A stretch of DNA of 64,000 nucleotides, from contig NZ_LT984887.1 in NCBI RefSeq assembly GCF_900258475.1, positions 945,919 to 1,009,918 on the forward strand, given 5' to 3'. Positions 1 through 64,000 of this stretch are shown here, one piece after another (within the stretch, counting starts at the first letter, position 1; each line of letters opens with the position of its first letter). This DNA comes from Anaerococcus sp. Marseille-P3915. GTDB lineage: Bacteria > Bacillota > Clostridia > Tissierellales > Peptoniphilaceae. The translations under genes were made by a program, and so were the position numbers. Under the pieces are notes generated by a model. That model worked only from the letters and a program-made list of their open reading frames with translations. It searched no databases and had not been told where the DNA came from.

Positions 1-136
1 TGTATTCACCTGTACCGTATTTTTTGTTTAGGGCTTGGGTGATTGCTGCTGTTGTTGTTGTTTTACCGTGGTCTACGTGGCCGATTGTACCAATATTAAT
101 ATGTGGTTTGCTTCTTTCAAATGTTTGTTTACTCAT
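1..136 (-). CDS. tuf: Elongation factor Tu, N-terminal part (cut by window edge)
   Basis: Only the first 45 codons are in the window, read right to left from an ATG at 136. The peptide starts [20 protein letters not shown] and includes the P-loop GHVDHGKT, which identifies the GTPase that delivers aminoacyl-tRNA to the ribosome. A strong AGGAGG site lies just upstream (about 143-148). The following stretch, [16 protein letters not shown], fits EF-Tu switch I. The rest of the gene lies before base 1. Confidence 0.97.
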
Positions 137-228
137 TAATTCCTCCTAATGTACTCTTATTCTTTATTTTACCATATTTATAATAAAAATTCTATTATTT
201 TATAGATAATTATTTTATTAAGTTTTAC

Positions 229-256
229 TTGCATTTTTTTATGTAGCTTGTATAAT
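229..256 (+). promoter_or_regulatory. Promoter of the tRNA-Thr gene
   Basis: A -35 box TTGCAT (229-234), a 16-bp spacer and a perfect -10 box TATAAT (251-256) end about ten bases before the tRNA. This is a typical vegetative promoter for a single tRNA gene. Confidence 0.75.
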
Positions 257-265
257 AAAATATAT

Positions 266-341
266 GCCACTTTAGCTCAGTAGGTAGAGCGCTTCCATGG
301 TAAGGAAGAGGTCCTCGGTTCAATTCCGGGAAGTGGCTCCA
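266..341 (+). tRNA. tRNA-Thr (anticodon GGT)
   Basis: A full cloverleaf can be drawn. The acceptor stem is GCCACTT/AAGTGGC, the D arm is GCTC/GAGC, the anticodon stem CTTCC/GGAAG encloses the loop ATGGTAA (anticodon GGT, threonine), and the T arm is CTCGG/CCGGG around TTCAATT. The CCA end is encoded (339-341). It has its own promoter and stands alone between two minus-strand genes. Confidence 0.96.
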
Positions 342-353
342 TTTTTTTGCAAT

Positions 354-415
354 AAAACAGACTTATTTTTTTAATCCCCACATAAATGGAGATTTTTAAA
401 TAAATCTGTTTTTTT
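354..415. terminator. Bidirectional hairpin between tRNA-Thr and the YeiH-family gene
   Basis: AAAACAGACTTATT (354-367) pairs with AATAAATCTGTTTT at the other end (about 400-413). An inner pair, AATCCCCA with TGGAGATT, extends the stem, and T-runs flank both sides. It can end the tRNA transcript on the plus strand and the YeiH transcript on the minus strand. Confidence 0.7.
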
Positions 416-417
416 AT

Positions 418-1434
418 TTATACTAGACCCATGGCATAAATTACTGCTATAGCAACTATTACTACTAATAAGGAAATAACAAACCCGTGAATCATTGGAT
501 TAATGCCTGCCTTTTTCATATCCCTATACTTAGTATTTAATCCTATTGCAGCAAGAGCTGCCACCATCAAAAATTTTGATATGGTTTTTAGATTATTTGA
601 TAAATTTTGAGATATAAGCCCCATTGAGTTTAGGCCAACCATTATTAAAAATCCTAAAATAAAATAAGGAATTATTGAACTAACAGAAAATTTCTTTTCT
701 ATATAATCATGTCCTAGTTTTTTAACTTCCAACCTATGATGTATAAGTCTAAATATCAGTACAACTGGTATTATTGATAAGGTTCTGGTAAGTTTTACCA
801 TTGTAGCAAAATCTCCTGCAGCATCTGAATAAGCAAAACCCGCTGCTACTACAGAACTTGTATCATTAACGGCTGTTCCTGTCCAAAGCCCGTAGGCCAT
901 ATCCGAAAGTCCTAGAGCCTTACCCATTATAGGAAAGACTACTATCATTAGCATATCAAATAAAAATGTTGCGCTCATTGCATAGGCAATATCCGTATCT
1001 TCAGCCTCTATAACAGGTGCTATGGCTGCTATTGCAGATCCTCCACAAATACCTGTGCCTGCTGATATGAGATTACTCATCTTCCAATTAAGACCTAAGG
1101 CTTTTCCTATAAAATATCCTGCTCCAAAACATGTTAATAAGGTAAATACCATTACATATATTGATAGCTTACCTACAGATAAAACCATATTTATGTTAAG
1201 GCTTGCTCCAAATAAAATGATTGCAAATTTTAAAAGCCTTTTTGATGTAAATCTTATACCATCTTTTAGGACTTTTTCGGTATCGATTATTGTATTTAAA
1301 AACATTCCTATAAATAATGCTATAACCGATCCACCAATTACGTGTATTGGCAATAAATTTTCTAAAAATTGCGAAACAAAAGCAATTAGTAAAGCCAAGC
1401 CTATGCCTGGTAAATATAATAATATTTTTTTCAT
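418..1434 (-). CDS. YeiH-family (UPF0324) membrane protein, putative sulfate/anion exporter
   Basis: The predicted protein has 338 residues from the ATG at 1434, which has a GGAGGG site just upstream; a longer frame to 1509 would run into the preceding gene and lacks a site. It has about nine to ten hydrophobic segments. The conserved GTGICGGSAIAAIAP stretch and WTGTAVNDTSSVVAA are hallmarks of the family known as YeiH or conserved hypothetical protein 698. A role in anion or organosulfonate export is only proposed for relatives. It lies downstream of the PerR-like gene, separated by a hairpin terminator, so expression may need readthrough. Confidence 0.85.
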   Translation of the reverse strand: MKKILLYLPGIGLALLIAFVSQFLENLLPIHVIGGSVIALFIGMFLNTIIDTEKVLKDGIRFTSKRLLKFAIILFGASLNINMVLSVGKLSIYVMVFTLLTCFGAGYFIGKALGLNWKMSNLISAGTGICGGSAIAAIAPVIEAEDTDIAYAMSATFLFDMLMIVVFPIMGKALGLSDMAYGLWTGTAVNDTSSVVAAGFAYSDAAGDFATMVKLTRTLSIIPVVLIFRLIHHRLEVKKLGHDYIEKKFSVSSIIPYFILGFLIMVGLNSMGLISQNLSNNLKTISKFLMVAALAAIGLNTKYRDMKKAGINPMIHGFVISLLVVIVAIAVIYAMGLV

Positions 1435-1455
1435 TTTCCCTCCATTCTTACTAAT

Positions 1456-1480
1456 AAAAAAAAGCGTTTGAAAAAACGCT
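1456..1480 (-). terminator. Hairpin terminator between the PerR-like gene and the YeiH-family gene
   Basis: On the minus strand AGCGTTT (1480-1474) and AAACGCT (1469-1463) enclose a TTTC loop and are followed by a run of T. It sits directly ahead of the YeiH ribosome binding site, so it would separate the two genes or act as a leader terminator. Confidence 0.7.
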
Positions 1481-1486
1481 AAATTT

Positions 1487-1930
1487 TCACTTACATTCTG
1501 GGCATACACCCCTATAGATTACTTCTGTGGTATCTATTATATAATCTTTTAGCATATCTGGTTTTTTCATGTCTGATATTTCCAAATCCTGAATTTTGCC
1601 GCAAGATTCACAAATAAAGTGGCCATGGTTAGGCCTTTTAAATTCATACCTCTTTGAAGACATATTAAAGTCGAGCTCTTTTACAAGTTTATTTTTTACG
1701 AAAAGATTTAAGCTATTGTAAACTGTAGCTTGACTAATTACAGGATCCTTAGTTACTAAGTCACTAAAAATCATCTCTGCTGTTGGGTGAATAGGATGGG
1801 TTATCAAATAATCCAAAATTAATAATCTCTGGTGAGATATCCTTATATTTTTGTCTTGAAGAATTTTTTTGAGTTTATTAAGTCGTTTATCAGGATCTTC
1901 ATCTCTTAAACTCTCTACATACTTGTGCAT
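1487..1930 (-). CDS. Fur-family metalloregulator, PerR-like
   Basis: This is a 147-residue DNA-binding repressor of the Fur superfamily. A winged-helix part (ISHQRLLILDYL, QATVYNSLNLFVKNKLVKEL) is followed by a dimer domain with structural zinc cysteines CESCG and CPEC and a histidine cluster NHGHF. The phrases GLVKEL-like, SKRYEF and YRGVCPEC are closer to PerR (peroxide sensor) than to Fur, but the metal choice cannot be settled from sequence. The ATG at 1930 is preferred because AAGGTG lies nine bases upstream; a GTG at 1942 is the alternative. A Fur/PerR-type box lies just upstream of its promoter, suggesting self-regulation. Confidence 0.85.
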   Translation of the reverse strand: MHKYVESLRDEDPDKRLNKLKKILQDKNIRISHQRLLILDYLITHPIHPTAEMIFSDLVTKDPVISQATVYNSLNLFVKNKLVKELDFNMSSKRYEFKRPNHGHFICESCGKIQDLEISDMKKPDMLKDYIIDTTEVIYRGVCPECK

Positions 1931-1953
1931 ATTTTCCCACACCTTTCTATTTT

Positions 1954-1983
1954 AGAATATACGTGAAAATGTCTATTTGTCAA
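1954..1983 (-). promoter_or_regulatory. Promoter of the PerR-like gene
   Basis: On the minus strand the -35 box is a perfect TTGACA (1983-1978). The -10 box is TATATT or TATTCT (1961-1954) at a spacing of 16-18 bases. The start codon follows about 25 bases later. Confidence 0.75.
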
Positions 1984-1987
1984 CCAT

Positions 1988-2002
1988 TGGGAATGATTAT
2001 CT
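1988..2002. promoter_or_regulatory. Putative Fur/PerR box
   Basis: TGGGAATGATTATCT matches the 7-1-7 consensus TGATAATNATTATCA at 11 of 14 fixed positions. It lies immediately upstream of the -35 box of the PerR-like gene, a fitting place for autoregulation. Confidence 0.6.
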
Positions 2003-2100
2003 AAATCAATCCTCTACGTTTAAAAAGGGTTATTTTTAAATTTTTTGAATAAAAGCCTATAAGTATATGAATAAGTATTCTTACTATTAAGTGATTATAT

Positions 2101-2136
2101 AAAAATTTAAAAGCTCCCAGTTGAATACTAGGAGCC
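2101..2136 (-). terminator. Terminator of the rplJ-rplL operon
   Basis: On the minus strand GCTCCTAGT pairs with ACTGGGAGC (one G-T pair), followed by TTTTAAATTTTT. It closes the operon after rplL, so rpoB does not follow here. Confidence 0.85.
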
Positions 2137-2162
2137 TTTACTAAATTTAAATTATTATTTAA

Positions 2163-2546
2163 TTAAGCTAATTCTACTTCAGCGCCTGCTTCTTCTAGAG
2201 CTGCTTTAACTTCTTCAGCCTTATCTTTAGCTACGCCTTCAAGTACGTTTCCTGGAGCACCGTCTACAAGTGCTTTAGCTTCTTTTAGTCCAAGACCAGC
2301 TACATCTTTAACAACTTTGATTACGTTGATTTTTGATTGTCCAGCTGATTTAAGAACTACGTCAAATTCTGATTTTTCTGCTGCTGCTTCACCAGCTGCT
2401 CCGCCTGCTGCTGGAGCTGCTACTGCTACTGCTGCTTGTGCAGATACGTCAAATTCTTCTTCGATTGCTTTAACTAGTTCTGAAAGTTCAAGAACTGTAA
2501 GATTTTTGATTTCTTCTAATAGGTTTGTTACTTTTTCTGATGCCAT
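2163..2546 (-). CDS. rplL: 50S ribosomal protein L7/L12
   Basis: The protein has 127 residues, the usual length. The N-terminal dimerization part (about 1-35, with [17 protein letters not shown]), an Ala/Gly-rich hinge (about 36-56) and the C-terminal domain that recruits translation factors ([20 protein letters not shown]) are all present. It is the multi-copy stalk protein of the large subunit, held on the ribosome by L10. It follows rplJ by 29 bases and ends at an intrinsic terminator, so its level can be set together with L10 by the upstream leader. Confidence 0.98.
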
Positions 2547-2575
2547 TTTTATATTCTCCTTAAATTATATTGTTA

Positions 2576-3124
2576 TTATGCTGCTTCGTTTTCTTTTTTG
2601 CTTGCCACTTCATTAAGGGCGATAGCAAGTTTAGATATAGTGTTATTAAGATCTCCAGCAAGAGTTCTAATAGGTGCTTGTAATACATTTGCAAGCATTG
2701 AGTGAAGTACTTCTGTTCCTGGTAATGTAGCTATTGCCATCATTTGTTCACTATTTTGGTAGTTTCCTTCAACTATACCTGATTTAAGTGTTAACTTGTC
2801 TGCGTTTTCGTCGTTTTCTTTTCTGTAGTCAACTGCTATCTTTGGTCCGTCAACTAATTCTGTGTTTGAGAAGATTAGTGCGTTTGATCCCTTTAGGTCT
2901 TCGATTAATTCTGTATATCCAAGTTCTTCAAAAGCAAATCTCATCATTGTATTCTTGTAAACTTTGTATTCAGTGTCTTTTTCTCTGAATTTGTTACGAA
3001 GATCTGTGATTTCCTTAACGTCCATGCGGTCAAAACCTACTAATGTTACTGATTTCGCATTTTCGATTTTTCCTTTGATTTCATCAACTACTAGCTGTTT
3101 AGCTGCTATAGCTTTTTCGCTCAC
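2576..3124 (-). CDS. rplJ: 50S ribosomal protein L10
   Basis: The protein has 182 residues and begins at a GTG (3124-3122) seven bases after AGGAGG. The N-terminal rRNA-binding half (LVVDEIKGKIENAKSVTLVGF, YRVYKNTMMRFAFEE-like) and the C-terminal helix that holds L7/L12 dimers are recognizable. It is the base of the ribosomal stalk. The L10-L12 complex is known to bind its own mRNA leader and lower expression, and that leader is visible directly upstream. Confidence 0.98.
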   Translation of the reverse strand: MSEKAIAAKQLVVDEIKGKIENAKSVTLVGFDRMDVKEITDLRNKFREKDTEYKVYKNTMMRFAFEELGYTELIEDLKGSNALIFSNTELVDGPKIAVDYRKENDENADKLTLKSGIVEGNYQNSEQMMAIATLPGTEVLHSMLANVLQAPIRTLAGDLNNTISKLAIALNEVASKKENEAA

Positions 3125-3156
3125 TTTTTCACCTCCTAAGGCTAATGGTAGGTATA

Positions 3157-3285
3157 TAAAAACCCCACTTATAAAGACACCTTAAAGATGCCCATACCGG
3201 TGGGGATGTGTGTAATTTTCCCACCTATACGCAATTATTAAACATTTATGTCTGCGTAGTCTTTGGTAGCCTGTTTATTTGACTT
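3157..3285 (-). ncRNA. L10 leader (autoregulatory ribosomal protein leader) with attenuator
   Basis: The minus-strand RNA between the rplJL promoter and rplJ carries the conserved L10-leader features, including CCAAAGAC and GCGTATAGGTGGG. It ends in a terminator-like hairpin in which CCCCAC (3205-3200) pairs with GTGGGG (3168-3163) and is followed by TTTTTA. An inner hairpin GGCATC/GGTGTC lies inside. In known cases, binding of the L10-L12 complex favours termination. Confidence 0.85.
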
Positions 3286-3289
3286 TTAT

Positions 3290-3317
3290 ATTATATCACC
3301 AATTTCTAAAAATGCAA
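3290..3317 (-). promoter_or_regulatory. Promoter of rplJ-rplL
   Basis: On the minus strand TTGCAT (3317-3312), 16 bases and TATAAT (3295-3290) lie directly after the rplA stop codon. Transcription from here would start just before the L10 leader and give rplJL its own control. Confidence 0.75.
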
Positions 3318-3318
3318 A

Positions 3319-4029
3319 TTATTTTTCAGCTAATTCTGCAGCTTTAGCTGGGTTTAGTTTAACACCAGGACCCATTGTTGATGATACGGTGATTGATCTG
3401 ATATATTTACCCTTTGCTGCTGCTGGTCTAGCTTTTACTACTTCTGTAATTAAAGCTCTGATATTTTCAGTAAGTTTTTCAGCACCAAATGATACTTTTC
3501 CTGTTGGTACGTGGATAAGGTTAGCTTTGTCTGTTCTGTATTCTACCTTACCTGCTTTGATGTCAGCGATAGCTTGTGCTACATCATTTGTTACTGTACC
3601 TGTTTTTGGGTTTGGCATTAGGCCTTGAGGTCCTAGTACTCTACCTAGTCTACCTACTGTTGCCATCATATCTGGTGTAGCTATTACTACATCAAAATCT
3701 AACCAACCATCTTTTTGGATTTTTTCAGCATATTCTTCATTACCTGCAAAATCTGCTCCAGCTGATAGAGCTTCATCTATTCTATCATCTTTTACAAATG
3801 CAAGTACTCTTTGAACCTTACCTGTACCGTGTGGTAGGATTACAGTTCCTCTTACTTGTTGGTCAGCGTGACGGCTGTCAACACCGAGCTTGAAGTGTAA
3901 TTCTACTGTTTCGTCAAAGTTTGCCTTTGCTGTTTTTTCTACTATTTCTATCGCTTCATTTAGTTCGTATTCTTTTGTAGAATCATAAGATGCCTTTGAT
4001 TCTAAGTATTTTTTTCCTCTTTTAGCCAT
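3319..4029 (-). CDS. rplA: 50S ribosomal protein L1
   Basis: The protein has 236 residues, full length. It begins [10 protein letters not shown] and carries the family motif [22 protein letters not shown] together with the [20 protein letters not shown] stretch. L1 forms the mobile stalk next to the E site and helps tRNA release; free L1 often represses its own operon. It follows rplK by 37 bases with a clear ribosome binding site. Confidence 0.98.
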
Positions 4030-4066
4030 TTAATTCCTCCTGTGGTAAACGAGTTAATCTCTCCCA

Positions 4067-4495
4067 CTAATCTTCTACAGTGACTCCCATACTTCTTGCT
4101 GTTCCTGCTATCATACTTACTGCAGCTTCTAAGCTTGCAGCGTTAAGATCTTCCATCTTTGTTTTAGCAATTTCTTCAAGTTGGCTTCTCTTGATTGATC
4201 CAACTTTCTTTTTGTTTGGTTCTCCAGAACCCTTAGCAAGATTTATTGCTTTCTTGATTAATACTGGTGCTGGTGGTGTTTTTGTTATAAATTTAAATGT
4301 TCTATCTGTATAAATAGTCATTTCTACCGGTATTATCATTCCTGCTTGGTCAGCTGTCTTAGCATTAAATGCTTGTACGAACTCCATGATGTTAATTCCG
4401 TGAGGTCCTAGTGCGGTACCTACTGGTGGTGCAGGAGAAGCTGCTCCTGCTGGTACTTGTAATTTTACTATCGCTTGTATATCTTTTTCTGCCAT
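4067..4495 (-). CDS. rplK: 50S ribosomal protein L11
   Basis: The protein has 142 residues. The N-terminal domain has the proline-rich [19 protein letters not shown] stretch that contacts the thiostrepton/GTPase-centre rRNA, and the C-terminal domain has [12 protein letters not shown] and the rRNA-binding MGVTVED end. It is needed for factor-dependent GTP hydrolysis and, in species with RelA, for the stringent response. It lies between nusG and rplA, the standard order. Confidence 0.98.
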
Positions 4496-4547
4496 TTTTA
4501 CCTCCTTGTGGTGATTCGGGTTCCCCCTCCCACTTATTTAGACAGTA

Positions 4548-5138
4548 CTAAATTTCCTCTATATCGCTATATTCTAAGTCTATTAATGTATCACGGCCAA
4601 ACATATCTACGTATGCCTTGATAGTACCCTTTTGCTTGTCGATTTCATCGATTTTTGCTACGAAATCCTTAAATGGTCCGGCAATAATATTTACACTATC
4701 ACCTACATTTACATTAATATTAAGAACTGGTTCTTTCTCTTTTACACCAAACTTTCTTACTTCAGCTGGTGTAAGAGCTACTGGATCACCATCTGGTCCA
4801 ACAAAACCTGTTACCCCTTGGGTATTTCTTATTATATACCAAGACTTATTGGTTATGTTCATCTTGACCATTACATAGCCTGGAAATAGCTTTCTAGTTT
4901 TGACTTTTTTGTCGTTATTTTTTACTTCGACATATTCTTCAGTTGGTACAGTTACATCTATAATATCTGGATTTTGTTCATTATCTATCATCATCTGAAT
5001 CTTATCAGAGACTCTATTTTCATATCCAGTATAGGTGTGAACTACATACCATTTAGCATTTTTCTCTGCTTCTGTAAGTTCTGTCTTGTTTTCTTCTTCC
5101 TTTATATTCTCGTCAAAATTTAAAGAATCAGTCATCAT
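4548..5138 (-). CDS. nusG: Transcription termination/antitermination factor NusG
   Basis: The protein has 196 residues. An acidic N-terminal extension (about 1-27) precedes the NGN domain (WYVVHTYTGYENRV, then KLFPGYVMVKM and FVGPDGDPVALT), and a KOW domain (about 140-196, VNIIAGPFKDF) follows. NusG binds RNA polymerase and modulates pausing and coupling to ribosomes. Two ATGs stand in a row (5138 and 5135), and the AGGTGA site is better spaced for the second. It starts four bases after secE. Confidence 0.97.
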   Translation of the reverse strand: MMTDSLNFDENIKEEENKTELTEAEKNAKWYVVHTYTGYENRVSDKIQMMIDNEQNPDIIDVTVPTEEYVEVKNNDKKVKTRKLFPGYVMVKMNITNKSWYIIRNTQGVTGFVGPDGDPVALTPAEVRKFGVKEKEPVLNINVNVGDSVNIIAGPFKDFVAKIDEIDKQKGTIKAYVDMFGRDTLIDLEYSDIEEI

Positions 5139-5142
5139 TCAC

Positions 5143-5325
5143 CTACATTATAATTGAAAGTAGGAAATGGAAGACCTTATCAAGGACCCAAATAGATACT
5201 GCTGTTACAGCACTAATAGCTATTACTATTAAAGAATACTCAATTGTAGTCTTTAAAGTAGGCCATTGAATCTTTTTATATTCTTTAATGACTCCACTAA
5301 AGAAAGAATCTTTTTTCTTAGCCAT
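5143..5325 (-). CDS. secE: Preprotein translocase subunit SecE
   Basis: The protein has 60 residues, the short Gram-positive form. A basic amphipathic start with FFSGVIKEYKKIQWPT, the classic SecE signature, is followed by a single membrane helix (about 28-52). SecE clamps SecY in the membrane. It lies between rpmG and nusG, the conserved order. Confidence 0.96.
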   Translation of the reverse strand: MAKKKDSFFSGVIKEYKKIQWPTLKTTIEYSLIVIAISAVTAVSIWVLDKVFHFLLSIIM

Positions 5326-5333
5326 TGTTACTC

Positions 5334-5483
5334 CTACTTTGTTTCTTTATGAACTGTGTGCTTTTTGCAGAATGGACAATATTTTTTAAGCTCAATTCTT
5401 TCACTATGAGTAGTTTTGTTTTTAGTTGTATCATAGTTTCTGTTTTTGCATTCTGTGCATTCTAATTTAACTTTAGTTCTCAT
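5334..5483 (-). CDS. rpmG: 50S ribosomal protein L33
   Basis: The protein has 49 residues and starts [17 protein letters not shown]. It carries two CxxC pairs (CTEC and CPFC), so it is the zinc-binding form of L33. It is the first gene of the secE-nusG-rplK-rplA operon and has an AGGAGG site seven bases before its ATG. Confidence 0.97.
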
Positions 5484-5529
5484 AAAACACCTCCTATTTA
5501 CTTATACGGATACTTCCATACAATGAATT

Positions 5530-5558
5530 ATATTACCATCTAAGTCTACCTTTGTCAA
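5530..5558 (-). promoter_or_regulatory. Promoter of the rpmG-secE-nusG-rplKA operon
   Basis: On the minus strand TTGACA (5558-5553), 17 bases and TAATAT (5535-5530) precede rpmG by about 45 bases. It is close to consensus, as expected for ribosomal genes. Confidence 0.8.
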
Positions 5559-5563
5559 TATTT

Positions 5564-5887
5564 TTAGTCGATTTTTAGAAGATTTTTTAAAAAAGTTTCT
5601 CTCTTTTTGATAAGAACTTTTCTTAAATCATCTAAATCATGATTTGAAAAGCAATAATCCGAATAAGAAATGAGTATATCTTCTATATCATCAAGCTCAT
5701 AAAGACCATCTTCATAAACCCTTCCTAGGTACTCATCCTCCCTGTCATAGTACATTACTGGTGGATAGCCCTTAAGATTTGATGTATCAAAGGCTATATA
5801 GGATTCTTTGGCATAAACCCTATCTTTTATTATTAACATCTTCTCTCTAATATCTATTTCTCGTCCAGACTTAAAATCTTTAATCAA
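5564..5887 (-). CDS. Small conserved-looking protein of unknown function
   Basis: The frame has 107 codons and starts with TTG at 5887, overlapping the end of glmM by eight bases. An ATG at codon 17 (5839), preceded by AGAGAGAAG, is an alternative start. The peptide is soluble, rich in Asp, Tyr and Lys, without cysteine pairs or membrane segments, and ends in a Lys-rich helix. I do not recognise the family. The overlap and shared strand suggest translational coupling to glmM. It ends just before the rpmG promoter region. Confidence 0.65.
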   Translation of the reverse strand: MIKDFKSGREIDIREKMLIIKDRVYAKESYIAFDTSNLKGYPPVMYYDREDEYLGRVYEDGLYELDDIEDILISYSDYCFSNHDLDDLRKVLIKKRETFLKNLLKID

Positions 5888-7229
5888 GGCTTAATCCATT
5901 ATCTTTGATAGCTTTTACAATTTCTTCTGCAGCTTCGTGGGCGCCTTCTTCTGTTTCTGCCTCAACCATTACCCTAACAAGTGGCTCTGTTCCAGATTTA
6001 CGAACTAAAACTCTACCTGAGTCAGCAAGGTTAGATGTTATTTTTTCAATCACAGAAGCCACTCCTGCATTATCTAAAACTGTATCCTTATCCTTAACCC
6101 TTACATTTATTAAGACTTGTGGGTAGATTTTTAAATCTCTTAATAAAGTTTTAAGATCAGATTTTGATTCTATAACAGCTTCCATAATTTTAAGAGATGT
6201 TAGGATTCCGTCACCTGTATTGGCAAATTTCTTTAATATTATATGTCCTGATTGCTCTCCACCTAGTTCTATGTCCTCTTCATACATTCTTTGGTGGACG
6301 AATTTATCACCTACATCAGTTTTTTCATAGCCAATTCCTAAATTATCAAAGGCTTTATATAGGCCAATATTTGACATTACAGTTGTAACTACCTTATTAG
6401 ATTCTAGACCGCCTTCTTTTTTCATGTAGTTTGCAAGTATATAAAGTATAGCATCCCCATCGACTATATTTCCTTCAGAATCTACTGCTATACATCTATC
6501 AGCATCTCCATCATAAGCAAAGCCAATATCAAGTTTATTTTTAACTACAAAATCCCTTAAGACGTCTATATGAGTTGATCCAGCATTGTTATTTATATTA
6601 AAACCATTAGGTTCATCATTTATTACAAAGGTATCAGCTCCAAGCGCATCATATACCGGTTTTGCAATTGTAAAGGCTGCTCCATTTGCTGGATCAAGAC
6701 CCACTCTCATTCCCTCAAAAGATTTAGTTACAGTTTGAATTAAATATGCTATATATCTATTCCTACCGCCTATATAATCAACAGTCCTTCCTATATCTTC
6801 ACCCTTAGCAAGATCAATAGATTTTATGTCTGCATCTATATATTCTTCAAGGCTTTCTAGGAAGTCATCCTCCATTTTCTCACCATTTTTGTTTATAAGC
6901 TTGATACCATTGTCATGGTAAGGATTATGACTTGCTGTAATCATAATTCCACAGTCAAAATCTTCTACTCTAGTTATATATGAAACTGAAGGAGTTGTAG
7001 TAACATGGAGAAGATAAGCATTTGAACCTGATGAAGTAATACCAGCTGATAGGGCATCTTCAAACATATATGAAGACCTTCTGGTATCCTTGCCTATAAG
7101 AATTTTTCCATTTCCATTTTTCTTTTTAGAAAAATAATCGCCTATAAATCTTCCGATTTTAAAGGCATGATAAACATTTAGCCCTTCATTAGCCTCTCCT
7201 CTAAAACCATCTGTACCAAAATATTTCAT
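5880..7229 (-). CDS. glmM: Phosphoglucosamine mutase
   Basis: The protein has 449 residues. It converts glucosamine-6-phosphate to glucosamine-1-phosphate for UDP-GlcNAc and so feeds peptidoglycan. The start MKYFGTDGFRGEAN, the catalytic phosphoserine loop TASHNP (Ser100), the metal loop DGDADR and the phosphate-binding RKSGTEPLVRVMVE near the C-terminus match the GlmM family at usual length. An upstream TATAAT (7273-7268) could be its -10 box. Confidence 0.97.
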   Translation of the reverse strand: MKYFGTDGFRGEANEGLNVYHAFKIGRFIGDYFSKKKNGNGKILIGKDTRRSSYMFEDALSAGITSSGSNAYLLHVTTTPSVSYITRVEDFDCGIMITASHNPYHDNGIKLINKNGEKMEDDFLESLEEYIDADIKSIDLAKGEDIGRTVDYIGGRNRYIAYLIQTVTKSFEGMRVGLDPANGAAFTIAKPVYDALGADTFVINDEPNGFNINNNAGSTHIDVLRDFVVKNKLDIGFAYDGDADRCIAVDSEGNIVDGDAILYILANYMKKEGGLESNKVVTTVMSNIGLYKAFDNLGIGYEKTDVGDKFVHQRMYEEDIELGGEQSGHIILKKFANTGDGILTSLKIMEAVIESKSDLKTLLRDLKIYPQVLINVRVKDKDTVLDNAGVASVIEKITSNLADSGRVLVRKSGTEPLVRVMVEAETEEGAHEAAEEIVKAIKDNGLSLD

Positions 7230-7327
7230 TTATATCTCCTTAAAATTTAACTTCTTTACTTTTTTATATTATACCCTATTGATAAATTTACAAAAAATTG
7301 GGTAGAAAAATTAGGAAGGAGTAAAGT

Positions 7328-8752
7328 ATGAATTTTGAAAAACTTAACAATGAAAAATTATATATAAATGGAAAATATGTTAATAGCAAATTAGATGAGT
7401 GGATAGATGTTGAAAATCCTGCAACTGGAGAAATAATCGCCAAGGTCCCAAAGGCAAGTAGTGATGAAATTAATCTTGCAGTTGAGTCTGCTTATGAGGC
7501 TTTTAAAACTTTTTCTAAAACTAGTCTTGAGGAAAGAATTGCTTATATAGAGAAATTTAAAAATTGGATGATAGATCACCAAGATGGAATAATGGAAACA
7601 ATTAAAGATGAGCTAGGTGTACCTATAAGAATTGCAAAGCCTGGTCAATTTGATAAGCAAATGAGAAGAATAGATGTCTTTATCGATCAAGCTAGGAAAA
7701 TTGACTATAGGATTGATATGGATGGTGGCTATGTAAGGATGGAGCCAATTGGAGTTGTAGCTAGCCTTACACCTTGGAATTATCCTCTAGGACAAATCAT
7801 AATGAAAGTTATACCAGCCCTACTTATGGGTTGTACAGTAGTCCAAAAACCAGCTTCAGACACACCACTTACAGCTTATTTTGTAGCTAAGGCTTTTGAT
7901 GAGATTGGCCTTCCTAAGGGCGTATTTAACCTAATAACCGGCTCAGGGGCAGAAGTTGGCGATGTTTTAAACTCACATCCAAAAGTAGCCATGGTTTCTT
8001 ACACAGGAAGCCTGGCCGGCGGTTCTTCATCAGCCAAACACGCTATGAATACTTCCAAAAAAGTAGTCCTAGAGCTTGGTGGCAAGTCTCCAGCTGTCTT
8101 TATAAAAGGAGCTGATATTAAAATGGGTGTAAAACAAGTCTTAAACAGAGTCTACCTAAATGTAGGTCAAACTTGCTCCTGCCTATCAAGAGCAATTATA
8201 ACTGAAGATATATACGATGATGTAATAAAAGAATTCATAACCCAATATGATAATTATCCAGTAGGAGATCCTGATGATAAAAAAACTGTCGTAGGAAGTC
8301 TAGCTGGCAAAAAACAATTTAACAGAGTTAAAGGCTTTATAGAAGAAGGGATCAAAGAAGGCGCTACCCTTCTTAAGGGAGAAGTCCCTACAGAAAGCCA
8401 TGTTGGCTATTATGTAAAACCTGTTATATTTACAGATGTTAAGCCAGGAATGGCCATCCACGATAAGGAAATTTTTGGACCAGTTGTTTCAATAATCAAG
8501 GTAAAAGATAAAAAAGAGGCTATAGAAGTAGCTAACTCAGTAGACTTCGGACTATCTTCCGCTGTCTTTGGTAATAAAGAAGAAGCTCTTGAAATAGCCT
8601 ATGAAATAAAAGCAGGTGATGTCTATCTAAATTCTAACGGTGGAAGTCCAGAATTACCTTTTGGTGGTCGCAAGCAATCAGGAATAGGCAGAGAAGGCGG
8701 AAAATTCGGCCTCATGGAATACCTAGAACCTAAGTCAATCCATACTGCCTAA
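7328..8752 (+). CDS. Aldehyde dehydrogenase family protein (NAD(P)+-dependent)
   Basis: The protein has 474 residues, normal for the family. It carries the nucleotide-binding Rossmann part (LTPWNYPL, KPASDTPLTA), the general base Glu249 in LELGGKSP and the catalytic Cys283 in GQTCSCLSR, plus PFGGRKQSGIGRE near the end. It would oxidise an aldehyde to the acid; the substrate cannot be read from sequence. A GGAAGGAG site precedes the ATG. It is a single gene, divergent from glmM and closed by a strong hairpin. Confidence 0.93.
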   Translation: MNFEKLNNEKLYINGKYVNSKLDEWIDVENPATGEIIAKVPKASSDEINLAVESAYEAFKTFSKTSLEERIAYIEKFKNWMIDHQDGIMETIKDELGVPIRIAKPGQFDKQMRRIDVFIDQARKIDYRIDMDGGYVRMEPIGVVASLTPWNYPLGQIIMKVIPALLMGCTVVQKPASDTPLTAYFVAKAFDEIGLPKGVFNLITGSGAEVGDVLNSHPKVAMVSYTGSLAGGSSSAKHAMNTSKKVVLELGGKSPAVFIKGADIKMGVKQVLNRVYLNVGQTCSCLSRAIITEDIYDDVIKEFITQYDNYPVGDPDDKKTVVGSLAGKKQFNRVKGFIEEGIKEGATLLKGEVPTESHVGYYVKPVIFTDVKPGMAIHDKEIFGPVVSIIKVKDKKEAIEVANSVDFGLSSAVFGNKEEALEIAYEIKAGDVYLNSNGGSPELPFGGRKQSGIGREGGKFGLMEYLEPKSIHTA

Positions 8753-8769
8753 TACCAAATTAAATTATA

Positions 8770-8820
8770 AAAAAGCTAGCCTTGTTGAATGTACTTACCA
8801 TTCTTTAAGGCTAGCTTTTT
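8770..8820. terminator. Bidirectional terminator between aldehyde dehydrogenase and the HAD gene
   Basis: AAAAAGCTAGCCTT pairs with AAGGCTAGCTTTTT across a loop of about 22 bases. Runs of A and T on both sides allow it to serve both converging genes. Confidence 0.85.
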
Positions 8821-8831
8821 AATTTAATACT

Positions 8832-9428
8832 TTATAAAATATCCCTTAATTCTAATATTGAAGAGATTTTTATATCCGCTCCACAAGCCTCGACAGTCTT
8901 TCCATAGCCGTAAGTTGCAAAAATTGTTTTTTGCTTGTTCTTAAGGCCTGCTTCCATATCTTCCCTGCGGTCTCCTATCATTATATAAGAATCGTTCAGT
9001 TCTTTTCTAAGAATCTTATACTTATCCAAATAATCGTAGTCTTCCCCTATAAAATATTTTGAAAAATACCTATCTAAACCAAATTTTTTTCTGGCAACAT
9101 CCATATAGACCCTCCTACATTTTGATAAAATATATAGGTCATATTTTTCTTTTAAATAGGAAAGAGTCTCATGAGCCCCTTCAAAAAGCTGGCCTTCCTC
9201 TGTCATATATTTAATAATCCTATCACCATTTTTCTTTATATAGGGCATTTTGTCGGAATCATCTTTTAAAATTATATCCCAAACTTCCTTTGGGCCCATC
9301 CCTATAAAGGATTTGAAGTCAAAATCATCTATTGAGAATTTTAAATCGCTGAGGCTTTCTTCGATGGCTTTTTTGTAGGCTATTTCTGTCTTATGGATTG
9401 TCCCGTCAAAGTCAAATACTAAGATCAT
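8832..9428 (-). CDS. HAD-superfamily phosphatase, candidate riboflavin-pathway phosphatase
   Basis: The protein has 198 residues of the haloacid dehalogenase fold with a small helical cap. Visible motifs are FDFDGT at the start (nucleophile Asp), LSKC (motif II region), a Lys-rich stretch and [10 protein letters not shown] (motif III/IV). It overlaps ribH by four bases at the end of the riboflavin operon. Riboflavin synthesis needs a HAD enzyme to remove phosphate from the ribitylaminouracil phosphate intermediate, and in other bacteria this is done by HAD proteins such as YcsE or YigB. The link here is from position only. Confidence 0.85.
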
Positions 9429-9886
9429 ATAAGATCGACCAAATTTGCCATTTCTATAGCAGAAATAGCAGCTTCAGCCCCTTTATTGCCTGACTTAACT
9501 CCTGCCCTTTGGACTGCTTGGTCTACATTATCTGTTGTTACAACTCCAAATATCACTGGTTTTTCACTATCAAGGCCAACAGCTGCCACTCCCTTAGATA
9601 CTTCTGCACAAACATAATCAAAGTGTGGTGTATCTCCTCTAATTACAGCTCCCAAGCAAATTACAGCATCTATATCATCTTTTTTTGCAAGTTTCTTAGC
9701 AGCAAGAGGTATTTCAAAGGCACCAGGCACTCTTACTATAGATATTTCATCATCTTTCACCTCATGTCTTTTCAAAGCATCAAGGCAACCTTCAAGCAAC
9801 CTATCTGTTATAAAATTATTAAATCTTGCAACTACTATGGCATATTTTTTATTATTTGAAACTAAATTAGCACTAAATTCACGCAT
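9425..9886 (-). CDS. ribH: 6,7-dimethyl-8-ribityllumazine synthase
   Basis: The protein has 153 residues. It condenses ribitylaminouracil with 3,4-dihydroxy-2-butanone 4-phosphate. Motifs [44 protein letters not shown] (catalytic His) and FGVVTTDN are typical of the icosahedral/pentameric enzyme. It overlaps ribBA by eight bases and the HAD gene by four, so translation is tightly coupled. Confidence 0.97.
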
Positions 9887-11090
9887 TTTTTATCTCCTTA
9901 AATTCTTTTAATTCATGTCCCATTCTTATAGCTTTTATTTTTAGGTAATTTCTATCAATATTGTTTGACCTTATTTCTAAAGGCTCTCTTTTTTCCACCC
10001 TAATCCCATATTTTTCTATTTGATTTATCTTGTCAGGATTATTTGTCATAAGGCTTATTGACTCTACTCCAAGCTTCCTTAGCATCTCTGCTGCTATTTT
10101 GTAATCCCTCATATCCTCTGGAAATCCTAGCTTTAAGTTGGCATCGACAGTGTCATAGCCTTGTTCCTGGAGTTCGTAGGCCTTAAGCTTATTAAATAAG
10201 CCTATGCCCCTGCCTTCTTGACGGAGGTAGAGAAGGACGCCCTGGCCGTTCTCTTCGATTTTCTTGAGAGCCTTGTGGAGTTGACTGCCGCAATCGCACC
10301 TTTTTGACCCAAGCACATCACCAGTTAGACATTCTGAGTGGATTCTGGTTAGGACATTTTTAGCCTTTATATCTCCCTTGGTTATGGCTATGTGCTCTTT
10401 TCCTGTTTTTTCATCGAGGAAACCATAGGCAACAAAGTTTCCATAATCACTTGGTAGTTTCACTGGATTTGTTTTTTTAAGTCCTAGCTCCTCAAGAGAT
10501 CTCCTATATTCTTGGATTTTTTCTACAGTTGTCATCTTCATACCAAGTTCTTTAGCTAATTTCTTAAGGTCATCACCCCTCATCATATGGCCATCATCTG
10601 CCATGATTTCACAGCAAAGGCCTACTTCTTTAAGGCCTGCTAGCCTCATAAGATCAACTGTCGCCTCTGTGTGGCCATCCCTTACCAAGACTCCCCCTTC
10701 TTTGGCTATTAAAGGAAAAACGTGGCCTGGTCTTCTAAAGTCCTCCGCTTTTGACTTTGGATTTACTAGCTCTCTAATTGTTTTAGCCCTCTCAAAGGCT
10801 GATATTCCAGTAGTTGTGTCGACATGATCGATGGAAACAGTGAAGGCTGTCTCGTGATTATCTGTATTATTTTCAACCATTGGATGGAGGTTTAAGCTTT
10901 CTGCCACTGCCTTTGATATTGGCGTGCAAATCAGGCCCTTGCCGTAGCTTGCCATGATATTTACCATCTGTCCTGTCACATTTTCGCCAGGGCAGATGAA
11001 GTCTCCCTCATTTTCTCTTGATTCATCATCAGTTACTATTACGATTTCATTTCTCTTTAATGCTTCTATTACTTCTTTTACACTATCCAT
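9879..11090 (-). CDS. ribBA: Bifunctional 3,4-dihydroxy-2-butanone 4-phosphate synthase / GTP cyclohydrolase II
   Basis: The protein has 403 residues and two fused enzymes. The N-terminal RibB half (about 1-200) carries [11 protein letters not shown] and RRPGHVFPL; the C-terminal RibA half (about 205-403) carries the zinc ligands [15 protein letters not shown] and the GTP-handling [12 protein letters not shown]. Together they supply both precursors, from ribulose 5-phosphate and from GTP. It sits one base after ribE in the operon. Confidence 0.97.
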
Positions 11091-11091
11091 A

Positions 11092-11706
11092 TCAATTTAG
11101 CCCAAAAAGTGAGCTTAAGTCCTCCTTATTTTCATTTTTGTATAATTTTTCTACAAATCTTCCGATTATATCTGTTTCTATATTTACCAAATCGCCTATT
11201 TTTTTATATTTAAAATTCGTATTTGCAATAGTTTCAGGAATGAGTGAAACTTCAAAAGTATCTGCTGATTCTTTGGATACAGTTAAGGATATGCCATCTA
11301 TGGCTACCGACCCCTTATTAACTATATACTTACAAATTTCTCTTTTTGTTTTAAACCTATAGACATTTTTATTAATTGAAATAAGTTTTCCAACTCCATC
11401 TATGTGACCTTGGACAATGTGACCATCAAGCCTATCTGCAAAGCGAAGGGCCCTTTCTAGGTTGACATATTTTCCAAGCATTGAAGGAGTGAATTTTGTC
11501 TTATCTAGGCTTTCCTGCATTAGATCTGCCTTGTAATAATCAGGACCAAATTCCTTAACAGTCAAGCAAACTCCATCAGTCATAATAGAGTCTCCAAGTT
11601 TTAAATCTTCTAAGACCTGCTTGCAAGTGACTTTAATCTCTACGTGGTCAGACTTATTTGAAAACTGGCTTACCTTTCCTAATTCAACTGAAATCCCTGT
11701 AAACAT
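11092..11706 (-). CDS. ribE: Riboflavin synthase, alpha chain
   Basis: The protein has 204 residues, with two repeated lumazine-binding barrels (about 1-95 and 96-195). It begins [12 protein letters not shown], and the second half carries [13 protein letters not shown] and GISLTV. It dismutates two lumazine molecules into riboflavin and ribitylaminouracil. Its start overlaps the end of ribD by 23 bases. The symbol ribE follows Gram-negative naming; Bacillus literature uses ribB or ribE for the same enzyme. Confidence 0.96.
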
Positions 11707-12760
11707 TTCTCACCTCTAGCATAATGTCTTCATCAAATCTTTCTATATGGTCAATTCTAAATTTCTTTGCGTCTTTTATAGTCTTGGCTCCTTCGGCCAT
11801 GAAGGCTGACCTAGAATATTCTCCACCAAGTACGATCGGGGCTATAAATTCATATATTTTATCAACCAGGTCTTCTTCCAAAAAGGAAGAATTAAGCAGA
11901 GATCCTCCTTCAACTAAGATTGATGAAACATTCATTTCATATAATTTTCCAACCAAGTCCTTTAAATCAACCTGACCGTTCTTTTCCTTGCAGTAAATAA
12001 GATTAGCATTTAAGTTAGTTTCCTTATCTCCTATGGTTCCTATATAAGTTTTCTTATCTGATTCTAGGTTAAAAATATCAAGGTCAGGATCGAAAGCTAA
12101 GTCAGAAGCAACTATTACCCTAATAGGATCCACCCCATCTTTAAGCCTACAATTAAGCCTTGCCTTATCCTTTAGTAGGGTGTTTTTCCCTATAATAATA
12201 GCATCATAATCATTCCTAAGTTTATGGACATAGGCCCTTGATTTCTCGCCGCTTATCCGTTTAGAATCATAAGTTTCTGTAGCTATCTTCCCATCAAGGC
12301 TCATGGCATATTTTAGACTTACAAGAGGTCTTTTATATTTCATATTAAAGAAGAACTTCTCATTTAGCCTCTTACCCTCATCTTCTAAAACTCCTGTAAC
12401 AACCTCAATACCAGCTTCTTTTAGCTTTTTAATCCCATCGACTTTTGGATTAGTATCAAGGTTTGCTATAACAACCTTAGCTATGCCTCTTCTTATGACT
12501 TCATCAACACAAGGTGGATGTTTGCCAAAATGTGAGCATGGCTCTAAGTTTACAAAAAGTGTAGCACCCTTCGGATCCTCCTTTAGATTCTTAAAGCAAT
12601 CAATTTCAGCATGGCCATCATAAAAAGACTTGTGATAGCCCTTGCCTATAACTTCTCCATCCTTATATACAAGTGCCCCCACCATGGGATTGGTAAGAAC
12701 CCTTCCCGCTCCCTTTTTAGCTAGTTTGAAGCACTCTTTCATCAAATCTTCGTAATTCAA
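11684..12760 (-). CDS. ribD: Bifunctional pyrimidine deaminase/reductase
   Basis: The protein has 358 residues. An N-terminal cytidine-deaminase-like domain has the zinc site HAEIDCF and EPCSHFGKHPPC; a C-terminal NADPH reductase has SLKYAMSLDGKIAT and VEGGSLLNSSF. It performs the second and third steps after GTP opening. The start is a TTG at 12760 with AGGAGG six bases upstream. It is the first gene of the operon, behind an FMN riboswitch and a terminator. Confidence 0.96.
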   Translation of the reverse strand: MNYEDLMKECFKLAKKGAGRVLTNPMVGALVYKDGEVIGKGYHKSFYDGHAEIDCFKNLKEDPKGATLFVNLEPCSHFGKHPPCVDEVIRRGIAKVVIANLDTNPKVDGIKKLKEAGIEVVTGVLEDEGKRLNEKFFFNMKYKRPLVSLKYAMSLDGKIATETYDSKRISGEKSRAYVHKLRNDYDAIIIGKNTLLKDKARLNCRLKDGVDPIRVIVASDLAFDPDLDIFNLESDKKTYIGTIGDKETNLNANLIYCKEKNGQVDLKDLVGKLYEMNVSSILVEGGSLLNSSFLEEDLVDKIYEFIAPIVLGGEYSRSAFMAEGAKTIKDAKKFRIDHIERFDEDIMLEVRNVYRDFS

Positions 12761-12781
12761 ATTTCCTCCTTTTGGGGAATG

Positions 12782-12804
12782 AAAAAAGTCCCCTTTCAGG
12801 GACT
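12782..12804 (-). terminator. Riboswitch-controlled terminator ahead of ribD
   Basis: On the minus strand AGTCCC, loop TGAAA and GGGACT are followed by TTTTTT. It lies between the FMN aptamer and the ribD ribosome binding site and leaves that site (12764-12769) free, which points to control of transcription and not of translation. Confidence 0.85.
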
Positions 12805-12853
12805 AAAATTAAAAGAAAAATTTTTCACAAATATAGGAAAAAAATATAAACTT

Positions 12854-12956
12854 CTCTCATCCAGACTCTAACTGTCGGTATCGGAATTTCACCGATTCGG
12901 CTTTCGCTCGCAGACTATAACTGCCGGTGGGGAATTACGCCCCGCCCTGAAGATTA
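12854..12956 (-). ncRNA. FMN riboswitch (RFN element)
   Basis: Read on the minus strand, the aptamer shows the conserved RFN blocks: TTCAGGGCGGGG, AATTCCCCACCGGCAGT, AAGCCGAATCGGTGAAATTCCG and ACAGTTAGAGTCTGGATGAGAGAAG. FMN binding is known to shut off riboflavin genes. The terminator at 12782-12804 is the likely expression platform. Confidence 0.97.
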
Positions 12957-12973
12957 TTTCTAATTACATATAT

Positions 12974-13002
12974 ATTATAATATAAGGTTTTCCTAATGTC
13001 AA
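12974..13002 (-). promoter_or_regulatory. Promoter of the riboflavin operon
   Basis: On the minus strand a perfect TTGACA (13002-12997), 17 bases and a perfect TATAAT (12979-12974) lie just ahead of the RFN aptamer. The consensus strength fits a promoter whose output is set downstream by the riboswitch. Confidence 0.9.
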
Positions 13003-13037
13003 ATATTATTTTAAATTTATATTTTACCATAATCTGA

Positions 13038-13043
13038 TATAAT
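13038..13043 (+). promoter_or_regulatory. -10 box placed for a leaderless transcript of the TrmN6-like gene
   Basis: TATAAT ends six bases before the ATG at 13050, so transcription would start at or next to the start codon. No ribosome binding site is visible. The -35 region is weak. Confidence 0.5.
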
Positions 13044-13049
13044 AGACTT

Positions 13050-13760
13050 ATGAGAAAACTAGATTATATACCACGAACAAAAATAAAAATGATTCATGTA
13101 GATGGGTCCTATTCCTTCGGGATTGATTCAATTCTCTTAGGGGACTTTGCAAAGATGAAAAAAGGAGCGAAGCTTTTAGATATAGGATCAGGAAATGGCA
13201 TCCTTGCTATGATGGCAAATGATCTTTACAAACTTAATAAGGTCTACGCTGTAGAAATCCAAAAGCAAAAGGTAGAAATTTTAAGGGAAAACTTAGCCCT
13301 TAATGGCATAAATAATGTAGAAATCATCGCCAATGACCTAAATAAAATAGATTTTAAGGAAAACTCTTTAGATTATATCATTACAAACCCACCCTATTAT
13401 AAGAAAGGTCACAATATAGGCAATAAGGAGGAGGAATTTCTTATCTCAAGACAAGAAATCTATCTTAATCTAGATGATATATTTACATTTTCCAACAAGA
13501 CCTTAAAGGATAAGGGCAAACTTTTTATGGTCCATAAGCCTGAAAGAATGGTAGAGATTTTTCAAAAATCAGGCAATCTTAAGGCAAAAAGAATCCGTTT
13601 TGTATCATCTACCTTTGATACTAAGCCCCAATTTATCCTCATAGAATTTGTAAAAAATGCTAAAGATGGCCTTAAAATCGAAGACCCAATCATAATTTAT
13701 AAGGACGGAAAATATACAGAACAAGTTAGAAAAATAAACGGAACCTACAAGGAGGACTAA
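13050..13760 (+). CDS. tRNA1(Val) A37 N6-methyltransferase-like protein (TrmN6/YfiC family)
   Basis: The protein has 236 residues. It carries the SAM-binding LLDIGSGNGILAMM (about 40-55), the acidic VYAVEIQ end of strand 2 and the amino-methyltransferase motif NPPYYKKG. The N-terminal stretch SYSFGIDSILLGDFA matches the family, which supports the start at 13050 even though no leader remains. Relatives methylate A37 of tRNA-Val or similar sites. It is joined to rsmI by a one-base overlap, and the pair is a common Firmicutes neighbourhood. Confidence 0.88.
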   Translation: MRKLDYIPRTKIKMIHVDGSYSFGIDSILLGDFAKMKKGAKLLDIGSGNGILAMMANDLYKLNKVYAVEIQKQKVEILRENLALNGINNVEIIANDLNKIDFKENSLDYIITNPPYYKKGHNIGNKEEEFLISRQEIYLNLDDIFTFSNKTLKDKGKLFMVHKPERMVEIFQKSGNLKAKRIRFVSSTFDTKPQFILIEFVKNAKDGLKIEDPIIIYKDGKYTEQVRKINGTYKED

Positions 13761-14590
13761 TGGATTATCAAATATACTTTGTGCCAACACCAATCGGCAA
13801 CCTCGAAGATATGACCCTAAGGGCAATAAAAACTCTAAAAGAAGTGGACCTAATAGCCTGCGAAGATACCAGAGAGTCTAAAAAACTCTTAAATTTCTAC
13901 GAAATAGATAAGCCCTTAACTTCTTACCACAAATTTAACGAACAAGCCAAGGGCGAAGAATTAATAAAAAAAGCAAGTGAGGGTATGACAATAGGAGTAA
14001 TAAGCGACCAGGGCATGCCTGGCATGTCAGATCCAGGTGAAATCTTAATTAAAAAGTGCATAGAAAATAATATTTCTTACACGATCCTACCTGGCCCAAG
14101 CTCAATCCTAACAGCTCTCATAGGGTCTGGTCAAGATATGTCAGCCTTTTCCTTTTATGGTTTTATAGGCAAGAAAACTAAGGAGAAGAAAGACTTTTAC
14201 GAAAAATTAAAGAACGAAGAAAAGACATCAATAATATTTGATTCAGTCCACAATCTTCCAAAAACCATCGAAGACTTCAAAGAAATCTTCCCTGAGAGAA
14301 GGCTTACAATAGCAAGAGAACTTACCAAAAAATTTGAAGAATACAAGACCTATACTATTAAGGATATAAATCCAGAAGAGATAACCTTTAAAGGAGAATT
14401 TGTCCTTATACTTGAAGGCAAAAAGGAAGATGAGTCTGTAGATATTTCTAGTTTTGACGAAAAAATTAAACAAATGATTGATGAAGGTAGGTCTACCAAA
14501 GAAATCGTAAAAATAATAAAGAAAGAATCTTCTTTTTCAAAAAATGAAATCTATGAATATATAATAAATTTTAGCAAGGATAATATATGA
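13760..14590 (+). CDS. rsmI: 16S rRNA (cytidine1402-2'-O)-methyltransferase
   Basis: The protein has 276 residues of the tetrapyrrole-methylase fold. The start YFVPTPIGNLEDMTLRAI, LIACEDTR, SYHKFNE, SDQGMPGMSDPG and GPSSILTAL are RsmI signatures. It 2'-O-methylates C1402 in the decoding centre. AAGGAGG lies right before the ATG, which overlaps the stop codon of the preceding gene as TAATG. Confidence 0.96.
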   Translation: MDYQIYFVPTPIGNLEDMTLRAIKTLKEVDLIACEDTRESKKLLNFYEIDKPLTSYHKFNEQAKGEELIKKASEGMTIGVISDQGMPGMSDPGEILIKKCIENNISYTILPGPSSILTALIGSGQDMSAFSFYGFIGKKTKEKKDFYEKLKNEEKTSIIFDSVHNLPKTIEDFKEIFPERRLTIARELTKKFEEYKTYTIKDINPEEITFKGEFVLILEGKKEDESVDISSFDEKIKQMIDEGRSTKEIVKIIKKESSFSKNEIYEYIINFSKDNI

Positions 14591-14775
14591 AAAACCCTAG
14601 AAAATATTTATTTATAGGCATCTTCATGCTTGTTATTGCAGCTGTCTTTATATCCTATGCCCTAAGACATCCAGAAGGGTCCTTTCCATGGCCCTTAGGA
14701 CTTACTTATTTCCTTTGTACAGCTTATCTTGCCCTTGCCATATATTTTATAATTAAAGGCTTTAGAAAAAACTAA
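14587..14775 (+). CDS. Small two-helix membrane protein, unknown function
   Basis: The frame has 62 codons with two hydrophobic segments (about 8-24 and 38-56) and a basic C-terminus. It overlaps rsmI by four bases (ATGA), so it is probably translated by coupling. I do not recognise the family. Confidence 0.65.
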   Translation: MKNPRKYLFIGIFMLVIAAVFISYALRHPEGSFPWPLGLTYFLCTAYLALAIYFIIKGFRKN

Positions 14776-14794
14776 ATAATATTAAAACATACTA

Positions 14795-14826
14795 AAATAC
14801 CAGGTCAAGTAAACCTGGTATTTTTA
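14795..14826 (+). terminator. Terminator of the trmN6-rsmI operon
   Basis: AAATACCAGGT and ACCTGGTATTT form a strong hairpin followed by TTTTTA. Confidence 0.88.
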
Positions 14827-14831
14827 AGATA

Positions 14832-14857
14832 AAAACCACCCGAATAAGGGGTGGTTA
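14832..14857 (-). terminator. Terminator after rpsU
   Basis: On the minus strand AACCACCC, loop CTTATTC and GGGTGGTT are followed by TTTTAT. It ends the long minus-strand heat-shock/rpsU region. Confidence 0.88.
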
Positions 14858-14862
14858 AATTA

Positions 14863-15045
14863 TTATCTGTTTTTTCTATTTTTTCTTTTAGCAGCGTCAT
14901 TTTTCTTTTTTCTTATAACGCTTGGTTTTTCGTAGTGTTCTCTTCTTCTATATTCAGAAAGTACACCGGATCTTGCGCATTGTCTTTTGAATCTTTTAAT
15001 CGCACTATCGATTGATTCGTTTTCTCCAACTCTGATTTCTGTCAT
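14863..15045 (-). CDS. rpsU: 30S ribosomal protein S21
   Basis: The protein has 60 residues, strongly basic. It starts [20 protein letters not shown] and ends in an Arg/Lys tail. S21 helps mRNA binding on the small subunit. Its place after mtaB and a HIT gene is a conserved Firmicutes arrangement. Confidence 0.97.
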
Positions 15046-15084
15046 CTCTATCCCCCCTCTCGTATCCGCACTTAAGATTTCAAA

Positions 15085-15426
15085 TCAGCCTGGTGGCCAT
15101 TGTAGGCTTCTTCCGCCTAGGACATGAAAATGCATGTGAGCTACACTTTGTCCTCCATCTTCACCGATGTTATGGACTACTCTGTAGCCATTTTCAGCTA
15201 TGCCTTTTTCACGAGCTATCATTTTGATAGTTAAAAATATTTTTCCTATCAAGGAAGAGTCTGACTCGCTAAGCTCATCTAAAGATTTAATGTGCTTTTT
15301 TGGTATAACAAGAAAATGGATAGGTGCTTGTGGATCTACGTCATCAAATGCAATTACATCTTCATCTTCATAGATTATCTTTGATGGAATCTCTCCATCT
15401 ATAATCTTACAAAATACACAATCCAT
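15085..15426 (-). CDS. HIT-family nucleotide hydrolase (HinT-like)
   Basis: The protein has 113 residues. It begins CVFCKIIDGEIPSKIIYED and ends with the histidine triad in SVAHMHFHVLGGR. Such proteins cleave nucleoside phosphoramidates or adenylated compounds. It lies between mtaB and rpsU on the same strand. Confidence 0.95.
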   Translation of the reverse strand: MDCVFCKIIDGEIPSKIIYEDEDVIAFDDVDPQAPIHFLVIPKKHIKSLDELSESDSSLIGKIFLTIKMIAREKGIAENGYRVVHNIGEDGGQSVAHMHFHVLGGRSLQWPPG

Positions 15427-15481
15427 ACTTCACCCCCATTAGTATATATAATACCATAATTGAATTTAAGAGTAAAGTTTT

Positions 15482-16783
15482 TTATTTAATAATTTGACCA
15501 ATAAGTTCATTATTTTCTATGCCGGTGATCTTTACATCAAAAATTTCATTATCTTTTATAGATGGGTCTTTGACATTTACCCTTAAGTAATTGGTTGAAT
15601 ATCCTGATTTGAAGCCTTTTATATCTGACTTGGACTCAAATAGGACTGAAAGACTTTGTCCAATTTGCTTTTCTAAAAATTCTTTTCTATTTGTCTCTTC
15701 AATTTTTTCTAAATCTTTTAGCCTATCTTTTTTGATATTTCCATTCACCTGGCCGCTCATTGTGGCTGCCTTTGTCCCATCTCTTTGAGAATATTTAAAT
15801 AGGTGGGTTTTGGCAAATTTAATCCTATCTACAAATGCCATGGTATCCTTGTGATTTTGATCTGTTTCTGTTGGAAATCCTACTATGATATCTGTTGTAA
15901 GACCTGCATTTGGGAAAACTTCTCTGATTAGGTCTACCTTCTCTTTAAAAGTTTTTGTGTCATATTTTCTATTCATAGCCTTTAGGATATCATCTGATCC
16001 AGATTGTAGGGATAGGTGGAAGTGATCGCAAGCCTTTCCCGTAGCCTTCATCCTTTCTAGGAAATCTTTTGTTATGTGTCTTGGCTCCATGGATGAAAGT
16101 CTGATTCTTTTAATCCCATCAACCTTGGCTACATTTTCTATTACATCTATTAGGGATGTTCCGTCTTTAAAATCTTTTCCGTAGCTTGCCACATGAATGC
16201 CTGTTAGGACTATTTCCTTAAAGCCATTTGATCCAAGGCGTTCGGCTTCTTTTATTATTGAATCCATAGGACGGCTTACCACATTACCCCTTGCATAAGG
16301 AATCAAGCAGTAAGAGCAATACATATTACAACCATCTTGAATTTTCATATAGGCCCTGGTCATACCTATTTGGTTAGAAATTGCCAAATCTTCATAAGAT
16401 TTTTCTTCAGAGACTGATATCAACTTATCTGTCGTCTCTTTATTTTGTAAGAAATCTTCACAAAGATCCACTACTTCTTCCTTATTTCTAGATCCTAGAA
16501 TTATATCTACACCTTCTATTTTGGCTACTTCTTCAGGTTTTACTTGGGAATAACAACCCATTACAGCTATTATAGCATCAGGATTGTCGCCCCTTGCTCT
16601 TGATATCATTTGACGACTTTTCCTGTCAGACATGTTTGTAACTGTACAGGTATTTATGACATAGATATCTGCATTTTCTTCTTTTCTTTCAAATCCTCTT
16701 GCTTCAAAGATTTCTTCGATAGCTTCAGATTCATACTGGTTTACCTTACATCCTAAGGTTATTATATTAAATGTTTTTGTCAT
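15482..16783 (-). CDS. mtaB: tRNA t6A37 methylthiotransferase
   Basis: The protein has 433 residues. It turns t6A37 into ms2t6A37 in tRNAs that read ANN codons. Three domains can be seen: the UPF0004 part with cysteines in TLGCKVNQYE, NTCTVTN and VMGCYSQ; the radical-SAM cluster motif CNMYCSYCLIPY; and a C-terminal TRAM-like RNA-binding part. It overlaps dnaJ by four bases. Confidence 0.95.
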   Translation of the reverse strand: MTKTFNIITLGCKVNQYESEAIEEIFEARGFERKEENADIYVINTCTVTNMSDRKSRQMISRARGDNPDAIIAVMGCYSQVKPEEVAKIEGVDIILGSRNKEEVVDLCEDFLQNKETTDKLISVSEEKSYEDLAISNQIGMTRAYMKIQDGCNMYCSYCLIPYARGNVVSRPMDSIIKEAERLGSNGFKEIVLTGIHVASYGKDFKDGTSLIDVIENVAKVDGIKRIRLSSMEPRHITKDFLERMKATGKACDHFHLSLQSGSDDILKAMNRKYDTKTFKEKVDLIREVFPNAGLTTDIIVGFPTETDQNHKDTMAFVDRIKFAKTHLFKYSQRDGTKAATMSGQVNGNIKKDRLKDLEKIEETNRKEFLEKQIGQSLSVLFESKSDIKGFKSGYSTNYLRVNVKDPSIKDNEIFDVKITGIENNELIGQIIK

Positions 16784-17901
16784 TCAAAAAAATCCTTAAC
16801 TTTATCAAAAAATGATTTTTCTTCTTTTACCTTATTTCCACTTGCATCAGCAAAGGCTTTTAAGGCTTCTTTTTGAGCTTTATTTAGCTTCTTAGGTGTT
16901 ATAATCTTGACATAGAAGTAGAGATTGCCTTGTCTACCTGTTCTTGAGTCTTTGATTCCTTCATTTCTTAGGGTAAATCTTTGACCTGTTTGAGTTCCTT
17001 CTGGTATTTCAAACTCGACACTCTTCTTTAAGGTTGCCACATCTATCTTGCCACCTAGGGCTGCCGTTGGAAAGCTTATTGGCATTTCGTAATAGATATC
17101 TAAGCCATCTCTTTTAAATATTTCATGGTCACTTACCCTTACTATTACATATAAGTCACCGTAAGGACCGCCATTTTCGCCCATATGACCCTTGCCGCTT
17201 AGTCTTATAACATTTTGATCTTCTATGCCTGATGGTATGTCGATTTTAATTTTTTCTGATTTAAATTCCTTACCAGAGCCCTTGCAATTTTTGCATGGTT
17301 TATCAATTATTTCACCAGTCCCATGGCACTTATCACAAGTTACTGTTCTTGACATGGTTCCAAAGGCTGTCCTTGAAACTTGATTTACCACTCCTTGGCC
17401 ATGGCAATCTGGACAAGTGTGCTTTTCAGAGCCCTCTTCCGCCTTAGAACCGTGGCATACATGGCATTCTACTTCTCTTCTTACTTGAATTTCCTTGCTA
17501 ACACCAAAGGCAGCTTCTTGGAAGGATAGGTTTATTACTTGCTGTATATCAGCTCCCTTTACAGGCCTTTTGGCCCTACTTGCCCCATAACCTTGGCTAA
17601 ATATATCTCCAAATAAATCGCCAAATATATCACCGAAGCCACCAAAACCTGATGAAAATCCACCAGCTCCAGCCCCACCATTTTCAAAGGCAGCTGCCCC
17701 ATACATATCGTATTGTTGTTTCTTTTCAGGATCTGATAGGATTTCATAAGAAAGGGTTGCTTCCTTAAATTTGCTTTCAGCCTCTTCATCTCCAGGATTT
17801 AGGTCTGGATGATATTTTTTGGCTAGTTTTCTATATTCTCTTTTTATATCAGCAGTGCTGGTGTCTTTGCTTACTCCAAGCACTTCATACGGATCTCTCA
17901 T
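16780..17901 (-). CDS. dnaJ: Chaperone protein DnaJ
   Basis: The protein has 373 residues. The J domain has the HPD motif in KKYHPDLNPG, then a Gly/Phe-rich linker (about 75-110), four zinc repeats (CHVCHG, CPDCHG, CDKCHG, CKNCKG) and the substrate-binding C-terminal part. It stimulates DnaK ATPase and presents substrates. The gap to dnaK holds a promoter and a terminator hairpin, so dnaJ may be made at a different level from dnaK. Confidence 0.98.
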   Translation of the reverse strand: MRDPYEVLGVSKDTSTADIKREYRKLAKKYHPDLNPGDEEAESKFKEATLSYEILSDPEKKQQYDMYGAAAFENGGAGAGGFSSGFGGFGDIFGDLFGDIFSQGYGASRAKRPVKGADIQQVINLSFQEAAFGVSKEIQVRREVECHVCHGSKAEEGSEKHTCPDCHGQGVVNQVSRTAFGTMSRTVTCDKCHGTGEIIDKPCKNCKGSGKEFKSEKIKIDIPSGIEDQNVIRLSGKGHMGENGGPYGDLYVIVRVSDHEIFKRDGLDIYYEMPISFPTAALGGKIDVATLKKSVEFEIPEGTQTGQRFTLRNEGIKDSRTGRQGNLYFYVKIITPKKLNKAQKEALKAFADASGNKVKEEKSFFDKVKDFFE

Positions 17902-17917
17902 TTTACCTCCAAATCAT

Positions 17918-17946
17918 AAAAAAAGCTATTTCTCTAGGAAATAGCC
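17918..17946 (-). terminator. Hairpin terminator between dnaK and dnaJ
   Basis: On the minus strand GCTATTTC, a five-base loop and GAAATAGC are followed by TTTTTTT. It lies ahead of the dnaJ ribosome binding site, so dnaJ is reached only by readthrough of this hairpin. Confidence 0.8.
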
Positions 17947-17965
17947 CCTTTTATCAATTGTTTTT

Positions 17966-17993
17966 ATTATACTAGCTATAATAAATCTTTCAA
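17966..17993 (-). promoter_or_regulatory. Promoter-like sequence between dnaK and dnaJ
   Basis: On the minus strand TTGAAA (17993-17988), 16 bases and TATAAT (17971-17966) lie just after the dnaK stop and upstream of the hairpin. It could give dnaJ a promoter of its own. Confidence 0.55.
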
Positions 17994-17997
17994 AAGA

Positions 17998-19812
17998 TTA
18001 TTCTTCATCTTCATCGATTACTTCGTAGTCAGCATCTACTACATCTTCATCGCTTTGGCTAGCACCTTCTGCTCCAGCTTGGCTTTGTTTATACATCTTT
18101 TCACTTACCTTATAGATTTCATTTGTTAACTCTTCTGTAAGTGCTTTAATTTTATCTAAGTCATCAGCTGCTATTGCATCTTCTAGTTCTTTAGCCTTAG
18201 CTTCTATAGCTTCTTTTTCGCTGCCTTCTAGTTTTGCATCTTCTACTGTCTTTCTAGCTTGGTAAACTAGGTTTTCAGCGTTATTTTTAGCATCTATTGT
18301 TTCTTTTTTCTTCTTATCTTCTTCAGCAAATTGTTCTGCTTCTTTTACCTTTTTATCGATTTCTTCTTCTGTTAGGTTTGAAGATGATGTGATTGTTATC
18401 TTTTGTTCCTTACCTGAGCCTTGATCTTTAGCTGTTACATTTACTATACCGTTGGCATCTATATCAAAGGTTACTTCGATTTGTGGAACACCACGTCTAG
18501 CTGCAGGAATTCCTGTAAGTTGGAACCTACCAAGAGTTATGTTGTCTGCTGCCATTTCACGTTCACCTTGTACTACGTGGATGTCTACTTCTGTTTGTCC
18601 ATCTGCTGCAGTTGTGAATATTTGGCTCTTCTTTGTAGGTATTGTTGTATTTCTTTCGATTAATTTTGTAGCTACACCACCAAGTGTTTCAATACCTAAT
18701 GATAATGGTGTTACATCTAGTAGTAATAGGTCTTTTACTTCACCTGTTAGAACACCACCTTGGATAGCTGCACCTAATGCAACTGATTCATCTGGGTTGA
18801 TATCTTTTTGTGGTTCTTTACCGATTATATTTTTAACTAGCTCTTGAACTGCTGGCACCCTTGTAGAACCACCTACTAGTAGGACCTTGTCTATATCAGA
18901 AGCTGATAGGCCTGCATCCTTTAAAGCATCTTCTACTGGTTTTCTTGTTTTTTCTACAAGATCATGAGTTAATTCGTTGAATTTAGCCCTTGTTAGGTTG
19001 ATGTCTAAGTGGACAGGTTGGCCATCTACTGCTGTTATAAATGGTAGGTTAACATTTGTAGTAAGTGTTGATGATAGCTCTTTTTTAGCCTTTTCAGCTG
19101 CATCTTTTAGTCTTTGCATTGCTGTTAGGTCTTTTGTTAAATCAACACCTGATTCTTTCTTGAATTCAGCTGCAAGATATTCTACTACTGCATGGTCAAA
19201 GTCATCTCCACCAAGTTTGTTGTTTCCTCTTGTTGAAAGTACTTCAAATACTCCATCACCTACTTCAAGTATTGAAACATCGAATGTACCACCACCAAGG
19301 TCGTAAACCATAATCTTAGATTGGTCTGTTTCCTTATCCATACCGTATGCAAGAGCAGCAGCTGTTGGCTCGTTGATGATTCTGTCTACTTTTAGACCTG
19401 CAATTTGTCCAGCGTCTTTTGTAGCTTGTCTTTGAGCATCTGTAAAGTAGGCAGGTACTGTGATTACTGCATTTGTTACTGTATCATTTAGATAAGCCTC
19501 TGCGTCTGCTTTTAATTTTTGAAGAATCATTGCTGAAATTTCTTCTGGTGTGTATCTCTTGCCATCTATTTCTGGAGACTTCCAATCATGTCCCATTTCT
19601 CTTTTTACTGATGCTATTGTTCTATCTGGGTTAGTAATTGCTTGTCTTTTTGCTGTTTCACCAACTAATCTTTCGCCATCTTTTGAGAAAGCTACTACTG
19701 ATGGAGTTGTTCTATTACCTTCACTGTTTGGTATAATTGTTGCTTGTCCACCTTCCATTACTGCTACTGCAGAATTGGTTGTACCTAAGTCAATTCCTAT
19801 AATTTTTGCCAT
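17998..19812 (-). CDS. dnaK: Chaperone protein DnaK (Hsp70)
   Basis: The protein has 604 residues. The ATPase domain has [14 protein letters not shown] and [14 protein letters not shown], followed by the [12 protein letters not shown] linker, the peptide-binding domain and an acidic end VIDEDEE. This is the usual size for Gram-positive DnaK. With DnaJ and GrpE it forms the main Hsp70 cycle. It follows grpE by 12 bases in the HrcA-controlled operon. Confidence 0.98.
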
Positions 19813-19824
19813 ATGTTTTTCCTC

Positions 19825-20367
19825 CTATTTGCTTACCTTAACCATTGCTGGTCTAAGGACTTTGCCGTGTAATGTATATCCTTTTTGGAATGTTTCTATT
19901 ATATAATCTTCTTTAACTGTATCGCTTGCTTCCGTCATTACTGCGTGATGCATATTATGATCAAAAACGCATCCGTCTGATTCAATTTCTTCTAAACCTT
20001 CGCTTTTGAGGGTCTTTAGAAATTCATCTCTTATCATTATGACTCCCTTTACAAAAGGATCTTCCATATCCTTATCTTTAAGAGCCCTATCAAAGTTATC
20101 TAAGACAGGTAGAAGCTTTTCTATAAGAGAGCTTGAGGCAAATTTCTTAAAGTCTGCTTTAGACTTTTCTTCTCTTTGCTTATAATTTGCAAAATCTGCC
20201 ATAAGTCTCTGATATTTTTCTAAATATTCATTATCATCTGATGAAGTTTCCTCCGTATCTTCAACTATTTCAGCATCGATTACTTCTTCATCTTCTGGAT
20301 TTTCTTTTATATTTTCTTCTTCTAATTTTTCTTCATCTTTTATTTTATCATCTGCCAAATCATTCAC
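19825..20367 (-). CDS. grpE: Nucleotide exchange factor GrpE
   Basis: The protein has 180 residues. A long acidic N-terminal tail (about 1-50, Glu/Asp rich) leads to the coiled-coil (YLEKYQRLMADFANYKQR) and the C-terminal beta domain that ends VLRPAMVKVSK. It releases ADP from DnaK. It starts nine bases after hrcA. Confidence 0.97.
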   Translation of the reverse strand: MNDLADDKIKDEEKLEEENIKENPEDEEVIDAEIVEDTEETSSDDNEYLEKYQRLMADFANYKQREEKSKADFKKFASSSLIEKLLPVLDNFDRALKDKDMEDPFVKGVIMIRDEFLKTLKSEGLEEIESDGCVFDHNMHHAVMTEASDTVKEDYIIETFQKGYTLHGKVLRPAMVKVSK

Positions 20368-20376
20368 CTTACCTTT

Positions 20377-21405
20377 TTATTCATTTAGTAAATCTGAAAC
20401 TAGCTTAATACTTTCAATAACTTCTTTATATCTAATTCTAGTTAGACCTACTATACCAATCTTACCGATGGTATTTTCGTCTACCTTAAAATAGGATGTT
20501 ATGATTGTATTTTCCTTTAACTGGTCGATTTTATTTTCTTCTCCGATAGTGATGACTAGGCTTTGGTCATTTTTATCAGTTAGAAAATCTGTAATAATAT
20601 CTGGATTTTCAAAGAGATTGATAAATTCCTTAGCTTTAACTATATCATCAAATTCTTTAAAATTGAATATATTACCCAAACCCTCTATCTTGATTTCCTT
20701 ATCAGAATCCTTGCTAGATTCATTTTCCATCTTTGTTTGGATTATATCGAGCAAATACTTATAATTTAGATTTAACTTCTCTTCTATACTTATGATTTTC
20801 TTGCCTATATCATAAATACTTGAACCAACTAGCTCGCTCCTTAATATATGATTAACTTGCGATAAGCTTTGATCATCTATCTCATATTTTAGATAAATCA
20901 AATCATTAACAACTAGGCCATTGTCATAGACTACTATAAGTATGAGTGCATAATCATTTACCCTTAATAGCTCTATGTTGGCTATTGATTTTATTTGATT
21001 TTTGTAAGTGATAGACACTGCTGTTAGATTTGTGATTGTCGCTAAAATCTTTGTAGCTGAATCTACAATATCTGTAGCATTATGGTATCTCTTATCCAAG
21101 ATTTGCCTCAAGTTTTTAGGATCGTTTTTCTGATCAAGCAGGCCATTTTCAAGTAAATGGTCTACAAAAAACCTGTAGCCCTTATCTGAAGGTAGCCTAC
21201 CACTTGAGGAGTGGGCCTTTTTTAGAAGGCCTTTCTTTTCTAGAGATGACATATCATTTCTAATAGTAGCCGGTGATACATCAAAGGAATAATCATCAGC
21301 CAAACTCTTAGAGCCTACTGGTTCTCCCTCTAGGATATAGGAGTTTATGATAGAGAAAAGTATCTGCATTCTTCTATCTTTCAAGTCTTTCACTCCTTTT
21401 AGCAC
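20377..21405 (-). CDS. hrcA: Heat-inducible transcription repressor HrcA
   Basis: The protein has 342 residues. An N-terminal winged helix (PVGSKSLADDY, SPATIRNDMSSLEKKGLL, SSSGRLPSDKGYRFFVD) is followed by the GAF-like domain. It binds the CIRCE operator and is activated by GroEL in known systems. It is the first gene of the hrcA-grpE-dnaK operon and has a CIRCE element in its own leader. Confidence 0.97.
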   Translation of the reverse strand: MLKGVKDLKDRRMQILFSIINSYILEGEPVGSKSLADDYSFDVSPATIRNDMSSLEKKGLLKKAHSSSGRLPSDKGYRFFVDHLLENGLLDQKNDPKNLRQILDKRYHNATDIVDSATKILATITNLTAVSITYKNQIKSIANIELLRVNDYALILIVVYDNGLVVNDLIYLKYEIDDQSLSQVNHILRSELVGSSIYDIGKKIISIEEKLNLNYKYLLDIIQTKMENESSKDSDKEIKIEGLGNIFNFKEFDDIVKAKEFINLFENPDIITDFLTDKNDQSLVITIGEENKIDQLKENTIITSYFKVDENTIGKIGIVGLTRIRYKEVIESIKLVSDLLNE

Positions 21406-21425
21406 TCTTTAGTATCGACTGCTAA
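21399..21425. promoter_or_regulatory. CIRCE operator
   Basis: TTAGCACTC, nine bases and GACTGCTAA match the CIRCE inverted repeat with one mismatch in the second arm. It lies between the promoter and hrcA, the standard place for HrcA repression. Confidence 0.93.
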
Positions 21426-21429
21426 TTAT

Positions 21430-21457
21430 AGTATACTAGCTAGGATTCCTTTGTCAA
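21430..21457 (-). promoter_or_regulatory. Promoter of hrcA-grpE-dnaK
   Basis: On the minus strand TTGACA (21457-21452), 16 bases and TATACT (21435-21430) lie immediately upstream of the CIRCE element. Confidence 0.88.
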
Positions 21458-21463
21458 GAAATA

Positions 21464-22585
21464 TTATATTATTTCAAGAAAAAACTCATTAGAAAGGGAA
21501 AATCCCTTCTTAGTAAAGCTTATCCTATCAGAGATTTCAAAAAATCCATCCCTATAAAATTTATCAACTGACTCTTTATATTTTTCTAAGAAGTCAGCCT
21601 TAAATTTTTCCTTAAAGGTCTTAAGATTTATTCCTTGAGCCTCTCTTAACTTAAAAATTATATATTCTTTTTCCTTCTCATCCCTATCAATGAATTCTTT
21701 ATTTATAATAGGAAGCTTATTTTCTCTTATAAACTTATCATAAATTGCTAGATTTCTTGTATTGGTATATCTGGTATTTAAAAGATAGCCGCTAGCACCA
21801 AGGCCAAAGCCAAAGTAACCCTCGCCATTCCAATATTTTTTGTTATGAAGTGATTCAAAACCTTGCTTGGCAAAATTTGATACTTCATACCTTTTTAGAT
21901 TAAGTCTTGAAAGCTCATCTATTATCATATCAAAAATATCTACCTCTAAGTCACTATCCATCAAATCAAGCTTGCCTTCTTTGTCAAGAGCATAAAACCT
22001 TGAACCCTTATCTAATATCAAAGAATACCAAGAAATATGGTCTGGATTAATTTTCTTTACAAAATCCAAGTCCTTTTTTACAGAATCCATATCTTGACCT
22101 GGGAGGTTTAACATCAAATCAAAGGATAAATTTTTAAATCCCGCTTCCCTAATCAAATCTATATCCCTAAGGGCTCTCTCTCTTGTATGATTTCTACCAA
22201 TATTTTTAAGGACCCTATCATCAAAGGATTGGACTCCTAGAGAGATCCTGTTTATGCCAAGCTTTTTATAGGTCTTAAGCTTTTCCTTATTAAGCGAATT
22301 TGGATTTGCCTCGATGGTAAATTCTTTTATGTCTGTCTTAAATTTATAGATTTCCTCAACTATTTCTTCAATGAGTCGAGCGTCTATATAAGAAGGTGTC
22401 CCTCCTCCAATGTAGATCGTATCAATGATTACATCCATCCTTTGCCTATAAAAATTCATTTCCTTAATCAAATTAGAAACATAGGGCCTAATCCAATTTT
22501 CTAAATTTGGAAAGGCTGCAAAGTCGCAATAATAACACTTTTTCTCACAAAATGGAATGTGGATATAGGCTCCTATCTTATTCAT
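21464..22585 (-). CDS. hemW: Radical SAM heme chaperone HemW-like protein
   Basis: The protein has 373 residues. The cluster motif CEKKCYYCDF, then GGGTPSYI and LNLPGQ, and a C-terminal HemN-like domain fit HemW, formerly called an oxygen-independent coproporphyrinogen oxidase. It lacks the extra N-terminal Cys of true HemN. No heme genes are in the window. The gene next to hrcA is a common Firmicutes arrangement. It overlaps the upstream acetyltransferase gene by eight bases. Confidence 0.92.
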   Translation of the reverse strand: MNKIGAYIHIPFCEKKCYYCDFAAFPNLENWIRPYVSNLIKEMNFYRQRMDVIIDTIYIGGGTPSYIDARLIEEIVEEIYKFKTDIKEFTIEANPNSLNKEKLKTYKKLGINRISLGVQSFDDRVLKNIGRNHTRERALRDIDLIREAGFKNLSFDLMLNLPGQDMDSVKKDLDFVKKINPDHISWYSLILDKGSRFYALDKEGKLDLMDSDLEVDIFDMIIDELSRLNLKRYEVSNFAKQGFESLHNKKYWNGEGYFGFGLGASGYLLNTRYTNTRNLAIYDKFIRENKLPIINKEFIDRDEKEKEYIIFKLREAQGINLKTFKEKFKADFLEKYKESVDKFYRDGFFEISDRISFTKKGFSLSNEFFLEII

Positions 22586-23438
22586 TTTTACCTATCAATT
22601 CTATAAGCACTAACTTAGCGACAGATCTGCTTATTATCTTAAAATCAGATCCCTTTTTTATCCTAAGGGCATCTGCTGGAAAATATGTGTATTCCTTGCC
22701 ATCTGCTATAACCCTCACCCTGCCATCTATTACAACTATATAATAGGCATGGTCTGGATTTTGTGGTATAAATTCATTTTCCTTTTCAAAATGTAATCTT
22801 CTAATTATTTCTTCATCAGATTTTAATACTAGCTCCTCGCTTGCCTTAGCTGGCTTTTTTTCTTCTACCTGGCCAATCTTATGATTTTTATAATCATCTT
22901 TAGTGAAAATTGTTTGGTGAACCGGGGCTAAAATTCCCATAGGAACTTTCACAATATGGCTACCATAATAAGTAAATCCAAGCTTCTTTTGAAAATCCCT
23001 AGACTTAAAATTATTTCTAAAATATCCAGCAGAAATATAATCAAGACCCAAATCTTCAAAGGCATATTTCATCATAGCCCTAACAGCTTCTGTCATAATT
23101 TTTTGCCTATGGTAAGCAGGACTTAATACAAAACCTATCTCCTTGGCCTTTTTACCTTCAAATTCTTTATAAAAATCCTCATCCACTGGGCGAAGTACTA
23201 TAGATCCGATTACCTTGCCATCCATTTCTATAGCAAGGACGTTTTTATTTTTTTTAAATCTTTCTAAAACTTCCCTAGTGTAATCTAGATTTTCATGATG
23301 AGGCCAACCAGCCATTTCACCAAGTCCAGGTATTTTTGCGTATTCAAAAAAATCTTCTAAATCAGAATCTCTAAAGGCTCTAAGTACAAGCCTATCAGTT
23401 TTTATAACTAAATCAGTAAAATCAACTTTAATATCCAT
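22578..23438 (-). CDS. GNAT acetyltransferase with C-terminal cupin-like extension
   Basis: The protein has 286 residues. Residues about 9-180 form a RimJ/RimL-type acetyltransferase: TDRLVLRAFRDSDLEDFFEY, IGSIVLRPV, EIGFVLSPAYHRQKIMTEAV and FRNNFKSRDFQKKLGF. Residues about 215-286 add a beta-rich segment (AYYIVVIDGRVRVIADGKEY, FPADALRIKKGSDF) that resembles half of a cupin barrel, probably a binding module. The combination is uncommon to me. The substrate is unknown. The ATG has an AAGGAG site. Confidence 0.8.
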   Translation of the reverse strand: MDIKVDFTDLVIKTDRLVLRAFRDSDLEDFFEYAKIPGLGEMAGWPHHENLDYTREVLERFKKNKNVLAIEMDGKVIGSIVLRPVDEDFYKEFEGKKAKEIGFVLSPAYHRQKIMTEAVRAMMKYAFEDLGLDYISAGYFRNNFKSRDFQKKLGFTYYGSHIVKVPMGILAPVHQTIFTKDDYKNHKIGQVEEKKPAKASEELVLKSDEEIIRRLHFEKENEFIPQNPDHAYYIVVIDGRVRVIADGKEYTYFPADALRIKKGSDFKIISRSVAKLVLIELIGKNE

Positions 23439-23542
23439 AAATACTCCTTATCCATGATAAATATACTATACAATAATGGAATTTATTTTAAAATTTTGTA
23501 AGATATGACTAAGTAACTTGTCTACTATATGAAGGAGGGGCT

Positions 23543-24025
23543 ATGGATATAGAAAAAATTTATAGAATATATTTTGATGACTTGTATAGATTTTTGCTAT
23601 ATCTATGCAAGAATAAAGAAGTGGCCCAGGATATTTGCTCAGAAAGCTTTATAAGAGCCATGAAAAACATAGAAAATATCGAAGATTCTAAGGTAAAAGC
23701 TTATCTTTTTCAAATTGGTAAAAACACCTATTACAACTATTATAAAAAGAACAAAAGGCTTTTGGTCACTGATAAAATCGAAGACTTTGACCAGGAATTG
23801 GAATCTTTTGAGAAAGATTTATTGTACAAAGAAAATCTATCTAATTTGGATATGGCAATAGAAAGTCTTGAAAACCCTTACAAAGATGTTGTGAAACTAA
23901 GACTTAACGACCTATCTTTTAAGGAAATTGGAGAGATTTATAAGAAAAATCAAAACTGGGCCTGTGTTGTATACCACAGGGCCAAGGAAAAATTAAAAAT
24001 ATTAATGGAGGAAAATGATGAATAA
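23543..24025 (+). CDS. ECF-type RNA polymerase sigma factor
   Basis: The protein has 160 residues, with region 2 (IYFDDLYRFLLYLCKNKEVAQDICSE-like, about 5-70) and region 4 (LNDLSFKEIGEIYKKNQNWA, about 110-150). There is no region 1.1 or 3, as in ECF factors. AGGAGGGG precedes the ATG. The next gene overlaps by 11 bases and encodes a zinc-finger membrane protein, the usual anti-sigma partner. Confidence 0.9.
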   Translation: MDIEKIYRIYFDDLYRFLLYLCKNKEVAQDICSESFIRAMKNIENIEDSKVKAYLFQIGKNTYYNYYKKNKRLLVTDKIEDFDQELESFEKDLLYKENLSNLDMAIESLENPYKDVVKLRLNDLSFKEIGEIYKKNQNWACVVYHRAKEKLKILMEENDE

Positions 24026-24863
24026 TTGTGATATTGTAAAAGACTTACTTCCCTTATATAAGGAAAATCTTTTAAGCGAAGAATCAGTTAAATTTGTAGA
24101 AGACCATTTAAAGTCTTGCCCTAAGTGCAAGAAGCAATTGACAGATGAAATCGAATTTGAAAATAAAAATACAAAGCCCTTAGTTTTTGTAGAAAAAAGG
24201 ATAAAAAAAGAGACTAGGTTTTTTACCCTAGCAGTGGTCTCGTTTATCGGATCAATACTCATTTTTATCATATCCTATCTAAGCATTCCAAGGCATATTG
24301 AGTATGAAAAGGACTTGTACAAAGTTTACAAGAGCGATGACATCTACACAGTAGAATTTTCTGACAAGGTTAGCGGGATTGATTACACTGACACAGAAGA
24401 TGCCATCTACCTTGATGCCTATACCACAAAATATGACCAGATTTTTAATAAAGATAGGCCAAGAAAATCCCTTACTTTTCATAAGGATAAGATAAAAACT
24501 GTCCTCTATCAAAACCACGATTCTATGCCAGAAATGGTAATCGGATCTGGAGAAGTTCGCCAAACTCTTCTCCCAAGACTTGTCTTTGGATTTTATGCAA
24601 GAGCTTCTATTATTGGATTTATAGGCCTTGGGCTAATAATATTTGCGCTAGAAAAATTTAGAAAAAAATCTCTAAGTTTACCTACAAAGACATTTTTACT
24701 GGGAGGTCCCCTATCACTTTTCTCAGCAATTATTGCAGTTAAAGGATTAAATACAGCAACCTATTATCCAACAACAGATTTCAAATACATCGCCTTCTTA
24801 ACCCTTGGAATTTACCTGTTTTTTATATTTATCAGTATATTTATAGACCAAAAAAGGATGTGA
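24015..24863 (+). CDS. Zinc-finger membrane anti-sigma factor
   Basis: The protein has 282 residues. The N-terminal 40 residues carry a zf-HC2-type anti-sigma zinc site (CDIVKDLLPLY, then HLKSCPKC). About four membrane helices follow (near 70-90, 195-212, 222-242, 255-277), with an outside loop between the first two. Such proteins hold the sigma factor at the membrane until a signal arrives. Coupling to the sigma gene by overlap supports this; the signal is unknown. Confidence 0.85.
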   Translation: MMNNCDIVKDLLPLYKENLLSEESVKFVEDHLKSCPKCKKQLTDEIEFENKNTKPLVFVEKRIKKETRFFTLAVVSFIGSILIFIISYLSIPRHIEYEKDLYKVYKSDDIYTVEFSDKVSGIDYTDTEDAIYLDAYTTKYDQIFNKDRPRKSLTFHKDKIKTVLYQNHDSMPEMVIGSGEVRQTLLPRLVFGFYARASIIGFIGLGLIIFALEKFRKKSLSLPTKTFLLGGPLSLFSAIIAVKGLNTATYYPTTDFKYIAFLTLGIYLFFIFISIFIDQKRM

Positions 24864-24881
24864 GAAATCACACCCTTTTTT
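24851..24881. terminator. Bidirectional terminator between the anti-sigma gene and lepA
   Basis: AAAAAGG-TGTGA and TCACA-CCTTTTTT (with one bulged base on each arm) form a hairpin between two converging genes. Confidence 0.8.
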
Positions 24882-24884
24882 ATT

Positions 24885-26696
24885 TTATTCATCATCAAGC
24901 TTAAGTACTGATAGGAAGGCCTCTTGTGGGACTTCAACATTACCAAGTTGGCGCATCTTTTTCTTACCTTCTTTTTGTTTTTCAAGAAGCTTTTTCTTTC
25001 TAGAAATATCACCACCATAGCATTTGGCGATAACATCTTTTCTTAGAGCCCTTACAGTCTCCCTAGCGATAATTTTTGCACCAATTGCCGCTTGGATTGG
25101 CACGGCAAATTGTTGTCTTGGAATCTCATCCTTTAGCTTTTCAACAATTCCTCTGCCCCTTGCATATGCACTATCCCTATGGACAATTAAGGATAAGGCA
25201 TCGACATTTTTCTCGTTAATTAGGATATTAAGCTTAACTAGGTCTGAAATCTTATAGCCTGTCACCTCATAATCAAGGGAAGCATAGCCCTTTGTCCTTG
25301 ACTTAAGATTGTCAAAGAAATTGTAAATCACCTCATTTAATGGAATCTTATATTTAATAGAAACCCTATTTTCATCTATATAGGTCATATTTATAAGCTC
25401 CCCACGCCTAGATTGGGCCAAATCCATCACTTGACCAATATATTCCTTTGGAGTAATTATTTCAGAAATTGTTTCTGGTTCCTTTATATATTGGATTTCT
25501 GTAGGATCTGGGAAATCATTAGGATTTTGTAATTCTTTCTCTTCATCCGCAGATTTTAATTTAATCTTATAAATAACTGATGGAGCTGTAGCGATTATAT
25601 CTAGGTCATATTCTCTTTCAAGCCTTTGGGTTATGATATCCATGTGTAAAAGTCCAAGGAAACCTGCCCTAAGACCTACACCAAGAGCTTGAGAATTTTC
25701 CTGCTCAAATACAAGGGCAGCATCATTAACCTGAAGCTTTTCTAAAGAATCTCTTAGCTTATCAAAAGATTCGCCTTCAGCTGGATAGATACCAGAATAA
25801 ACCATTGGTAGGACTTCCTTATAGCCAGAAAGTGGCTTATCTGTTGGATTTGCTACACTTGTTATAGTATCACCGACCCTAGCATCCTTAACTTCCTTAA
25901 TAGATGCCTCTATAAAGCCAACATCACCACTTCTTAGTTCCTTTGTAGCAATCCTACCCCTTGTTGTATAACCAACTTGGTTGACCTCATATTTCTTGCC
26001 AGTATTCATCATGACAATCTCATCCCCTGGTCTTACGACCCCTTCAAAGATTCTTACATAACAAACAACTCCCACATAAGAGTCATAATAAGAATCAAAA
26101 ATAAGGGCCTTAAGAGGCTTATCATCATGATCTTCAGGAGCAGGTACGTTTTTAACAATATCTTCTAAAACATCTTCAATATTTAAGCCAGTCTTGGCAG
26201 AAATCATTGGAATTCCATCAGTATCAAGGCCAATCTGATTTTCTATCTCAAGTTTAATCTCATCAGGTCTAGCACTTGGAAGGTCAATCTTATTTAAAAC
26301 CGGAAGAATTTCCAAATCTTGCTCTAAAGCTAGGTAAGTATTGGCCAAAGTCTGAGCCTCAACCCCCTGACTAGCATCAACAACAAGAATAGCTCCTTCA
26401 CAAGCCTTAAGAGACCTAGACACCTCATAATTAAAGTCCACATGGCCTGGAGTATCAATAAGGTTAAGGTCATAAGTATTGCCATCATTAGCCTTGTAAT
26501 GAATCTTAATAGACTTAAGCTTAATTGTAATACCACGTTCCTTTTCAAGCTCCATATCATCAAGCATCTGCTCTTTGATATCCCTTTGGCTTATATTTTC
26601 ACTTTTTTCAATGAGCCTATCTGCAAGGGTAGACTTTCCGTGGTCAATATGGGCAATTATTGAAAAATTTCTAATATTTTCTTTTCTCTTTGTCAT
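24885..26696 (-). CDS. lepA: Elongation factor 4 (LepA)
   Basis: The protein has 603 residues from the ATG at 26696, which has AGGAGA upstream; a longer frame to 26753 has no support. It begins [20 protein letters not shown] with the P-loop DHGKST, then DTPGHVDF and the NKID guanine motif, and ends with the LepA-specific C-terminal domain ([20 protein letters not shown]). It back-translocates or remodels stalled ribosomes. It is next to lepB and rpsT, as in many Firmicutes. Confidence 0.97.
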
Positions 26697-26712
26697 ATAT
26701 CTCCTACTAATC

Positions 26713-27273
26713 TTATTTATATGGATTATTATCAATAAGTCCTGCATCAGCAAAAGGATAGAACCTCAAAAATGCATGACCTACAATATCTTCTTTATAT
26801 ATCTTACCAAAATTTCTGGAGTCATTAGAATTATCCCTATTGTCTCCAAAAACTAAGTATTCATTGCTACCTAAGATAAATTCATTACCAGCAAGACCTT
26901 CTAGAGTATGGTCGCTAGCTATATATTTCTCCTCAAGTACATCTCCATTAATGAGGACCTTGCCATCTTGTAGTTTGACAGTATCTCCAGGAGTGCCTAT
27001 AACTCTTTTAACATACAATCTATTTGGATAATCTGGGGCATTAATAATAACAATCTGTCCCCTTTTATAGTCGCCAAAATATTTTCCAATCTTATTAACC
27101 ATAAGCATATCATCACTATGTAGGGTATTTAACATCGAATCCCCAGATACTCTAGTGGCATCAACAATAAAAAACTTAACAAAAAAAGTTATGATCAAGG
27201 CAACGGCAATAGTTTTAACCCAATCCCAAATCACACTTAAGATGGAATCCTTCTTTTTATTTTTATCTTCCAT
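26713..27273 (-). CDS. lepB: Signal peptidase I
   Basis: The protein has 186 residues. One N-terminal membrane helix (about 14-37) is followed by the catalytic Ser46 in SGDSM and Lys89 in LYVKRVIG, plus [14 protein letters not shown] near the end. It cuts signal peptides of exported proteins outside the membrane. It ends 17 bases before lepA starts, so the two are probably cotranscribed. Confidence 0.96.
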
Positions 27274-27351
27274 AACAACCTCTCATTCCTTGAATTATTA
27301 TATACTATATGGGGTCAATTCTCAAAAAATTCTTAAAAATATAATAAAAAC

Positions 27352-27380
27352 TTGAGCTTTTTGAAAGTTTATGGTAGAAT
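27352..27380 (+). promoter_or_regulatory. Promoter of rpsT
   Basis: TTGAGC (27352-27357), 17 bases and TAGAAT (27375-27380) precede rpsT by about 40 bases. The ribosome binding site GAAGAGGTG follows. Confidence 0.7.
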
Positions 27381-27418
27381 ACATAAGTCAAGTAAAAAAA
27401 GAGAAGAGGTGAAAATAG

Positions 27419-27685
27419 ATGGCAAATATTAAATCAAGTCAAAAAAGAATTGAAGTCGCTAAAAGAAATACTCTTAGAAATAAGTCAAGAAAATCAGCAA
27501 TCAAAACTTACATCAAAAAGTTTGAAGCAGCTATAGAAGCAAATGAACTAGACCAAGCTAGAGAATTACTAAAATTAGTTGACAAAAAGCTAAAACAAGC
27601 AGAAAGCAAAAATGTAATCCATAAAAACAGAGTTGCATCTGTAACATCAAGATTAGCTAAAAAATTAAACGCAGCAAACGCATAA
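27419..27685 (+). CDS. rpsT: 30S ribosomal protein S20
   Basis: The protein has 88 residues, helical and very basic. It starts MANIKSSQKRIEVAKRN and ends VASVTSRLAKKLNAANA. It binds 16S rRNA early in assembly. It is divergent from lepB. Its transcript runs toward a long hairpin and then a repeat array. Confidence 0.97.
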   Translation: MANIKSSQKRIEVAKRNTLRNKSRKSAIKTYIKKFEAAIEANELDQARELLKLVDKKLKQAESKNVIHKNRVASVTSRLAKKLNAANA

Positions 27686-27686
27686 G

Positions 27687-27745
27687 AAAATGAGTGATAA
27701 TCAGTAATGGATCCCGACATATGACTACTGATAATCACTCATTTT
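27687..27745 (+). terminator. Long hairpin after rpsT
   Basis: AAAATGAGTGATAATCAGTA and TACTGATAATCACTCATTTT form a 20-bp stem with one mismatch around a 19-base loop. It starts directly after the rpsT stop. The T-run is short, so it may act as a terminator or as a 3' end protector. Confidence 0.65.
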
Positions 27746-27752
27746 AAATGTA

Positions 27753-27903
27753 GTAAAAATTTTGCGAGCAAAATTTTTACGGTTTTCACAATTTATCGAA
27801 CAACAAAGTTGTGAAGATAAATTGATGAAAAACATTATGCAGGGAGGAAAGAACGACGAGACGAATAGGAGCGTTGAGCTTTCCGATTCGCAAATAGTAG
27901 AGC
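27753..27903. repeat. Structured repeat, unit 1
   Basis: This is the first of five related units. A 28-base perfect palindrome with a GA centre (27753-27780) is followed by GGTTTTCAC, then hairpin A: AATTTATC (27790-27797) with GATAAATT (27816-27823), and inside it ACAAC with GTTGT around AAA. A linker TGATGAAAAACATTATGCAG leads to hairpin B: GGAAAG (27846-27851) with CTTTCC (27879-27884), capped by the conserved GACGAATAGGAGCGTT. No coding role is apparent. Confidence 0.8.
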
Positions 27904-28050
27904 ACAAATATTGCTAGCAATATTTTGCGGTTTTCACAATTTTGCAAGCACAAAGTGCGCAGGAAAATTGATGAAAAACCTTATGCAGCGAAGAAAAAAG
28001 GACGCGACGAAAAGGAGCGTTCTTTTTTTGTAGTCGCATAGGATAAAGAC
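27904..28050. repeat. Structured repeat, unit 2
   Basis: The layout matches unit 1, but the arms differ in sequence and still pair: AAATATTGC/GCAATATTT (27906-27925), hairpin A AATTTT/AAAATT with GCAC-AAA-GTGC inside, and hairpin B GAAAAAAGGACGC (27993-28005) with GCGTTCTTTTTTT (28017-28029). It ends with GTCGCATAGGATAAAGAC. Confidence 0.8.
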
Positions 28051-28195
28051 ATGACCTGCGAGCAAAATTTTTACGGTTTTCACGATTTTACAAGCACGAA
28101 GTGCGCAGGAAAATTGATGAAAAACCTTATGCAGCGAAGAAAAAAGGACGCGACGAATAGGAGCGTTCTTTTTTTGTAGTCGCATAGGATAAAGA
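28051..28195. repeat. Structured repeat, unit 3
   Basis: It is nearly identical to unit 2 from GGTTTTCAC onward. The left arm of the first palindrome is degraded. The apical loop of hairpin A reads GCAC-GAA-GTGC. Hairpin B lies at 28139-28175. Confidence 0.8.
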
Positions 28196-28286
28196 TACCC
28201 CATTGCTAGAAAAACTTTATGCAGGGAGAGAAATTCAACGCGACGAACAGGAGCGTTTAATTTCTCGAGTCGCATAGGATAAAGAC
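28196..28286. repeat. Structured repeat, unit 4 (hairpin A deleted)
   Basis: This short unit goes from the ATTGCTAG remnant directly to AAAACTTTATGCAGGGA. Hairpin B has a new arm sequence that still pairs: GAGAAATT-C-AACGC (28228-28241) with GCGTT-T-AATTTCTC (28253-28266). It ends GTCGCATAGGATAAAGAC. Confidence 0.75.
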
Positions 28287-28406
28287 ACACCTTTGCAAGC
28301 AATTTTTTTGCAATTTCACAATTTATCGAATGAGAATCAGAAATAGAAATCGATAAAAATCTTATAATAAACTAAAAAGAACGTCTTAATAGCAACGTTC
28401 TTTTTT
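28287..28406. repeat. Structured repeat, unit 5 (degenerate, terminator-like end)
   Basis: TTTATCGA (28322-28329) pairs with TCGATAAA (28350-28357) in the hairpin A place. AAAAAGAACGT (28374-28384) pairs with ACGTTCTTTTTT (28395-28406) in the hairpin B place, with a diverged loop. The last hairpin has flanking A and T runs and can serve as terminator for holA on the minus strand and for plus-strand transcripts. Confidence 0.7.
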
Positions 28407-28431
28407 AATCCAATCAAATTCAATTAATTAC

Positions 28432-29445
28432 CTAAATCCCCACAAAAGCAATCAACTTCAAGAGCTCATCTTTCATATCAAAATTTTCTGACTTGCTTCT
28501 TTTTTCCATATCAAATAACCTTTCATTTATATCGATTAATTCATCAAGGCTGAAATTTCTTATAAAATCCTTGGCTTTTTTTAGTTCAAAGCTTCCTATC
28601 TTTGCTGTTTTCATCATAAAGGAGTCGTTGTAGGATGCTTGACTTAGGCTTTTTATGGTTGTTAAAATCCTTATTTGCCTTATTATCATATGGTAGACCA
28701 TAAAAAGGTCTTCTCCTGATTTTGCCATGGATAAGAAGGTCTTCATGGCTGTTTTTGTGTCTTTTTTGGAAAGGGCATCTGTTAGGTTAAATATGGATAG
28801 GTTAAGGACTTGATCTAGTTGGTCTTCTATATCCTCTCTTGTGATGACTTCATTATTTGAATTTGATATAATTTTATCTACTGAGTTTACTATTTCATAT
28901 AAGTCTACTTCGCTATTGTAGGAAAGATAGGAAAACCTGTCTACTATTTCTCCAATAAATTGGTTTGAAATTTTCTTATTTTTGCTTAAGAATCTCTTGC
29001 CAATAAAGGACCTCAGCTCCCTATTATTTAGCCTTTCGATTTCTACGATATTTCCCTGCTTTTTAACTTCCTTGTAAAACTTGCCCTTAAACGGCTTATT
29101 ATCTGAAAATATCATAAGAGTAGCATAGGCTGGGAAATCTGCCAAATCTTTGCTTAGCTCATCTAAGACTTCTTTGTAAGAAGCGACCTTATCTTTACTT
29201 AGGTCTATATTCTGCCAGATTATTATCTTCTTATCTTCCATGACAGGATAGGTTTCGTAGGAATTTTTGAGACTTTCGTAGTCTGTTTCGCCCTTTATCC
29301 TGATTAGGTTAAAGTCTTTTATATTTATTTTTCTCTCTGCCTCTTCTATCAGGGTGGTATTGAGGTATTCTTCCTCAGAATCAAATAAATAAACTCCGCT
29401 AGTTTGATTACCACTTAGACTTTTAAAAAAATCTACATATTTCAT
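28432..29445 (-). CDS. holA: DNA polymerase III subunit delta
   Basis: The protein has 337 residues with the HolA three-domain AAA+ fold and no Walker motifs, as expected. Visible family stretches are VYLFDSEEEYLNTTLIEEA near the start, IIWQNIDLSKDK, and the C-terminal collar with IIRQIRILTTIKSL. It is the clamp-loader subunit that opens the sliding clamp. It overlaps comEC by four bases; comEC-holA-rpsT is a standard Firmicutes order. Confidence 0.92.
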   Translation of the reverse strand: MKYVDFFKSLSGNQTSGVYLFDSEEEYLNTTLIEEAERKINIKDFNLIRIKGETDYESLKNSYETYPVMEDKKIIIWQNIDLSKDKVASYKEVLDELSKDLADFPAYATLMIFSDNKPFKGKFYKEVKKQGNIVEIERLNNRELRSFIGKRFLSKNKKISNQFIGEIVDRFSYLSYNSEVDLYEIVNSVDKIISNSNNEVITREDIEDQLDQVLNLSIFNLTDALSKKDTKTAMKTFLSMAKSGEDLFMVYHMIIRQIRILTTIKSLSQASYNDSFMMKTAKIGSFELKKAKDFIRNFSLDELIDINERLFDMEKRSKSENFDMKDELLKLIAFVGI

Positions 29446-31634
29446 CTAAAAAACCCTCCTTTCAAATATTTTTCTACTTTAATTTCCTTATTTTTAACCC
29501 TAATTTTAACTAGGCCATCGCTTTGGGTGTTGTAAGTTTTTATTCCCCTAATATTATGTAAAACTTCCCTATTTGGGTGGCCGTAGGTGTTATTTCTTCC
29601 TGCTGATATTAGGGCAATATCTGGATCTACCCTATCGATAAATTCCTTACTTGAAGATGACCTTGACCCGTGGTGGGATAGCTTTAATATATCAGCCCTC
29701 TGGTCTAATTTATTTTCAAATTCAGCTGATAGGTCTCCTAGGCTTAGGATTGTCTTACCCTTTATATTTATCAATAGTCCCATTGACTTATCATTTTCAT
29801 TTTCATTATTTTCCCCATCATAAATACATCTGATAAAACCATCAGAAAGCTTAACTTCATCGCCTATATTTATTATCTTCGCCTGGTATTTATCCTTAAA
29901 TTCTTTTGATAGAGACTTATCAACTATTATATTTTTAACCCTAAGATTTTCTAGCAAGTAATTGAGGTTACCAGCATGGTCCTTATCTTCATGGCTTATA
30001 AAGACTCCCTCAATTTCCTTAACCCCAATGCTTTTGAGATATGGCACAAGGATTCTCTCTCCAGAATCATAGTCCTTATACTTAGGTCCTCCTACATCAA
30101 TCATATAATATTTGCCCCTATCATCTATCAAAAAGGCATCGCCCTGGCCTATGTCGATCATCTGATAAGTTATGTCTTTATTTATAAAATCCATGACTAG
30201 CGACATGGAAGTTATAGCAAGGGAAAGTCCTAGGAATTTACCAAAGTTCTTCTTTACCTTTACATTGGCAAATATATAAATTAGTATAAATAAAAATATG
30301 GATACCAAAATATTTTCTGCCACAAAATCTAGGCTTAAAAATGAAATAGAACCTAAAAAGCTTGTCATATCAAGCATGGAATTTACCAGTAAATCCAGGC
30401 CAAGGAAGGCTAATTTAAGAAGTCTTCCTAAAATCGGATAGGTAAAGATAATAAAAAACATCAAATATATGGCTATTTCAAATATTGGTACAATTAAAAA
30501 GTTTGCTGGTATGGATAAGAGATTATAATACCTAAAATAATAGGCAACAAAGGGCAAGGTGGAAAGCTGGATAGCACTTGTAAAGGCAAAGGAATCTCTT
30601 ATAAATCCTTCTTTAAAGAGCTTTTTAAAGCGTGGGTAAATCCTATAAATTGCAAGACATGCTACAAAGGATAGGATAAAGCCCGATGATAAAATAGCAA
30701 AAGGATTTATCAGCAAAATAATTAAGGCTGCAATTATTAATGATTTGACCCTATCTATTGGTTTTCTAGACAAAAATCCCACAAAGCCTATCAAATTTAT
30801 TATAAGGACCCTTTGGACAGAATAGGGAAAACCGATTATATAGGCATAAAGTCCAACTAGGATAAGACCTGCTATCCTGGTGTACTTATAAGGAATTTTT
30901 AGCTTAAGGCCAACAAAGGATAAAAATGTCATTAGCATATCCATGTGAAGACCTGAAACTGCCAAAATATGGGCAAGGCCCATCTTGCCAAGGCTTTCCC
31001 TGTCAATCAGATTATCTGTTAACAAAAGTGAAATTACAAAATCTGATGATTTCTTGGATAAGTTATTAGAAAAAATCCTGTTTATGTAAGAAAAAAATCC
31101 CTTTCTTATCTTTAGAAATATATTTTTAGACTGACTTCTAAGAATCTCTTGATGGAGATTTTTAGGCTTAAATTCAAGGCTTACATTTTTTGAAATAGCA
31201 TAAGACCTAAAATTAAATAAATTCGGGTTGGTATTCCTATTGATAAGCCTAAGTTCGCCCTCAAGATCCATTACATCTCCTATATCAAAATCTCCCTCAT
31301 CAAAGATAAAGGCCTTTTGGTCATAGTCCTTATTTTTTATGTGGACTGTATACCTGTAGGAGTCATTTGACTTTCTTTTTTCCAAAATCTTAACCTGGAC
31401 ATTTTCCATATCACTTTCATGCAAATTAAAGGAAGAAAGCCTAATAACGCTTAAAGTAAAGCCCAAGAAAATTGCAAGAACTACTAGAGAAAAATCCCTA
31501 TTTTTCCTATAAAGGACAAAGGCAAGGCTTAGGCTTACAAGTCCTAGGTTAAATATATTTAGATTTTCAAAATTTATAAAACCCACTATGCCCATAATTA
31601 GGCCTAGGAGGATTAAAGATAAATTTTTTTTCAT
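29442..31634 (-). CDS. comEC: DNA uptake channel protein ComEC/Rec2
   Basis: The protein has 730 residues. N-terminal helices and an OB-like part (about 1-170) are followed by the multi-helix Competence domain with HILAVSGLHMDM (about 225-470) and a C-terminal metallo-hydrolase-like domain with IDIGQGDAFLI and SHEDKDHAGN. ComEC passes single-stranded DNA through the membrane in transformable bacteria. No comEA lies beside it in this window. Confidence 0.93.
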   Translation of the reverse strand: MKKNLSLILLGLIMGIVGFINFENLNIFNLGLVSLSLAFVLYRKNRDFSLVVLAIFLGFTLSVIRLSSFNLHESDMENVQVKILEKRKSNDSYRYTVHIKNKDYDQKAFIFDEGDFDIGDVMDLEGELRLINRNTNPNLFNFRSYAISKNVSLEFKPKNLHQEILRSQSKNIFLKIRKGFFSYINRIFSNNLSKKSSDFVISLLLTDNLIDRESLGKMGLAHILAVSGLHMDMLMTFLSFVGLKLKIPYKYTRIAGLILVGLYAYIIGFPYSVQRVLIINLIGFVGFLSRKPIDRVKSLIIAALIILLINPFAILSSGFILSFVACLAIYRIYPRFKKLFKEGFIRDSFAFTSAIQLSTLPFVAYYFRYYNLLSIPANFLIVPIFEIAIYLMFFIIFTYPILGRLLKLAFLGLDLLVNSMLDMTSFLGSISFLSLDFVAENILVSIFLFILIYIFANVKVKKNFGKFLGLSLAITSMSLVMDFINKDITYQMIDIGQGDAFLIDDRGKYYMIDVGGPKYKDYDSGERILVPYLKSIGVKEIEGVFISHEDKDHAGNLNYLLENLRVKNIIVDKSLSKEFKDKYQAKIINIGDEVKLSDGFIRCIYDGENNENENDKSMGLLINIKGKTILSLGDLSAEFENKLDQRADILKLSHHGSRSSSSKEFIDRVDPDIALISAGRNNTYGHPNREVLHNIRGIKTYNTQSDGLVKIRVKNKEIKVEKYLKGGFFR

Positions 31635-31686
31635 AAAAACCTCTATTTAATTATATCATATGTTATAATAGATTTAGAGGTGACCT

Positions 31687-32298
31687 ATGAAAATATATGA
31701 AAATTATCCTGAAATATTAAATATCAAGGCAAAAGTCCTCGATAAGAGATTTAAAAATAACATAAGCCAAGTTATAGTCGATAAAAATATCTTTATGGCT
31801 GATGATAACGAATTAATAAATGATTATAAGAGCCTAGATGATAAGGAAATTATAGAGGTAAAGGAAAATAGAGGCAAGCTCTTAATTTCTGTAGATGGAA
31901 AGATAAGTGAAGAAGAAGTGGTCCTTGAAGTAGATAAGAATCTAAGATACAGAAACCTATCCTACAACACAGCCTATATCCTCTTTCAAATTTTCCTTGA
32001 AGGATTTTATGGCAAGATTAAGACAAATTTATTTCTAAATGAAGATGAGGCCTACATAAGCCTTATTAATTATAGAGATGATATTGACCCAGAGCTTTTT
32101 GATGAGATGATAAACTATGCTATTGACTCAAGCCTACCTATCAATTCTCAGGCTGGAATAACTGAAGTTACAGGACTTGGAACTGTAATTAATTCTAATA
32201 TTTGCTTTAACAACACCTATAAGATTATAAAATTTAAGGTCTTAGATGTACACAAGGATGGAAAAAATACTATCATAAGCTTTTTGGCTGGTAGATAA
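31687..32298 (+). CDS. AlaX-like (alanyl-tRNA editing domain) protein lacking the metal ligands
   Basis: The protein has 203 residues. Its layout resembles the AlaX / AlaRS editing domain: a beta-rich N-terminal part (YENYPEILNIKAKVLDKR, QVIVDKNIFMADD) and a second part with LRYRNLSYNTAYILF. In active enzymes the last segment reads HTAxH, and here it is NTAYI. The later CGGTHV-type motif appears as GLGTVI. All four usual zinc ligands are therefore missing. It may be a pseudoenzyme, or the family call may be wrong. It has its own promoter (TATAAT ending near 31672) and GAGGTG before the ATG. Confidence 0.6.
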   Translation: MKIYENYPEILNIKAKVLDKRFKNNISQVIVDKNIFMADDNELINDYKSLDDKEIIEVKENRGKLLISVDGKISEEEVVLEVDKNLRYRNLSYNTAYILFQIFLEGFYGKIKTNLFLNEDEAYISLINYRDDIDPELFDEMINYAIDSSLPINSQAGITEVTGLGTVINSNICFNNTYKIIKFKVLDVHKDGKNTIISFLAGR

Positions 32299-32302
32299 GA
32301 TA

Positions 32303-32331
32303 TTGACAAAAATACTACAGCATGGTAAACT
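32303..32331 (+). promoter_or_regulatory. Promoter of the ABC exporter operon
   Basis: TTGACA (32303-32308), 17 bases and TAAACT (32326-32331) lie just after the stop of the AlaX-like gene and upstream of a leader peptide. Confidence 0.8.
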
Positions 32332-32362
32332 ATTATAAATTTACAGAAAGGAGAGAAGAAAA

Positions 32363-32401
32363 ATGACAAAATTAAGAAAAGGAAAAGAAGCAAGTAACTA
32401 G
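32363..32401 (+). CDS. Leader peptide of the ABC exporter operon
   Basis: A 12-codon frame encodes MTKLRKGKEASN and has an AAAGGAGA site nine bases upstream (32347-32354). It starts about 25 bases after the predicted transcription start. The last base of its TAG stop is the first base of a hairpin. Short, well-initiated frames in this place commonly control drug exporters and resistance genes through ribosome stalling. Use in that way here is inference. Confidence 0.65.
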   Translation: MTKLRKGKEASN

Positions 32402-32427
32402 TAAGTAAGGATAGCTCCTTGACTTAC
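32401..32427 (+). promoter_or_regulatory. Leader hairpin with anti-ribosome-binding-site arm
   Basis: GTAAGT-A-AGG (32401-32410) pairs with CCT-TG-ACTTAC (32417-32427). The right arm contains CTCCTT (32415-32420), which can instead pair with AAGGAG (32440-32445), the ribosome binding site of the first ABC gene. The two pairings exclude each other. No T-run follows, so a terminator is unlikely. Confidence 0.55.
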
Positions 32428-32439
32428 ATAAGAAAAAAC

Positions 32440-32468
32440 AAGGAGGATGCCGAAATTTCGGCACTATG
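32440..32468 (+). promoter_or_regulatory. Ribosome binding site separated from its start codon by a small hairpin
   Basis: AAGGAGG (32440-32446) lies 19 bases before the ATG at 32466, too far for normal initiation. The palindrome GCCGAAATTTCGGC (32449-32462) lies between them. When it folds, the effective gap shrinks to five bases. Confidence 0.6.
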
Positions 32469-34205
32469 AAAGAATTTAAATTTTTAATTAAAAAGATGGC
32501 TCGTTTGGAGCCAATCATGTTTTTACTAATCACACTTTATGGTCTATTTGTAGGGATCAAACCCTTCTTATGGATTATTTCCCCTGCCTATATCCTAAAA
32601 AACTACCAGGAAAATCCTAAAGTTTTTCCAGTATTTTTTATAGGCTTATTTTTTATTTCTTCATTAATTAGCTTTTTTGATGCCTTTGTTATGGGCAATT
32701 ACAGGATGAGGATGAACCACGTCCGCTATAAGCTAATGAATATGATTACAGAGTATTCGCTCTACCTACCCTACGCTCTTAAAAAAGAAAAATCAGAATC
32801 CGAAAAAATAAGTGATGCCATGAAGGCAGTAGAATCACCTTGGGGCGGTGTTGGTGGCATTATGATGGATTTGCCAGAAATCTTTGCCCTTCTTATTTCG
32901 ATTGGAGGATTTTTGTGGATTTTTGCTTCTATGGACCTTTGGGTTCTAGCCACAACAATAATCCTAACCATAATTTCATGGTTGCTTTTAAACCAAGTCC
33001 CTAAGTCATATGACAAGTACTGGGAAGAAATGAGTCCAAACTGGGATAAGTTTTCTAAGCTTAATAACGAAATGAAATCTCCCCTATCCAAGCAGGATAT
33101 TTTAATCTTTGACACAGTCAGGATTTTTAAATCCTATTATGGCAAAACCAATAGGGACAGGATAATCCGCCTAGGAGATGTCAACACAAAGACTCTAAGA
33201 ATTTTCACCCTGGCAAATGTATTTAACCTAATCAGGGACGGACTTATAATCTATTGGCTAATGACAGGTCTTATTGGAGGAAAGATTTCTATAGCGAATT
33301 TCTATGTATATTTTACAGCGATATTTGCCTTTATTGCCTTTAACCATCAAACTATGTGGGTTTTTTCTGATATTCGAAGAAACTTTACCATGTTTAAGCC
33401 ATTTTTTAAGATTACAGATGTCTATAAGGATGAAAAACAAGAACTTTATCCAGACCAAATGGAAATAGTCCTTGACAATGTTTCTTTTAAATATCCAGGT
33501 ACTGATTCTTATGTATTAGAAAATATTAATCTAAGGATAAAAGACTCTGAAACTATTGCTCTTGTAGGAGAAAATGGTGCTGGTAAGTCAACCCTTGCCT
33601 TACTTCTTGCAGGTCTGTACGAACCAACAGAAGGCACTATTTTAATAAATGGAGAAGATGTAAAAAATTCTCATATAGACTATAAAAAGCTAATTTCAGC
33701 TGTTTTCCAAGATTCAAATCTTTTGCCATTTTCCTTTAAGGAAAATATCCTTATGTCAACTAAGGATAAAAATATAGATGATATTTACAAAATGACCCAC
33801 CTAGATGAAATCATTAATAAGTATGAGAAAAAAGACGACCAGACCCTACTTAGAATTTTAGACAATGATGGGGTTGATTTATCTGGTGGACAAAAGCAAA
33901 GGCTATTTTTAGCTAGAGCTATAGCAAAATCTAAGGCTAAACTATTAATTCTAGATGAGCCAACAGCCCAGCTTGATGCCCTTAATGAAAGAGAACTCTA
34001 TATGCTCTATGATGATCTGACAAAAGATAAGTCTTCGATTTTTATCTCCCACAGGCTGGCATCGACTAAGTTTTGTGACAGGATAATTTATCTTAAAGAT
34101 GGCGAAATACTTGCAAACGGAACTCATGATGAGCTGATGAAGACATGTGAAGATTATAAAGACCTCTATAGTCTCCAAGCAAAAAATTACAAGGAGGTCC
34201 TATGA
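32466..34205 (+). CDS. ABC exporter half-transporter A (membrane plus ATPase)
   Basis: The protein has 579 residues. About six membrane helices (about 15-300) are followed by an ATPase with Walker A GENGAGKST, Q-loop VFQDSN, signature LSGGQKQR, Walker B LLILDEPT and H-loop SHRLAS. All catalytic residues are present. It overlaps the next ABC gene by four bases, and together they make a heterodimeric exporter of the BmrCD / peptide-exporter type. The substrate could be a drug, peptide or lipid. The leader region suggests inducible control. Confidence 0.92.
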   Translation: MKEFKFLIKKMARLEPIMFLLITLYGLFVGIKPFLWIISPAYILKNYQENPKVFPVFFIGLFFISSLISFFDAFVMGNYRMRMNHVRYKLMNMITEYSLYLPYALKKEKSESEKISDAMKAVESPWGGVGGIMMDLPEIFALLISIGGFLWIFASMDLWVLATTIILTIISWLLLNQVPKSYDKYWEEMSPNWDKFSKLNNEMKSPLSKQDILIFDTVRIFKSYYGKTNRDRIIRLGDVNTKTLRIFTLANVFNLIRDGLIIYWLMTGLIGGKISIANFYVYFTAIFAFIAFNHQTMWVFSDIRRNFTMFKPFFKITDVYKDEKQELYPDQMEIVLDNVSFKYPGTDSYVLENINLRIKDSETIALVGENGAGKSTLALLLAGLYEPTEGTILINGEDVKNSHIDYKKLISAVFQDSNLLPFSFKENILMSTKDKNIDDIYKMTHLDEIINKYEKKDDQTLLRILDNDGVDLSGGQKQRLFLARAIAKSKAKLLILDEPTAQLDALNERELYMLYDDLTKDKSSIFISHRLASTKFCDRIIYLKDGEILANGTHDELMKTCEDYKDLYSLQAKNYKEVL

Positions 34206-35962
34206 AAAATATTAGAAAACTCTTTAGATTAATAGATACCTACCAGCCAGGATTTACTCTTAGGGTAATTATTACAAACCTTGTTCTGGGATTTTTGCCG
34301 CTTATAAATATTTTTGCTCCAAAACTAATTATTGATGAGCTTATGGGACAAAAAAGAATTTCCTACTGCCTAGGTCTTGGACTCTTGGTTATAGGCCTAG
34401 GTTTTATCAAAGAAGTAACCCATAGATGGCTAAACAATTATCTAACTCTCACCTTTGAAGATATGTCAGATAAACTTACCTTTAAGATTGCACAAAAGTC
34501 CCTAAGGCTACCCATAGAAAAGTCTGACAGTAAGGAAATCCAGGATATGATGGAACAAGCCCACTATGCGGTTTGGGAAATGTACACCCTCTATGACATA
34601 ATAATCTTGGTAATATCAGCTGCTATAACTGGAATCTTAGCTTTAGGAATACTTGTAAAGCTAAATCCTGCAATAATCATCTTGCTAATTTTATTAGTTT
34701 TGATAAACAAAAAAATAGTAAGTCTAATTAAGGAAAATGAACTAAAATACCAGGAAAATAATATTTCAGATTTAAGGACATATAGATTTTTTGCAAATTT
34801 TGCGGCAGATCTTAGGTATTTTAAGGATATAGAAATCTATGAAAGCCAAGATTTAGTCCTAGAAAAAGCAGACTTCTACCAGCAAGAGATGATTGATTCT
34901 TCAACAGAATACTTCAACAAAAATGGCATCTACACTGGTATCATGAATGTAAGTGCCAATGGGTCAATTATCTTAACTTTAATTTATCTTACCTATAAAT
35001 TAATCGATAAGACAATTAGCCTTGCCAACTTCACCATGTATTTCAACTCCCTAATACAGGTGATAAACGCAACCAACCTTATCCAGCAAAACTACGCCAA
35101 GGTTATTTCTGTAAATGCTCAATTAGAAGTATTTTTTAACTTCCTTGAAATGGAAGAAGGGCTTCTTGATAAGGGAGAAATCACCGATTTTGATACAAAT
35201 GAGATTAGGATTAGATTTGACAATGTATCCTTTAAGTATCCAGCAAGTGAAGATTATGTCCTAAAAGACTGTTCTTTTGAAATAAAAAATGGCGAAACTC
35301 TTGCCCTTGTGGGCAAAAATGGAGCTGGTAAATCTACTATAGTAAAACTATTGTGTAAGTTTTACGAACCAACGGGAGGCACTATCTACCTAAATGATAT
35401 TGATATAAGTAAGATATCGACCAAAAAATACTATGAGATCCTATCCCCTACCTTCCAAGACTTTAGGCTATTTCCATTTAGGATTAGCGAAAATATCACA
35501 AGTAAATTGAAGGAAGATATTACAGATCTTGAGTATGAAAATATGGATAAGGCCTTTGACCTTCTAAATTTATCTGATTGGATATCTAAACAAGTAGAAA
35601 AAGAAGATACCTTCCTCACCTATTTATTCTCAGACAAGTCAGTAGAGCCATCTGGAGGAATCGGTCAAAAGCTTGCCCTCGCCCGTTCAATCTTCCACCA
35701 AGGGAAATTTTTCATAATGGATGAGCCAACCAGTGCTCTAGATCCAAGGAGCGAACAGGAAATTTTTGAAAATATGCTAAAAATTTCCAAGGGTCAAACA
35801 TCCCTTTTCATCTCCCACAGACTATCATCCACCAAATATGCAGACAGAATTATAGTATGTGATCAGGGCAAAATCACAGAAAATGGGACCCACGAAGAAT
35901 TGATAAAAGAAGATGGTCTCTACAAAGAGATGTTTACAACGCAAGCAGAATTATATCTATAA
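34202..35962 (+). CDS. ABC exporter half-transporter B (membrane plus ATPase, altered signature)
   Basis: The protein has 586 residues. Six membrane helices are followed by Walker A GKNGAGKST, Q-loop TFQDFR, Walker B FIMDEPTSALD and H-loop SHRLSS. The signature reads PSGGIGQK in place of LSGGQ, so one of the two ATP sites in the pair is probably weakened, as in many heterodimeric exporters. It is coupled to gene A by a four-base overlap and closed by a terminator. Confidence 0.92.
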   Translation: MKNIRKLFRLIDTYQPGFTLRVIITNLVLGFLPLINIFAPKLIIDELMGQKRISYCLGLGLLVIGLGFIKEVTHRWLNNYLTLTFEDMSDKLTFKIAQKSLRLPIEKSDSKEIQDMMEQAHYAVWEMYTLYDIIILVISAAITGILALGILVKLNPAIIILLILLVLINKKIVSLIKENELKYQENNISDLRTYRFFANFAADLRYFKDIEIYESQDLVLEKADFYQQEMIDSSTEYFNKNGIYTGIMNVSANGSIILTLIYLTYKLIDKTISLANFTMYFNSLIQVINATNLIQQNYAKVISVNAQLEVFFNFLEMEEGLLDKGEITDFDTNEIRIRFDNVSFKYPASEDYVLKDCSFEIKNGETLALVGKNGAGKSTIVKLLCKFYEPTGGTIYLNDIDISKISTKKYYEILSPTFQDFRLFPFRISENITSKLKEDITDLEYENMDKAFDLLNLSDWISKQVEKEDTFLTYLFSDKSVEPSGGIGQKLALARSIFHQGKFFIMDEPTSALDPRSEQEIFENMLKISKGQTSLFISHRLSSTKYADRIIVCDQGKITENGTHEELIKEDGLYKEMFTTQAELYL

Positions 35963-35964
35963 GG

Positions 35965-35999
35965 AAAAAAGCTTAGGCGTAAAATCGCTTAAGCTTTTT
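35965..35999. terminator. Terminator after the ABC exporter operon
   Basis: AAAAAAGCTTA and TAAGCTTTTT form the stem, with an inner GCG/CGC pair. It lies between converging genes and has A and T runs on both sides. Confidence 0.8.
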
Positions 36000-36005
36000 A
36001 GATCT

Positions 36006-36353
36006 TTAAAATGTCATACCCTTATAGTATATAAAGGCTATAACAAAAACCAAGGATGCTATAAGATTCATTGATAAGGCAAGGAAGGATTTTTTCTTAT
36101 ATAATTCAAGGTCTGCCAAATCTTTCCTAGAAATATTTTGTATTGGGTATTTTTTCCTGCCTATTAAATATGCTAGCAAAAAGGCATTGCCGTTGTTTCC
36201 AGAAATATTTAAGACACCCAATAATCTAGGATGTTTAAGTCCTCTCGCTTTTGCATCAATTTGAGTCATTTTGTAGATATTGTATTGGAGGATAAAACCA
36301 CCAACCACAAATACTGCCCCACTTATAACCATTATTATTAATTTTATATCCAT
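36006..36353 (-). CDS. Small membrane protein of unknown function
   Basis: The protein has 115 residues. A hydrophobic N-terminal helix (about 5-25) and a C-terminal helix (about 90-110) flank a middle part with an Asn/Gly-rich LNISGNNGNAFLLAYLIG. I do not recognise the family. It follows the XRE-type regulator gene by nine bases on the same strand, so the two are probably cotranscribed. Confidence 0.75.
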   Translation of the reverse strand: MDIKLIIMVISGAVFVVGGFILQYNIYKMTQIDAKARGLKHPRLLGVLNISGNNGNAFLLAYLIGRKKYPIQNISRKDLADLELYKKKSFLALSMNLIASLVFVIAFIYYKGMTF

Positions 36354-36362
36354 TTCCTTCTC

Positions 36363-36767
36363 CTAAAATCTCTTAATAATCTCACTATAAACTAAGCCTG
36401 TTACTATTACTGCCAGAATAAATATAGCAATTAAAACTACTTTTTCCGGTAAAAATTCTGTAAAGATTGCCATAACAACCATTGCGACCAGGCCCATAAT
36501 TATATAAAAAATGAGTTTTTTGTTTGATCTTACTATATCTGTTGATTCTTCCAAATGTTTCATAAAATTATCGCTTCCTTTCAAAAGTTCATCCAAGCTA
36601 ATCTCATATAAATCGGATAAGGCAAGAACATTTCCTATATCAGGATAAGTTTTGTTATTCTCCCAATTTGATATGGATTGCCTAGAAACGTAAAGTTTGT
36701 CTGCTACTTCCTCTTGGGTCATTTTTTTATTTAATCTTGCTTGTTTTAATTTTTCTCCAATCTTCAT
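36363..36767 (-). CDS. XRE-family helix-turn-helix regulator with membrane anchor
   Basis: The protein has 134 residues. Residues 3-60 form a Cro/C1-type DNA-binding domain (LKQARLNKKMTQEEVADKL, SRQSISNWENNKTYPD). Two membrane helices follow (about 85-105 and 110-128). Membrane-bound XRE regulators with a small membrane partner are common in Firmicutes and often answer to envelope stress. The gap upstream has three copies of a seven-base motif that could be its operator. Confidence 0.88.
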   Translation of the reverse strand: MKIGEKLKQARLNKKMTQEEVADKLYVSRQSISNWENNKTYPDIGNVLALSDLYEISLDELLKGSDNFMKHLEESTDIVRSNKKLIFYIIMGLVAMVVMAIFTEFLPEKVVLIAIFILAVIVTGLVYSEIIKRF

Positions 36768-36823
36768 CCCTACCTCCTAAAGATATCTTAGTTTATTTTT
36801 TTGTTTTCGTCTATCAATTATAC

Positions 36824-36862
36824 TTTACATTGGCTTATTTTTATGTAAAAACTCTTTTACAT
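36824..36862. promoter_or_regulatory. Possible operator with three TTTACAT motifs
   Basis: TTTACAT occurs at 36824-36830 and 36856-36862, and its reverse ATGTAAA at 36843-36849. They lie between two divergent genes, one encoding an XRE-type regulator. The spacing is 19 and 13 bases between starts. Confidence 0.4.
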
Positions 36863-36926
36863 AGGTCAATTTCAATATTATTTGACTGATAAGCCTATAT
36901 ATTAGATAATTATAGAAGGAGGATTT

Positions 36927-37247
36927 ATGGAAGGAATTTTAGTTGGTCTAGTGACATTTTTTCTTATAGGGATTTTTCATCCCCTAGTGATAAAGGGAGA
37001 ATATTATTTTGGTAAAAAGGTTAATAAATATTTTTTTCTAGCAGGACTTATCTTTACTCTTGTTTCTATTTTAATTAAGAGTCTAATACCTAGTATCTTT
37101 GCTGGAGTGATTGCTTGCTGCTGTTTTTGGTCAATAAAGGAAGTGGTAGAACAAGAGGAAAGAGTTCTTAAGGGCTGGTTTCCAGAAAATCCTAATAGAA
37201 AAAAATATTATGATGATTTGAGAAATAATTTGACAAAAGATAAATAG
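36927..37247 (+). CDS. DUF4491-family small membrane protein
   Basis: The protein has 106 residues and three hydrophobic segments (about 3-20, 37-55, 58-70). The start GILVGLVTFFLIGIFHPLVIKGEY and the motif GWFPENPNRKKYY are typical of the DUF4491 family, whose function is unknown. GAAGGAGG precedes the ATG. It is divergent from the XRE gene and lies just upstream of a TetR regulator. Confidence 0.85.
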   Translation: MEGILVGLVTFFLIGIFHPLVIKGEYYFGKKVNKYFFLAGLIFTLVSILIKSLIPSIFAGVIACCCFWSIKEVVEQEERVLKGWFPENPNRKKYYDDLRNNLTKDK

Positions 37248-37257
37248 ACCTTATAAT
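37230..37257 (+). promoter_or_regulatory. Promoter of the TetR-family gene
   Basis: TTGACA (37230-37235), 16 bases and TATAAT (37252-37257). The -35 box lies inside the end of the DUF4491 gene. A palindromic operator starts five bases after the -10 box. Confidence 0.8.
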
Positions 37258-37261
37258 GAAA

Positions 37262-37276
37262 ATGAACAATGTTCAT
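37262..37276. promoter_or_regulatory. Palindromic operator 1 for the TetR-family regulator
   Basis: ATGAACAATGTTCAT is a perfect inverted repeat (ATGAACA-ATGTTCAT with a shared centre) over the expected transcription start. A near copy lies upstream of the next gene, which supports its role. Confidence 0.7.
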
Positions 37277-37287
37277 GAGGAGTTTTA

Positions 37288-37836
37288 ATGAGTATTTCTA
37301 AAGAAAAAATCCTTATATTTTCGAGAGAAATTGTAGCAGAAGAAGGGCTAAATGCCCTTAGTATAAGAAAACTTGCAAGCAGATGCGATCTTGCTGTAGG
37401 ATCAATCTACAACTATTTCCCATCGAAGGATGATTTGTTGATAGAGACTATAGAAAGTGTTTGGGAAGATATATTTAGAATCGATGATAAGAGCCTGGCT
37501 TTTGATGATTTTATAAAATATCTAGATCATGTTTTAGACCATCTTATCTCAGGTATTAAAAAGTATCCCAATTTTTTTAATATCCACTCCCTATCTTTCA
37601 AGTCAAAAAACAAGGATAAGGCTAAAAGCTCGATGGATGTCTATCTTGAAAAGCTCAAAAAAGAAATGATTTGTGCTCTTAATGAGGATAAAAAAATTAA
37701 GCAAGCTACTTTTAACGATACTTTTTCAAAGGATGACCTTATAAAATATATCCTTACCACAAGCATATGCTTTATTGTCGACAAAAATTACGATAAGGAC
37801 CTATTTTTAAAGGTCATTGAAAAAATTATTTATTAA
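37288..37836 (+). CDS. TetR-family transcriptional regulator
   Basis: The protein has 182 residues. The N-terminal helix-turn-helix (about 10-45, LSIRKLASRCDLAVGSIYNYF) is typical of TetR, and the C-terminal ligand domain is not recognisable by sequence. An operator overlaps its own start region, so it probably represses itself. A second operator sits ahead of the downstream membrane genes, its likely targets. Confidence 0.9.
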   Translation: MSISKEKILIFSREIVAEEGLNALSIRKLASRCDLAVGSIYNYFPSKDDLLIETIESVWEDIFRIDDKSLAFDDFIKYLDHVLDHLISGIKKYPNFFNIHSLSFKSKNKDKAKSSMDVYLEKLKKEMICALNEDKKIKQATFNDTFSKDDLIKYILTTSICFIVDKNYDKDLFLKVIEKIIY

Positions 37837-37837
37837 A

Positions 37838-37862
37838 AGACCCGCAAAAGGTGCGGGTTTTC
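37838..37862 (+). terminator. Weak terminator after the TetR-family gene
   Basis: CCCGC and GCGGG enclose a seven-base loop, followed by TTTTCT. The stem is short, so readthrough into the next gene is possible. Confidence 0.6.
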
Positions 37863-37875
37863 TAAAACTCAAAAA

Positions 37876-37888
37876 TGAACAGTGTTCA
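37876..37888. promoter_or_regulatory. Palindromic operator 2 for the TetR-family regulator
   Basis: TGAACAGTGTTCA shares both arms with operator 1 and lies 15 bases before the ATG of the next gene. Confidence 0.65.
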
Positions 37889-37902
37889 GAAAGAAGGATA
37901 AT

Positions 37903-38568
37903 ATGCAAGCTATATTTGAAAGTCTCTTTGATATTTTTTACCTAACAACTGTTACATTCCTTGGTATAAGGATGGTTAGAGAGGGAAAAGATAGGCAATA
38001 TTTCTTATTTGGCCTAATGGCCCTTGTTTTAGGCCTAGGAGATGCTTTCCACCTAGTTCCCAGAGCCCTAGCCCTAAATACTACAGGCCTAGAAAACTGG
38101 ACCTTTGCTCTTGGTCTTGGTAAGTTAATTACTTCTATCACGATGACCATATTTTACCTAATTTTATACTATATTTGGCGTTTGCGCTACAAGATTAAGG
38201 ATAGGAAAAGCTTAACTATACTAATATGGATCTTAGCCTTATTAAGGATTAGCCTGGTCCTATGCCCAGAAAATATGTTTTTGAGTACAAATTCACCATT
38301 TGCTTGGGCTATATATAGAAATATCCCCTTTGCTATCTTAGGACTCCTTATAATAATCATTTTCTATAAGAAATCTAGAGAAGAAGGAGACCTAGCCTTT
38401 AAAAATCTCTGGTTAACCATAGTTCTAAGCTTTGGATTCTATTTGCCGGTGGTCTTATTTGAAAAAACTATACCACTTATCGGTATCTTGATGATACCAA
38501 AAACCTGCACCTATATCTGGACAATTCTTATTGGTTATTTGGCAATGAGAGGAGAAAATAATGACTAA
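37903..38568 (+). CDS. Multi-helix membrane protein of unknown function
   Basis: The protein has 221 residues from the ATG at 37903, chosen for its GAAGG site; a GTG at 37882 lies inside the operator. It has about six to seven membrane helices. Notable positions are GDAFHLVPR in the second helix region and an Arg/Lys-rich loop near residue 100. I do not recognise the family. It lies behind a TetR operator and overlaps the next gene by eight bases. Confidence 0.75.
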   Translation: MQAIFESLFDIFYLTTVTFLGIRMVREGKDRQYFLFGLMALVLGLGDAFHLVPRALALNTTGLENWTFALGLGKLITSITMTIFYLILYYIWRLRYKIKDRKSLTILIWILALLRISLVLCPENMFLSTNSPFAWAIYRNIPFAILGLLIIIIFYKKSREEGDLAFKNLWLTIVLSFGFYLPVVLFEKTIPLIGILMIPKTCTYIWTILIGYLAMRGENND

Positions 38569-38974
38569 AAAATATATTAAAACAGCCTTTGCTTACGGGA
38601 TTTTTGCCTTATTTATAGGAGCCTTTTATAGGGAGTTTACAAAATTTATAGGCTTTACAGGCAGGACAAACCTAGCCCTTGCTCACGGCCACAGCCTTGT
38701 GCTTGGCTTTATAATTTTTCTTATCTTGACCCTATTTGCTAAAAACTTTGATTCTTCAGATATTAAGAAAGAAAAAAGATTTTATATCACCTATAATATA
38801 GGCCTTAGCTTAAGTCTTTTAAGTCTAGTTGCCAGGGGATTTTATCAAATTTATGACCTAAATCAAATGGCTCTTGATGCAAGTATTTCAGGTTTTGCAG
38901 GCCTAGGCCATATAATTCTTGCCCTTGCTTTTTATTTTCTTTATTCTTTTCTTAATAGTTTGGTAAAAGAATAA
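38561..38974 (+). CDS. DUF2871-family membrane protein
   Basis: The protein has 137 residues and four membrane helices. The start AFAYGIFALFIGAFYREFTK and the motif ALAHGHSLVLGF, with two histidines in the second helix, match the DUF2871 family of unknown function. It is translationally coupled to the preceding membrane protein. Confidence 0.8.
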   Translation: MTKKYIKTAFAYGIFALFIGAFYREFTKFIGFTGRTNLALAHGHSLVLGFIIFLILTLFAKNFDSSDIKKEKRFYITYNIGLSLSLLSLVARGFYQIYDLNQMALDASISGFAGLGHIILALAFYFLYSFLNSLVKE

Positions 38975-39061
38975 GTTCATTTTCTTATAATAGAGTTAAT
39001 TGATATTTTGTATGGCAATCTAAATGTTTCTCAAAATAAGTGATTAATAATTAAGTCAGGG

Positions 39062-39067
39062 TATAAT
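39062..39067 (+). promoter_or_regulatory. -10 box for the DEAD-box helicase gene
   Basis: TATAAT at 39062-39067 lies 14 bases before a leader hairpin. No strong -35 box is visible at normal spacing. Confidence 0.5.
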
Positions 39068-39080
39068 AGATATAGTATTT

Positions 39081-39110
39081 GGCAGTTGTCTTATGGCGGC
39101 TGCCTTTTTT
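39081..39110 (+). terminator. Intrinsic terminator in the 5' leader of the DEAD-box helicase gene
   Basis: GGCAGTTGTC (39081-39090) pairs with GGCGGCTGCC (39095-39104) over ten bases, three of them G-T, with a TTAT loop and six T after it. It sits between the -10 box and the start codon at 39145, so full-length mRNA needs readthrough. Confidence 0.75.
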
Positions 39111-39144
39111 AATTAGCAAAGAGAAAAGGAATAAAACACAATTA

Positions 39145-40767
39145 ATGGAATTTAAAGAATTAAAAATATCAGAAGAAACACTAAAAGCATTAGCAGACAT
39201 GGGATTTGAAAGTCCATCACCAATACAAGAACAAACCATCCCTGTCCTCCTTGAAGGTAGAGATTTGATTGGCCAAGCTCAAACAGGTACAGGCAAAACT
39301 GCAGCATTTGCTATCCCTATTGTTGAAAAAGTAGAGACAAACGGAATAACACAAGCCCTTATCCTATGCCCAACTAGGGAATTATGTATGCAAGTAACAA
39401 AAGAAATTGAAAAATTAGCTAAATATAAGAAGGATATCAAAATCTTATCTGTCTATGGCGGCACCCAAATCGTAAGACAAATAAAAGCTCTTAAGAAGGG
39501 TGTAGAAATCGTGGTCGGTACACCTGGTAGGCTAATAGACCTGATGAAAAGAAAGGTTCTTAAACTAGATAAGCTAGATATAGTAGTCCTAGATGAAGCA
39601 GATGAGATGTTTGATATGGGCTTTAGGGATGATATGAAATTTATACTTGATGCGACAAGTGAAGAAAGACAAACTTGCTTTTTTTCTGCCACCATGGGTA
39701 AGGAAATAACAGAATTTTCTAAAATCTATCAAAATAATCCTGTTTCTATCAAGATAAAAGCTGAAGAACTAACTGTTGATAGAATTGACCAATTTTATAT
39801 CCCTATGAAGGAAGCTGATAAGGAAGAGACCCTAACCAGGCTACTTGAGATAAATAAGCCCCAACTTGCCATAGTATTTTGTAATACAAAAAGAAAAGTC
39901 GATAGACTTGTAGAAAATCTAAGCAAAAAATCTTATCTTGTAGATGGCCTCCATGGGGATCTAAAACAAGGCCAAAGAGACCAGGTGATGAAAAAGTTTA
40001 GGAACAATACTATCCATATCCTGGTTGCAACTGATGTAGCTGCCCGTGGCCTAGATGTAGATAATGTAGATATAGTATTTAACTATGACCTACCCCAACT
40101 AGATGAATACTACGTTCACAGGATAGGAAGGACTGCCAGGGCTGGTAAAAGTGGTGTTAGCTACTCCTTTATAGCAGGTAAGGACAGGCAAAGACTAAAG
40201 GCTATAGAAAAATATACCAAGGCCCATATAGAGGAAATGGAAATCCCAAGCCTAGCTGAGATGGGTAAAAGTCAAGAAGAAAATATTATTGAGGAAATTA
40301 GCTCTAAGCTAGAAAATTATTCTAAGTCAGACAAGGAACAAGCTATCTTAATAGCTCTTATGGAAAAAGGTTACGATCCCTTCATCATTGCCCAGGTCCT
40401 TCTAAGCGAAAAGCTTGGAAAATCAACCAGAAATCATCACGAAAAAATTGATGGTATTGACAATGATAAGGCAAAAAAATCTAATAAGCAAGCTAAGAGT
40501 AAGAAGGCCCATCCAAAATATAATGATGAAAATATGGCAACCTTATTTATAAATAGGGGAAAACTTGATAATTTTAATGCAAATAAAATAGTTAAAGCCC
40601 TAAACCGACTTGGACATATTCCAAATGATCAAATTGGCCAAATTAGAATTCAAAAATCTTACAGCTTTGTAGATATAGATAAAAACTTCATAGATAAGGC
40701 TATTAAAGGATTAAATAACAAAAAAATATCAGGTAAAAAAGTAAAAGTTGAAGGAGCTAAAAAATAA
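39145..40767 (+). CDS. DEAD-box ATP-dependent RNA helicase
   Basis: The protein has 540 residues from the ATG at 39145. The frame continues upstream to 39079, but that part would lie in the terminator hairpin. The order is Q motif (FESPSPIQEQTIP), Walker A AQTGTGKT, PTREL, GTPGR, DEAD in VLDEADEMFDMGF, SAT, then IVFCNTKR, VATDVAARGLD and HRIGRTARAG. A Lys-rich linker and a C-terminal DbpA-like RNA-binding domain (about 465-540) follow, as in CsdA/CshA proteins of cold adaptation and RNA decay. The ribosome binding site is weak. Confidence 0.95.
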   Translation: MEFKELKISEETLKALADMGFESPSPIQEQTIPVLLEGRDLIGQAQTGTGKTAAFAIPIVEKVETNGITQALILCPTRELCMQVTKEIEKLAKYKKDIKILSVYGGTQIVRQIKALKKGVEIVVGTPGRLIDLMKRKVLKLDKLDIVVLDEADEMFDMGFRDDMKFILDATSEERQTCFFSATMGKEITEFSKIYQNNPVSIKIKAEELTVDRIDQFYIPMKEADKEETLTRLLEINKPQLAIVFCNTKRKVDRLVENLSKKSYLVDGLHGDLKQGQRDQVMKKFRNNTIHILVATDVAARGLDVDNVDIVFNYDLPQLDEYYVHRIGRTARAGKSGVSYSFIAGKDRQRLKAIEKYTKAHIEEMEIPSLAEMGKSQEENIIEEISSKLENYSKSDKEQAILIALMEKGYDPFIIAQVLLSEKLGKSTRNHHEKIDGIDNDKAKKSNKQAKSKKAHPKYNDENMATLFINRGKLDNFNANKIVKALNRLGHIPNDQIGQIRIQKSYSFVDIDKNFIDKAIKGLNNKKISGKKVKVEGAKK

Positions 40768-40768
40768 G

Positions 40769-40846
40769 AAAAGCCCTATCTTTATTGACCTTGAGTCCAA
40801 AATCCATAATATGGGTGGGCTCAGGTCAAAAAGATTTGGGCTTTTA
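40769..40846. terminator. Long structured terminator between DEAD-box and glutaredoxin genes
   Basis: AAAAGCCC/GGGCTTTT, ATCTTT/AAAGAT, GACC/GGTC and GAGTCC/GGGCTC stack into one 78-base interrupted hairpin. It separates converging genes and has A and T runs on both sides. Confidence 0.75.
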
Positions 40847-40852
40847 AAATAC

Positions 40853-41164
40853 TTATTTATTTTCTTCTCTTTTAGCCTTATTTTCTTTGGCTTTTTCTAG
40901 GAAATTTTCCTTGGCATAGGCTATGATATCATCAGATTCATACATAGCTTTGCCATCTATGACCATGCAAGGAACCTGGACTTTTCCACCTACTTCGATT
41001 AGCTTATCTTGGTTTTCATAACCGCAGTTTACATCTTCTGTATTATATGATGGAAACTTGATTATATCATTGTCTCTAAAATAATTTAAAACTTTTAAGC
41101 AATATGGGCAATCAGGTTTAAAATAAAGTTCAAAATCCCATTCTCTTACTATTTCTTTTCTCAT
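40853..41164 (-). CDS. Glutaredoxin-family thiol protein
   Basis: The protein has 103 residues from the ATG at 41164, with AAAGGA upstream; a longer frame to 41215 is unlikely. It carries the redox motif CPYC in YFKPDCPYCLKVLNYF and the cis-proline VPCMVIDG typical of the thioredoxin fold. A further Cys lies in DVNCGYE. The C-terminal tail is Lys/Glu rich. It probably acts in thiol exchange; the partner is unknown. Confidence 0.9.
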   Translation of the reverse strand: MRKEIVREWDFELYFKPDCPYCLKVLNYFRDNDIIKFPSYNTEDVNCGYENQDKLIEVGGKVQVPCMVIDGKAMYESDDIIAYAKENFLEKAKENKAKREENK

Positions 41165-41241
41165 AAAAATCCTTTCTATATACATTAACGTCTTACTTAA
41201 TATATATTTACCCAAAGCTTATAAGAAAAAACTTAATAAAA

Positions 41242-41580
41242 CTACTTCTTGTGAACCCTTTTAAGCCTGGACTCTAAAATAATTCCAAGAATTACATAGG
41301 CCATAAATTCTATAATTACTAGGATGATCTTTCTATAGGTATACATTATAACAAATTTATTTAAGATTAGGCCAAGGATGATAAAAACTATAGCTAAGCT
41401 AAAGGCACCTTTGGCCATAAAATCATTGGCAAAATACCAATTCTGCTTATTTTTCATTGATAAATCGCTCCTATAACCATATTTTTTATCTATTTCTTTG
41501 TTCTTTATCATATTTGAAATATAACCTACAAATACCAAATAAGCTGGTACTAAAAATATAGGCAAGGATTCAAAATTCAT
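41242..41580 (-). CDS. SdpI-like membrane protein
   Basis: The protein has 112 residues from the ATG at 41580, which follows AGGAGA. Three membrane helices are predicted. The stretch YGYRSDLSMKNKQNWYFAND matches the SdpI/YhfL-type GYRT...N...W...N pattern. SdpI gives immunity to a secreted toxin in Bacillus; here only family membership can be claimed. It follows the VTT gene on the same strand by eight bases. Confidence 0.75.
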   Translation of the reverse strand: MNFESLPIFLVPAYLVFVGYISNMIKNKEIDKKYGYRSDLSMKNKQNWYFANDFMAKGAFSLAIVFIILGLILNKFVIMYTYRKIILVIIEFMAYVILGIILESRLKRVHKK

Positions 41581-41588
41581 ATTATCTC

Positions 41589-42182
41589 CTATCTTATACT
41601 TTTCATCACAAAGTCTAAACCAAGAGCCCATCCCATGGAATAGGCCAAGATGCTAGCTGGCTTACACAATAAGATTATGGCTATATATTTTTTTACACTT
41701 ATATCAGTTAGGCCAGTTAGGTAACACAAAAAATCATCAGGAGCTACAGGTAAAAATATAGCAAGGGCGAAAAATCTGTCATAGGTCTTCTCTTTTAGCT
41801 TATCCTTGTGTTTATTATATGTATCTTCTCCAAAAATCCTTATTACTATGGATCTACCAAAGGTTCTGGAAATAAAAAACACAAGTATTGAACCAGCACA
41901 AATTGAGATATAATTATAAACAAAGCCCCAAAAGGCCCCAAATATAACTACTCCTGCTACACAGGTAAGGCCTCCTGGTATTATCGGGATTACTATCTGT
42001 ATTATCTGAATAATCATAAATACAGCTGGACCCCAGGCTCCCTTAGATAAAATCAGTTCTCTGAAGCTTTCTAGAGAGTTAAAATAGCCCTTCTTATAAA
42101 CTATAAAAGCAAGTATTAAGGCTATTATTAATAGGATTATTGATATTATATTGAATAAATTTTTTTTGATAAAAGATTTCAT
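41589..42182 (-). CDS. VTT-domain (TVP38/TMEM64, DedA-related) membrane protein
   Basis: The protein has 197 residues and about five to six helices. The conserved features are PGGLTCVAGVVIFGAFWG, FFISRTFGR and FLPVAPDDFLCYLTGLTD. Relatives act as lipid scramblases or transporters. The promoter lies in a clear inverted repeat, which suggests a dedicated repressor. The SdpI-like gene follows. Confidence 0.88.
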   Translation of the reverse strand: MKSFIKKNLFNIISIILLIIALILAFIVYKKGYFNSLESFRELILSKGAWGPAVFMIIQIIQIVIPIIPGGLTCVAGVVIFGAFWGFVYNYISICAGSILVFFISRTFGRSIVIRIFGEDTYNKHKDKLKEKTYDRFFALAIFLPVAPDDFLCYLTGLTDISVKKYIAIILLCKPASILAYSMGWALGLDFVMKSIR

Positions 42183-42194
42183 TTTCGCCTCTAC

Positions 42195-42249
42195 TGTATG
42201 ATGTATGTAGTGATATCATACATTAATGCTTTTTAACTGTCAAGTTCTT
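42195..42249 (-). promoter_or_regulatory. Promoter with overlapping inverted repeat ahead of the VTT gene
   Basis: On the minus strand TTGACA is followed after 17 bases by TATGAT. The arms TGTATGAT (42195-42202) and ATCATACA (42215-42222) form an inverted repeat that covers the -10 box and the start point, a good repressor site. Confidence 0.6.
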
Positions 42250-42332
42250 TTTATATAATAACACAATTATGACTTTAAAAAAAATTATAATTTTTAAGAA
42301 TTCCTTAATAATAAAATTTCAGCGTATCATCA

Positions 42333-42364
42333 AAAAAGAGAAAACCCGAAGATTTTCTCTTTTT
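42333..42364. terminator. Terminator after leuS
   Basis: AAAAAGAGAAAA and TTTTCTCTTTTT form a stem around CCCGAAGA. It ends the rarA-asnS-leuS run on the minus strand. Confidence 0.8.
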
Positions 42365-42373
42365 AAATATTTT

Positions 42374-44776
42374 TTAAACTACTAGATTTAGAATTTTGCC
42401 TGGAACATAGATTACTTTTCTAAATTCCTTGCCTTCTATATAAGAATTTACATTATTTTCTTTAGATGCTAAGTCTAGAGCTTCTTCCTTACTTGCTGTT
42501 TTACTTATTGTTATCTTTCCTCTTACCTTGCCATTTACTTGGACTGGTAGGTCGATTGTATCAAAGCCTAGCTTAGATTCGTCATATTTTGGCCAGCTTG
42601 TTTGGTTAAGTTCTCCATCAAAGCCTGCCATTTGCCATAATTCCTCTGTAAGGTGAGGAGCTACTGGATTTAGTAGGGTTATATAGGTTTTAAAGTCAGC
42701 CTTGGTGATTTTTCCAAGAGCTCTCATTTCATTTAATAGACTCATTAGGGCGGCTATGGCTGTATTGAACTTAAGATTTTCAAAATCATCACTTACTTTT
42801 TTGATAGTTTGGTTAATTGATACTTCAAGCTCTTTGCTATAGTCATCCCCATCTTCTACAAGGTCGATTAAGTTAAAGACTCTTTCTAAGTATTTTCTAC
42901 ATCCCTTAACTCCCTCATCTGACCACTTGGCTACTGATGAGAAATCTCCCATGAACATTTCGTAGGTTCTTAGGGTATCTGCACCAAAATCTCTTATTAT
43001 ATCATCAGGATTTACAACATTTCCTCTTGATTTACTCATTTTTTGGCCATCATATCCTAAGATCATGCCATGGCTTGTTCTCTTTTTGTATGGTTCTTTT
43101 GTTGGCACTACACCTATATCATAAAGGAATTTGTGCCAGAATCTTGAGTAAAGAAGGTGAAGGGTAGTATGTTCCATTCCTCCGTTGTACCAATCAACTG
43201 GTGTGTAATAATCAAGTGCTTCTTTGCTTGCTATTTCTTCGTGGTTGTGTGGGTCTGCATATCTTAGATAATACCAGCTTGATCCTGCCCATTGAGGCAT
43301 AGTATCTGTTTCACGTCTTGCTGGCTTTCCACAATGCGGACAGGTTGTATTTACAAAATCATCTATCTTAGCTAGTGGTGATTCACCTGTGGCTGTTGGT
43401 GTATAAGACTCTATCTCAGGGAGTCTTACTGGTAGGTCTTTTTCATCTACTGGCACCCAACCGCACTCATCACAATATACCATTGGAATTGGTTCACCCC
43501 AATATCTTTGTCTAGAAAATACCCAGTCACGAAGCTTGAAGTTTGTCTTAGCTTCTCCCAGTTTATTTTCTTCTACATATTCAATGGCTTTTTTCTTGGC
43601 TTCTGTTGCAGATAGGCCATTTAAGAAATCAGAATTTATAGCTGTTCCCTTTTCAATATCTGTTACAGGAAGCTCATCTTTTGAATCATAAACAGGAATT
43701 ATTGGCATATCAAATTTCTTTGCAAATTCAAAGTCACGCTCATCGTGAGCAGGTACTGCCATTATAGCTCCTGTACCGTAAGACATTAGGACATAATCTG
43801 ATACCCAAATAGGGATTTCCTTGTTATTTAGTGGATTAATTGCTGATAGTCCATCAATCATTACCCCGGTTTTATCCTTATTTAGCTCACTTCTTTCAAA
43901 GTCAGATTTTAGGCTTGCCTGGTGTTTATAATCAAGGATTTGGTCATAGTTTTTAATGTCATCCTTGTATTTTTCAAGTATTGGATGTTCTGGTGAAACT
44001 ACCATATAGGTTACACCAAAGATTGTGTCTGGTCTTGTGGTATAGACTGTAAGCTTTTCATCCCTATCTTTTAGGCTAAAATTAACATCTGCCCCGTGGC
44101 TTCTTCCTATCCAATTTATTTGGCTAGCTTTTATTCTTGATTCATAGTCAACTTCAGCAAGGTCATCTATGAGCCTGTCTGCGTAAGCTGTTATCTTTAG
44201 CATCCATTGATTTTTTAGCTTATGCTCTACCTCAGCTCCACATCTTTCACACTTTCCATCTACTACCTCTTCATTGGCAAGGCCAACTAGGCATGATGGG
44301 CACCAGTTTACAGATGTTTCTGACTTGTAAGCTAGGCCTTTTTTAAACATTTGGATAAAAATCCACTGGCTCCATTTATAATAATCAGGATCTGTTGTAT
44401 TTATTTCCCTGTCCCAATCAAATGAGAAGCCAATTGATCTCATTTGGTCCCTAAAGTGGTTTATGTTCTTTTCTGTAATAATTGCTGGATGGATTTTATT
44501 TTCTATAGCATAGTTTTCAGCTGGTAGGCCAAAAGCATCCCAACCCATTGGATACATTACATTTTCTCCATCTAATCTTCTCTTACGAGCTACCACATCA
44601 AGGGCAGTATAAGGACGTGGATGGCCTACGTGTAGGCCTTGGCCAGATGGATATGGAAATTCTACTAAAGGATAAAATTTCTTCTTTGATGAATCTATTT
44701 CTGATTTAAATGTTTTTTCTTCTTCCCATTTTTTTTGCCACTTTTTTTCTATGGCATTTGGATTATATTCTACCAT
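42374..44776 (-). CDS. leuS: Leucyl-tRNA synthetase
   Basis: The protein has 800 residues, a class I enzyme. It shows the HIGH motif as HVGH in [12 protein letters not shown], the zinc-like CPSC/CERC pair, the editing domain ([14 protein letters not shown]) and the KMSKS loop in [10 protein letters not shown]. It ends in the LeuRS C-terminal domain. No T-box leader is seen. It follows asnS by eight bases. Confidence 0.98.
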
Positions 44777-44784
44777 TGTTCCCC

Positions 44785-46173
44785 CTAGTTGTTGTTAGCA
44801 AACGCGTTTACATATCTTGGATAAGCTATCACGTCTCTGATATTTTTCATGCCTGTTACATACATCATTGCTCTTTCAAAACCTAGTCCAAAACCTGAGT
44901 GAACTACTGTACCAAATCTTCTTAGGTCTAGGTAGTTTTGATATTCTTCTGGATTTAGGCCATTATCTTCCATAGATTTTACAAGCTCATCGTATCTTTC
45001 TTCTCTTTGAGAACCACCGATTAGCTCCCCTACTCCAGGAACAAGCATATCAAATGCTGCTACTGTCTTACCATCATCATTTCTCTTCATATAGAAGGCC
45101 TTAATGTCTTTTGGATAATCAGTTACAAATACTGGACCATTTACGATTTTTTCTGATAGGTATCTTTCGTGTTCTGTTTGAAGATCCATGCCCCATTCAA
45201 CTGGGAATTCAAATTTTTCACCAGATTCTTTTAATAATTCTATAGCTTTTGTATAGGTAATTCTTGCAAATTCTGAATTTCTAAGCTTTTCTAGTCTTTC
45301 AATTAGGCCCTTGTCAATCCATTTGTTGAAAAATTCCATTTCATCCTTGGCATTTTCAAGTAAGTAGTCGATTGCATATTTTATCATATCTTCAGCAGTA
45401 TCCATGCATACATTATAATCAGCAAAGGCCATTTCAGGCTCAAGCATCCAGAATTCTGCAGCATGTCTAGGTGTATTTGATACCTCAGCCCTAAAGGTAG
45501 GTCCAAAGGTATAAACATTTCCGAAAGCTAGGGCATAGTCTTCAGCCTCAAGCTGGCCTGATACTGTCATGTAAGATTTTTTGCTGAAGAAGTCTTTGTT
45601 GTAATCGACTTTTCCATCTTCTCTTCTTGGTGGATCATTAGGATCGATTGTTGTTACATTAAACATCTCACCCGCACCTTCAGCATCACTTGATGTGATA
45701 ATTGGTGGGTTTACATATACAAAGTTTCTTTCTTGGAAAAATTTATGAAGTCCAAAGGCTAAAATCGATCTTGTTCTAAATACAGCTCTATATGTATTTG
45801 TTCTAGGTCTTAGGTGAGGGATTGTTCTCATAAATTCAAAGGTTTGTCTTTGCTTTTGAATTGGGAATTTCTCTGAAGATTCACCAAGAACAGTTACCCT
45901 AGCTGCTTGAATTTCATATGGATTGTTATCTTTTCCAGTTGAAACAAGCTTACCTTCTATCTTAAGACTTGCAGATAGGTGTTGTTTATCAAGTTCATCG
46001 TAATTTTCAATTTCTTTGCCCACTACTACTTGGAGGTTTTTAAAGGTTGATCCATCATTTAAATCGATAAAACCCACGTTTTTACTAAATCTAGAGTTTC
46101 TAATCCAACCTTCTATAACTACTTCACTATCAACTAAACTTTCCGCTTTCTCTAATAATTCTCTAATCTTCAT
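44785..46173 (-). CDS. asnS: Asparaginyl-tRNA synthetase
   Basis: The protein has 462 residues, a class IIb enzyme. The N-terminal OB domain ([21 protein letters not shown]) is followed by the catalytic core with [25 protein letters not shown] (motif 2 region) and [14 protein letters not shown] (motif 3). The latter two favour AsnRS over AspRS. It overlaps rarA by 11 bases. Confidence 0.97.
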
Positions 46174-47482
46174 TATTGCCTTCCTTAACTTTATTTAATC
46201 TTTCGATCATTTCTTTCTCATAGCCTTTTAAAATAGGCTCATAAAATTTTTCTTCAACAAAATCATCCGGCAGATAATCTTGTTTTACATAGCCACCAAA
46301 AGCATGTGGGTATAAATACTCATCCTTTATGAGATTCTTACTTCCAGCATAGTGACTATCTTTTAACTTATTTGGTACTGTACTATCTTTATTATTTCTT
46401 ACAAAATCTATTGCCTTATCGATAGCAAGATAGGTCGAATTACTCTTTAGGCTTGCTGCTAGATAAACCACAGTCTGAGCCAGGATAATCCTTGCTTCTG
46501 GCATGCCAATCTTATCAATCGCTTCAAAGCAAGCGTTAGCTAGGACTAGGGCATTGGGATTTGCATTTGAAATATCTTCTGCTGCAAAAATTATCATCCT
46601 CCTTGCGATGAATTTGATATCTTCGCCAGATTCTAGCATCTTTGCCAGATAGTAAAGAGCTGCATCAATATCAGAGCCTCTCATAGACTTAATAAAGGCA
46701 GAAATCGTATCATAATGCCTGTCGCCATTTTTATCATAGACGGCAATTTTCTTGTTTATGGAATTTTCGATAGTAGCAGAGTCTATATCTATTCTACCAT
46801 CTTTTTCATCTTCTGAAAATATGGCGATTTCTAAAGCATTTAATAGGGCCCTGCTATCGCCATTAGAATATCTTACAAGGGTGGAAATAGCATTATCGCT
46901 TAACCTAATATCCTTATTTTTTAATATCTCATCTTCCTTTAGGGCGAGATCTATAAGTTTTTTAAGGTCATCATCGCTTAATTCTTTAAGCTCAAATACA
47001 TACATCCTTGAAATAAGAGCCTTATTTACTTCAAAATATGGATTTTCTGTAGTTGCCCCAATCAGGGTTATAGTCGAATCTTCTACAAAAGGCAAAAGGT
47101 AATCTTGCTGGCTTTTGTTAAATCTATGAATCTCATCTACAAATAGTATGGTCCTTTTATTTTCATAAGACAAATTATCCTTTGCAATTTGAACCTTTTC
47201 CTTTAAATCTCCTATGCCACTAGCTACAGCAGATACTTCCTCAAAGGCCATGTTTGTTGTATATGATATGATTTTTGCAAGAGTAGTCTTGCCTACTCCA
47301 GGTGGTCCATAAAATATACAAGAATAAATCCTATCAGCCTTGATCATTCTTCTAATAATCTTACCTTGACCAACTAAATGTTCTTGACCTATGTATTTAT
47401 CAAGAGAATTTGGCCTTAACCTATCTGCAAGAGGTGCATTTTTTGAAAGTTCTCTTTGTCTGTTTAATTCAAATAAATCCAT
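46163..47482 (-). CDS. rarA: Replication-associated recombination ATPase RarA (MgsA)
   Basis: The protein has 439 residues of the clamp-loader-type AAA+ family. It carries [19 protein letters not shown], Walker [10 protein letters not shown], Walker [10 protein letters not shown] and sensor [12 protein letters not shown]. The C-terminal half has [13 protein letters not shown] and [19 protein letters not shown]. It works at stalled forks. AAGGAGGG precedes its ATG. Confidence 0.95.
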
Positions 47483-47497
47483 TTGCCCTCCTTAATA

Positions 47498-47524
47498 GAA
47501 AAAAAGGCGCTAATTACTAGCACC
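47498..47524 (-). terminator. Terminator overlapping the end of nrdR
   Basis: On the minus strand GGTGCTA and TAGCGCC (one G-T pair) are followed by TTTTTTT. The nrdR stop codon lies inside the hairpin, so it marks the end of the mraZ-to-nrdR transcript, with some readthrough to rarA possible. Confidence 0.75.
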
Positions 47525-47977
47525 TTTATCATCTTTTAAATTTATAATCTCCTCATAAAATGAATCGACATCCTTAAATTCTCTATAAACAGATGCAAAT
47601 CTCACATATGCTACTGGATCTAAGTCTTTTAATTCATCCATGACAAGCTGTCCTATATATGTTGAAGTTACTTCTTTTTTGCCAGTATGATTAACTTTGG
47701 TTTCAATATTTTTAGCTACTTCTTCTATTTGATCCATGCTGACAGGTCTTTTTTGGCAAGACTTGACAATGCCTGAGATTAGCTTTCTTGGGTCAAAAGC
47801 CTCTCTTGTGTTGTCTTTTTTGATAATCATGATTGTGGAATCTTCATACCTTTCGTAGGTCGAAAATCTCTTGTCACAATCTTCGCACAATCTTCTTCGT
47901 CTAATAGCCCTGTCATCATCAGTTGATCTAGAATCTAATACCCTTGTATTTTTAGAATCACAATAGGGACATCTCAT
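47510..47977 (-). CDS. nrdR: Transcriptional repressor NrdR
   Basis: The protein has 155 residues. The zinc ribbon CPYCDSKNTRVLDSR with CEDCDKRF is followed by an ATP-cone domain (about 48-138). It senses dATP/ATP and represses ribonucleotide reductase genes. It starts one base after the ftsZ stop, so its expression is tied to cell division genes. Confidence 0.97.
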   Translation of the reverse strand: MRCPYCDSKNTRVLDSRSTDDDRAIRRRRLCEDCDKRFSTYERYEDSTIMIIKKDNTREAFDPRKLISGIVKSCQKRPVSMDQIEEVAKNIETKVNHTGKKEVTSTYIGQLVMDELKDLDPVAYVRFASVYREFKDVDSFYEEIINLKDDKGASN

Positions 47978-47978
47978 A

Positions 47979-49082
47979 TTATTTTAAGAAGTCAGGAAGC
48001 TCTAAATCATCAAATAAGTTTGATGATCTCCTTTGGCTATTTTTATTGACGTTGTTTGCGTTGTTTCTTTGAGGAGCTCTTAATTCGTCAGACGAATTTG
48101 ATCTATCTGCTCTTCTAGGTCTGCCCGCATTATCAAATCCTGTAGCTATTACTGTAATCTTGATTTCTTCACCCATTGTTTCGTCAGAACCAACACCAAA
48201 TATTATGTTTGCATCAGAATCTATGTGGTCTCTGATTAGCTCAGCTGCTTCATTTGCTTCCATTAAGCCTACTTCTGCAGCTGTAACGTTTAATAGTACT
48301 GCATTAGCTCCTTCTATGCTTGTTTCAAGAAGTGGTGAGTTAACAGCAGCTTTCGCAGCATCAACTGCTCTATTTTCTCCGCTTGCTCTACCAATACCCA
48401 TGTGTGCCATTCCTTGATCTGCCATGATTGATTTAACATCAGCAAAATCTAGGTTAATTACGTTTGGTACTGCTATCAGTTCAGATATACCACTTACAGC
48501 GTCCATAAGTACTTGGTCTGCCATTTGGAAGGCTTCTACCATTGATGTTCTTTTTTCAACAATTTGGAGTAGTTTATCGTTTGGTATTGTTATTAGGGTA
48601 TCTACATTTTCTTTTAATTTTTCAATACCTGATTCTGCTTGATTAGCTCTTTTTCTACCTTCAAATGAGAATGGTTTTGTAACTACACCTACTGTTAGGA
48701 TTCCCATTTCTTTTGCTACTTGTGCTACAACTGGAGCTGCACCTGTACCTGTACCACCGCCCATTCCAGCTGTGATAAATACCATATCTGCGCCTTTTAT
48801 AGCTTCTTCTATTTCACTTTTAGATTCTTCTGCTGCCTTTTCACCTACTTGTGGGTTAGCTCCTGCTCCAAGACCTCTTGTAAGCTTTTCACCTATTTGA
48901 AGTCTAATATCAGCGTTTGAACCTTGTAGAGCTTGAAGGTCAGTATTAAGTGCCATAAACTCTACACCAGATAGGCCGTTATCTCTCATCCTGCTGATGG
49001 CGTTATTTCCACCACCACCAACACCAATAACTTTTATCTTAGCTAAAGAATTGTTTTCCATATCATAATTAATGTTTGCCAT
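47979..49082 (-). CDS. ftsZ: Cell division protein FtsZ
   Basis: The protein has 367 residues. The tubulin-like GTPase carries [14 protein letters not shown] near the start and the signature [13 protein letters not shown]. The C-terminal linker (about 320-355) is Asn/Arg rich, and the end [10 protein letters not shown] is the conserved peptide for membrane tethers. No ftsA gene lies upstream, so tethering would rest on other partners such as SepF, not in this window. Confidence 0.98.
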
Positions 49083-49124
49083 AAATTCCCCCGTCGTTTT
49101 CTATTTTTAGATTTAGCTAAAAGA

Positions 49125-49916
49125 TTAATCTACCACAACTTCTGGCTTATCGCCGTTGTTTAAGTTAATACTTTCTACTTTTTTGCCCTTGTTTTTTATA
49201 TCGGCTAAAACTTTATTTAGTAATTTAATCTTGTAATCAACATTATTTAAATCACCAAACTTAACTTCAATATCTTCTACCATTATACCAATATCAAGCT
49301 TATTTTCCAAATTTAACTTACTTACCCTACCTATAATAGGAGATGTGCTTATAGCCTTAATAAAATTCATTGTAGTTTCAGAAGAGGTAAAATTTTCACC
49401 CAATTCTTTATTATAAGAGTTTATATCTATTTCGATAAGCCTTTCGGTATTTATCTTATCCACATCAGCTGTTATAAGTCCATTATTTGATACATAAAAA
49501 TCCTTATTTTTTATCTTATAAAGTGGGAAGTCTTCCCCAATTTCTACTGATAAAATCTTAGGAAAAACCTTCCTAACTCTTGCTGTCTTTACAAAGTTTA
49601 ATTTTTTAAGTTCCTTTTCGCTTCTTTTATAATCATATAATAGTATATTTTTACCAACTGGTGACCTAAGCTTCTTTATTACCTCTGTATCATCAGTTAT
49701 AACATTACCTTTTATGTATATATCCTGTATTTTCATAAAGGGATGCGTGTAAAGATTTACAAATATGCCAAGCAAAAATGCCAATAAAATAAGGAAGAAG
49801 AAAATCTTACTTTTAGGCTTTTCAATTTCTTCCTTACCTGGTCTTCTAGCTATATATTTTTTACTAAAAATTTTTGATCCCTTTTTTATAATTCTATCAT
49901 CGTTTTTATTAGTCAT
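49125..49916 (-). CDS. divIB: Cell division protein FtsQ/DivIB
   Basis: The protein has 263 residues. A basic inner part (about 1-38) is followed by one membrane helix (about 39-57), then a POTRA domain starting IQDIYIKGNVITDDTEVIKKL and the FtsQ beta domain. It belongs to the FtsQ-FtsL-FtsB complex of the divisome. It abuts murG, sharing one base. Confidence 0.92.
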   Translation of the reverse strand: MTNKNDDRIIKKGSKIFSKKYIARRPGKEEIEKPKSKIFFFLILLAFLLGIFVNLYTHPFMKIQDIYIKGNVITDDTEVIKKLRSPVGKNILLYDYKRSEKELKKLNFVKTARVRKVFPKILSVEIGEDFPLYKIKNKDFYVSNNGLITADVDKINTERLIEIDINSYNKELGENFTSSETTMNFIKAISTSPIIGRVSKLNLENKLDIGIMVEDIEVKFGDLNNVDYKIKLLNKVLADIKNKGKKVESINLNNGDKPEVVVD

Positions 49917-51001
49917 TAATCAATTAACTTAGTAATCTCGCTATAAATTTTGTCAGTTGCGGACATATCAGCAAGTTTATAAGCTTCTTCCCCCATTTTT
50001 TGCATAGTATCTTTATCTTTTATTATACTCAATATAGATTCATTTAATAGGTCAGCTTTTAAATCTTTTTCTAAAATCATAAGGCTTGCTCCATGGTCCA
50101 TATAAGTTCTTGCATTATACTCTTGATGATTTTCTGTAGTGTATGCCTTAGGTATTAATATCGAAGCCTTGCCAACTGATGAAATTTCTGCAAGACTCAT
50201 CGCTCCTGATGAAGCTATTATTAAATCTGCTAGGCCATAAAAAAGATCAATATTATCTATATATTCAAAAACTTTTAGGTATTTGCTTGGTGATGCTTTC
50301 TTTACAAAATCATCATAATACCTATTTCCTGTTTGATGGAGGAGGTAATATTTTCCATCAAGCTTTTTGCTTAGTTCTAAAACCGCTTGATTTAATGCAT
50401 AAGATCCATTTGATCCCCCAAAGGAAAATACAATAGGCTTATCTTCATCTATTCCAAGACTTTTTAAATCCTCTTCAGTATAAGTAAGATTGAAATTATT
50501 TCTAACAGGATTGCCTGTTACTACAATATTTTTTTGATATTTAAAATGCTTTTTTGCTTCCTCGTAGGAAATTAATACCTTATCAACCCTTTGAGATAGG
50601 AATTTACTTGCCATACCTGGATAAGAATTTGATTCATGGACAATTGATGGAATATGAGCTCTTGCAGCCTGGTAAAGAATAGGTGCACATACATAGCCAC
50701 CAGTTCCTACAACTAATTCTGGTTTGAAATCCTTTATAATTTTTTTAGCTTGGCCAAATCCTTTAATATTTGCTAAAAGTGATTTAAATAATCTTTTATT
50801 AATCTTTCTAGGTATGCCCATTGCTTCTATAGAATGAAATTTATATCCGTTTTTCTTGGCTATCCTTTCTTCTGGGCCGCCTTTTATTCCAACATAAAGT
50901 ATTTCTACTCCTGGATTTTCTTCTTTTATCTTATCACCTATTGCTATGGCAGGATAGATGTGACCACCTGTCCCACCACCAGTTATTATTGCTCTTTTCA
51001 T
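49916..51001 (-). CDS. murG: UDP-GlcNAc:lipid II-forming transferase MurG
   Basis: The protein has 361 residues. It adds GlcNAc to lipid I. Motifs GGGTGGHIYPAIAI at the start, GTGGYVCAP, HESNSYPG, GGSNGSYALN and SSGAMSLAEI are those of MurG. It lies two bases after murD. Confidence 0.97.
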   Translation of the reverse strand: MKRAIITGGGTGGHIYPAIAIGDKIKEENPGVEILYVGIKGGPEERIAKKNGYKFHSIEAMGIPRKINKRLFKSLLANIKGFGQAKKIIKDFKPELVVGTGGYVCAPILYQAARAHIPSIVHESNSYPGMASKFLSQRVDKVLISYEEAKKHFKYQKNIVVTGNPVRNNFNLTYTEEDLKSLGIDEDKPIVFSFGGSNGSYALNQAVLELSKKLDGKYYLLHQTGNRYYDDFVKKASPSKYLKVFEYIDNIDLFYGLADLIIASSGAMSLAEISSVGKASILIPKAYTTENHQEYNARTYMDHGASLMILEKDLKADLLNESILSIIKDKDTMQKMGEEAYKLADMSATDKIYSEITKLID

Positions 51002-51003
51002 AT

Positions 51004-52320
51004 TTATCCTAACTTTTTTACAAGGTCTTTAAAGTCATCTCCCCTTTGTTCATAGGACTTGTACATATCCCACGAAGCAGAGGCTGGAGATAGTAAAACT
51101 ACATCACCGCTTTTGGCTTCTTTATAAGCTTCATCTAAGGCTTCTTTCATATTTTCTACCATTATATAAGAAACTCCTAGGTCCTTGCAGATATTTTCTA
51201 ACTTTTGCTTTGTCTGGCCCATTATTATCATAAGTTTGCCATTTTTCTTGAAAGCTTTGACATAATCAGTGTAGTCGATGTGCTTATCATAGCCGCCTGC
51301 AATTATAATAATAGGTATATCGAAAGACTCAATAGCCTTTACAGAGCTATCGACATTTGTCCCCTTGGAGTCATTATAATAATCTACTCCGTCAATTGTT
51401 TTTACAAACTCAAGTCTGTGAGCAATTGATTTGAAGGTCTTAATTGACTTTATAATATCATCAAGTTTTATCCCATATAGATAAGTTAAAAGGATAGCTG
51501 CCATGGCATTTTCATAGTTATGCCTACCTATTACAGATAGACCTCTAACATCTAAAATGCCTTCATCATCATGATTTTCATCTATGAGGTAGATTGTATT
51601 TTCTTTTAGGTAAAGACCTCTTTCCACCCTTTGCCTGCTTGAAAATTCATAAACTTTTGCCTTAAAGCTTAACTTATGTGCTTTCAAAATCTTATCGTCT
51701 TTGTTTATCACTAAAAAATCTGACTGATCTTGATTTGATGATATTTTTAGCTTTGAATTTATATAATCATCAAAACTACCATGCCAATCTATATGGTCTT
51801 CGTTAATATTTAGGATTGCAGCAAATTTTGGATGATATAACTTGCTATCATGTAGTTGAAATGATGATAATTCTTCAACAAAGACTCCCTCATTATTATA
51901 CATTTGCCACAAGATTCCCTCGCCTATATTTCCAACCGCATAGGCCTTATGACCTGACTGATTTAAAATATGGTTTACCATCGATGTGGTGGAAGTTTTA
52001 CCATTTGTACCAGTGATTGCAATCTTTTCTTTTTCAGGAAATAACCTTTGTGACGCTTCTATATCTGAGATGATTTCGTTTCTCTTTTCTAAAAGCTCTA
52101 CATATTCATCATTTGGCTTGATTCCAGGTGATTTAAGTACAAAGTCAAACTTATGATCTTCTAAATTAGCGCAAGAAATAGGGCTATAGTTATAGCCCTT
52201 GAGTTCTTCTATTTTTTCTTTATTTTTATCGAAGGTGTAGACCTCATATCCTTTTTTATCCAAACATTTTACAGATGATATTCCTGTTACACCTAGTCCA
52301 TATACTAATACCTTACTCAT
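51004..52320 (-). CDS. murD: UDP-MurNAc-L-alanine:D-glutamate ligase
   Basis: The protein has 438 residues. The N-terminal Rossmann part (YGLGVTGISSVKCL) leads to the ATP site GTNGKTST, the central ligase domain with NEDHIDWH and YNDSKGTN, and the C-terminal SPASASWDMY. It adds D-Glu in the peptidoglycan precursor. It overlaps mraY by four bases. Confidence 0.97.
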   Translation of the reverse strand: MSKVLVYGLGVTGISSVKCLDKKGYEVYTFDKNKEKIEELKGYNYSPISCANLEDHKFDFVLKSPGIKPNDEYVELLEKRNEIISDIEASQRLFPEKEKIAITGTNGKTSTTSMVNHILNQSGHKAYAVGNIGEGILWQMYNNEGVFVEELSSFQLHDSKLYHPKFAAILNINEDHIDWHGSFDDYINSKLKISSNQDQSDFLVINKDDKILKAHKLSFKAKVYEFSSRQRVERGLYLKENTIYLIDENHDDEGILDVRGLSVIGRHNYENAMAAILLTYLYGIKLDDIIKSIKTFKSIAHRLEFVKTIDGVDYYNDSKGTNVDSSVKAIESFDIPIIIIAGGYDKHIDYTDYVKAFKKNGKLMIIMGQTKQKLENICKDLGVSYIMVENMKEALDEAYKEAKSGDVVLLSPASASWDMYKSYEQRGDDFKDLVKKLG

Positions 52321-53264
52321 ACTAATGCCACCAAACTTATTAATGATAATACGATAGATACAACAGCGAAGGCTGCTACTATCTTTGATTCTTTGTAACC
52401 TTTTAATTCAAAATGATGATGAATAGGAGTCATAAGAAAGACTCTTTTTTTATTCCTGTGTCTATATGATAAAACCTGAATTATTACTGATAGGGTTTCC
52501 ATCATATAAACTCCACCAAATATTACTAAATAAATTGGAATTTTAAGATTTATTGCAAGGGCTACTATTGCACCGCCTATTGCCATAGATCCAGTATCTC
52601 CCATAAATACACTTGCAGGATTAAAGTTGAATACCAAAAATCCTAGGAGACTTCCAAGCATAATTAGTGCAAAAGTTTCATTATTGGTTGTCTTTCCAAT
52701 TATGCTTAGAGCAATAAATACTGGGATTGATACACTTACCAAGAGGCCATCAAGACCATCTGTTAGGTTTGTAGCATTTGTAGTACCTACTATTATAAAT
52801 ACCATAATAGGAATTCCTATTATTGATACTGGTAGGTAAAAATTAGTAAATGGTATGAGTAATCTTGTTATAGATTCCTTGTCATTTATGAAGGCTAAAA
52901 TACTTACCAAGATTGCTAGCCCAAATTGGAGGACTAATTTTTCTTTTGGTTTAAGACCTTCAGATTGTTTTAATACTAGTTTTTTGAAATCATCGATAAA
53001 GCCTACTGCTCCAAAACCCACCATGGATACTAAAAGTATTAGAGTTTCCATGCTTTTATCTAAGAAAAATAGACTTAAGATGAAGGCAGAAATTATAAAG
53101 ATTATTCCACCCATGGTTGGTGTGCCTGCCTTAGCTAGATGACTTTTTGGACCAACTGCCCTAATATTTTGACCGATTTTTTTGCTTTTAAGAATTGGAA
53201 TTATAAAAAATGACAAGCCCAAACTTAAAAATATTCCCAATAAAATTAATAAATACTTATTCAT
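52317..53264 (-). CDS. mraY: Phospho-MurNAc-pentapeptide transferase MraY
   Basis: The protein has 315 residues and about ten membrane helices. Family markers are KAGTPTMGGIIF, GFIDDFKKL, NATNLTDGLDGL, FMGDTGSMAIGG and MTPIHHHFELKG with the histidine cluster. It makes lipid I. Confidence 0.98.
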   Translation of the reverse strand: MNKYLLILLGIFLSLGLSFFIIPILKSKKIGQNIRAVGPKSHLAKAGTPTMGGIIFIISAFILSLFFLDKSMETLILLVSMVGFGAVGFIDDFKKLVLKQSEGLKPKEKLVLQFGLAILVSILAFINDKESITRLLIPFTNFYLPVSIIGIPIMVFIIVGTTNATNLTDGLDGLLVSVSIPVFIALSIIGKTTNNETFALIMLGSLLGFLVFNFNPASVFMGDTGSMAIGGAIVALAINLKIPIYLVIFGGVYMMETLSVIIQVLSYRHRNKKRVFLMTPIHHHFELKGYKESKIVAAFAVVSIVLSLISLVALV

Positions 53265-53282
53265 ATTACTTCCTATCAGCAG

Positions 53283-53654
53283 CTAATTATTATCCTGATA
53301 TACCATATCTAAATCTTCTATGGCATATCTTTGAATTCTATTTAAGTCAACGGCTTCATCAAGGCTAGTCTTAAGCCTATCTCTTTGAAGCTCATAACTT
53401 ACTATATCTGCCTGTAGTCTATTATACTCAAATCTCTCATTTGACAAATTTATTCTTTTATTTATCAAAAAAGTAGTCATAGCCATTAGCATAGAAAAAA
53501 CAAAGAGACTTATCCAGAATTTCATAATCCTATCTCTCTTTCTTAGCAAATCGATATTGTAAGACTTAGATCTTTTTGGTTTTTCTTTTACCTTCAGTCT
53601 AACTCTTCCTTTATTATTATTTTTTATTATCTTATATTCTATACGCTCAGCCAT
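53283..53654 (-). CDS. ftsL: FtsL-like cell division protein
   Basis: The protein has 123 residues. A very basic inner part (about 1-45) is followed by one membrane helix (about 48-66) and a short outside coiled coil (about 70-110). Sequence is poorly conserved, but topology, size and the place between rsmH and mraY are those of FtsL. It starts one base after rsmH. Confidence 0.75.
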   Translation of the reverse strand: MAERIEYKIIKNNNKGRVRLKVKEKPKRSKSYNIDLLRKRDRIMKFWISLFVFSMLMAMTTFLINKRINLSNERFEYNRLQADIVSYELQRDRLKTSLDEAVDLNRIQRYAIEDLDMVYQDNN

Positions 53655-53655
53655 A

Positions 53656-54588
53656 TCATATCCTTTGACATACTCTAAGTTTAGCAGGTTTACTCCTAGA
53701 ATTAGCTTCTAACTCTTCCTTGCTTGCTGTGATTGGCTTTTTGGTTATCAATTTTACCTTAGCCCTATGATCACATACGCAAACTGGAATCTCTGGCGGA
53801 CAGATACAATCTGTCGCCAAGTCTTTAAATTTATTTTTAACTATCCTGTCTTCTAAAGAATGGAAAGTAATTATAGCTAGTCTGCCATCTTTATTTATAA
53901 AATCTATAATATCATCAATGGTATTTTCTAATACGTCTAACTCTCTATTGACTGCAATCCTTAAGGCTTGAAATACCCTCTTTTCAGGATGAACTTCATT
54001 CTTGAAGTTCGCAGATTTCATAACAATATTTCGGAGTTTGAAAGTGGTATTAATTCTTTCATTTGCGCGATACTTTACTATATTTCTGGCTATGGATTTA
54101 GAGAATCTTTCCTCACCATAATCAAAAAATATCTTTGTAAGTTCATCCTGAGAGTATTCATTGACAATCTTTTCTGCTGTTAACTCATTTTGTCTATCCA
54201 TTCTCATATCAAGTGGTCCATCTTTCATATAAGAAAAACCACGCTCTGGATTGTCGATTTGATACGAGCTGACGCCAATGTCCATCAGAGCACCATCGAT
54301 TTTATTAAAACCCGCCTCAGTCAAGACTTCTTTAATATTTTCAAAGTTAGTATTAAAAAATACAGTATTTTTGTAGTCTTTTAAATTTTCTTTGGCAGCT
54401 TTAATGGCAGTTTCATCTTGGTCTATGCCTATAAGAAGTCCCTTATCAGATAGTCTTTCAAGGATCATCTTAGAATGACCTCCCTTTCCTAGAGTTAGGT
54501 CAGCATAAATTCCGTCTGGTTTAATATTTAAATTTTCTATAGTTTCTTTTGCAAGAACTGGTATATGTTCAAATTTCATATCATTCAT
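53656..54588 (-). CDS. rsmH: 16S rRNA (cytosine1402-N4)-methyltransferase
   Basis: The protein has 310 residues. It carries HIPVLAKETIENL, YADLTLGKGGHS (SAM site), DGALMDIGVSS, PERGFSYMKDGPLDMRMD and ITFHSLEDRIVK. It modifies the same base, C1402, as RsmI, whose gene lies at 13760. It overlaps mraZ by eight bases. Confidence 0.97.
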   Translation of the reverse strand: MNDMKFEHIPVLAKETIENLNIKPDGIYADLTLGKGGHSKMILERLSDKGLLIGIDQDETAIKAAKENLKDYKNTVFFNTNFENIKEVLTEAGFNKIDGALMDIGVSSYQIDNPERGFSYMKDGPLDMRMDRQNELTAEKIVNEYSQDELTKIFFDYGEERFSKSIARNIVKYRANERINTTFKLRNIVMKSANFKNEVHPEKRVFQALRIAVNRELDVLENTIDDIIDFINKDGRLAIITFHSLEDRIVKNKFKDLATDCICPPEIPVCVCDHRAKVKLITKKPITASKEELEANSRSKPAKLRVCQRI

Positions 54589-54994
54589 CCATAATGTCGG
54601 ATAAATTCACCTCGACTTCGTTTATATATTCATCCCAAACTTTTCTATCCCATATTTCTATGGTATTGTTATTGCCAATTATTATGGCCTCATCTGAGAT
54701 TTTAGCATAGTCCTTAAGATTCTTATTTATCAAGATTCTCCCTTGTTTATCAAGGTTCATCTTGACAGTGGAAGAGAAAAATAGCCTTTTTATTGCACGA
54801 TTTTTCTTATTTTCATAGATTAACTGGTCAAGGTTTTGAGACCTTTTTTGAAATTCTTCTTCTGTATAAATTACTAAGGAGTTCTCAGGTCCCTTGGTAA
54901 GATAGAATTCTTCCCCGAGAGAAGGTCTAAATTCACTAGGCATCATTATTCTATTTTTTGAATCCATCTTATGGATATATTCACCTAGGAACAT
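54581..54994 (-). CDS. mraZ: Transcriptional regulator MraZ
   Basis: The protein has 137 residues with two AbrB/SpoVT-like halves (DSKNRIMMPSEFR and DKQGRILINKNL). It is the first gene of the division and cell-wall cluster and in other bacteria represses it. Three GTGG boxes exactly ten bases apart lie just upstream, and the nearest touches the ribosome binding site. Confidence 0.95.
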   Translation of the reverse strand: MFLGEYIHKMDSKNRIMMPSEFRPSLGEEFYLTKGPENSLVIYTEEEFQKRSQNLDQLIYENKKNRAIKRLFFSSTVKMNLDKQGRILINKNLKDYAKISDEAIIIGNNNTIEIWDRKVWDEYINEVEVNLSDIMDE

Positions 54995-54999
54995 TTCTT

Positions 55000-55024
55000 A
55001 CCACCTTTTACCACTATCTTCCAC
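55000..55024 (-). promoter_or_regulatory. MraZ boxes
   Basis: On the minus strand GTGG occurs at 55024-55021, 55014-55011 and 55004-55001, a strict ten-base period. MraZ is known to bind short direct repeats of this kind ahead of its own gene. Confidence 0.8.
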
Positions 55025-55033
55025 TTCACTATC

Positions 55034-55062
55034 ATTTTATCCTATATCAGGGAAAAAAGCAA
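55034..55062 (-). promoter_or_regulatory. Promoter of the mraZ cluster
   Basis: On the minus strand TTGCTT (55062-55057), 17 bases and TAAAAT (55039-55034). The MraZ boxes start about ten bases downstream. Confidence 0.65.
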
Positions 55063-55089
55063 GAAAAAAGACCGGTGTTAAAACCGGTC
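55063..55089 (-). terminator. Terminator after lgt
   Basis: On the minus strand GACCGGT, TTTAAC and ACCGGTC are followed by TTTTTTC. It separates the hflX-lgt run from the mraZ promoter. Confidence 0.88.
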
Positions 55090-55102
55090 AATATTTACTA
55101 AC

Positions 55103-55903
55103 TTATTTAAATTTGATTATTCTATCAGCTTTTTCTTTAGATTTAGCTTTTTGAAAATAAGGTGGGAGATTATTTTTATGTGCATATATAAATAAAATAA
55201 CTCCTATTATTACAAAACCAATTGAGACTAGCTGAGCAGTCCTAAGACCAAGTACATATAAGGAATCTGTTCTAAGACCTTCTACAAAAAATCTCAAAAC
55301 TCCATAACCTATAAAATATATGGCTGTTTGCTTGCCCTTGCTTGGATTTTTCTTTCTATAAAATATTAAAAATAGAAATATTAGAAAATCTCCAATTGAT
55401 TCATAGAGGAAGGTAGGATGAACCTTGACCCCATCTATTATAATTCCCCAAGGCAAGTTTGTTGGACCACCGTGAGCTTCAGAATTTGCAAAATTGCCCC
55501 ACCTGCCTATAGCTTGGGCAAGAATAAGGGATGGAACCATAACATCTGTAAGATCTAATATTGGAATATTTTTATGCTTAGCATATATCCATAAGGCTAT
55601 AAGTCCTGCAAATATTCCGCCGTGGATGGCAAGGCCTCCTGCCCTGAAGTTTAGTATCTGGCTTGGGTTTGCTCCATAAAAATCCCATTCAAAAGCTACA
55701 TACCAAAGCCTTGCTCCAATAATTCCTATTGGGAGGATTACAAAAAGTATATCGTAAATAAAGTCTTCTTCAAAACCTCTTCTTACAAATTCTTTCTTGG
55801 CAAATTGGGAGGAAATTAATATTCCTCCAATTATTATTATGGCATACCAATATATGTCTAGGCCAAAAATAGAAAAGGCTACCCTATCTATATTAAATTC
55901 CAT
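55103..55903 (-). CDS. lgt: Prolipoprotein diacylglyceryl transferase
   Basis: The protein has 266 residues from the ATG at 55903, which has GAGGAA upstream and begins one base after the yebC stop. Seven membrane helices are predicted. The conserved parts are RAGGLAIHGGIFAGL and the signature GRWGNFANSEAHGG. It attaches diacylglycerol to lipoprotein cysteines. Confidence 0.96.
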   Translation of the reverse strand: MEFNIDRVAFSIFGLDIYWYAIIIIGGILISSQFAKKEFVRRGFEEDFIYDILFVILPIGIIGARLWYVAFEWDFYGANPSQILNFRAGGLAIHGGIFAGLIALWIYAKHKNIPILDLTDVMVPSLILAQAIGRWGNFANSEAHGGPTNLPWGIIIDGVKVHPTFLYESIGDFLIFLFLIFYRKKNPSKGKQTAIYFIGYGVLRFFVEGLRTDSLYVLGLRTAQLVSIGFVIIGVILFIYAHKNNLPPYFQKAKSKEKADRIIKFK

Positions 55904-55904
55904 C

Positions 55905-56633
55905 TTATTCCTCGCTTGGCATATCCCAATTGTGATATACTTCTTGGATGTCGTCATGATCTTCTAAAGCATCTATTAATTTGTTTAGCTTTTCATGATG
56001 AGAAGCATCTACTTCGATATTGTTAGCTATATATGAAATATTTGCTCTTTCTATCTCATAGCCCATTTTCTTTAGGCCTTCTACTGAATCATTGAAGTCG
56101 CTTACTTCTGTGAGCGCTTCATAAAAACCATCTAAATCATCAACATCACTAGCACCTACTTCTAGGGCATCCATCATAAATTGGTCAAAGTCTTTACCCT
56201 CTCCATCTACGATTATCTCTCCCTTTCTTTCAAATAAGAACATTACAGATCCATCTGTTCCAAGATTTCCGCCAAATTTATCAAAGATATGACGAACATC
56301 TGGTGCTGTCCTATTTTTATTGTCTGTTAGGCAATCTACTATAAAGGCAACTCCGCCTGGACCATATCCTTCATAAACTAATCTTTCATAGTTTTCTCCG
56401 CCTGCTTCACCACTAGCTTTTTTTATGGCCCTGTCTATATTATCATTTGGCATGTTATCTGCCTTTGCCATTTCGATAGCTGTCTTAAGACTTGCGTTAT
56501 ATTCTGGATCTAGTCCGCCTTCTCTAGCTGCTACTGTTATATTTCTAGCGTGTTTGGTAAAAATCTTACCTCTTTTTGCATCTTCACTACCTTTTTTATT
56601 TTTTATCTTACTCCACTTATTATGTCCTGACAT
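55905..56633 (-). CDS. YebC/PmpR-family regulatory protein
   Basis: The protein has 242 residues. It begins MSGHNKWSKIKNKKG and carries RDGGLDPEYN-like and YEGYGPGGVAFIVDCLTDN stretches. Relatives were described as DNA-binding regulators, and more recently as helpers in translation of proline-rich stretches. It shares one base with the YigZ gene and is followed tightly by lgt. Confidence 0.95.
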   Translation of the reverse strand: MSGHNKWSKIKNKKGSEDAKRGKIFTKHARNITVAAREGGLDPEYNASLKTAIEMAKADNMPNDNIDRAIKKASGEAGGENYERLVYEGYGPGGVAFIVDCLTDNKNRTAPDVRHIFDKFGGNLGTDGSVMFLFERKGEIIVDGEGKDFDQFMMDALEVGASDVDDLDGFYEALTEVSDFNDSVEGLKKMGYEIERANISYIANNIEVDASHHEKLNKLIDALEDHDDIQEVYHNWDMPSEE

Positions 56634-57289
56634 TAAATCCTTCCTTTCTCATAGAGCATTAGCTCTTTTATTTTATTAATTTCTATATTGGCGCTTGTCA
56701 AATTTATTAGATCTTTTTCAAACTTCTCGTACTTATCATGTCTTACATAGATTTCAAACTTTACTATATCTGTGTAAGACTTGTCAATTACTTGATATTT
56801 TTCTTCGTTTATATAATTTTCTATCTGACCTAATAGATTATATGACAAAATTAATTCTACTACAAAATAATCTCTTTTGTAAATAAGATTTGGACCAATT
56901 GTATCAGCTACCCCTTTTGTATAAGCTCTTACAAGTCCTCCCTTGCCTAGAAGCTTGCCCCCAAAATACCTAGTTACAACTACGCAAACATTTGTGGCTT
57001 CTTCCTTTTCAAGAACAGATAGCATGGGAAGGCCGGCTGAGCCTTGGGGCTCGCCGTCATCGTTATATCTTTTAATTTCTGGAGTCGTATTTATTATATA
57101 AGCTGTACAATTGTGGGTTGCATCCTTATGGTCTCCTCTTACTTCCTCTATAAAGGCTAAGGCTTCTTCTTCACTTTCCACATGCTTTGCCCTTGTAATA
57201 AATACTGACTTTTCAACTTCAAATTCTGAAGTCTTGACTCCTTCTATTGTTTTATAATCACCTGATGATATATTTGTTGAATTTGGCAT
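56633..57289 (-). CDS. YigZ/IMPACT-family protein
   Basis: The protein has 218 residues. The N-terminal domain has FITRAKHVESEEEALAFIEE, HNCTAYI, YNDDGEPQGSAGLPML and VVVTRYFGGKLLGKGGLVRAY, and a DUF1949-like domain follows. The function in bacteria is unclear. Its ATG has AAGGAAG and overlaps hflX by 32 bases, more than usual. Confidence 0.92.
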   Translation of the reverse strand: MPNSTNISSGDYKTIEGVKTSEFEVEKSVFITRAKHVESEEEALAFIEEVRGDHKDATHNCTAYIINTTPEIKRYNDDGEPQGSAGLPMLSVLEKEEATNVCVVVTRYFGGKLLGKGGLVRAYTKGVADTIGPNLIYKRDYFVVELILSYNLLGQIENYINEEKYQVIDKSYTDIVKFEIYVRHDKYEKFEKDLINLTSANIEINKIKELMLYEKGRI

Positions 57290-58493
57290 AATCTTCCTTA
57301 TTTATTTCAAAAGTAATATTAGTTCCATCGCTGTCATATTCAGTTTCTAATATATCGTAATTTGTCATCATATAATCAAGAACTGCTCCATCACTAAAAG
57401 ATATGTGCATCTTTACCCTTGTATAATCTTCTTTTATGACCTTGACAATCTCTTCCTTTAGTCTTATCAAATCTTTATCTTCATGGGCTGATATGAATAT
57501 TCTCTCATATTCACGTTTATAAAGACTTACAGCTGTCAGATTATCGACAAGGTCGATCTTATTAAAGACATAGATAATATACTTGCCCTCAAGATTTATT
57601 TCATCAAGCGACTTTTCTATGGTCTTAATTTGACCTTCAATATTAGATGATGAATTGATAACAATTAATAGCATATCAGCAAATTTAATTTCTTCAAGAG
57701 TTGTTAAGAATGAATCATTTAATTCCTTAGATAGGTTATCTATAAAACCAACTGTATCTGTTAGAGTCACCTTAGTGTTTGAAAAATCAAGTCTCCTGGT
57801 AGATGTATCAAGGGTAGCAAATAACAAATCGTCAGAATAGACGTATTTTTCAGAACCAAACAAATTCATCATCCCATTTAATATCGTAGATTTACCAGCA
57901 TTTGTATAGCCTACTAGAGAAATATTAAATGAAGACTCCCTAGATTTTCTATTTGTGACTTTTGTCTTTTCGATATCTTTTAAGGATTTTTCAAGGGATT
58001 TTATATCTCTTACTATGGCTCTCCTATCGGTTTCAAGCATGGTTTCACCCGGTCCTCTGGTACCAATTCCTCCGGCCTGTCTGGATAGGTATGAAAACCA
58101 CTTATTAATCCTTGGTAATTGATACTTAAGCTGGGCAAGCTTTATCTTAAGCCTGGCTTCACGGGTGTGGGCTCTTTGGGCAAAGATATCAAGAATAAGG
58201 CTTGTCCAATCTACAACTTTTAGCTTTAACTCTTCCTCAAGGTTATATAATTGGCTTGGAGATAATTCTACATCAAAAATTACTGTCTTTACTTCTAAAT
58301 TCTCCGCAAGCTCCCTTATTTCTTCAAGCTTGCCCTTACCAATGTAAAATCTTGGATTAACCTTACTAACAACTTGGCTAACAAAAGCAACAGGCTTTCC
58401 ACCTGCTGTATTTATCAAAGATTCTAATTCATATATTTTAATTTCTTCATCATCATCCCTGTCAAGGACATTGACTTGTATTACTTCTTGCAT
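57258..58493 (-). CDS. hflX: Ribosome-associated GTPase HflX
   Basis: The protein has 411 residues. The N-terminal HflX domain (INTAGGKPVAF, FYIGKGKLEEI) and a glycine-rich loop GGIGTRGPGETMLETDRR precede the GTPase with Walker A GYTNAGKST, DTVGFI and NKID. It splits stalled or heat-damaged ribosomes. It is divergent from the penicillin-binding protein gene. Confidence 0.96.
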   Translation of the reverse strand: MQEVIQVNVLDRDDDEEIKIYELESLINTAGGKPVAFVSQVVSKVNPRFYIGKGKLEEIRELAENLEVKTVIFDVELSPSQLYNLEEELKLKVVDWTSLILDIFAQRAHTREARLKIKLAQLKYQLPRINKWFSYLSRQAGGIGTRGPGETMLETDRRAIVRDIKSLEKSLKDIEKTKVTNRKSRESSFNISLVGYTNAGKSTILNGMMNLFGSEKYVYSDDLLFATLDTSTRRLDFSNTKVTLTDTVGFIDNLSKELNDSFLTTLEEIKFADMLLIVINSSSNIEGQIKTIEKSLDEINLEGKYIIYVFNKIDLVDNLTAVSLYKREYERIFISAHEDKDLIRLKEEIVKVIKEDYTRVKMHISFSDGAVLDYMMTNYDILETEYDSDGTNITFEINKEDYAKFNKYIIR

Positions 58494-58621
58494 AAAATTC
58501 CTTTCCCTAAAGATTATACTTTTATCTAAAATTTAATAAAGTATGGAACTTACCCGCAAAAAATGATAAAATAGATATAGGTATAATTTACGAAATATAA
58601 AAAAATACAAATGGAGGCCAT

Positions 58622-61516
58622 ATGCATAAAAAAGCAGCCGCTATTATCATAAAAATCTTACTAATAGTAGTACTATTTTTAGGGTCGATTATGGTAATAT
58701 TTGCAGGAATAACAGGCGGTGCAATACTTGAAGTCATGAAAAATGCACCAGAAATCGATGCTAACGCTATAAAAAATGAAATGAGTCAAAACTCAGTCAT
58801 TGTAGATGAAGATGGCAATGAAGTAGATGCTATTGCTACAAGTCAATATAGGGAGATAGTTGATTATAACAAAATCCCTGATGACCTTAAAAATGCCTTT
58901 GTAGCAGTAGAGGATGAGAGATTTTATGAACACAAGGGAATTGACCCAATATCAATCCTAGGTTCTATGGTAGAAAACCTAAGGGCAGGAAGCATTGTAA
59001 GGGGTGGTTCTACCATCACCCAACAACTTGCTAGAAATACTTATCTTAGCAACGATCAAACCTATCAAAGAAAGATAAAAGAAATTTATCTAGCTCTAGA
59101 AATAGAAGAACACCTAAGCAAGGAAGAAATCCTAGGAACCTACTTAAATAGAGTCTTCATGGGCCAAAATACCTATGGAGTTCAGGCAGCAGCCAAAACA
59201 TACTTTAATAAGGATGTATCAGAGCTAAACCTAGCCCAATGCGCAGCCCTTGCAGGAATTGTCCAATCTCCATCAGAAAATTCCCTCTATAAGTCATTAA
59301 AGACAAGCGAAGTGACAAATGAAAAAGTCCTCGGTGAATTTACCATAGACGGGACAAAATATTCTGCAGTTTATAACGAAGCGCCAATAAAGCGAGAAGT
59401 ATATATACTAGATAAGATGTTAGAATTAGGCTATATCGATAAGAAAGCTTACGATGAAGCTATAGAATTTGATGTATCAAAATCTATAGAACCTGCCGAA
59501 AGAGCTAATACCGAAATCGCCTCATATTTCAATTCCCTACTTGAAAAACAAGTTGTAGCTAAACTTATGGAAAAATTAAATATGAGTGAAAACCAAGCTT
59601 GGGATAGGCTTTACTACGGCGGCCTTAAAATAACAACAACCATAGATACAGAGATGCAAAAAACTCTCGAAGATATCTATAGCAACTTCTCATCCTACCT
59701 CATGGGAGATACTTCAGGTTGGGATGTCGCTCCCCTACTTAAGATGAAATATGATAATTGGGGAAATATTATAAATACTGATGGCAAGCTCTTATATTAT
59801 GCAAAAAGCAACTTCTTAAATGAAAATAATGATATAAGACTTTCCCCTGATGATTGCCATATGGATGATGACGGGAATATAGTTCTTACAACAAACAAGG
59901 CCTATCTAGATCAGGCAAAACTAGTCTTTAGAAACTATTATTCCCTAGATGATGAAAACAAAAACTTAAGAACCCACAGAACAGGAGATATAGACCTAGG
60001 TTCAAATAAAAATATCTATCTAGATGATGAAGATAATATCGTAATATCAAAATCTTACCTAAAAGATAACGAAAACTTATTTACAGCCTACGATGATGGA
60101 AGTTTTTCAATAAATAAGGACTATTATGATATAGACCTAGAAGGTACAATTCAGCCTCAATCATCAACAGTAATAATCGACCAGGCAAATGGACAAATCA
60201 AGGCTATAATGGGTGGACGTGACCAAAAAGGTATGAGAATCCTTAATAGGGCTTCATCTGTTCCTAGACAACCAGGTTCATCAATTAAACCAATAGCTAC
60301 CTATACTCCAGCGCTAGACAATGGCTTTAACCTTGCAACAGGTGTAGATGATGTACCTCAAATGTTAAATGAAGATGGCAAGCCTTGGCCAAACAACGTC
60401 TATGAGTACTACATGGGAGTAAAGCCAATCAGAGAAGCTATAAAAATGTCAATAAATACAATAGCAGTCTCTACCTTAGATAAGGTTGGAATTGATACAT
60501 CAATCTCCTACCTCAAAAACTTTGGCATAATCAAAGATAGCGGAGCCGACAACTTCGTAAGCTCTGATGAGGATAAGGAAATAAATGACGAAAACCTCGC
60601 AGCCCTAGGTCTTGGAGCAATGACTCGTGGTCTAACAGCTCTAGATATGACAGGAGCCTATGCAGCCCTTGCAAACTACGGAAAGTATAACGAACCACTC
60701 ACCTTCTCAAAAATCGTGGACTCTACAGGTAAGGTTCTATTTGAAGAAAAAGAAAAAACTAGTCATGAAGTAACAAGTCCAGAAACAGCCTACCAAATAA
60801 CATCAGCCCTACAAGATGCTGGTAAATTCTATGGCAATATCTACCTAAATGGAACAGATTTTGCCACAAAGACAGGTACAACAGATGATTACAACGACTT
60901 CTGGTGCCTAGGCTATACCCCATACTACACAGTAGGAATCTGGATGGGATGTGATGATCAAAACATCTCCCTAACTGGTACATCTGCAGAAAGAGCAGCC
61001 CTCATGTGGAATGTAATAAATAACAAAATCCTAGATGGCTATGAAGCTGCTAGCTTTGAAGTTCCTAAAGGCATAGTTTCAATGAAGGTAGATACTATGA
61101 GTGGAATGCTTCCAACCGATGCATCTTATGCAGACCCAAGAGGAACTGTCATCACAGAAATCTTCGGACCAAATAACCAGCCAACAGCAGAAGACGATGT
61201 ACACGAGTGGGTAAACGTAGATTCAAGAAATAATCTCTTAGTAAGTAATGTAACTCCAAGCGAGTTTATAGTCTCAAGGTCATTTATAAATCCAAAGAGC
61301 AACTACGATCCAAGTAAATTTAATAACATTTATCCAAAAGATTGGAAGCAAAGAATTCCAAAAGCTTATTCTAACCTCGGAGAACCAGAACCTGAGGATG
61401 AAGAAGATGATGATGATAAAAAAGATAAAGACAAGGACAAAAAATCTGACAAGGATAAGGAAAAACCAAAAGACCAAGAGCCAAAAGAAGAAAATCCAGA
61501 AAACCCACAACCATAG
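58622..61516 (+). CDS. Class A penicillin-binding protein (PBP1A-like)
   Basis: The protein has 964 residues. One N-terminal membrane helix (about 9-32) leads to the glycosyltransferase domain (EDERFYEHKGID, RGGSTITQQLARN, AAKTYFNKDVSELNLAQCAALAGI), then an Asp/Asn-rich linker (about 360-510) and the transpeptidase with Ser553 in SSIK, SIN in MSINT and KTG in TKTGTT. The tail after about 915 is Asp/Lys/Glu-rich and low complexity. It polymerises and crosslinks peptidoglycan. GGAGG lies right before the ATG. Confidence 0.96.
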   Translation: MHKKAAAIIIKILLIVVLFLGSIMVIFAGITGGAILEVMKNAPEIDANAIKNEMSQNSVIVDEDGNEVDAIATSQYREIVDYNKIPDDLKNAFVAVEDERFYEHKGIDPISILGSMVENLRAGSIVRGGSTITQQLARNTYLSNDQTYQRKIKEIYLALEIEEHLSKEEILGTYLNRVFMGQNTYGVQAAAKTYFNKDVSELNLAQCAALAGIVQSPSENSLYKSLKTSEVTNEKVLGEFTIDGTKYSAVYNEAPIKREVYILDKMLELGYIDKKAYDEAIEFDVSKSIEPAERANTEIASYFNSLLEKQVVAKLMEKLNMSENQAWDRLYYGGLKITTTIDTEMQKTLEDIYSNFSSYLMGDTSGWDVAPLLKMKYDNWGNIINTDGKLLYYAKSNFLNENNDIRLSPDDCHMDDDGNIVLTTNKAYLDQAKLVFRNYYSLDDENKNLRTHRTGDIDLGSNKNIYLDDEDNIVISKSYLKDNENLFTAYDDGSFSINKDYYDIDLEGTIQPQSSTVIIDQANGQIKAIMGGRDQKGMRILNRASSVPRQPGSSIKPIATYTPALDNGFNLATGVDDVPQMLNEDGKPWPNNVYEYYMGVKPIREAIKMSINTIAVSTLDKVGIDTSISYLKNFGIIKDSGADNFVSSDEDKEINDENLAALGLGAMTRGLTALDMTGAYAALANYGKYNEPLTFSKIVDSTGKVLFEEKEKTSHEVTSPETAYQITSALQDAGKFYGNIYLNGTDFATKTGTTDDYNDFWCLGYTPYYTVGIWMGCDDQNISLTGTSAERAALMWNVINNKILDGYEAASFEVPKGIVSMKVDTMSGMLPTDASYADPRGTVITEIFGPNNQPTAEDDVHEWVNVDSRNNLLVSNVTPSEFIVSRSFINPKSNYDPSKFNNIYPKDWKQRIPKAYSNLGEPEPEDEEDDDDKKDKDKDKKSDKDKEKPKDQEPKEENPENPQP

Positions 61517-61558
61517 GAAAAGCCGCTTGAATGCTTAAACATTTCAAGCGGCTTTATT
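61517..61558. terminator. Terminator between the PBP gene and the GlsB-like gene
   Basis: AAAAGCCGCTTGAA and TTTCAAGCGGCTTT form a strong stem with a run of T after it and can serve both converging genes. Confidence 0.88.
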
Positions 61559-61563
61559 TTTTA

Positions 61564-61815
61564 TTACTTATTACGTCCTTGGATAAGACCGAGTACAAAT
61601 AATAAAATCACTGCACCGACAATGGCTGTAATGATTTGACCAAAAGTACCTGCGGCATAGTTTTTAAAGATGAAGTTACCTAAGTAACCACCAAGTATAC
61701 CTACAAATATATTAGCAATACCTCCCATTTCGGCATCTCTTTTCATAATTCTACTAGCAATCCATCCTGCTAGGGCTCCTATAATTAGAGTCATAATAAA
61801 TCCGTAATTTCCCAT
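61564..61815 (-). CDS. GlsB/YeaQ/YmgE-family membrane protein
   Basis: The protein has 83 residues from the ATG at 61815 (AAAGGAG upstream); an ATG at 61830 is less likely. Three hydrophobic stretches contain GALAGWIASRIMKRDAEMGGI and GGYLGNFIF, the family hallmark. Members are linked to envelope stress; the precise role is unknown. Confidence 0.9.
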   Translation of the reverse strand: MGNYGFIMTLIIGALAGWIASRIMKRDAEMGGIANIFVGILGGYLGNFIFKNYAAGTFGQIITAIVGAVILLFVLGLIQGRNK

Positions 61816-61969
61816 AATTACTCCTTTCATATTTAAAATTTCAAAGAAATTATTTTTATATTTACTACATTATTATATATATCCATTTTTAGACTTTTTA
61901 AACAATTATATTATAGATAAAAAACAAATTTCCTTATCTTTATGGTATAATAAACCTGGAAGGTGAAGT

Positions 61970-62683
61970 ATGGAAAAGATTAATATTTTAATTATAGAAG
62001 ATGAAGAAAGCATAAATAATATAGTGAAATCTTACCTAGCAAAGGAAGGCTATGGAGTATTTCAAGCTTATGATGGCGAGGAAGGATTAAAAATATTTTT
62101 AAATGAAGATATTGACCTAGTTATCCTAGATTTGATGTTGCCAAAACTTGCTGGTGAGGAAGTTATAAAAGAAATCAGAAATAGATCAAAAGTACCTGTA
62201 ATCATGCTATCAGCAAAAGTCGAAGAAGATGATAAAGTCAAGGGCCTAAGACTTGGAGCAGATGATTATATAACAAAACCTTTTTCTGCAAGAGAATTAA
62301 TAGAAAGAATAAAGGCAATCCTTAGAAGGATTGAAAAATACAATATACCAAGAGCTGATATTATAAAAACCCTAGATGGTAGGCTTGAGATGGACCTTAA
62401 GTACAACAGATTTTTCAAAGATGGTGAGGAAATCTACTTAACCAAAAATGAATTTTCAATACTTAAGACCCTATTTTCAAACCCTAACAAAATCTATACC
62501 AGAGATGAGATAATCCAAATAACTTTTGGTTATGACTACGATGCCTATGATAGGGCCATAGATACCCACATCAAAAATATCAGACAAAAAATAGAAGATA
62601 ATCCCAAAAAACCACAATATATCAAGACAATTTATGGGATGGGCTACAAGTCCGGTGGCATAGATGACAACTCTCAAGAATAA
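61970..62683 (+). CDS. OmpR-family response regulator
   Basis: The protein has 237 residues. The receiver domain has the acidic pair Glu10-Asp11, the phosphate acceptor Asp54 in VILDLMLPK and Lys103 in YITKPF. A winged-helix output domain follows (about 130-230, with DRAIDTHIKNIRQKIE). It overlaps the sensor kinase gene by 20 bases. GGAAGGTG precedes the ATG. Confidence 0.95.
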   Translation: MEKINILIIEDEESINNIVKSYLAKEGYGVFQAYDGEEGLKIFLNEDIDLVILDLMLPKLAGEEVIKEIRNRSKVPVIMLSAKVEEDDKVKGLRLGADDYITKPFSARELIERIKAILRRIEKYNIPRADIIKTLDGRLEMDLKYNRFFKDGEEIYLTKNEFSILKTLFSNPNKIYTRDEIIQITFGYDYDAYDRAIDTHIKNIRQKIEDNPKKPQYIKTIYGMGYKSGGIDDNSQE

Positions 62684-64000
62684 GATAATTAAAAACTTTA
62701 TAGCAGGGATCCTCTCTTGTATCTTAGTTTTTTCAATTCTTATCACCTTGATGGTCACAATCAACTATAACGACTTATTTAGGCAGTTAGATGATAAGAG
62801 GCCAAATGAAATCTCAGATCAATTTATAAGACTAAATAACGATAAGGATATATCAAGCAAATTCATGTGGTCATATCTTGATAACATGGCCCATGATTCA
62901 AAAGTAGATATTGAATATTACGATGAAGCTGGCAAGCTTATAAAACATTTAGAAGGCCGTGATAAAAGCGATGATTCTAAGATTCTATCTAAGGAATATA
63001 ATATCATAGATGATACAACAAACCTAAATGCTGGTAAAATTATAATCCGCTACAACAGGGACCTAACCGGTGTAAACGAAGTTAAAAACAACTTTACCCA
63101 GGCTGTAATTTATGCAATTACAATATCTCTTGCAATCGGAACAGTTATAGCTATAATCTTATCTACCAATATATCTAATCCAATTACTTCAATTGGAGAA
63201 TCTACCCTCGCTATCAAGGAAGGCGTCTATGATCAGATTGAAGAGGAAACAGATATAAGAGAGATTGAAAATCTTAAAGATAATATAAATTTCCTCTCAA
63301 ACAACCTCAAAAAGCAAGAATCAATTAGGAAACAATATGCCCAAGATATATCTCATGAGCTTAGGACTCCCCTAACCAATCTTAAGCTTACAATCGAGGC
63401 TATGAAAGATGGAATAATAGATGCAGATCCTGCCACTTTTGACACACTTACAGCAGAAATAGTAAGGCTTGAAGGCCTTATTGTTGGACTTAAAAATACC
63501 TTTGAAGAAAATGTTGCACACGCTGTTTTATCAAAATCCATGGTGGATGTAAGTGAGCTTGTCTCATACATCGCAAAAAGTTTTAACGCAAAGGCAAAGC
63601 TTAATAATATCAGAATTAACACTTATATCGATGAAGATGTAAGGCTCTATACCGACAGAGATAAGCTAAGCCAAATCATTCAAAACCTAGTTTCAAATGC
63701 CATAAAAGCTATAGGCAAAAATGGTACTATAGAGATAAATCTGACTGAGGATGAAAAAGAAATACAAGTAAGTGTTAAAGATAGCGGTATAGGTATAAAA
63801 GAAGAAGATATACCAAGAATATTTGATAGGTTCTACAGGGTAGAAGATTCTAGAAATACCAAAGATAACGGAGTTGGCCTGGGACTTGCCATAACCAAAA
63901 ACTTTGTCCTAGCCTTAGAAGGAAAAATAAGAGTTAAATCTAATCTTGGCTTTGGAAGCGAGTTTAATGTAGTCTTTGAGAAAAATAATAGGATGAACAA
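62664..64000 (+). CDS. Sensor histidine kinase, partial at the window edge
   Basis: 445 codons are visible. One helix (about 9-32), an outside sensor part (about 33-148) and a second helix (about 150-172) lead to a HAMP-like linker, the phosphate-accepting His231 in DISHELRTPLTN, the N box LVSNAIKAIG and glycine boxes KDSGIGI and GVGLGLAI. The frame is still open at base 64000, but the ATPase domain is nearly complete, so little is missing. It pairs with the overlapping response regulator; the stimulus is unknown. Confidence 0.95.
   Translation, partial: MTTLKNKIIKNFIAGILSCILVFSILITLMVTINYNDLFRQLDDKRPNEISDQFIRLNNDKDISSKFMWSYLDNMAHDSKVDIEYYDEAGKLIKHLEGRDKSDDSKILSKEYNIIDDTTNLNAGKIIIRYNRDLTGVNEVKNNFTQAVIYAITISLAIGTVIAIILSTNISNPITSIGESTLAIKEGVYDQIEEETDIREIENLKDNINFLSNNLKKQESIRKQYAQDISHELRTPLTNLKLTIEAMKDGIIDADPATFDTLTAEIVRLEGLIVGLKNTFEENVAHAVLSKSMVDVSELVSYIAKSFNAKAKLNNIRINTYIDEDVRLYTDRDKLSQIIQNLVSNAIKAIGKNGTIEINLTEDEKEIQVSVKDSGIGIKEEDIPRIFDRFYRVEDSRNTKDNGVGLGLAITKNFVLALEGKIRVKSNLGFGSEFNVVFEKNNRMN

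Follow-up and report, generated by a model that had tools for sequence, protein, structure and literature searches.

A tandem array of three-hairpin repeats behind rpsT and its dispersed, probably mobile relatives in Anaerococcus and some related bacteria

The window analysed here is a stretch of 64,000 nucleotides, in which an array of repeats occupies positions 27746-28406 of the + strand, between rpsT (27419..27685, +) and the convergent downstream gene holA (28432..29445, -). Both genes are open reading frames that carry the names given in the original prediction. That prediction had placed repeats downstream of rpsT and before holA, where they were indeed present; the location of the array was right, and its true start was moved to 27746, inside the T-tract of the intrinsic rpsT terminator (27687..27745, +; an inverted repeat with arms at 27687-27706 and 27726-27745). 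A full unit is about 150 bp long and consists of a palindrome (P), a hairpin A, a linker, and a hairpin B. The units are spaced at 146, 146, and 90 nt and are followed by a remnant. What had been described as five units of about 145 bp is a repeat array as claimed, but the count was restated as three nearly complete units, one partial unit, and one decayed unit, because the fourth lacks P and most of hairpin A and the fifth was unmatched.

Unit 1 (27746..27891, +; 117.1 bits with R1, a covariance model built on hairpins A and B) has the left end AAATGTAG and comprises P at 27753-27780, hairpin A at 27781-27833, and hairpin B at approximately 27841-27891. Unit 2 (27892..28042, +; R1, 131.8 bits) has the left end AAATAGTAG, P at approximately 27900-27928, hairpin A at 27929-27980, and the linker and hairpin B at 27981-28042. 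The third unit (28043..28188, +; R1, 133.9 bits) retains only the 3' arm of P (approximately 28058-28074), followed by hairpin A at 28075-28126 and hairpin B at 28127-28188. The hairpin B of the partial unit 4 (28202..28285, +; R1, 56.4 bits) is whole, with the stem GAGAAATT/AATTTCTC and the loop GACGAACAGGA. Unit 5 (28286..28406, +) gave no R1 match at E<=0.01 and lies in register within repeat family D3; the hairpin with a T-run at its end (28373-28406) might be a terminator. The predicted fold of unit 2 reached -52.3 kcal/mol compared to a shuffled mean of -28.4 (z -7.1; 0 of 200 shuffles as low), while its reverse strand reached -38.8 kcal/mol (z -4.9). It was noted that AGGAGCGTT, a motif picked after the repeat had been seen, occurs four times in the window against 0.15 expected. 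A 122-aa ORF spanning the array was taken as spurious. Elsewhere in the window, an FMN riboswitch (12845-12958, -; 109 bits in Rfam) and a tRNA-Thr (GGT) (266-341, +) were recorded.

We found that the units share the consensus (T)TAATGGTAG, P, hairpin A, the linker CTTATG(C/T)A, hairpin B with the loop GACGAANAGGA or variants of it, and a right end of GTCGC or GATTACGTTC. The stem of P is mostly 12-13 bp and its loop mostly 4 nt; the G-T counts for P were skewed by the search score used and were discarded. The segment GGTTTTCAC, predicted as a separate spacer, is instead the 5' foot of hairpin A, pairing with TGAAAAACC across bulges. Across the family this foot consists of GGTTTTCAC/GATGAAAAACC, and 103 of 120 rows retain its bulged A. 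Of 123 rows, 45 have the B loop GACGAANAGGA in its exact 11-nt form, and the commonest loop of a different kind is GACCGAAUAGGGA. The base of hairpin B takes three forms in the seed copies, namely CTTATGCAGCGA..GTCGC, CTTATGTAAT..ATTACGTTC, and CTTCTGCAGGGAAG..CTGATTCGC, and the stem variants listed in the original prediction were all located in the sequence. The modules are separable, with units lacking P or lacking B and with modules that differ independently. A GTAG, GTAA, or GGAG tag often stands immediately 5' of P (GGAG in the guaA-type copies), and among 50 non-redundant TAATG sites this tag ends in G in 70% and in A in 30%. Inspection by eye revealed no long terminal inverted repeats, and a pseudoknot between the linker and the B loop was weighed by eye and dropped.

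The genes called pgi, groEL, guaA, rplS, and rubrerythrin carry putative names, assigned from the ends of their proteins. A search for copies in related genomes, proposed together with the original prediction, was successful. Relatives were recovered in 12 of 31 genus genomes by a BLAST-type search and in 15 of 31 with the covariance model (E<=1e-3). With stricter filters and E<=1e-4, the model matched 30 of 130 family genomes (4 of 39 genera) and 32 of 249 order genomes (5 of 92 genera). In all, 123 units were collected from 30 genomes, where they occupy 92 places when orthologous places in different species are counted separately. Five genomes contributed 80 of the 123 units from the fetched loci (G115, 20; G001, 18; G000, 17; G009, 15; G005, 10). 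Covariance-model matches ranged from 0 to 18 per genome in the genus and family searches, and species of one genus differed from 0-3 up to 10-18 copies. Outside the family there are two carriers (E 2.6e-5 and 9.5e-5), which have hairpins A and B, including the conserved bulge and a GACCAAAGGGA loop, and no P. P is therefore not the core of the element. The copies in these two carriers lie, as judged by eye, directly behind apparent terminators. Among the carriers with a name is Anaerococcus vaginalis ATCC 51170 (L409; R1, 117.7 bits), which points to Anaerococcus, of the family Peptoniphilaceae, as the genus of the window. The repeats form a small non-coding family with three hairpins, scattered close to the ends of genes in Anaerococcus and some of its relatives.

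Searches beyond these genomes were also assessed. A scan with a 15-letter loop pattern returned at least 118 stretches from genome contigs and 63 from viral contigs, and all 181 were rescored with R1; among the matches listed, one was strong (L409) and three were weak at 28-30 bits (L395, L406, and L420). The three weak matches, all from Candidatus Omnitrophota, were taken as chance since the loop pattern had preselected them. The phage and plasmid collections gave no match to 391 nt of the array. An Rfam scan, likewise proposed at the outset, showed that no family fits the unit: with Rfam 15 on the window, the array, and 18 copy-bearing loci, no family exceeded its gathering threshold on the unit, and at a permissive threshold the array yielded six matches up to E 1, the best being a worm snoRNA at 27.4 bits with a threshold of 40. 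In the open-licence literature searched, no description of this three-hairpin repeat was found.

We compared filled and empty sites among related genomes. At pgi, the empty site in G005 reads GGATAT-TAGATAGAA and the filled site in G009 reads GGATAT-TAATGGTAG...GTCGC-TAGATAGAA, so that the junction is exact; the right flanks are identical for 9 nt and then diverge. TA stands at both ends of this insertion, either as a target duplication or as an end of the element. Site D (G005 compared to G009 and G001) is flanked by long homologous stretches on either side and differs in a few bases at the junctions, and at site I (G009 compared to G001 and G005) the comparison agrees, with diverged junctions. 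The rpsT gene was matched in 29 of the 31 genus genomes, and among those displayed, four (G008, G006, G014, and G025) carry a similar rpsT terminator without the array. Because related genomes have the same places filled and empty, these orthologous empty sites indicate that the element is probably mobile.

Many copies were located in T-rich intergenic places, at stop codons, in terminator T-tracts, or just before a Shine-Dalgarno sequence on the opposite strand. Measured from a sense stop codon, the left end falls between -12 and +20 nt at 30 of the 92 places; at 16 others it lies in a run of four or more T, with no overlap between the two sets; antisense placement just before a Shine-Dalgarno sequence was read by eye at 8 places (approximately 4 orthologous sites). 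The left end is TAATG at 58 of the 92 places and GAATGGGA at 16, and a T precedes TAATG in 80% of the 50 non-redundant sites, which were selected for TAATG. Orientation relative to replication in G009 appeared mixed by eye. Six nested units sit within the B loop of another unit, whose stem resumes after the insertion, imperfectly in L119. The right junction base that these nested units have in common suggests that some or all of them may descend from one event.

Several other sequences were encountered around the copies. A second hairpin repeat of about 60 nt (ACTAAAGTATCAG...CTTCAGTT) lies inside the P loop of L090 at site D in G001 and is absent from the orthologous G009 copy (L127); similar sequences were noted in L092, L112:5230, and L115:9178. 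Several copies (L123, L124, L128, and L117) have ATCCGAGAT-like sequence on both flanks, which in some of them leads into a palindromic, G+C-rich stretch (GGGGACCCC...) that is apparently another dispersed family. Two G115 copies (L134 and L136) are preceded by GGAGGGGC and followed by GCCCCTCC, an arrangement that would fit a position within a larger palindromic element. The sequence behind guaA is highly variable in the genus and often contains a motif resembling GAATGGGA, giving the impression of a site where islands insert; close behind the guaA-type copies, the Rfam family SpR18_sRNA (RF02446, described from Streptococcus) scored above threshold at L102:3192-3322 and L113:5012-5142 (+).

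The hairpins had been predicted to covary, and this was borne out. When the 20 copies of the seed were aligned with MAFFT and the structure was supplied by hand, 90.0% of 678 cells were paired compared to 45-52% with slid partners, and double changes were found at 22 of 34 pairs. Across the 122 distinct rows among the 123 aligned by the model, an alignment biased toward the structure and toward G-U, 89.9% of 3710 cells pair, compared to 64.6% in shuffles and 38-46% with slid partners, with double changes at all 34 pairs. G-U occupied 128 cells versus 45 for A-C, an excess that is partly built in since the covariance model tolerates G-U. The predicted RNA energy was -39.0 kcal/mol on the better strand and -31.8 kcal/mol on the other, and was lower on the same strand in 113 of 123 units; with DNA parameters, this strand was lower in 118 of 123. 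Columns with at least 90% identity comprise 16 of 59 unpaired and 6 of 62 paired positions, and mean column identity is close (0.71 unpaired; 0.67 paired).

The original prediction had also inferred selection on structure from compensatory change. When copies with a similarity of at least 85% were compared, hairpin A showed 95 compensated doubles, 84 one-sided changes preserving the pairing, and 248 disrupting it (4952 cells; 270 copy pairs), with about 5 doubles expected by chance from a rough hand estimate based on per-site divergence. Hairpin B showed 76, 95, and 156, respectively (2367 cells; 185 copy pairs); in both comparisons the copy pairs are not independent events. The compensated doubles of hairpin A exceed the rough chance estimate, but one-sided changes that disrupt pairing are more frequent, and the argument has to be qualified because the stems also change as blocks at shared sites. 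At pgi in three species, P is identical except for one loop base, hairpin A agrees in two, and hairpin B is different in all three; behind groEL in genus g36, G111 has the P and nearly all of the hairpin A of G109 together with nearly all of the hairpin B of G117 and G110. Because whole modules are replaced as blocks at orthologous sites, many of the double changes do not count as stepwise compensation. The module differences would follow from exchange between copies or from rearrangement inside arrays, and the family serves as a warning that covariation may arise partly through module exchange.

Three options had been offered for the repeats: a small RNA, a protein-binding RNA or DNA element, or a MITE-like mobile palindrome. 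The mobile-element option is best supported by the dispersed copies, the orthologous empty sites, and the tandem and nested copies. On balance, we favor reading the array as one tandem cluster from a new family of non-autonomous small mobile elements whose structure is conserved, comparable in kind to BOX or bcr1. Against this reading weigh the concentration of 80 of the 123 units in five genomes, the exact B loop being shared by 45 of 123 rows, the similar mean identity of paired and unpaired columns, the lack of visible long terminal inverted repeats, and the transposase searches described below, which identified no mobilizing enzyme. The array units may also represent a candidate multi-copy small RNA.

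A cis-acting RNA element of 3' UTRs is a possible but less likely explanation. Its hairpins would terminate the mRNA, protect it, or use the B loop to bind a protein, with selection on the RNA keeping the pairing and occasional copying spreading the element. Consistent with such a role, at 30 of the 92 places the strand that folds better lies in sense immediately behind a gene, folding favors one strand and includes G-U pairs, and close copies carry compensated changes. T-runs occur after or at the end of B2 and B3, and well-paired copies are found at the rpsT site in four species. However, at the 8 antisense places before a Shine-Dalgarno sequence, an mRNA would carry the less well folding strand. 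The difference of 0-3 versus 10-18 copies between species of one genus and the nested copies that break the loop of the outer copy also argue against it.

Another explanation, which we regard as rather unlikely, is that P and its tag form a REP-like palindrome moved by a Y1 transposase (RAYT or IS200-type), with hairpins A and B as passengers. The tag 5' of P resembles that of GTAG-tagged REPs as they are described in PMC3733652, hairpins lie near both ends of the element, and resident IS200 copies likewise lie behind T-rich stretches. However, the order-level relatives that have A and B without P speak against it, as do the enzymes. Y1 transposase matches were present in 21 of 31 genus genomes, with none in the carriers G005, G017, G022, G027, and G030; the absence from G005 and G017 is not firm because these assemblies are fragmented and an IS may be missed. 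Among draft assemblies, G005 has 10 copies and no Y1 match, whereas G002 has 10 Y1 matches and no copies. By eye, no ends common to the repeat and the resident IS200 were seen at seven IS200 loci (the L177 row is empty, and the left part of L183, the IS200 locus of the window's own genome, is unaligned). The IS630-type DDE_3 domain was matched in 4 of 31 genus genomes, with three over the cut-off and one in a low-copy carrier (G018), and in none of the high-copy carriers G000, G001, G005, and G009; G115 (20 units) was left out of the transposase searches. As the Y1 genes do not track the copies, DDE_3 was unmatched in these four high-copy carriers, and the IS200 ends look unrelated, neither Y1 nor IS630 transposases are supported as mobilizers.

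It is improbable, in our assessment, that the covariation arose without selection, as a mutational by-product of templated repair in which one arm is copied from the other. Stems do often differ as blocks, with 34 distinct 11-nt arms among the 44 B hairpins that have the standard loop, and many changes are from A-U to U-A. However, repair of this type should erase bulges, and the bulged A of hairpin A was widely kept; the block changes are also explained at least partly by module exchange. If the region of the rpsT terminator had simply been duplicated locally, the tandem units and the T-tract at their start would be accounted for, but this explanation is refuted by the dispersal of the 123 related units.

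Returning to the favored reading of a non-autonomous mobile element, a mechanism may be proposed. A recombinase or transposase supplied in trans would recognize the folded single strand by those of its unpaired bases that stay fixed, in the manner of integrases acting on attC, and would insert the element at a T-rich TA. Stem variants could then spread by recombination between copies in the conserved linkers, while copies that lose their pairing would stop spreading. We infer that the fold would serve movement as single-stranded DNA, a role that competes with one in RNA. Within 3' UTRs, the element might plausibly also have an effect such as termination or mRNA protection. By analogy, a more speculative form of this mechanism, to which we give little weight, is a self-targeting element in which the trans-acting enzyme would read mainly the unpaired bases, arm-copying would renew the paired stems at each move, and the B loop would be a preferred landing site; if so, landing in the B loop would yield hairpins nested in hairpins.

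The family joins clear structural conservation with nearly free stem sequence, and it is distinguished by its three-part structure, stem turnover, module differences at shared sites, and nesting. With its many natural variants, fixed unpaired positions, empty sites, and exchanged modules, it is therefore a good system for the question of whether such a fold serves movement or an RNA function.

Comparisons with known systems were made from their descriptions. The BOX elements of Streptococcus pneumoniae are described in PMC3049150 as modular, hairpin-forming, intergenic, of narrow host range, and regarded as parasitic. Modules are lost or repeated in both families, the internal module of BOX being absent or present in multiple copies, but by that description BOX has terminal inverted repeats and target duplications, whereas no long terminal repeats were seen here. 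The bcr1 repeats of the Bacillus cereus group, given as 147-167 bp in PMC2267715, are similar in size, intergenic location, predicted fold, mobile-element features, and strain-variable copy number (PMC6542083, PMC2267715). They belong to another host group, however, and the mobility of bcr1-type repeats is linked to a TTTAT motif in the account of PMC6542083, compared by description to the TA at the ends here. GTAG-tagged REPs, reported in PMC3733652 as 20-40 bp, mostly downstream of genes, and plausibly transcribed, share a GTAG-like tag 5' of a palindrome and a location mostly behind genes. In contrast, P is here one of three hairpins with a variable stem, and no Y1 gene tracks the copies. 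Integron attC sites, as portrayed in PMC2727003, are poorly conserved in sequence, with one folded strand recognized by extrahelical bases and with a variable terminal part. Fixed unpaired bases and free stems recall them as an analogy of mechanism only, whereas the units here abut without gene cassettes between them. The family is filed under none of BOX, bcr1, REP, or attC.
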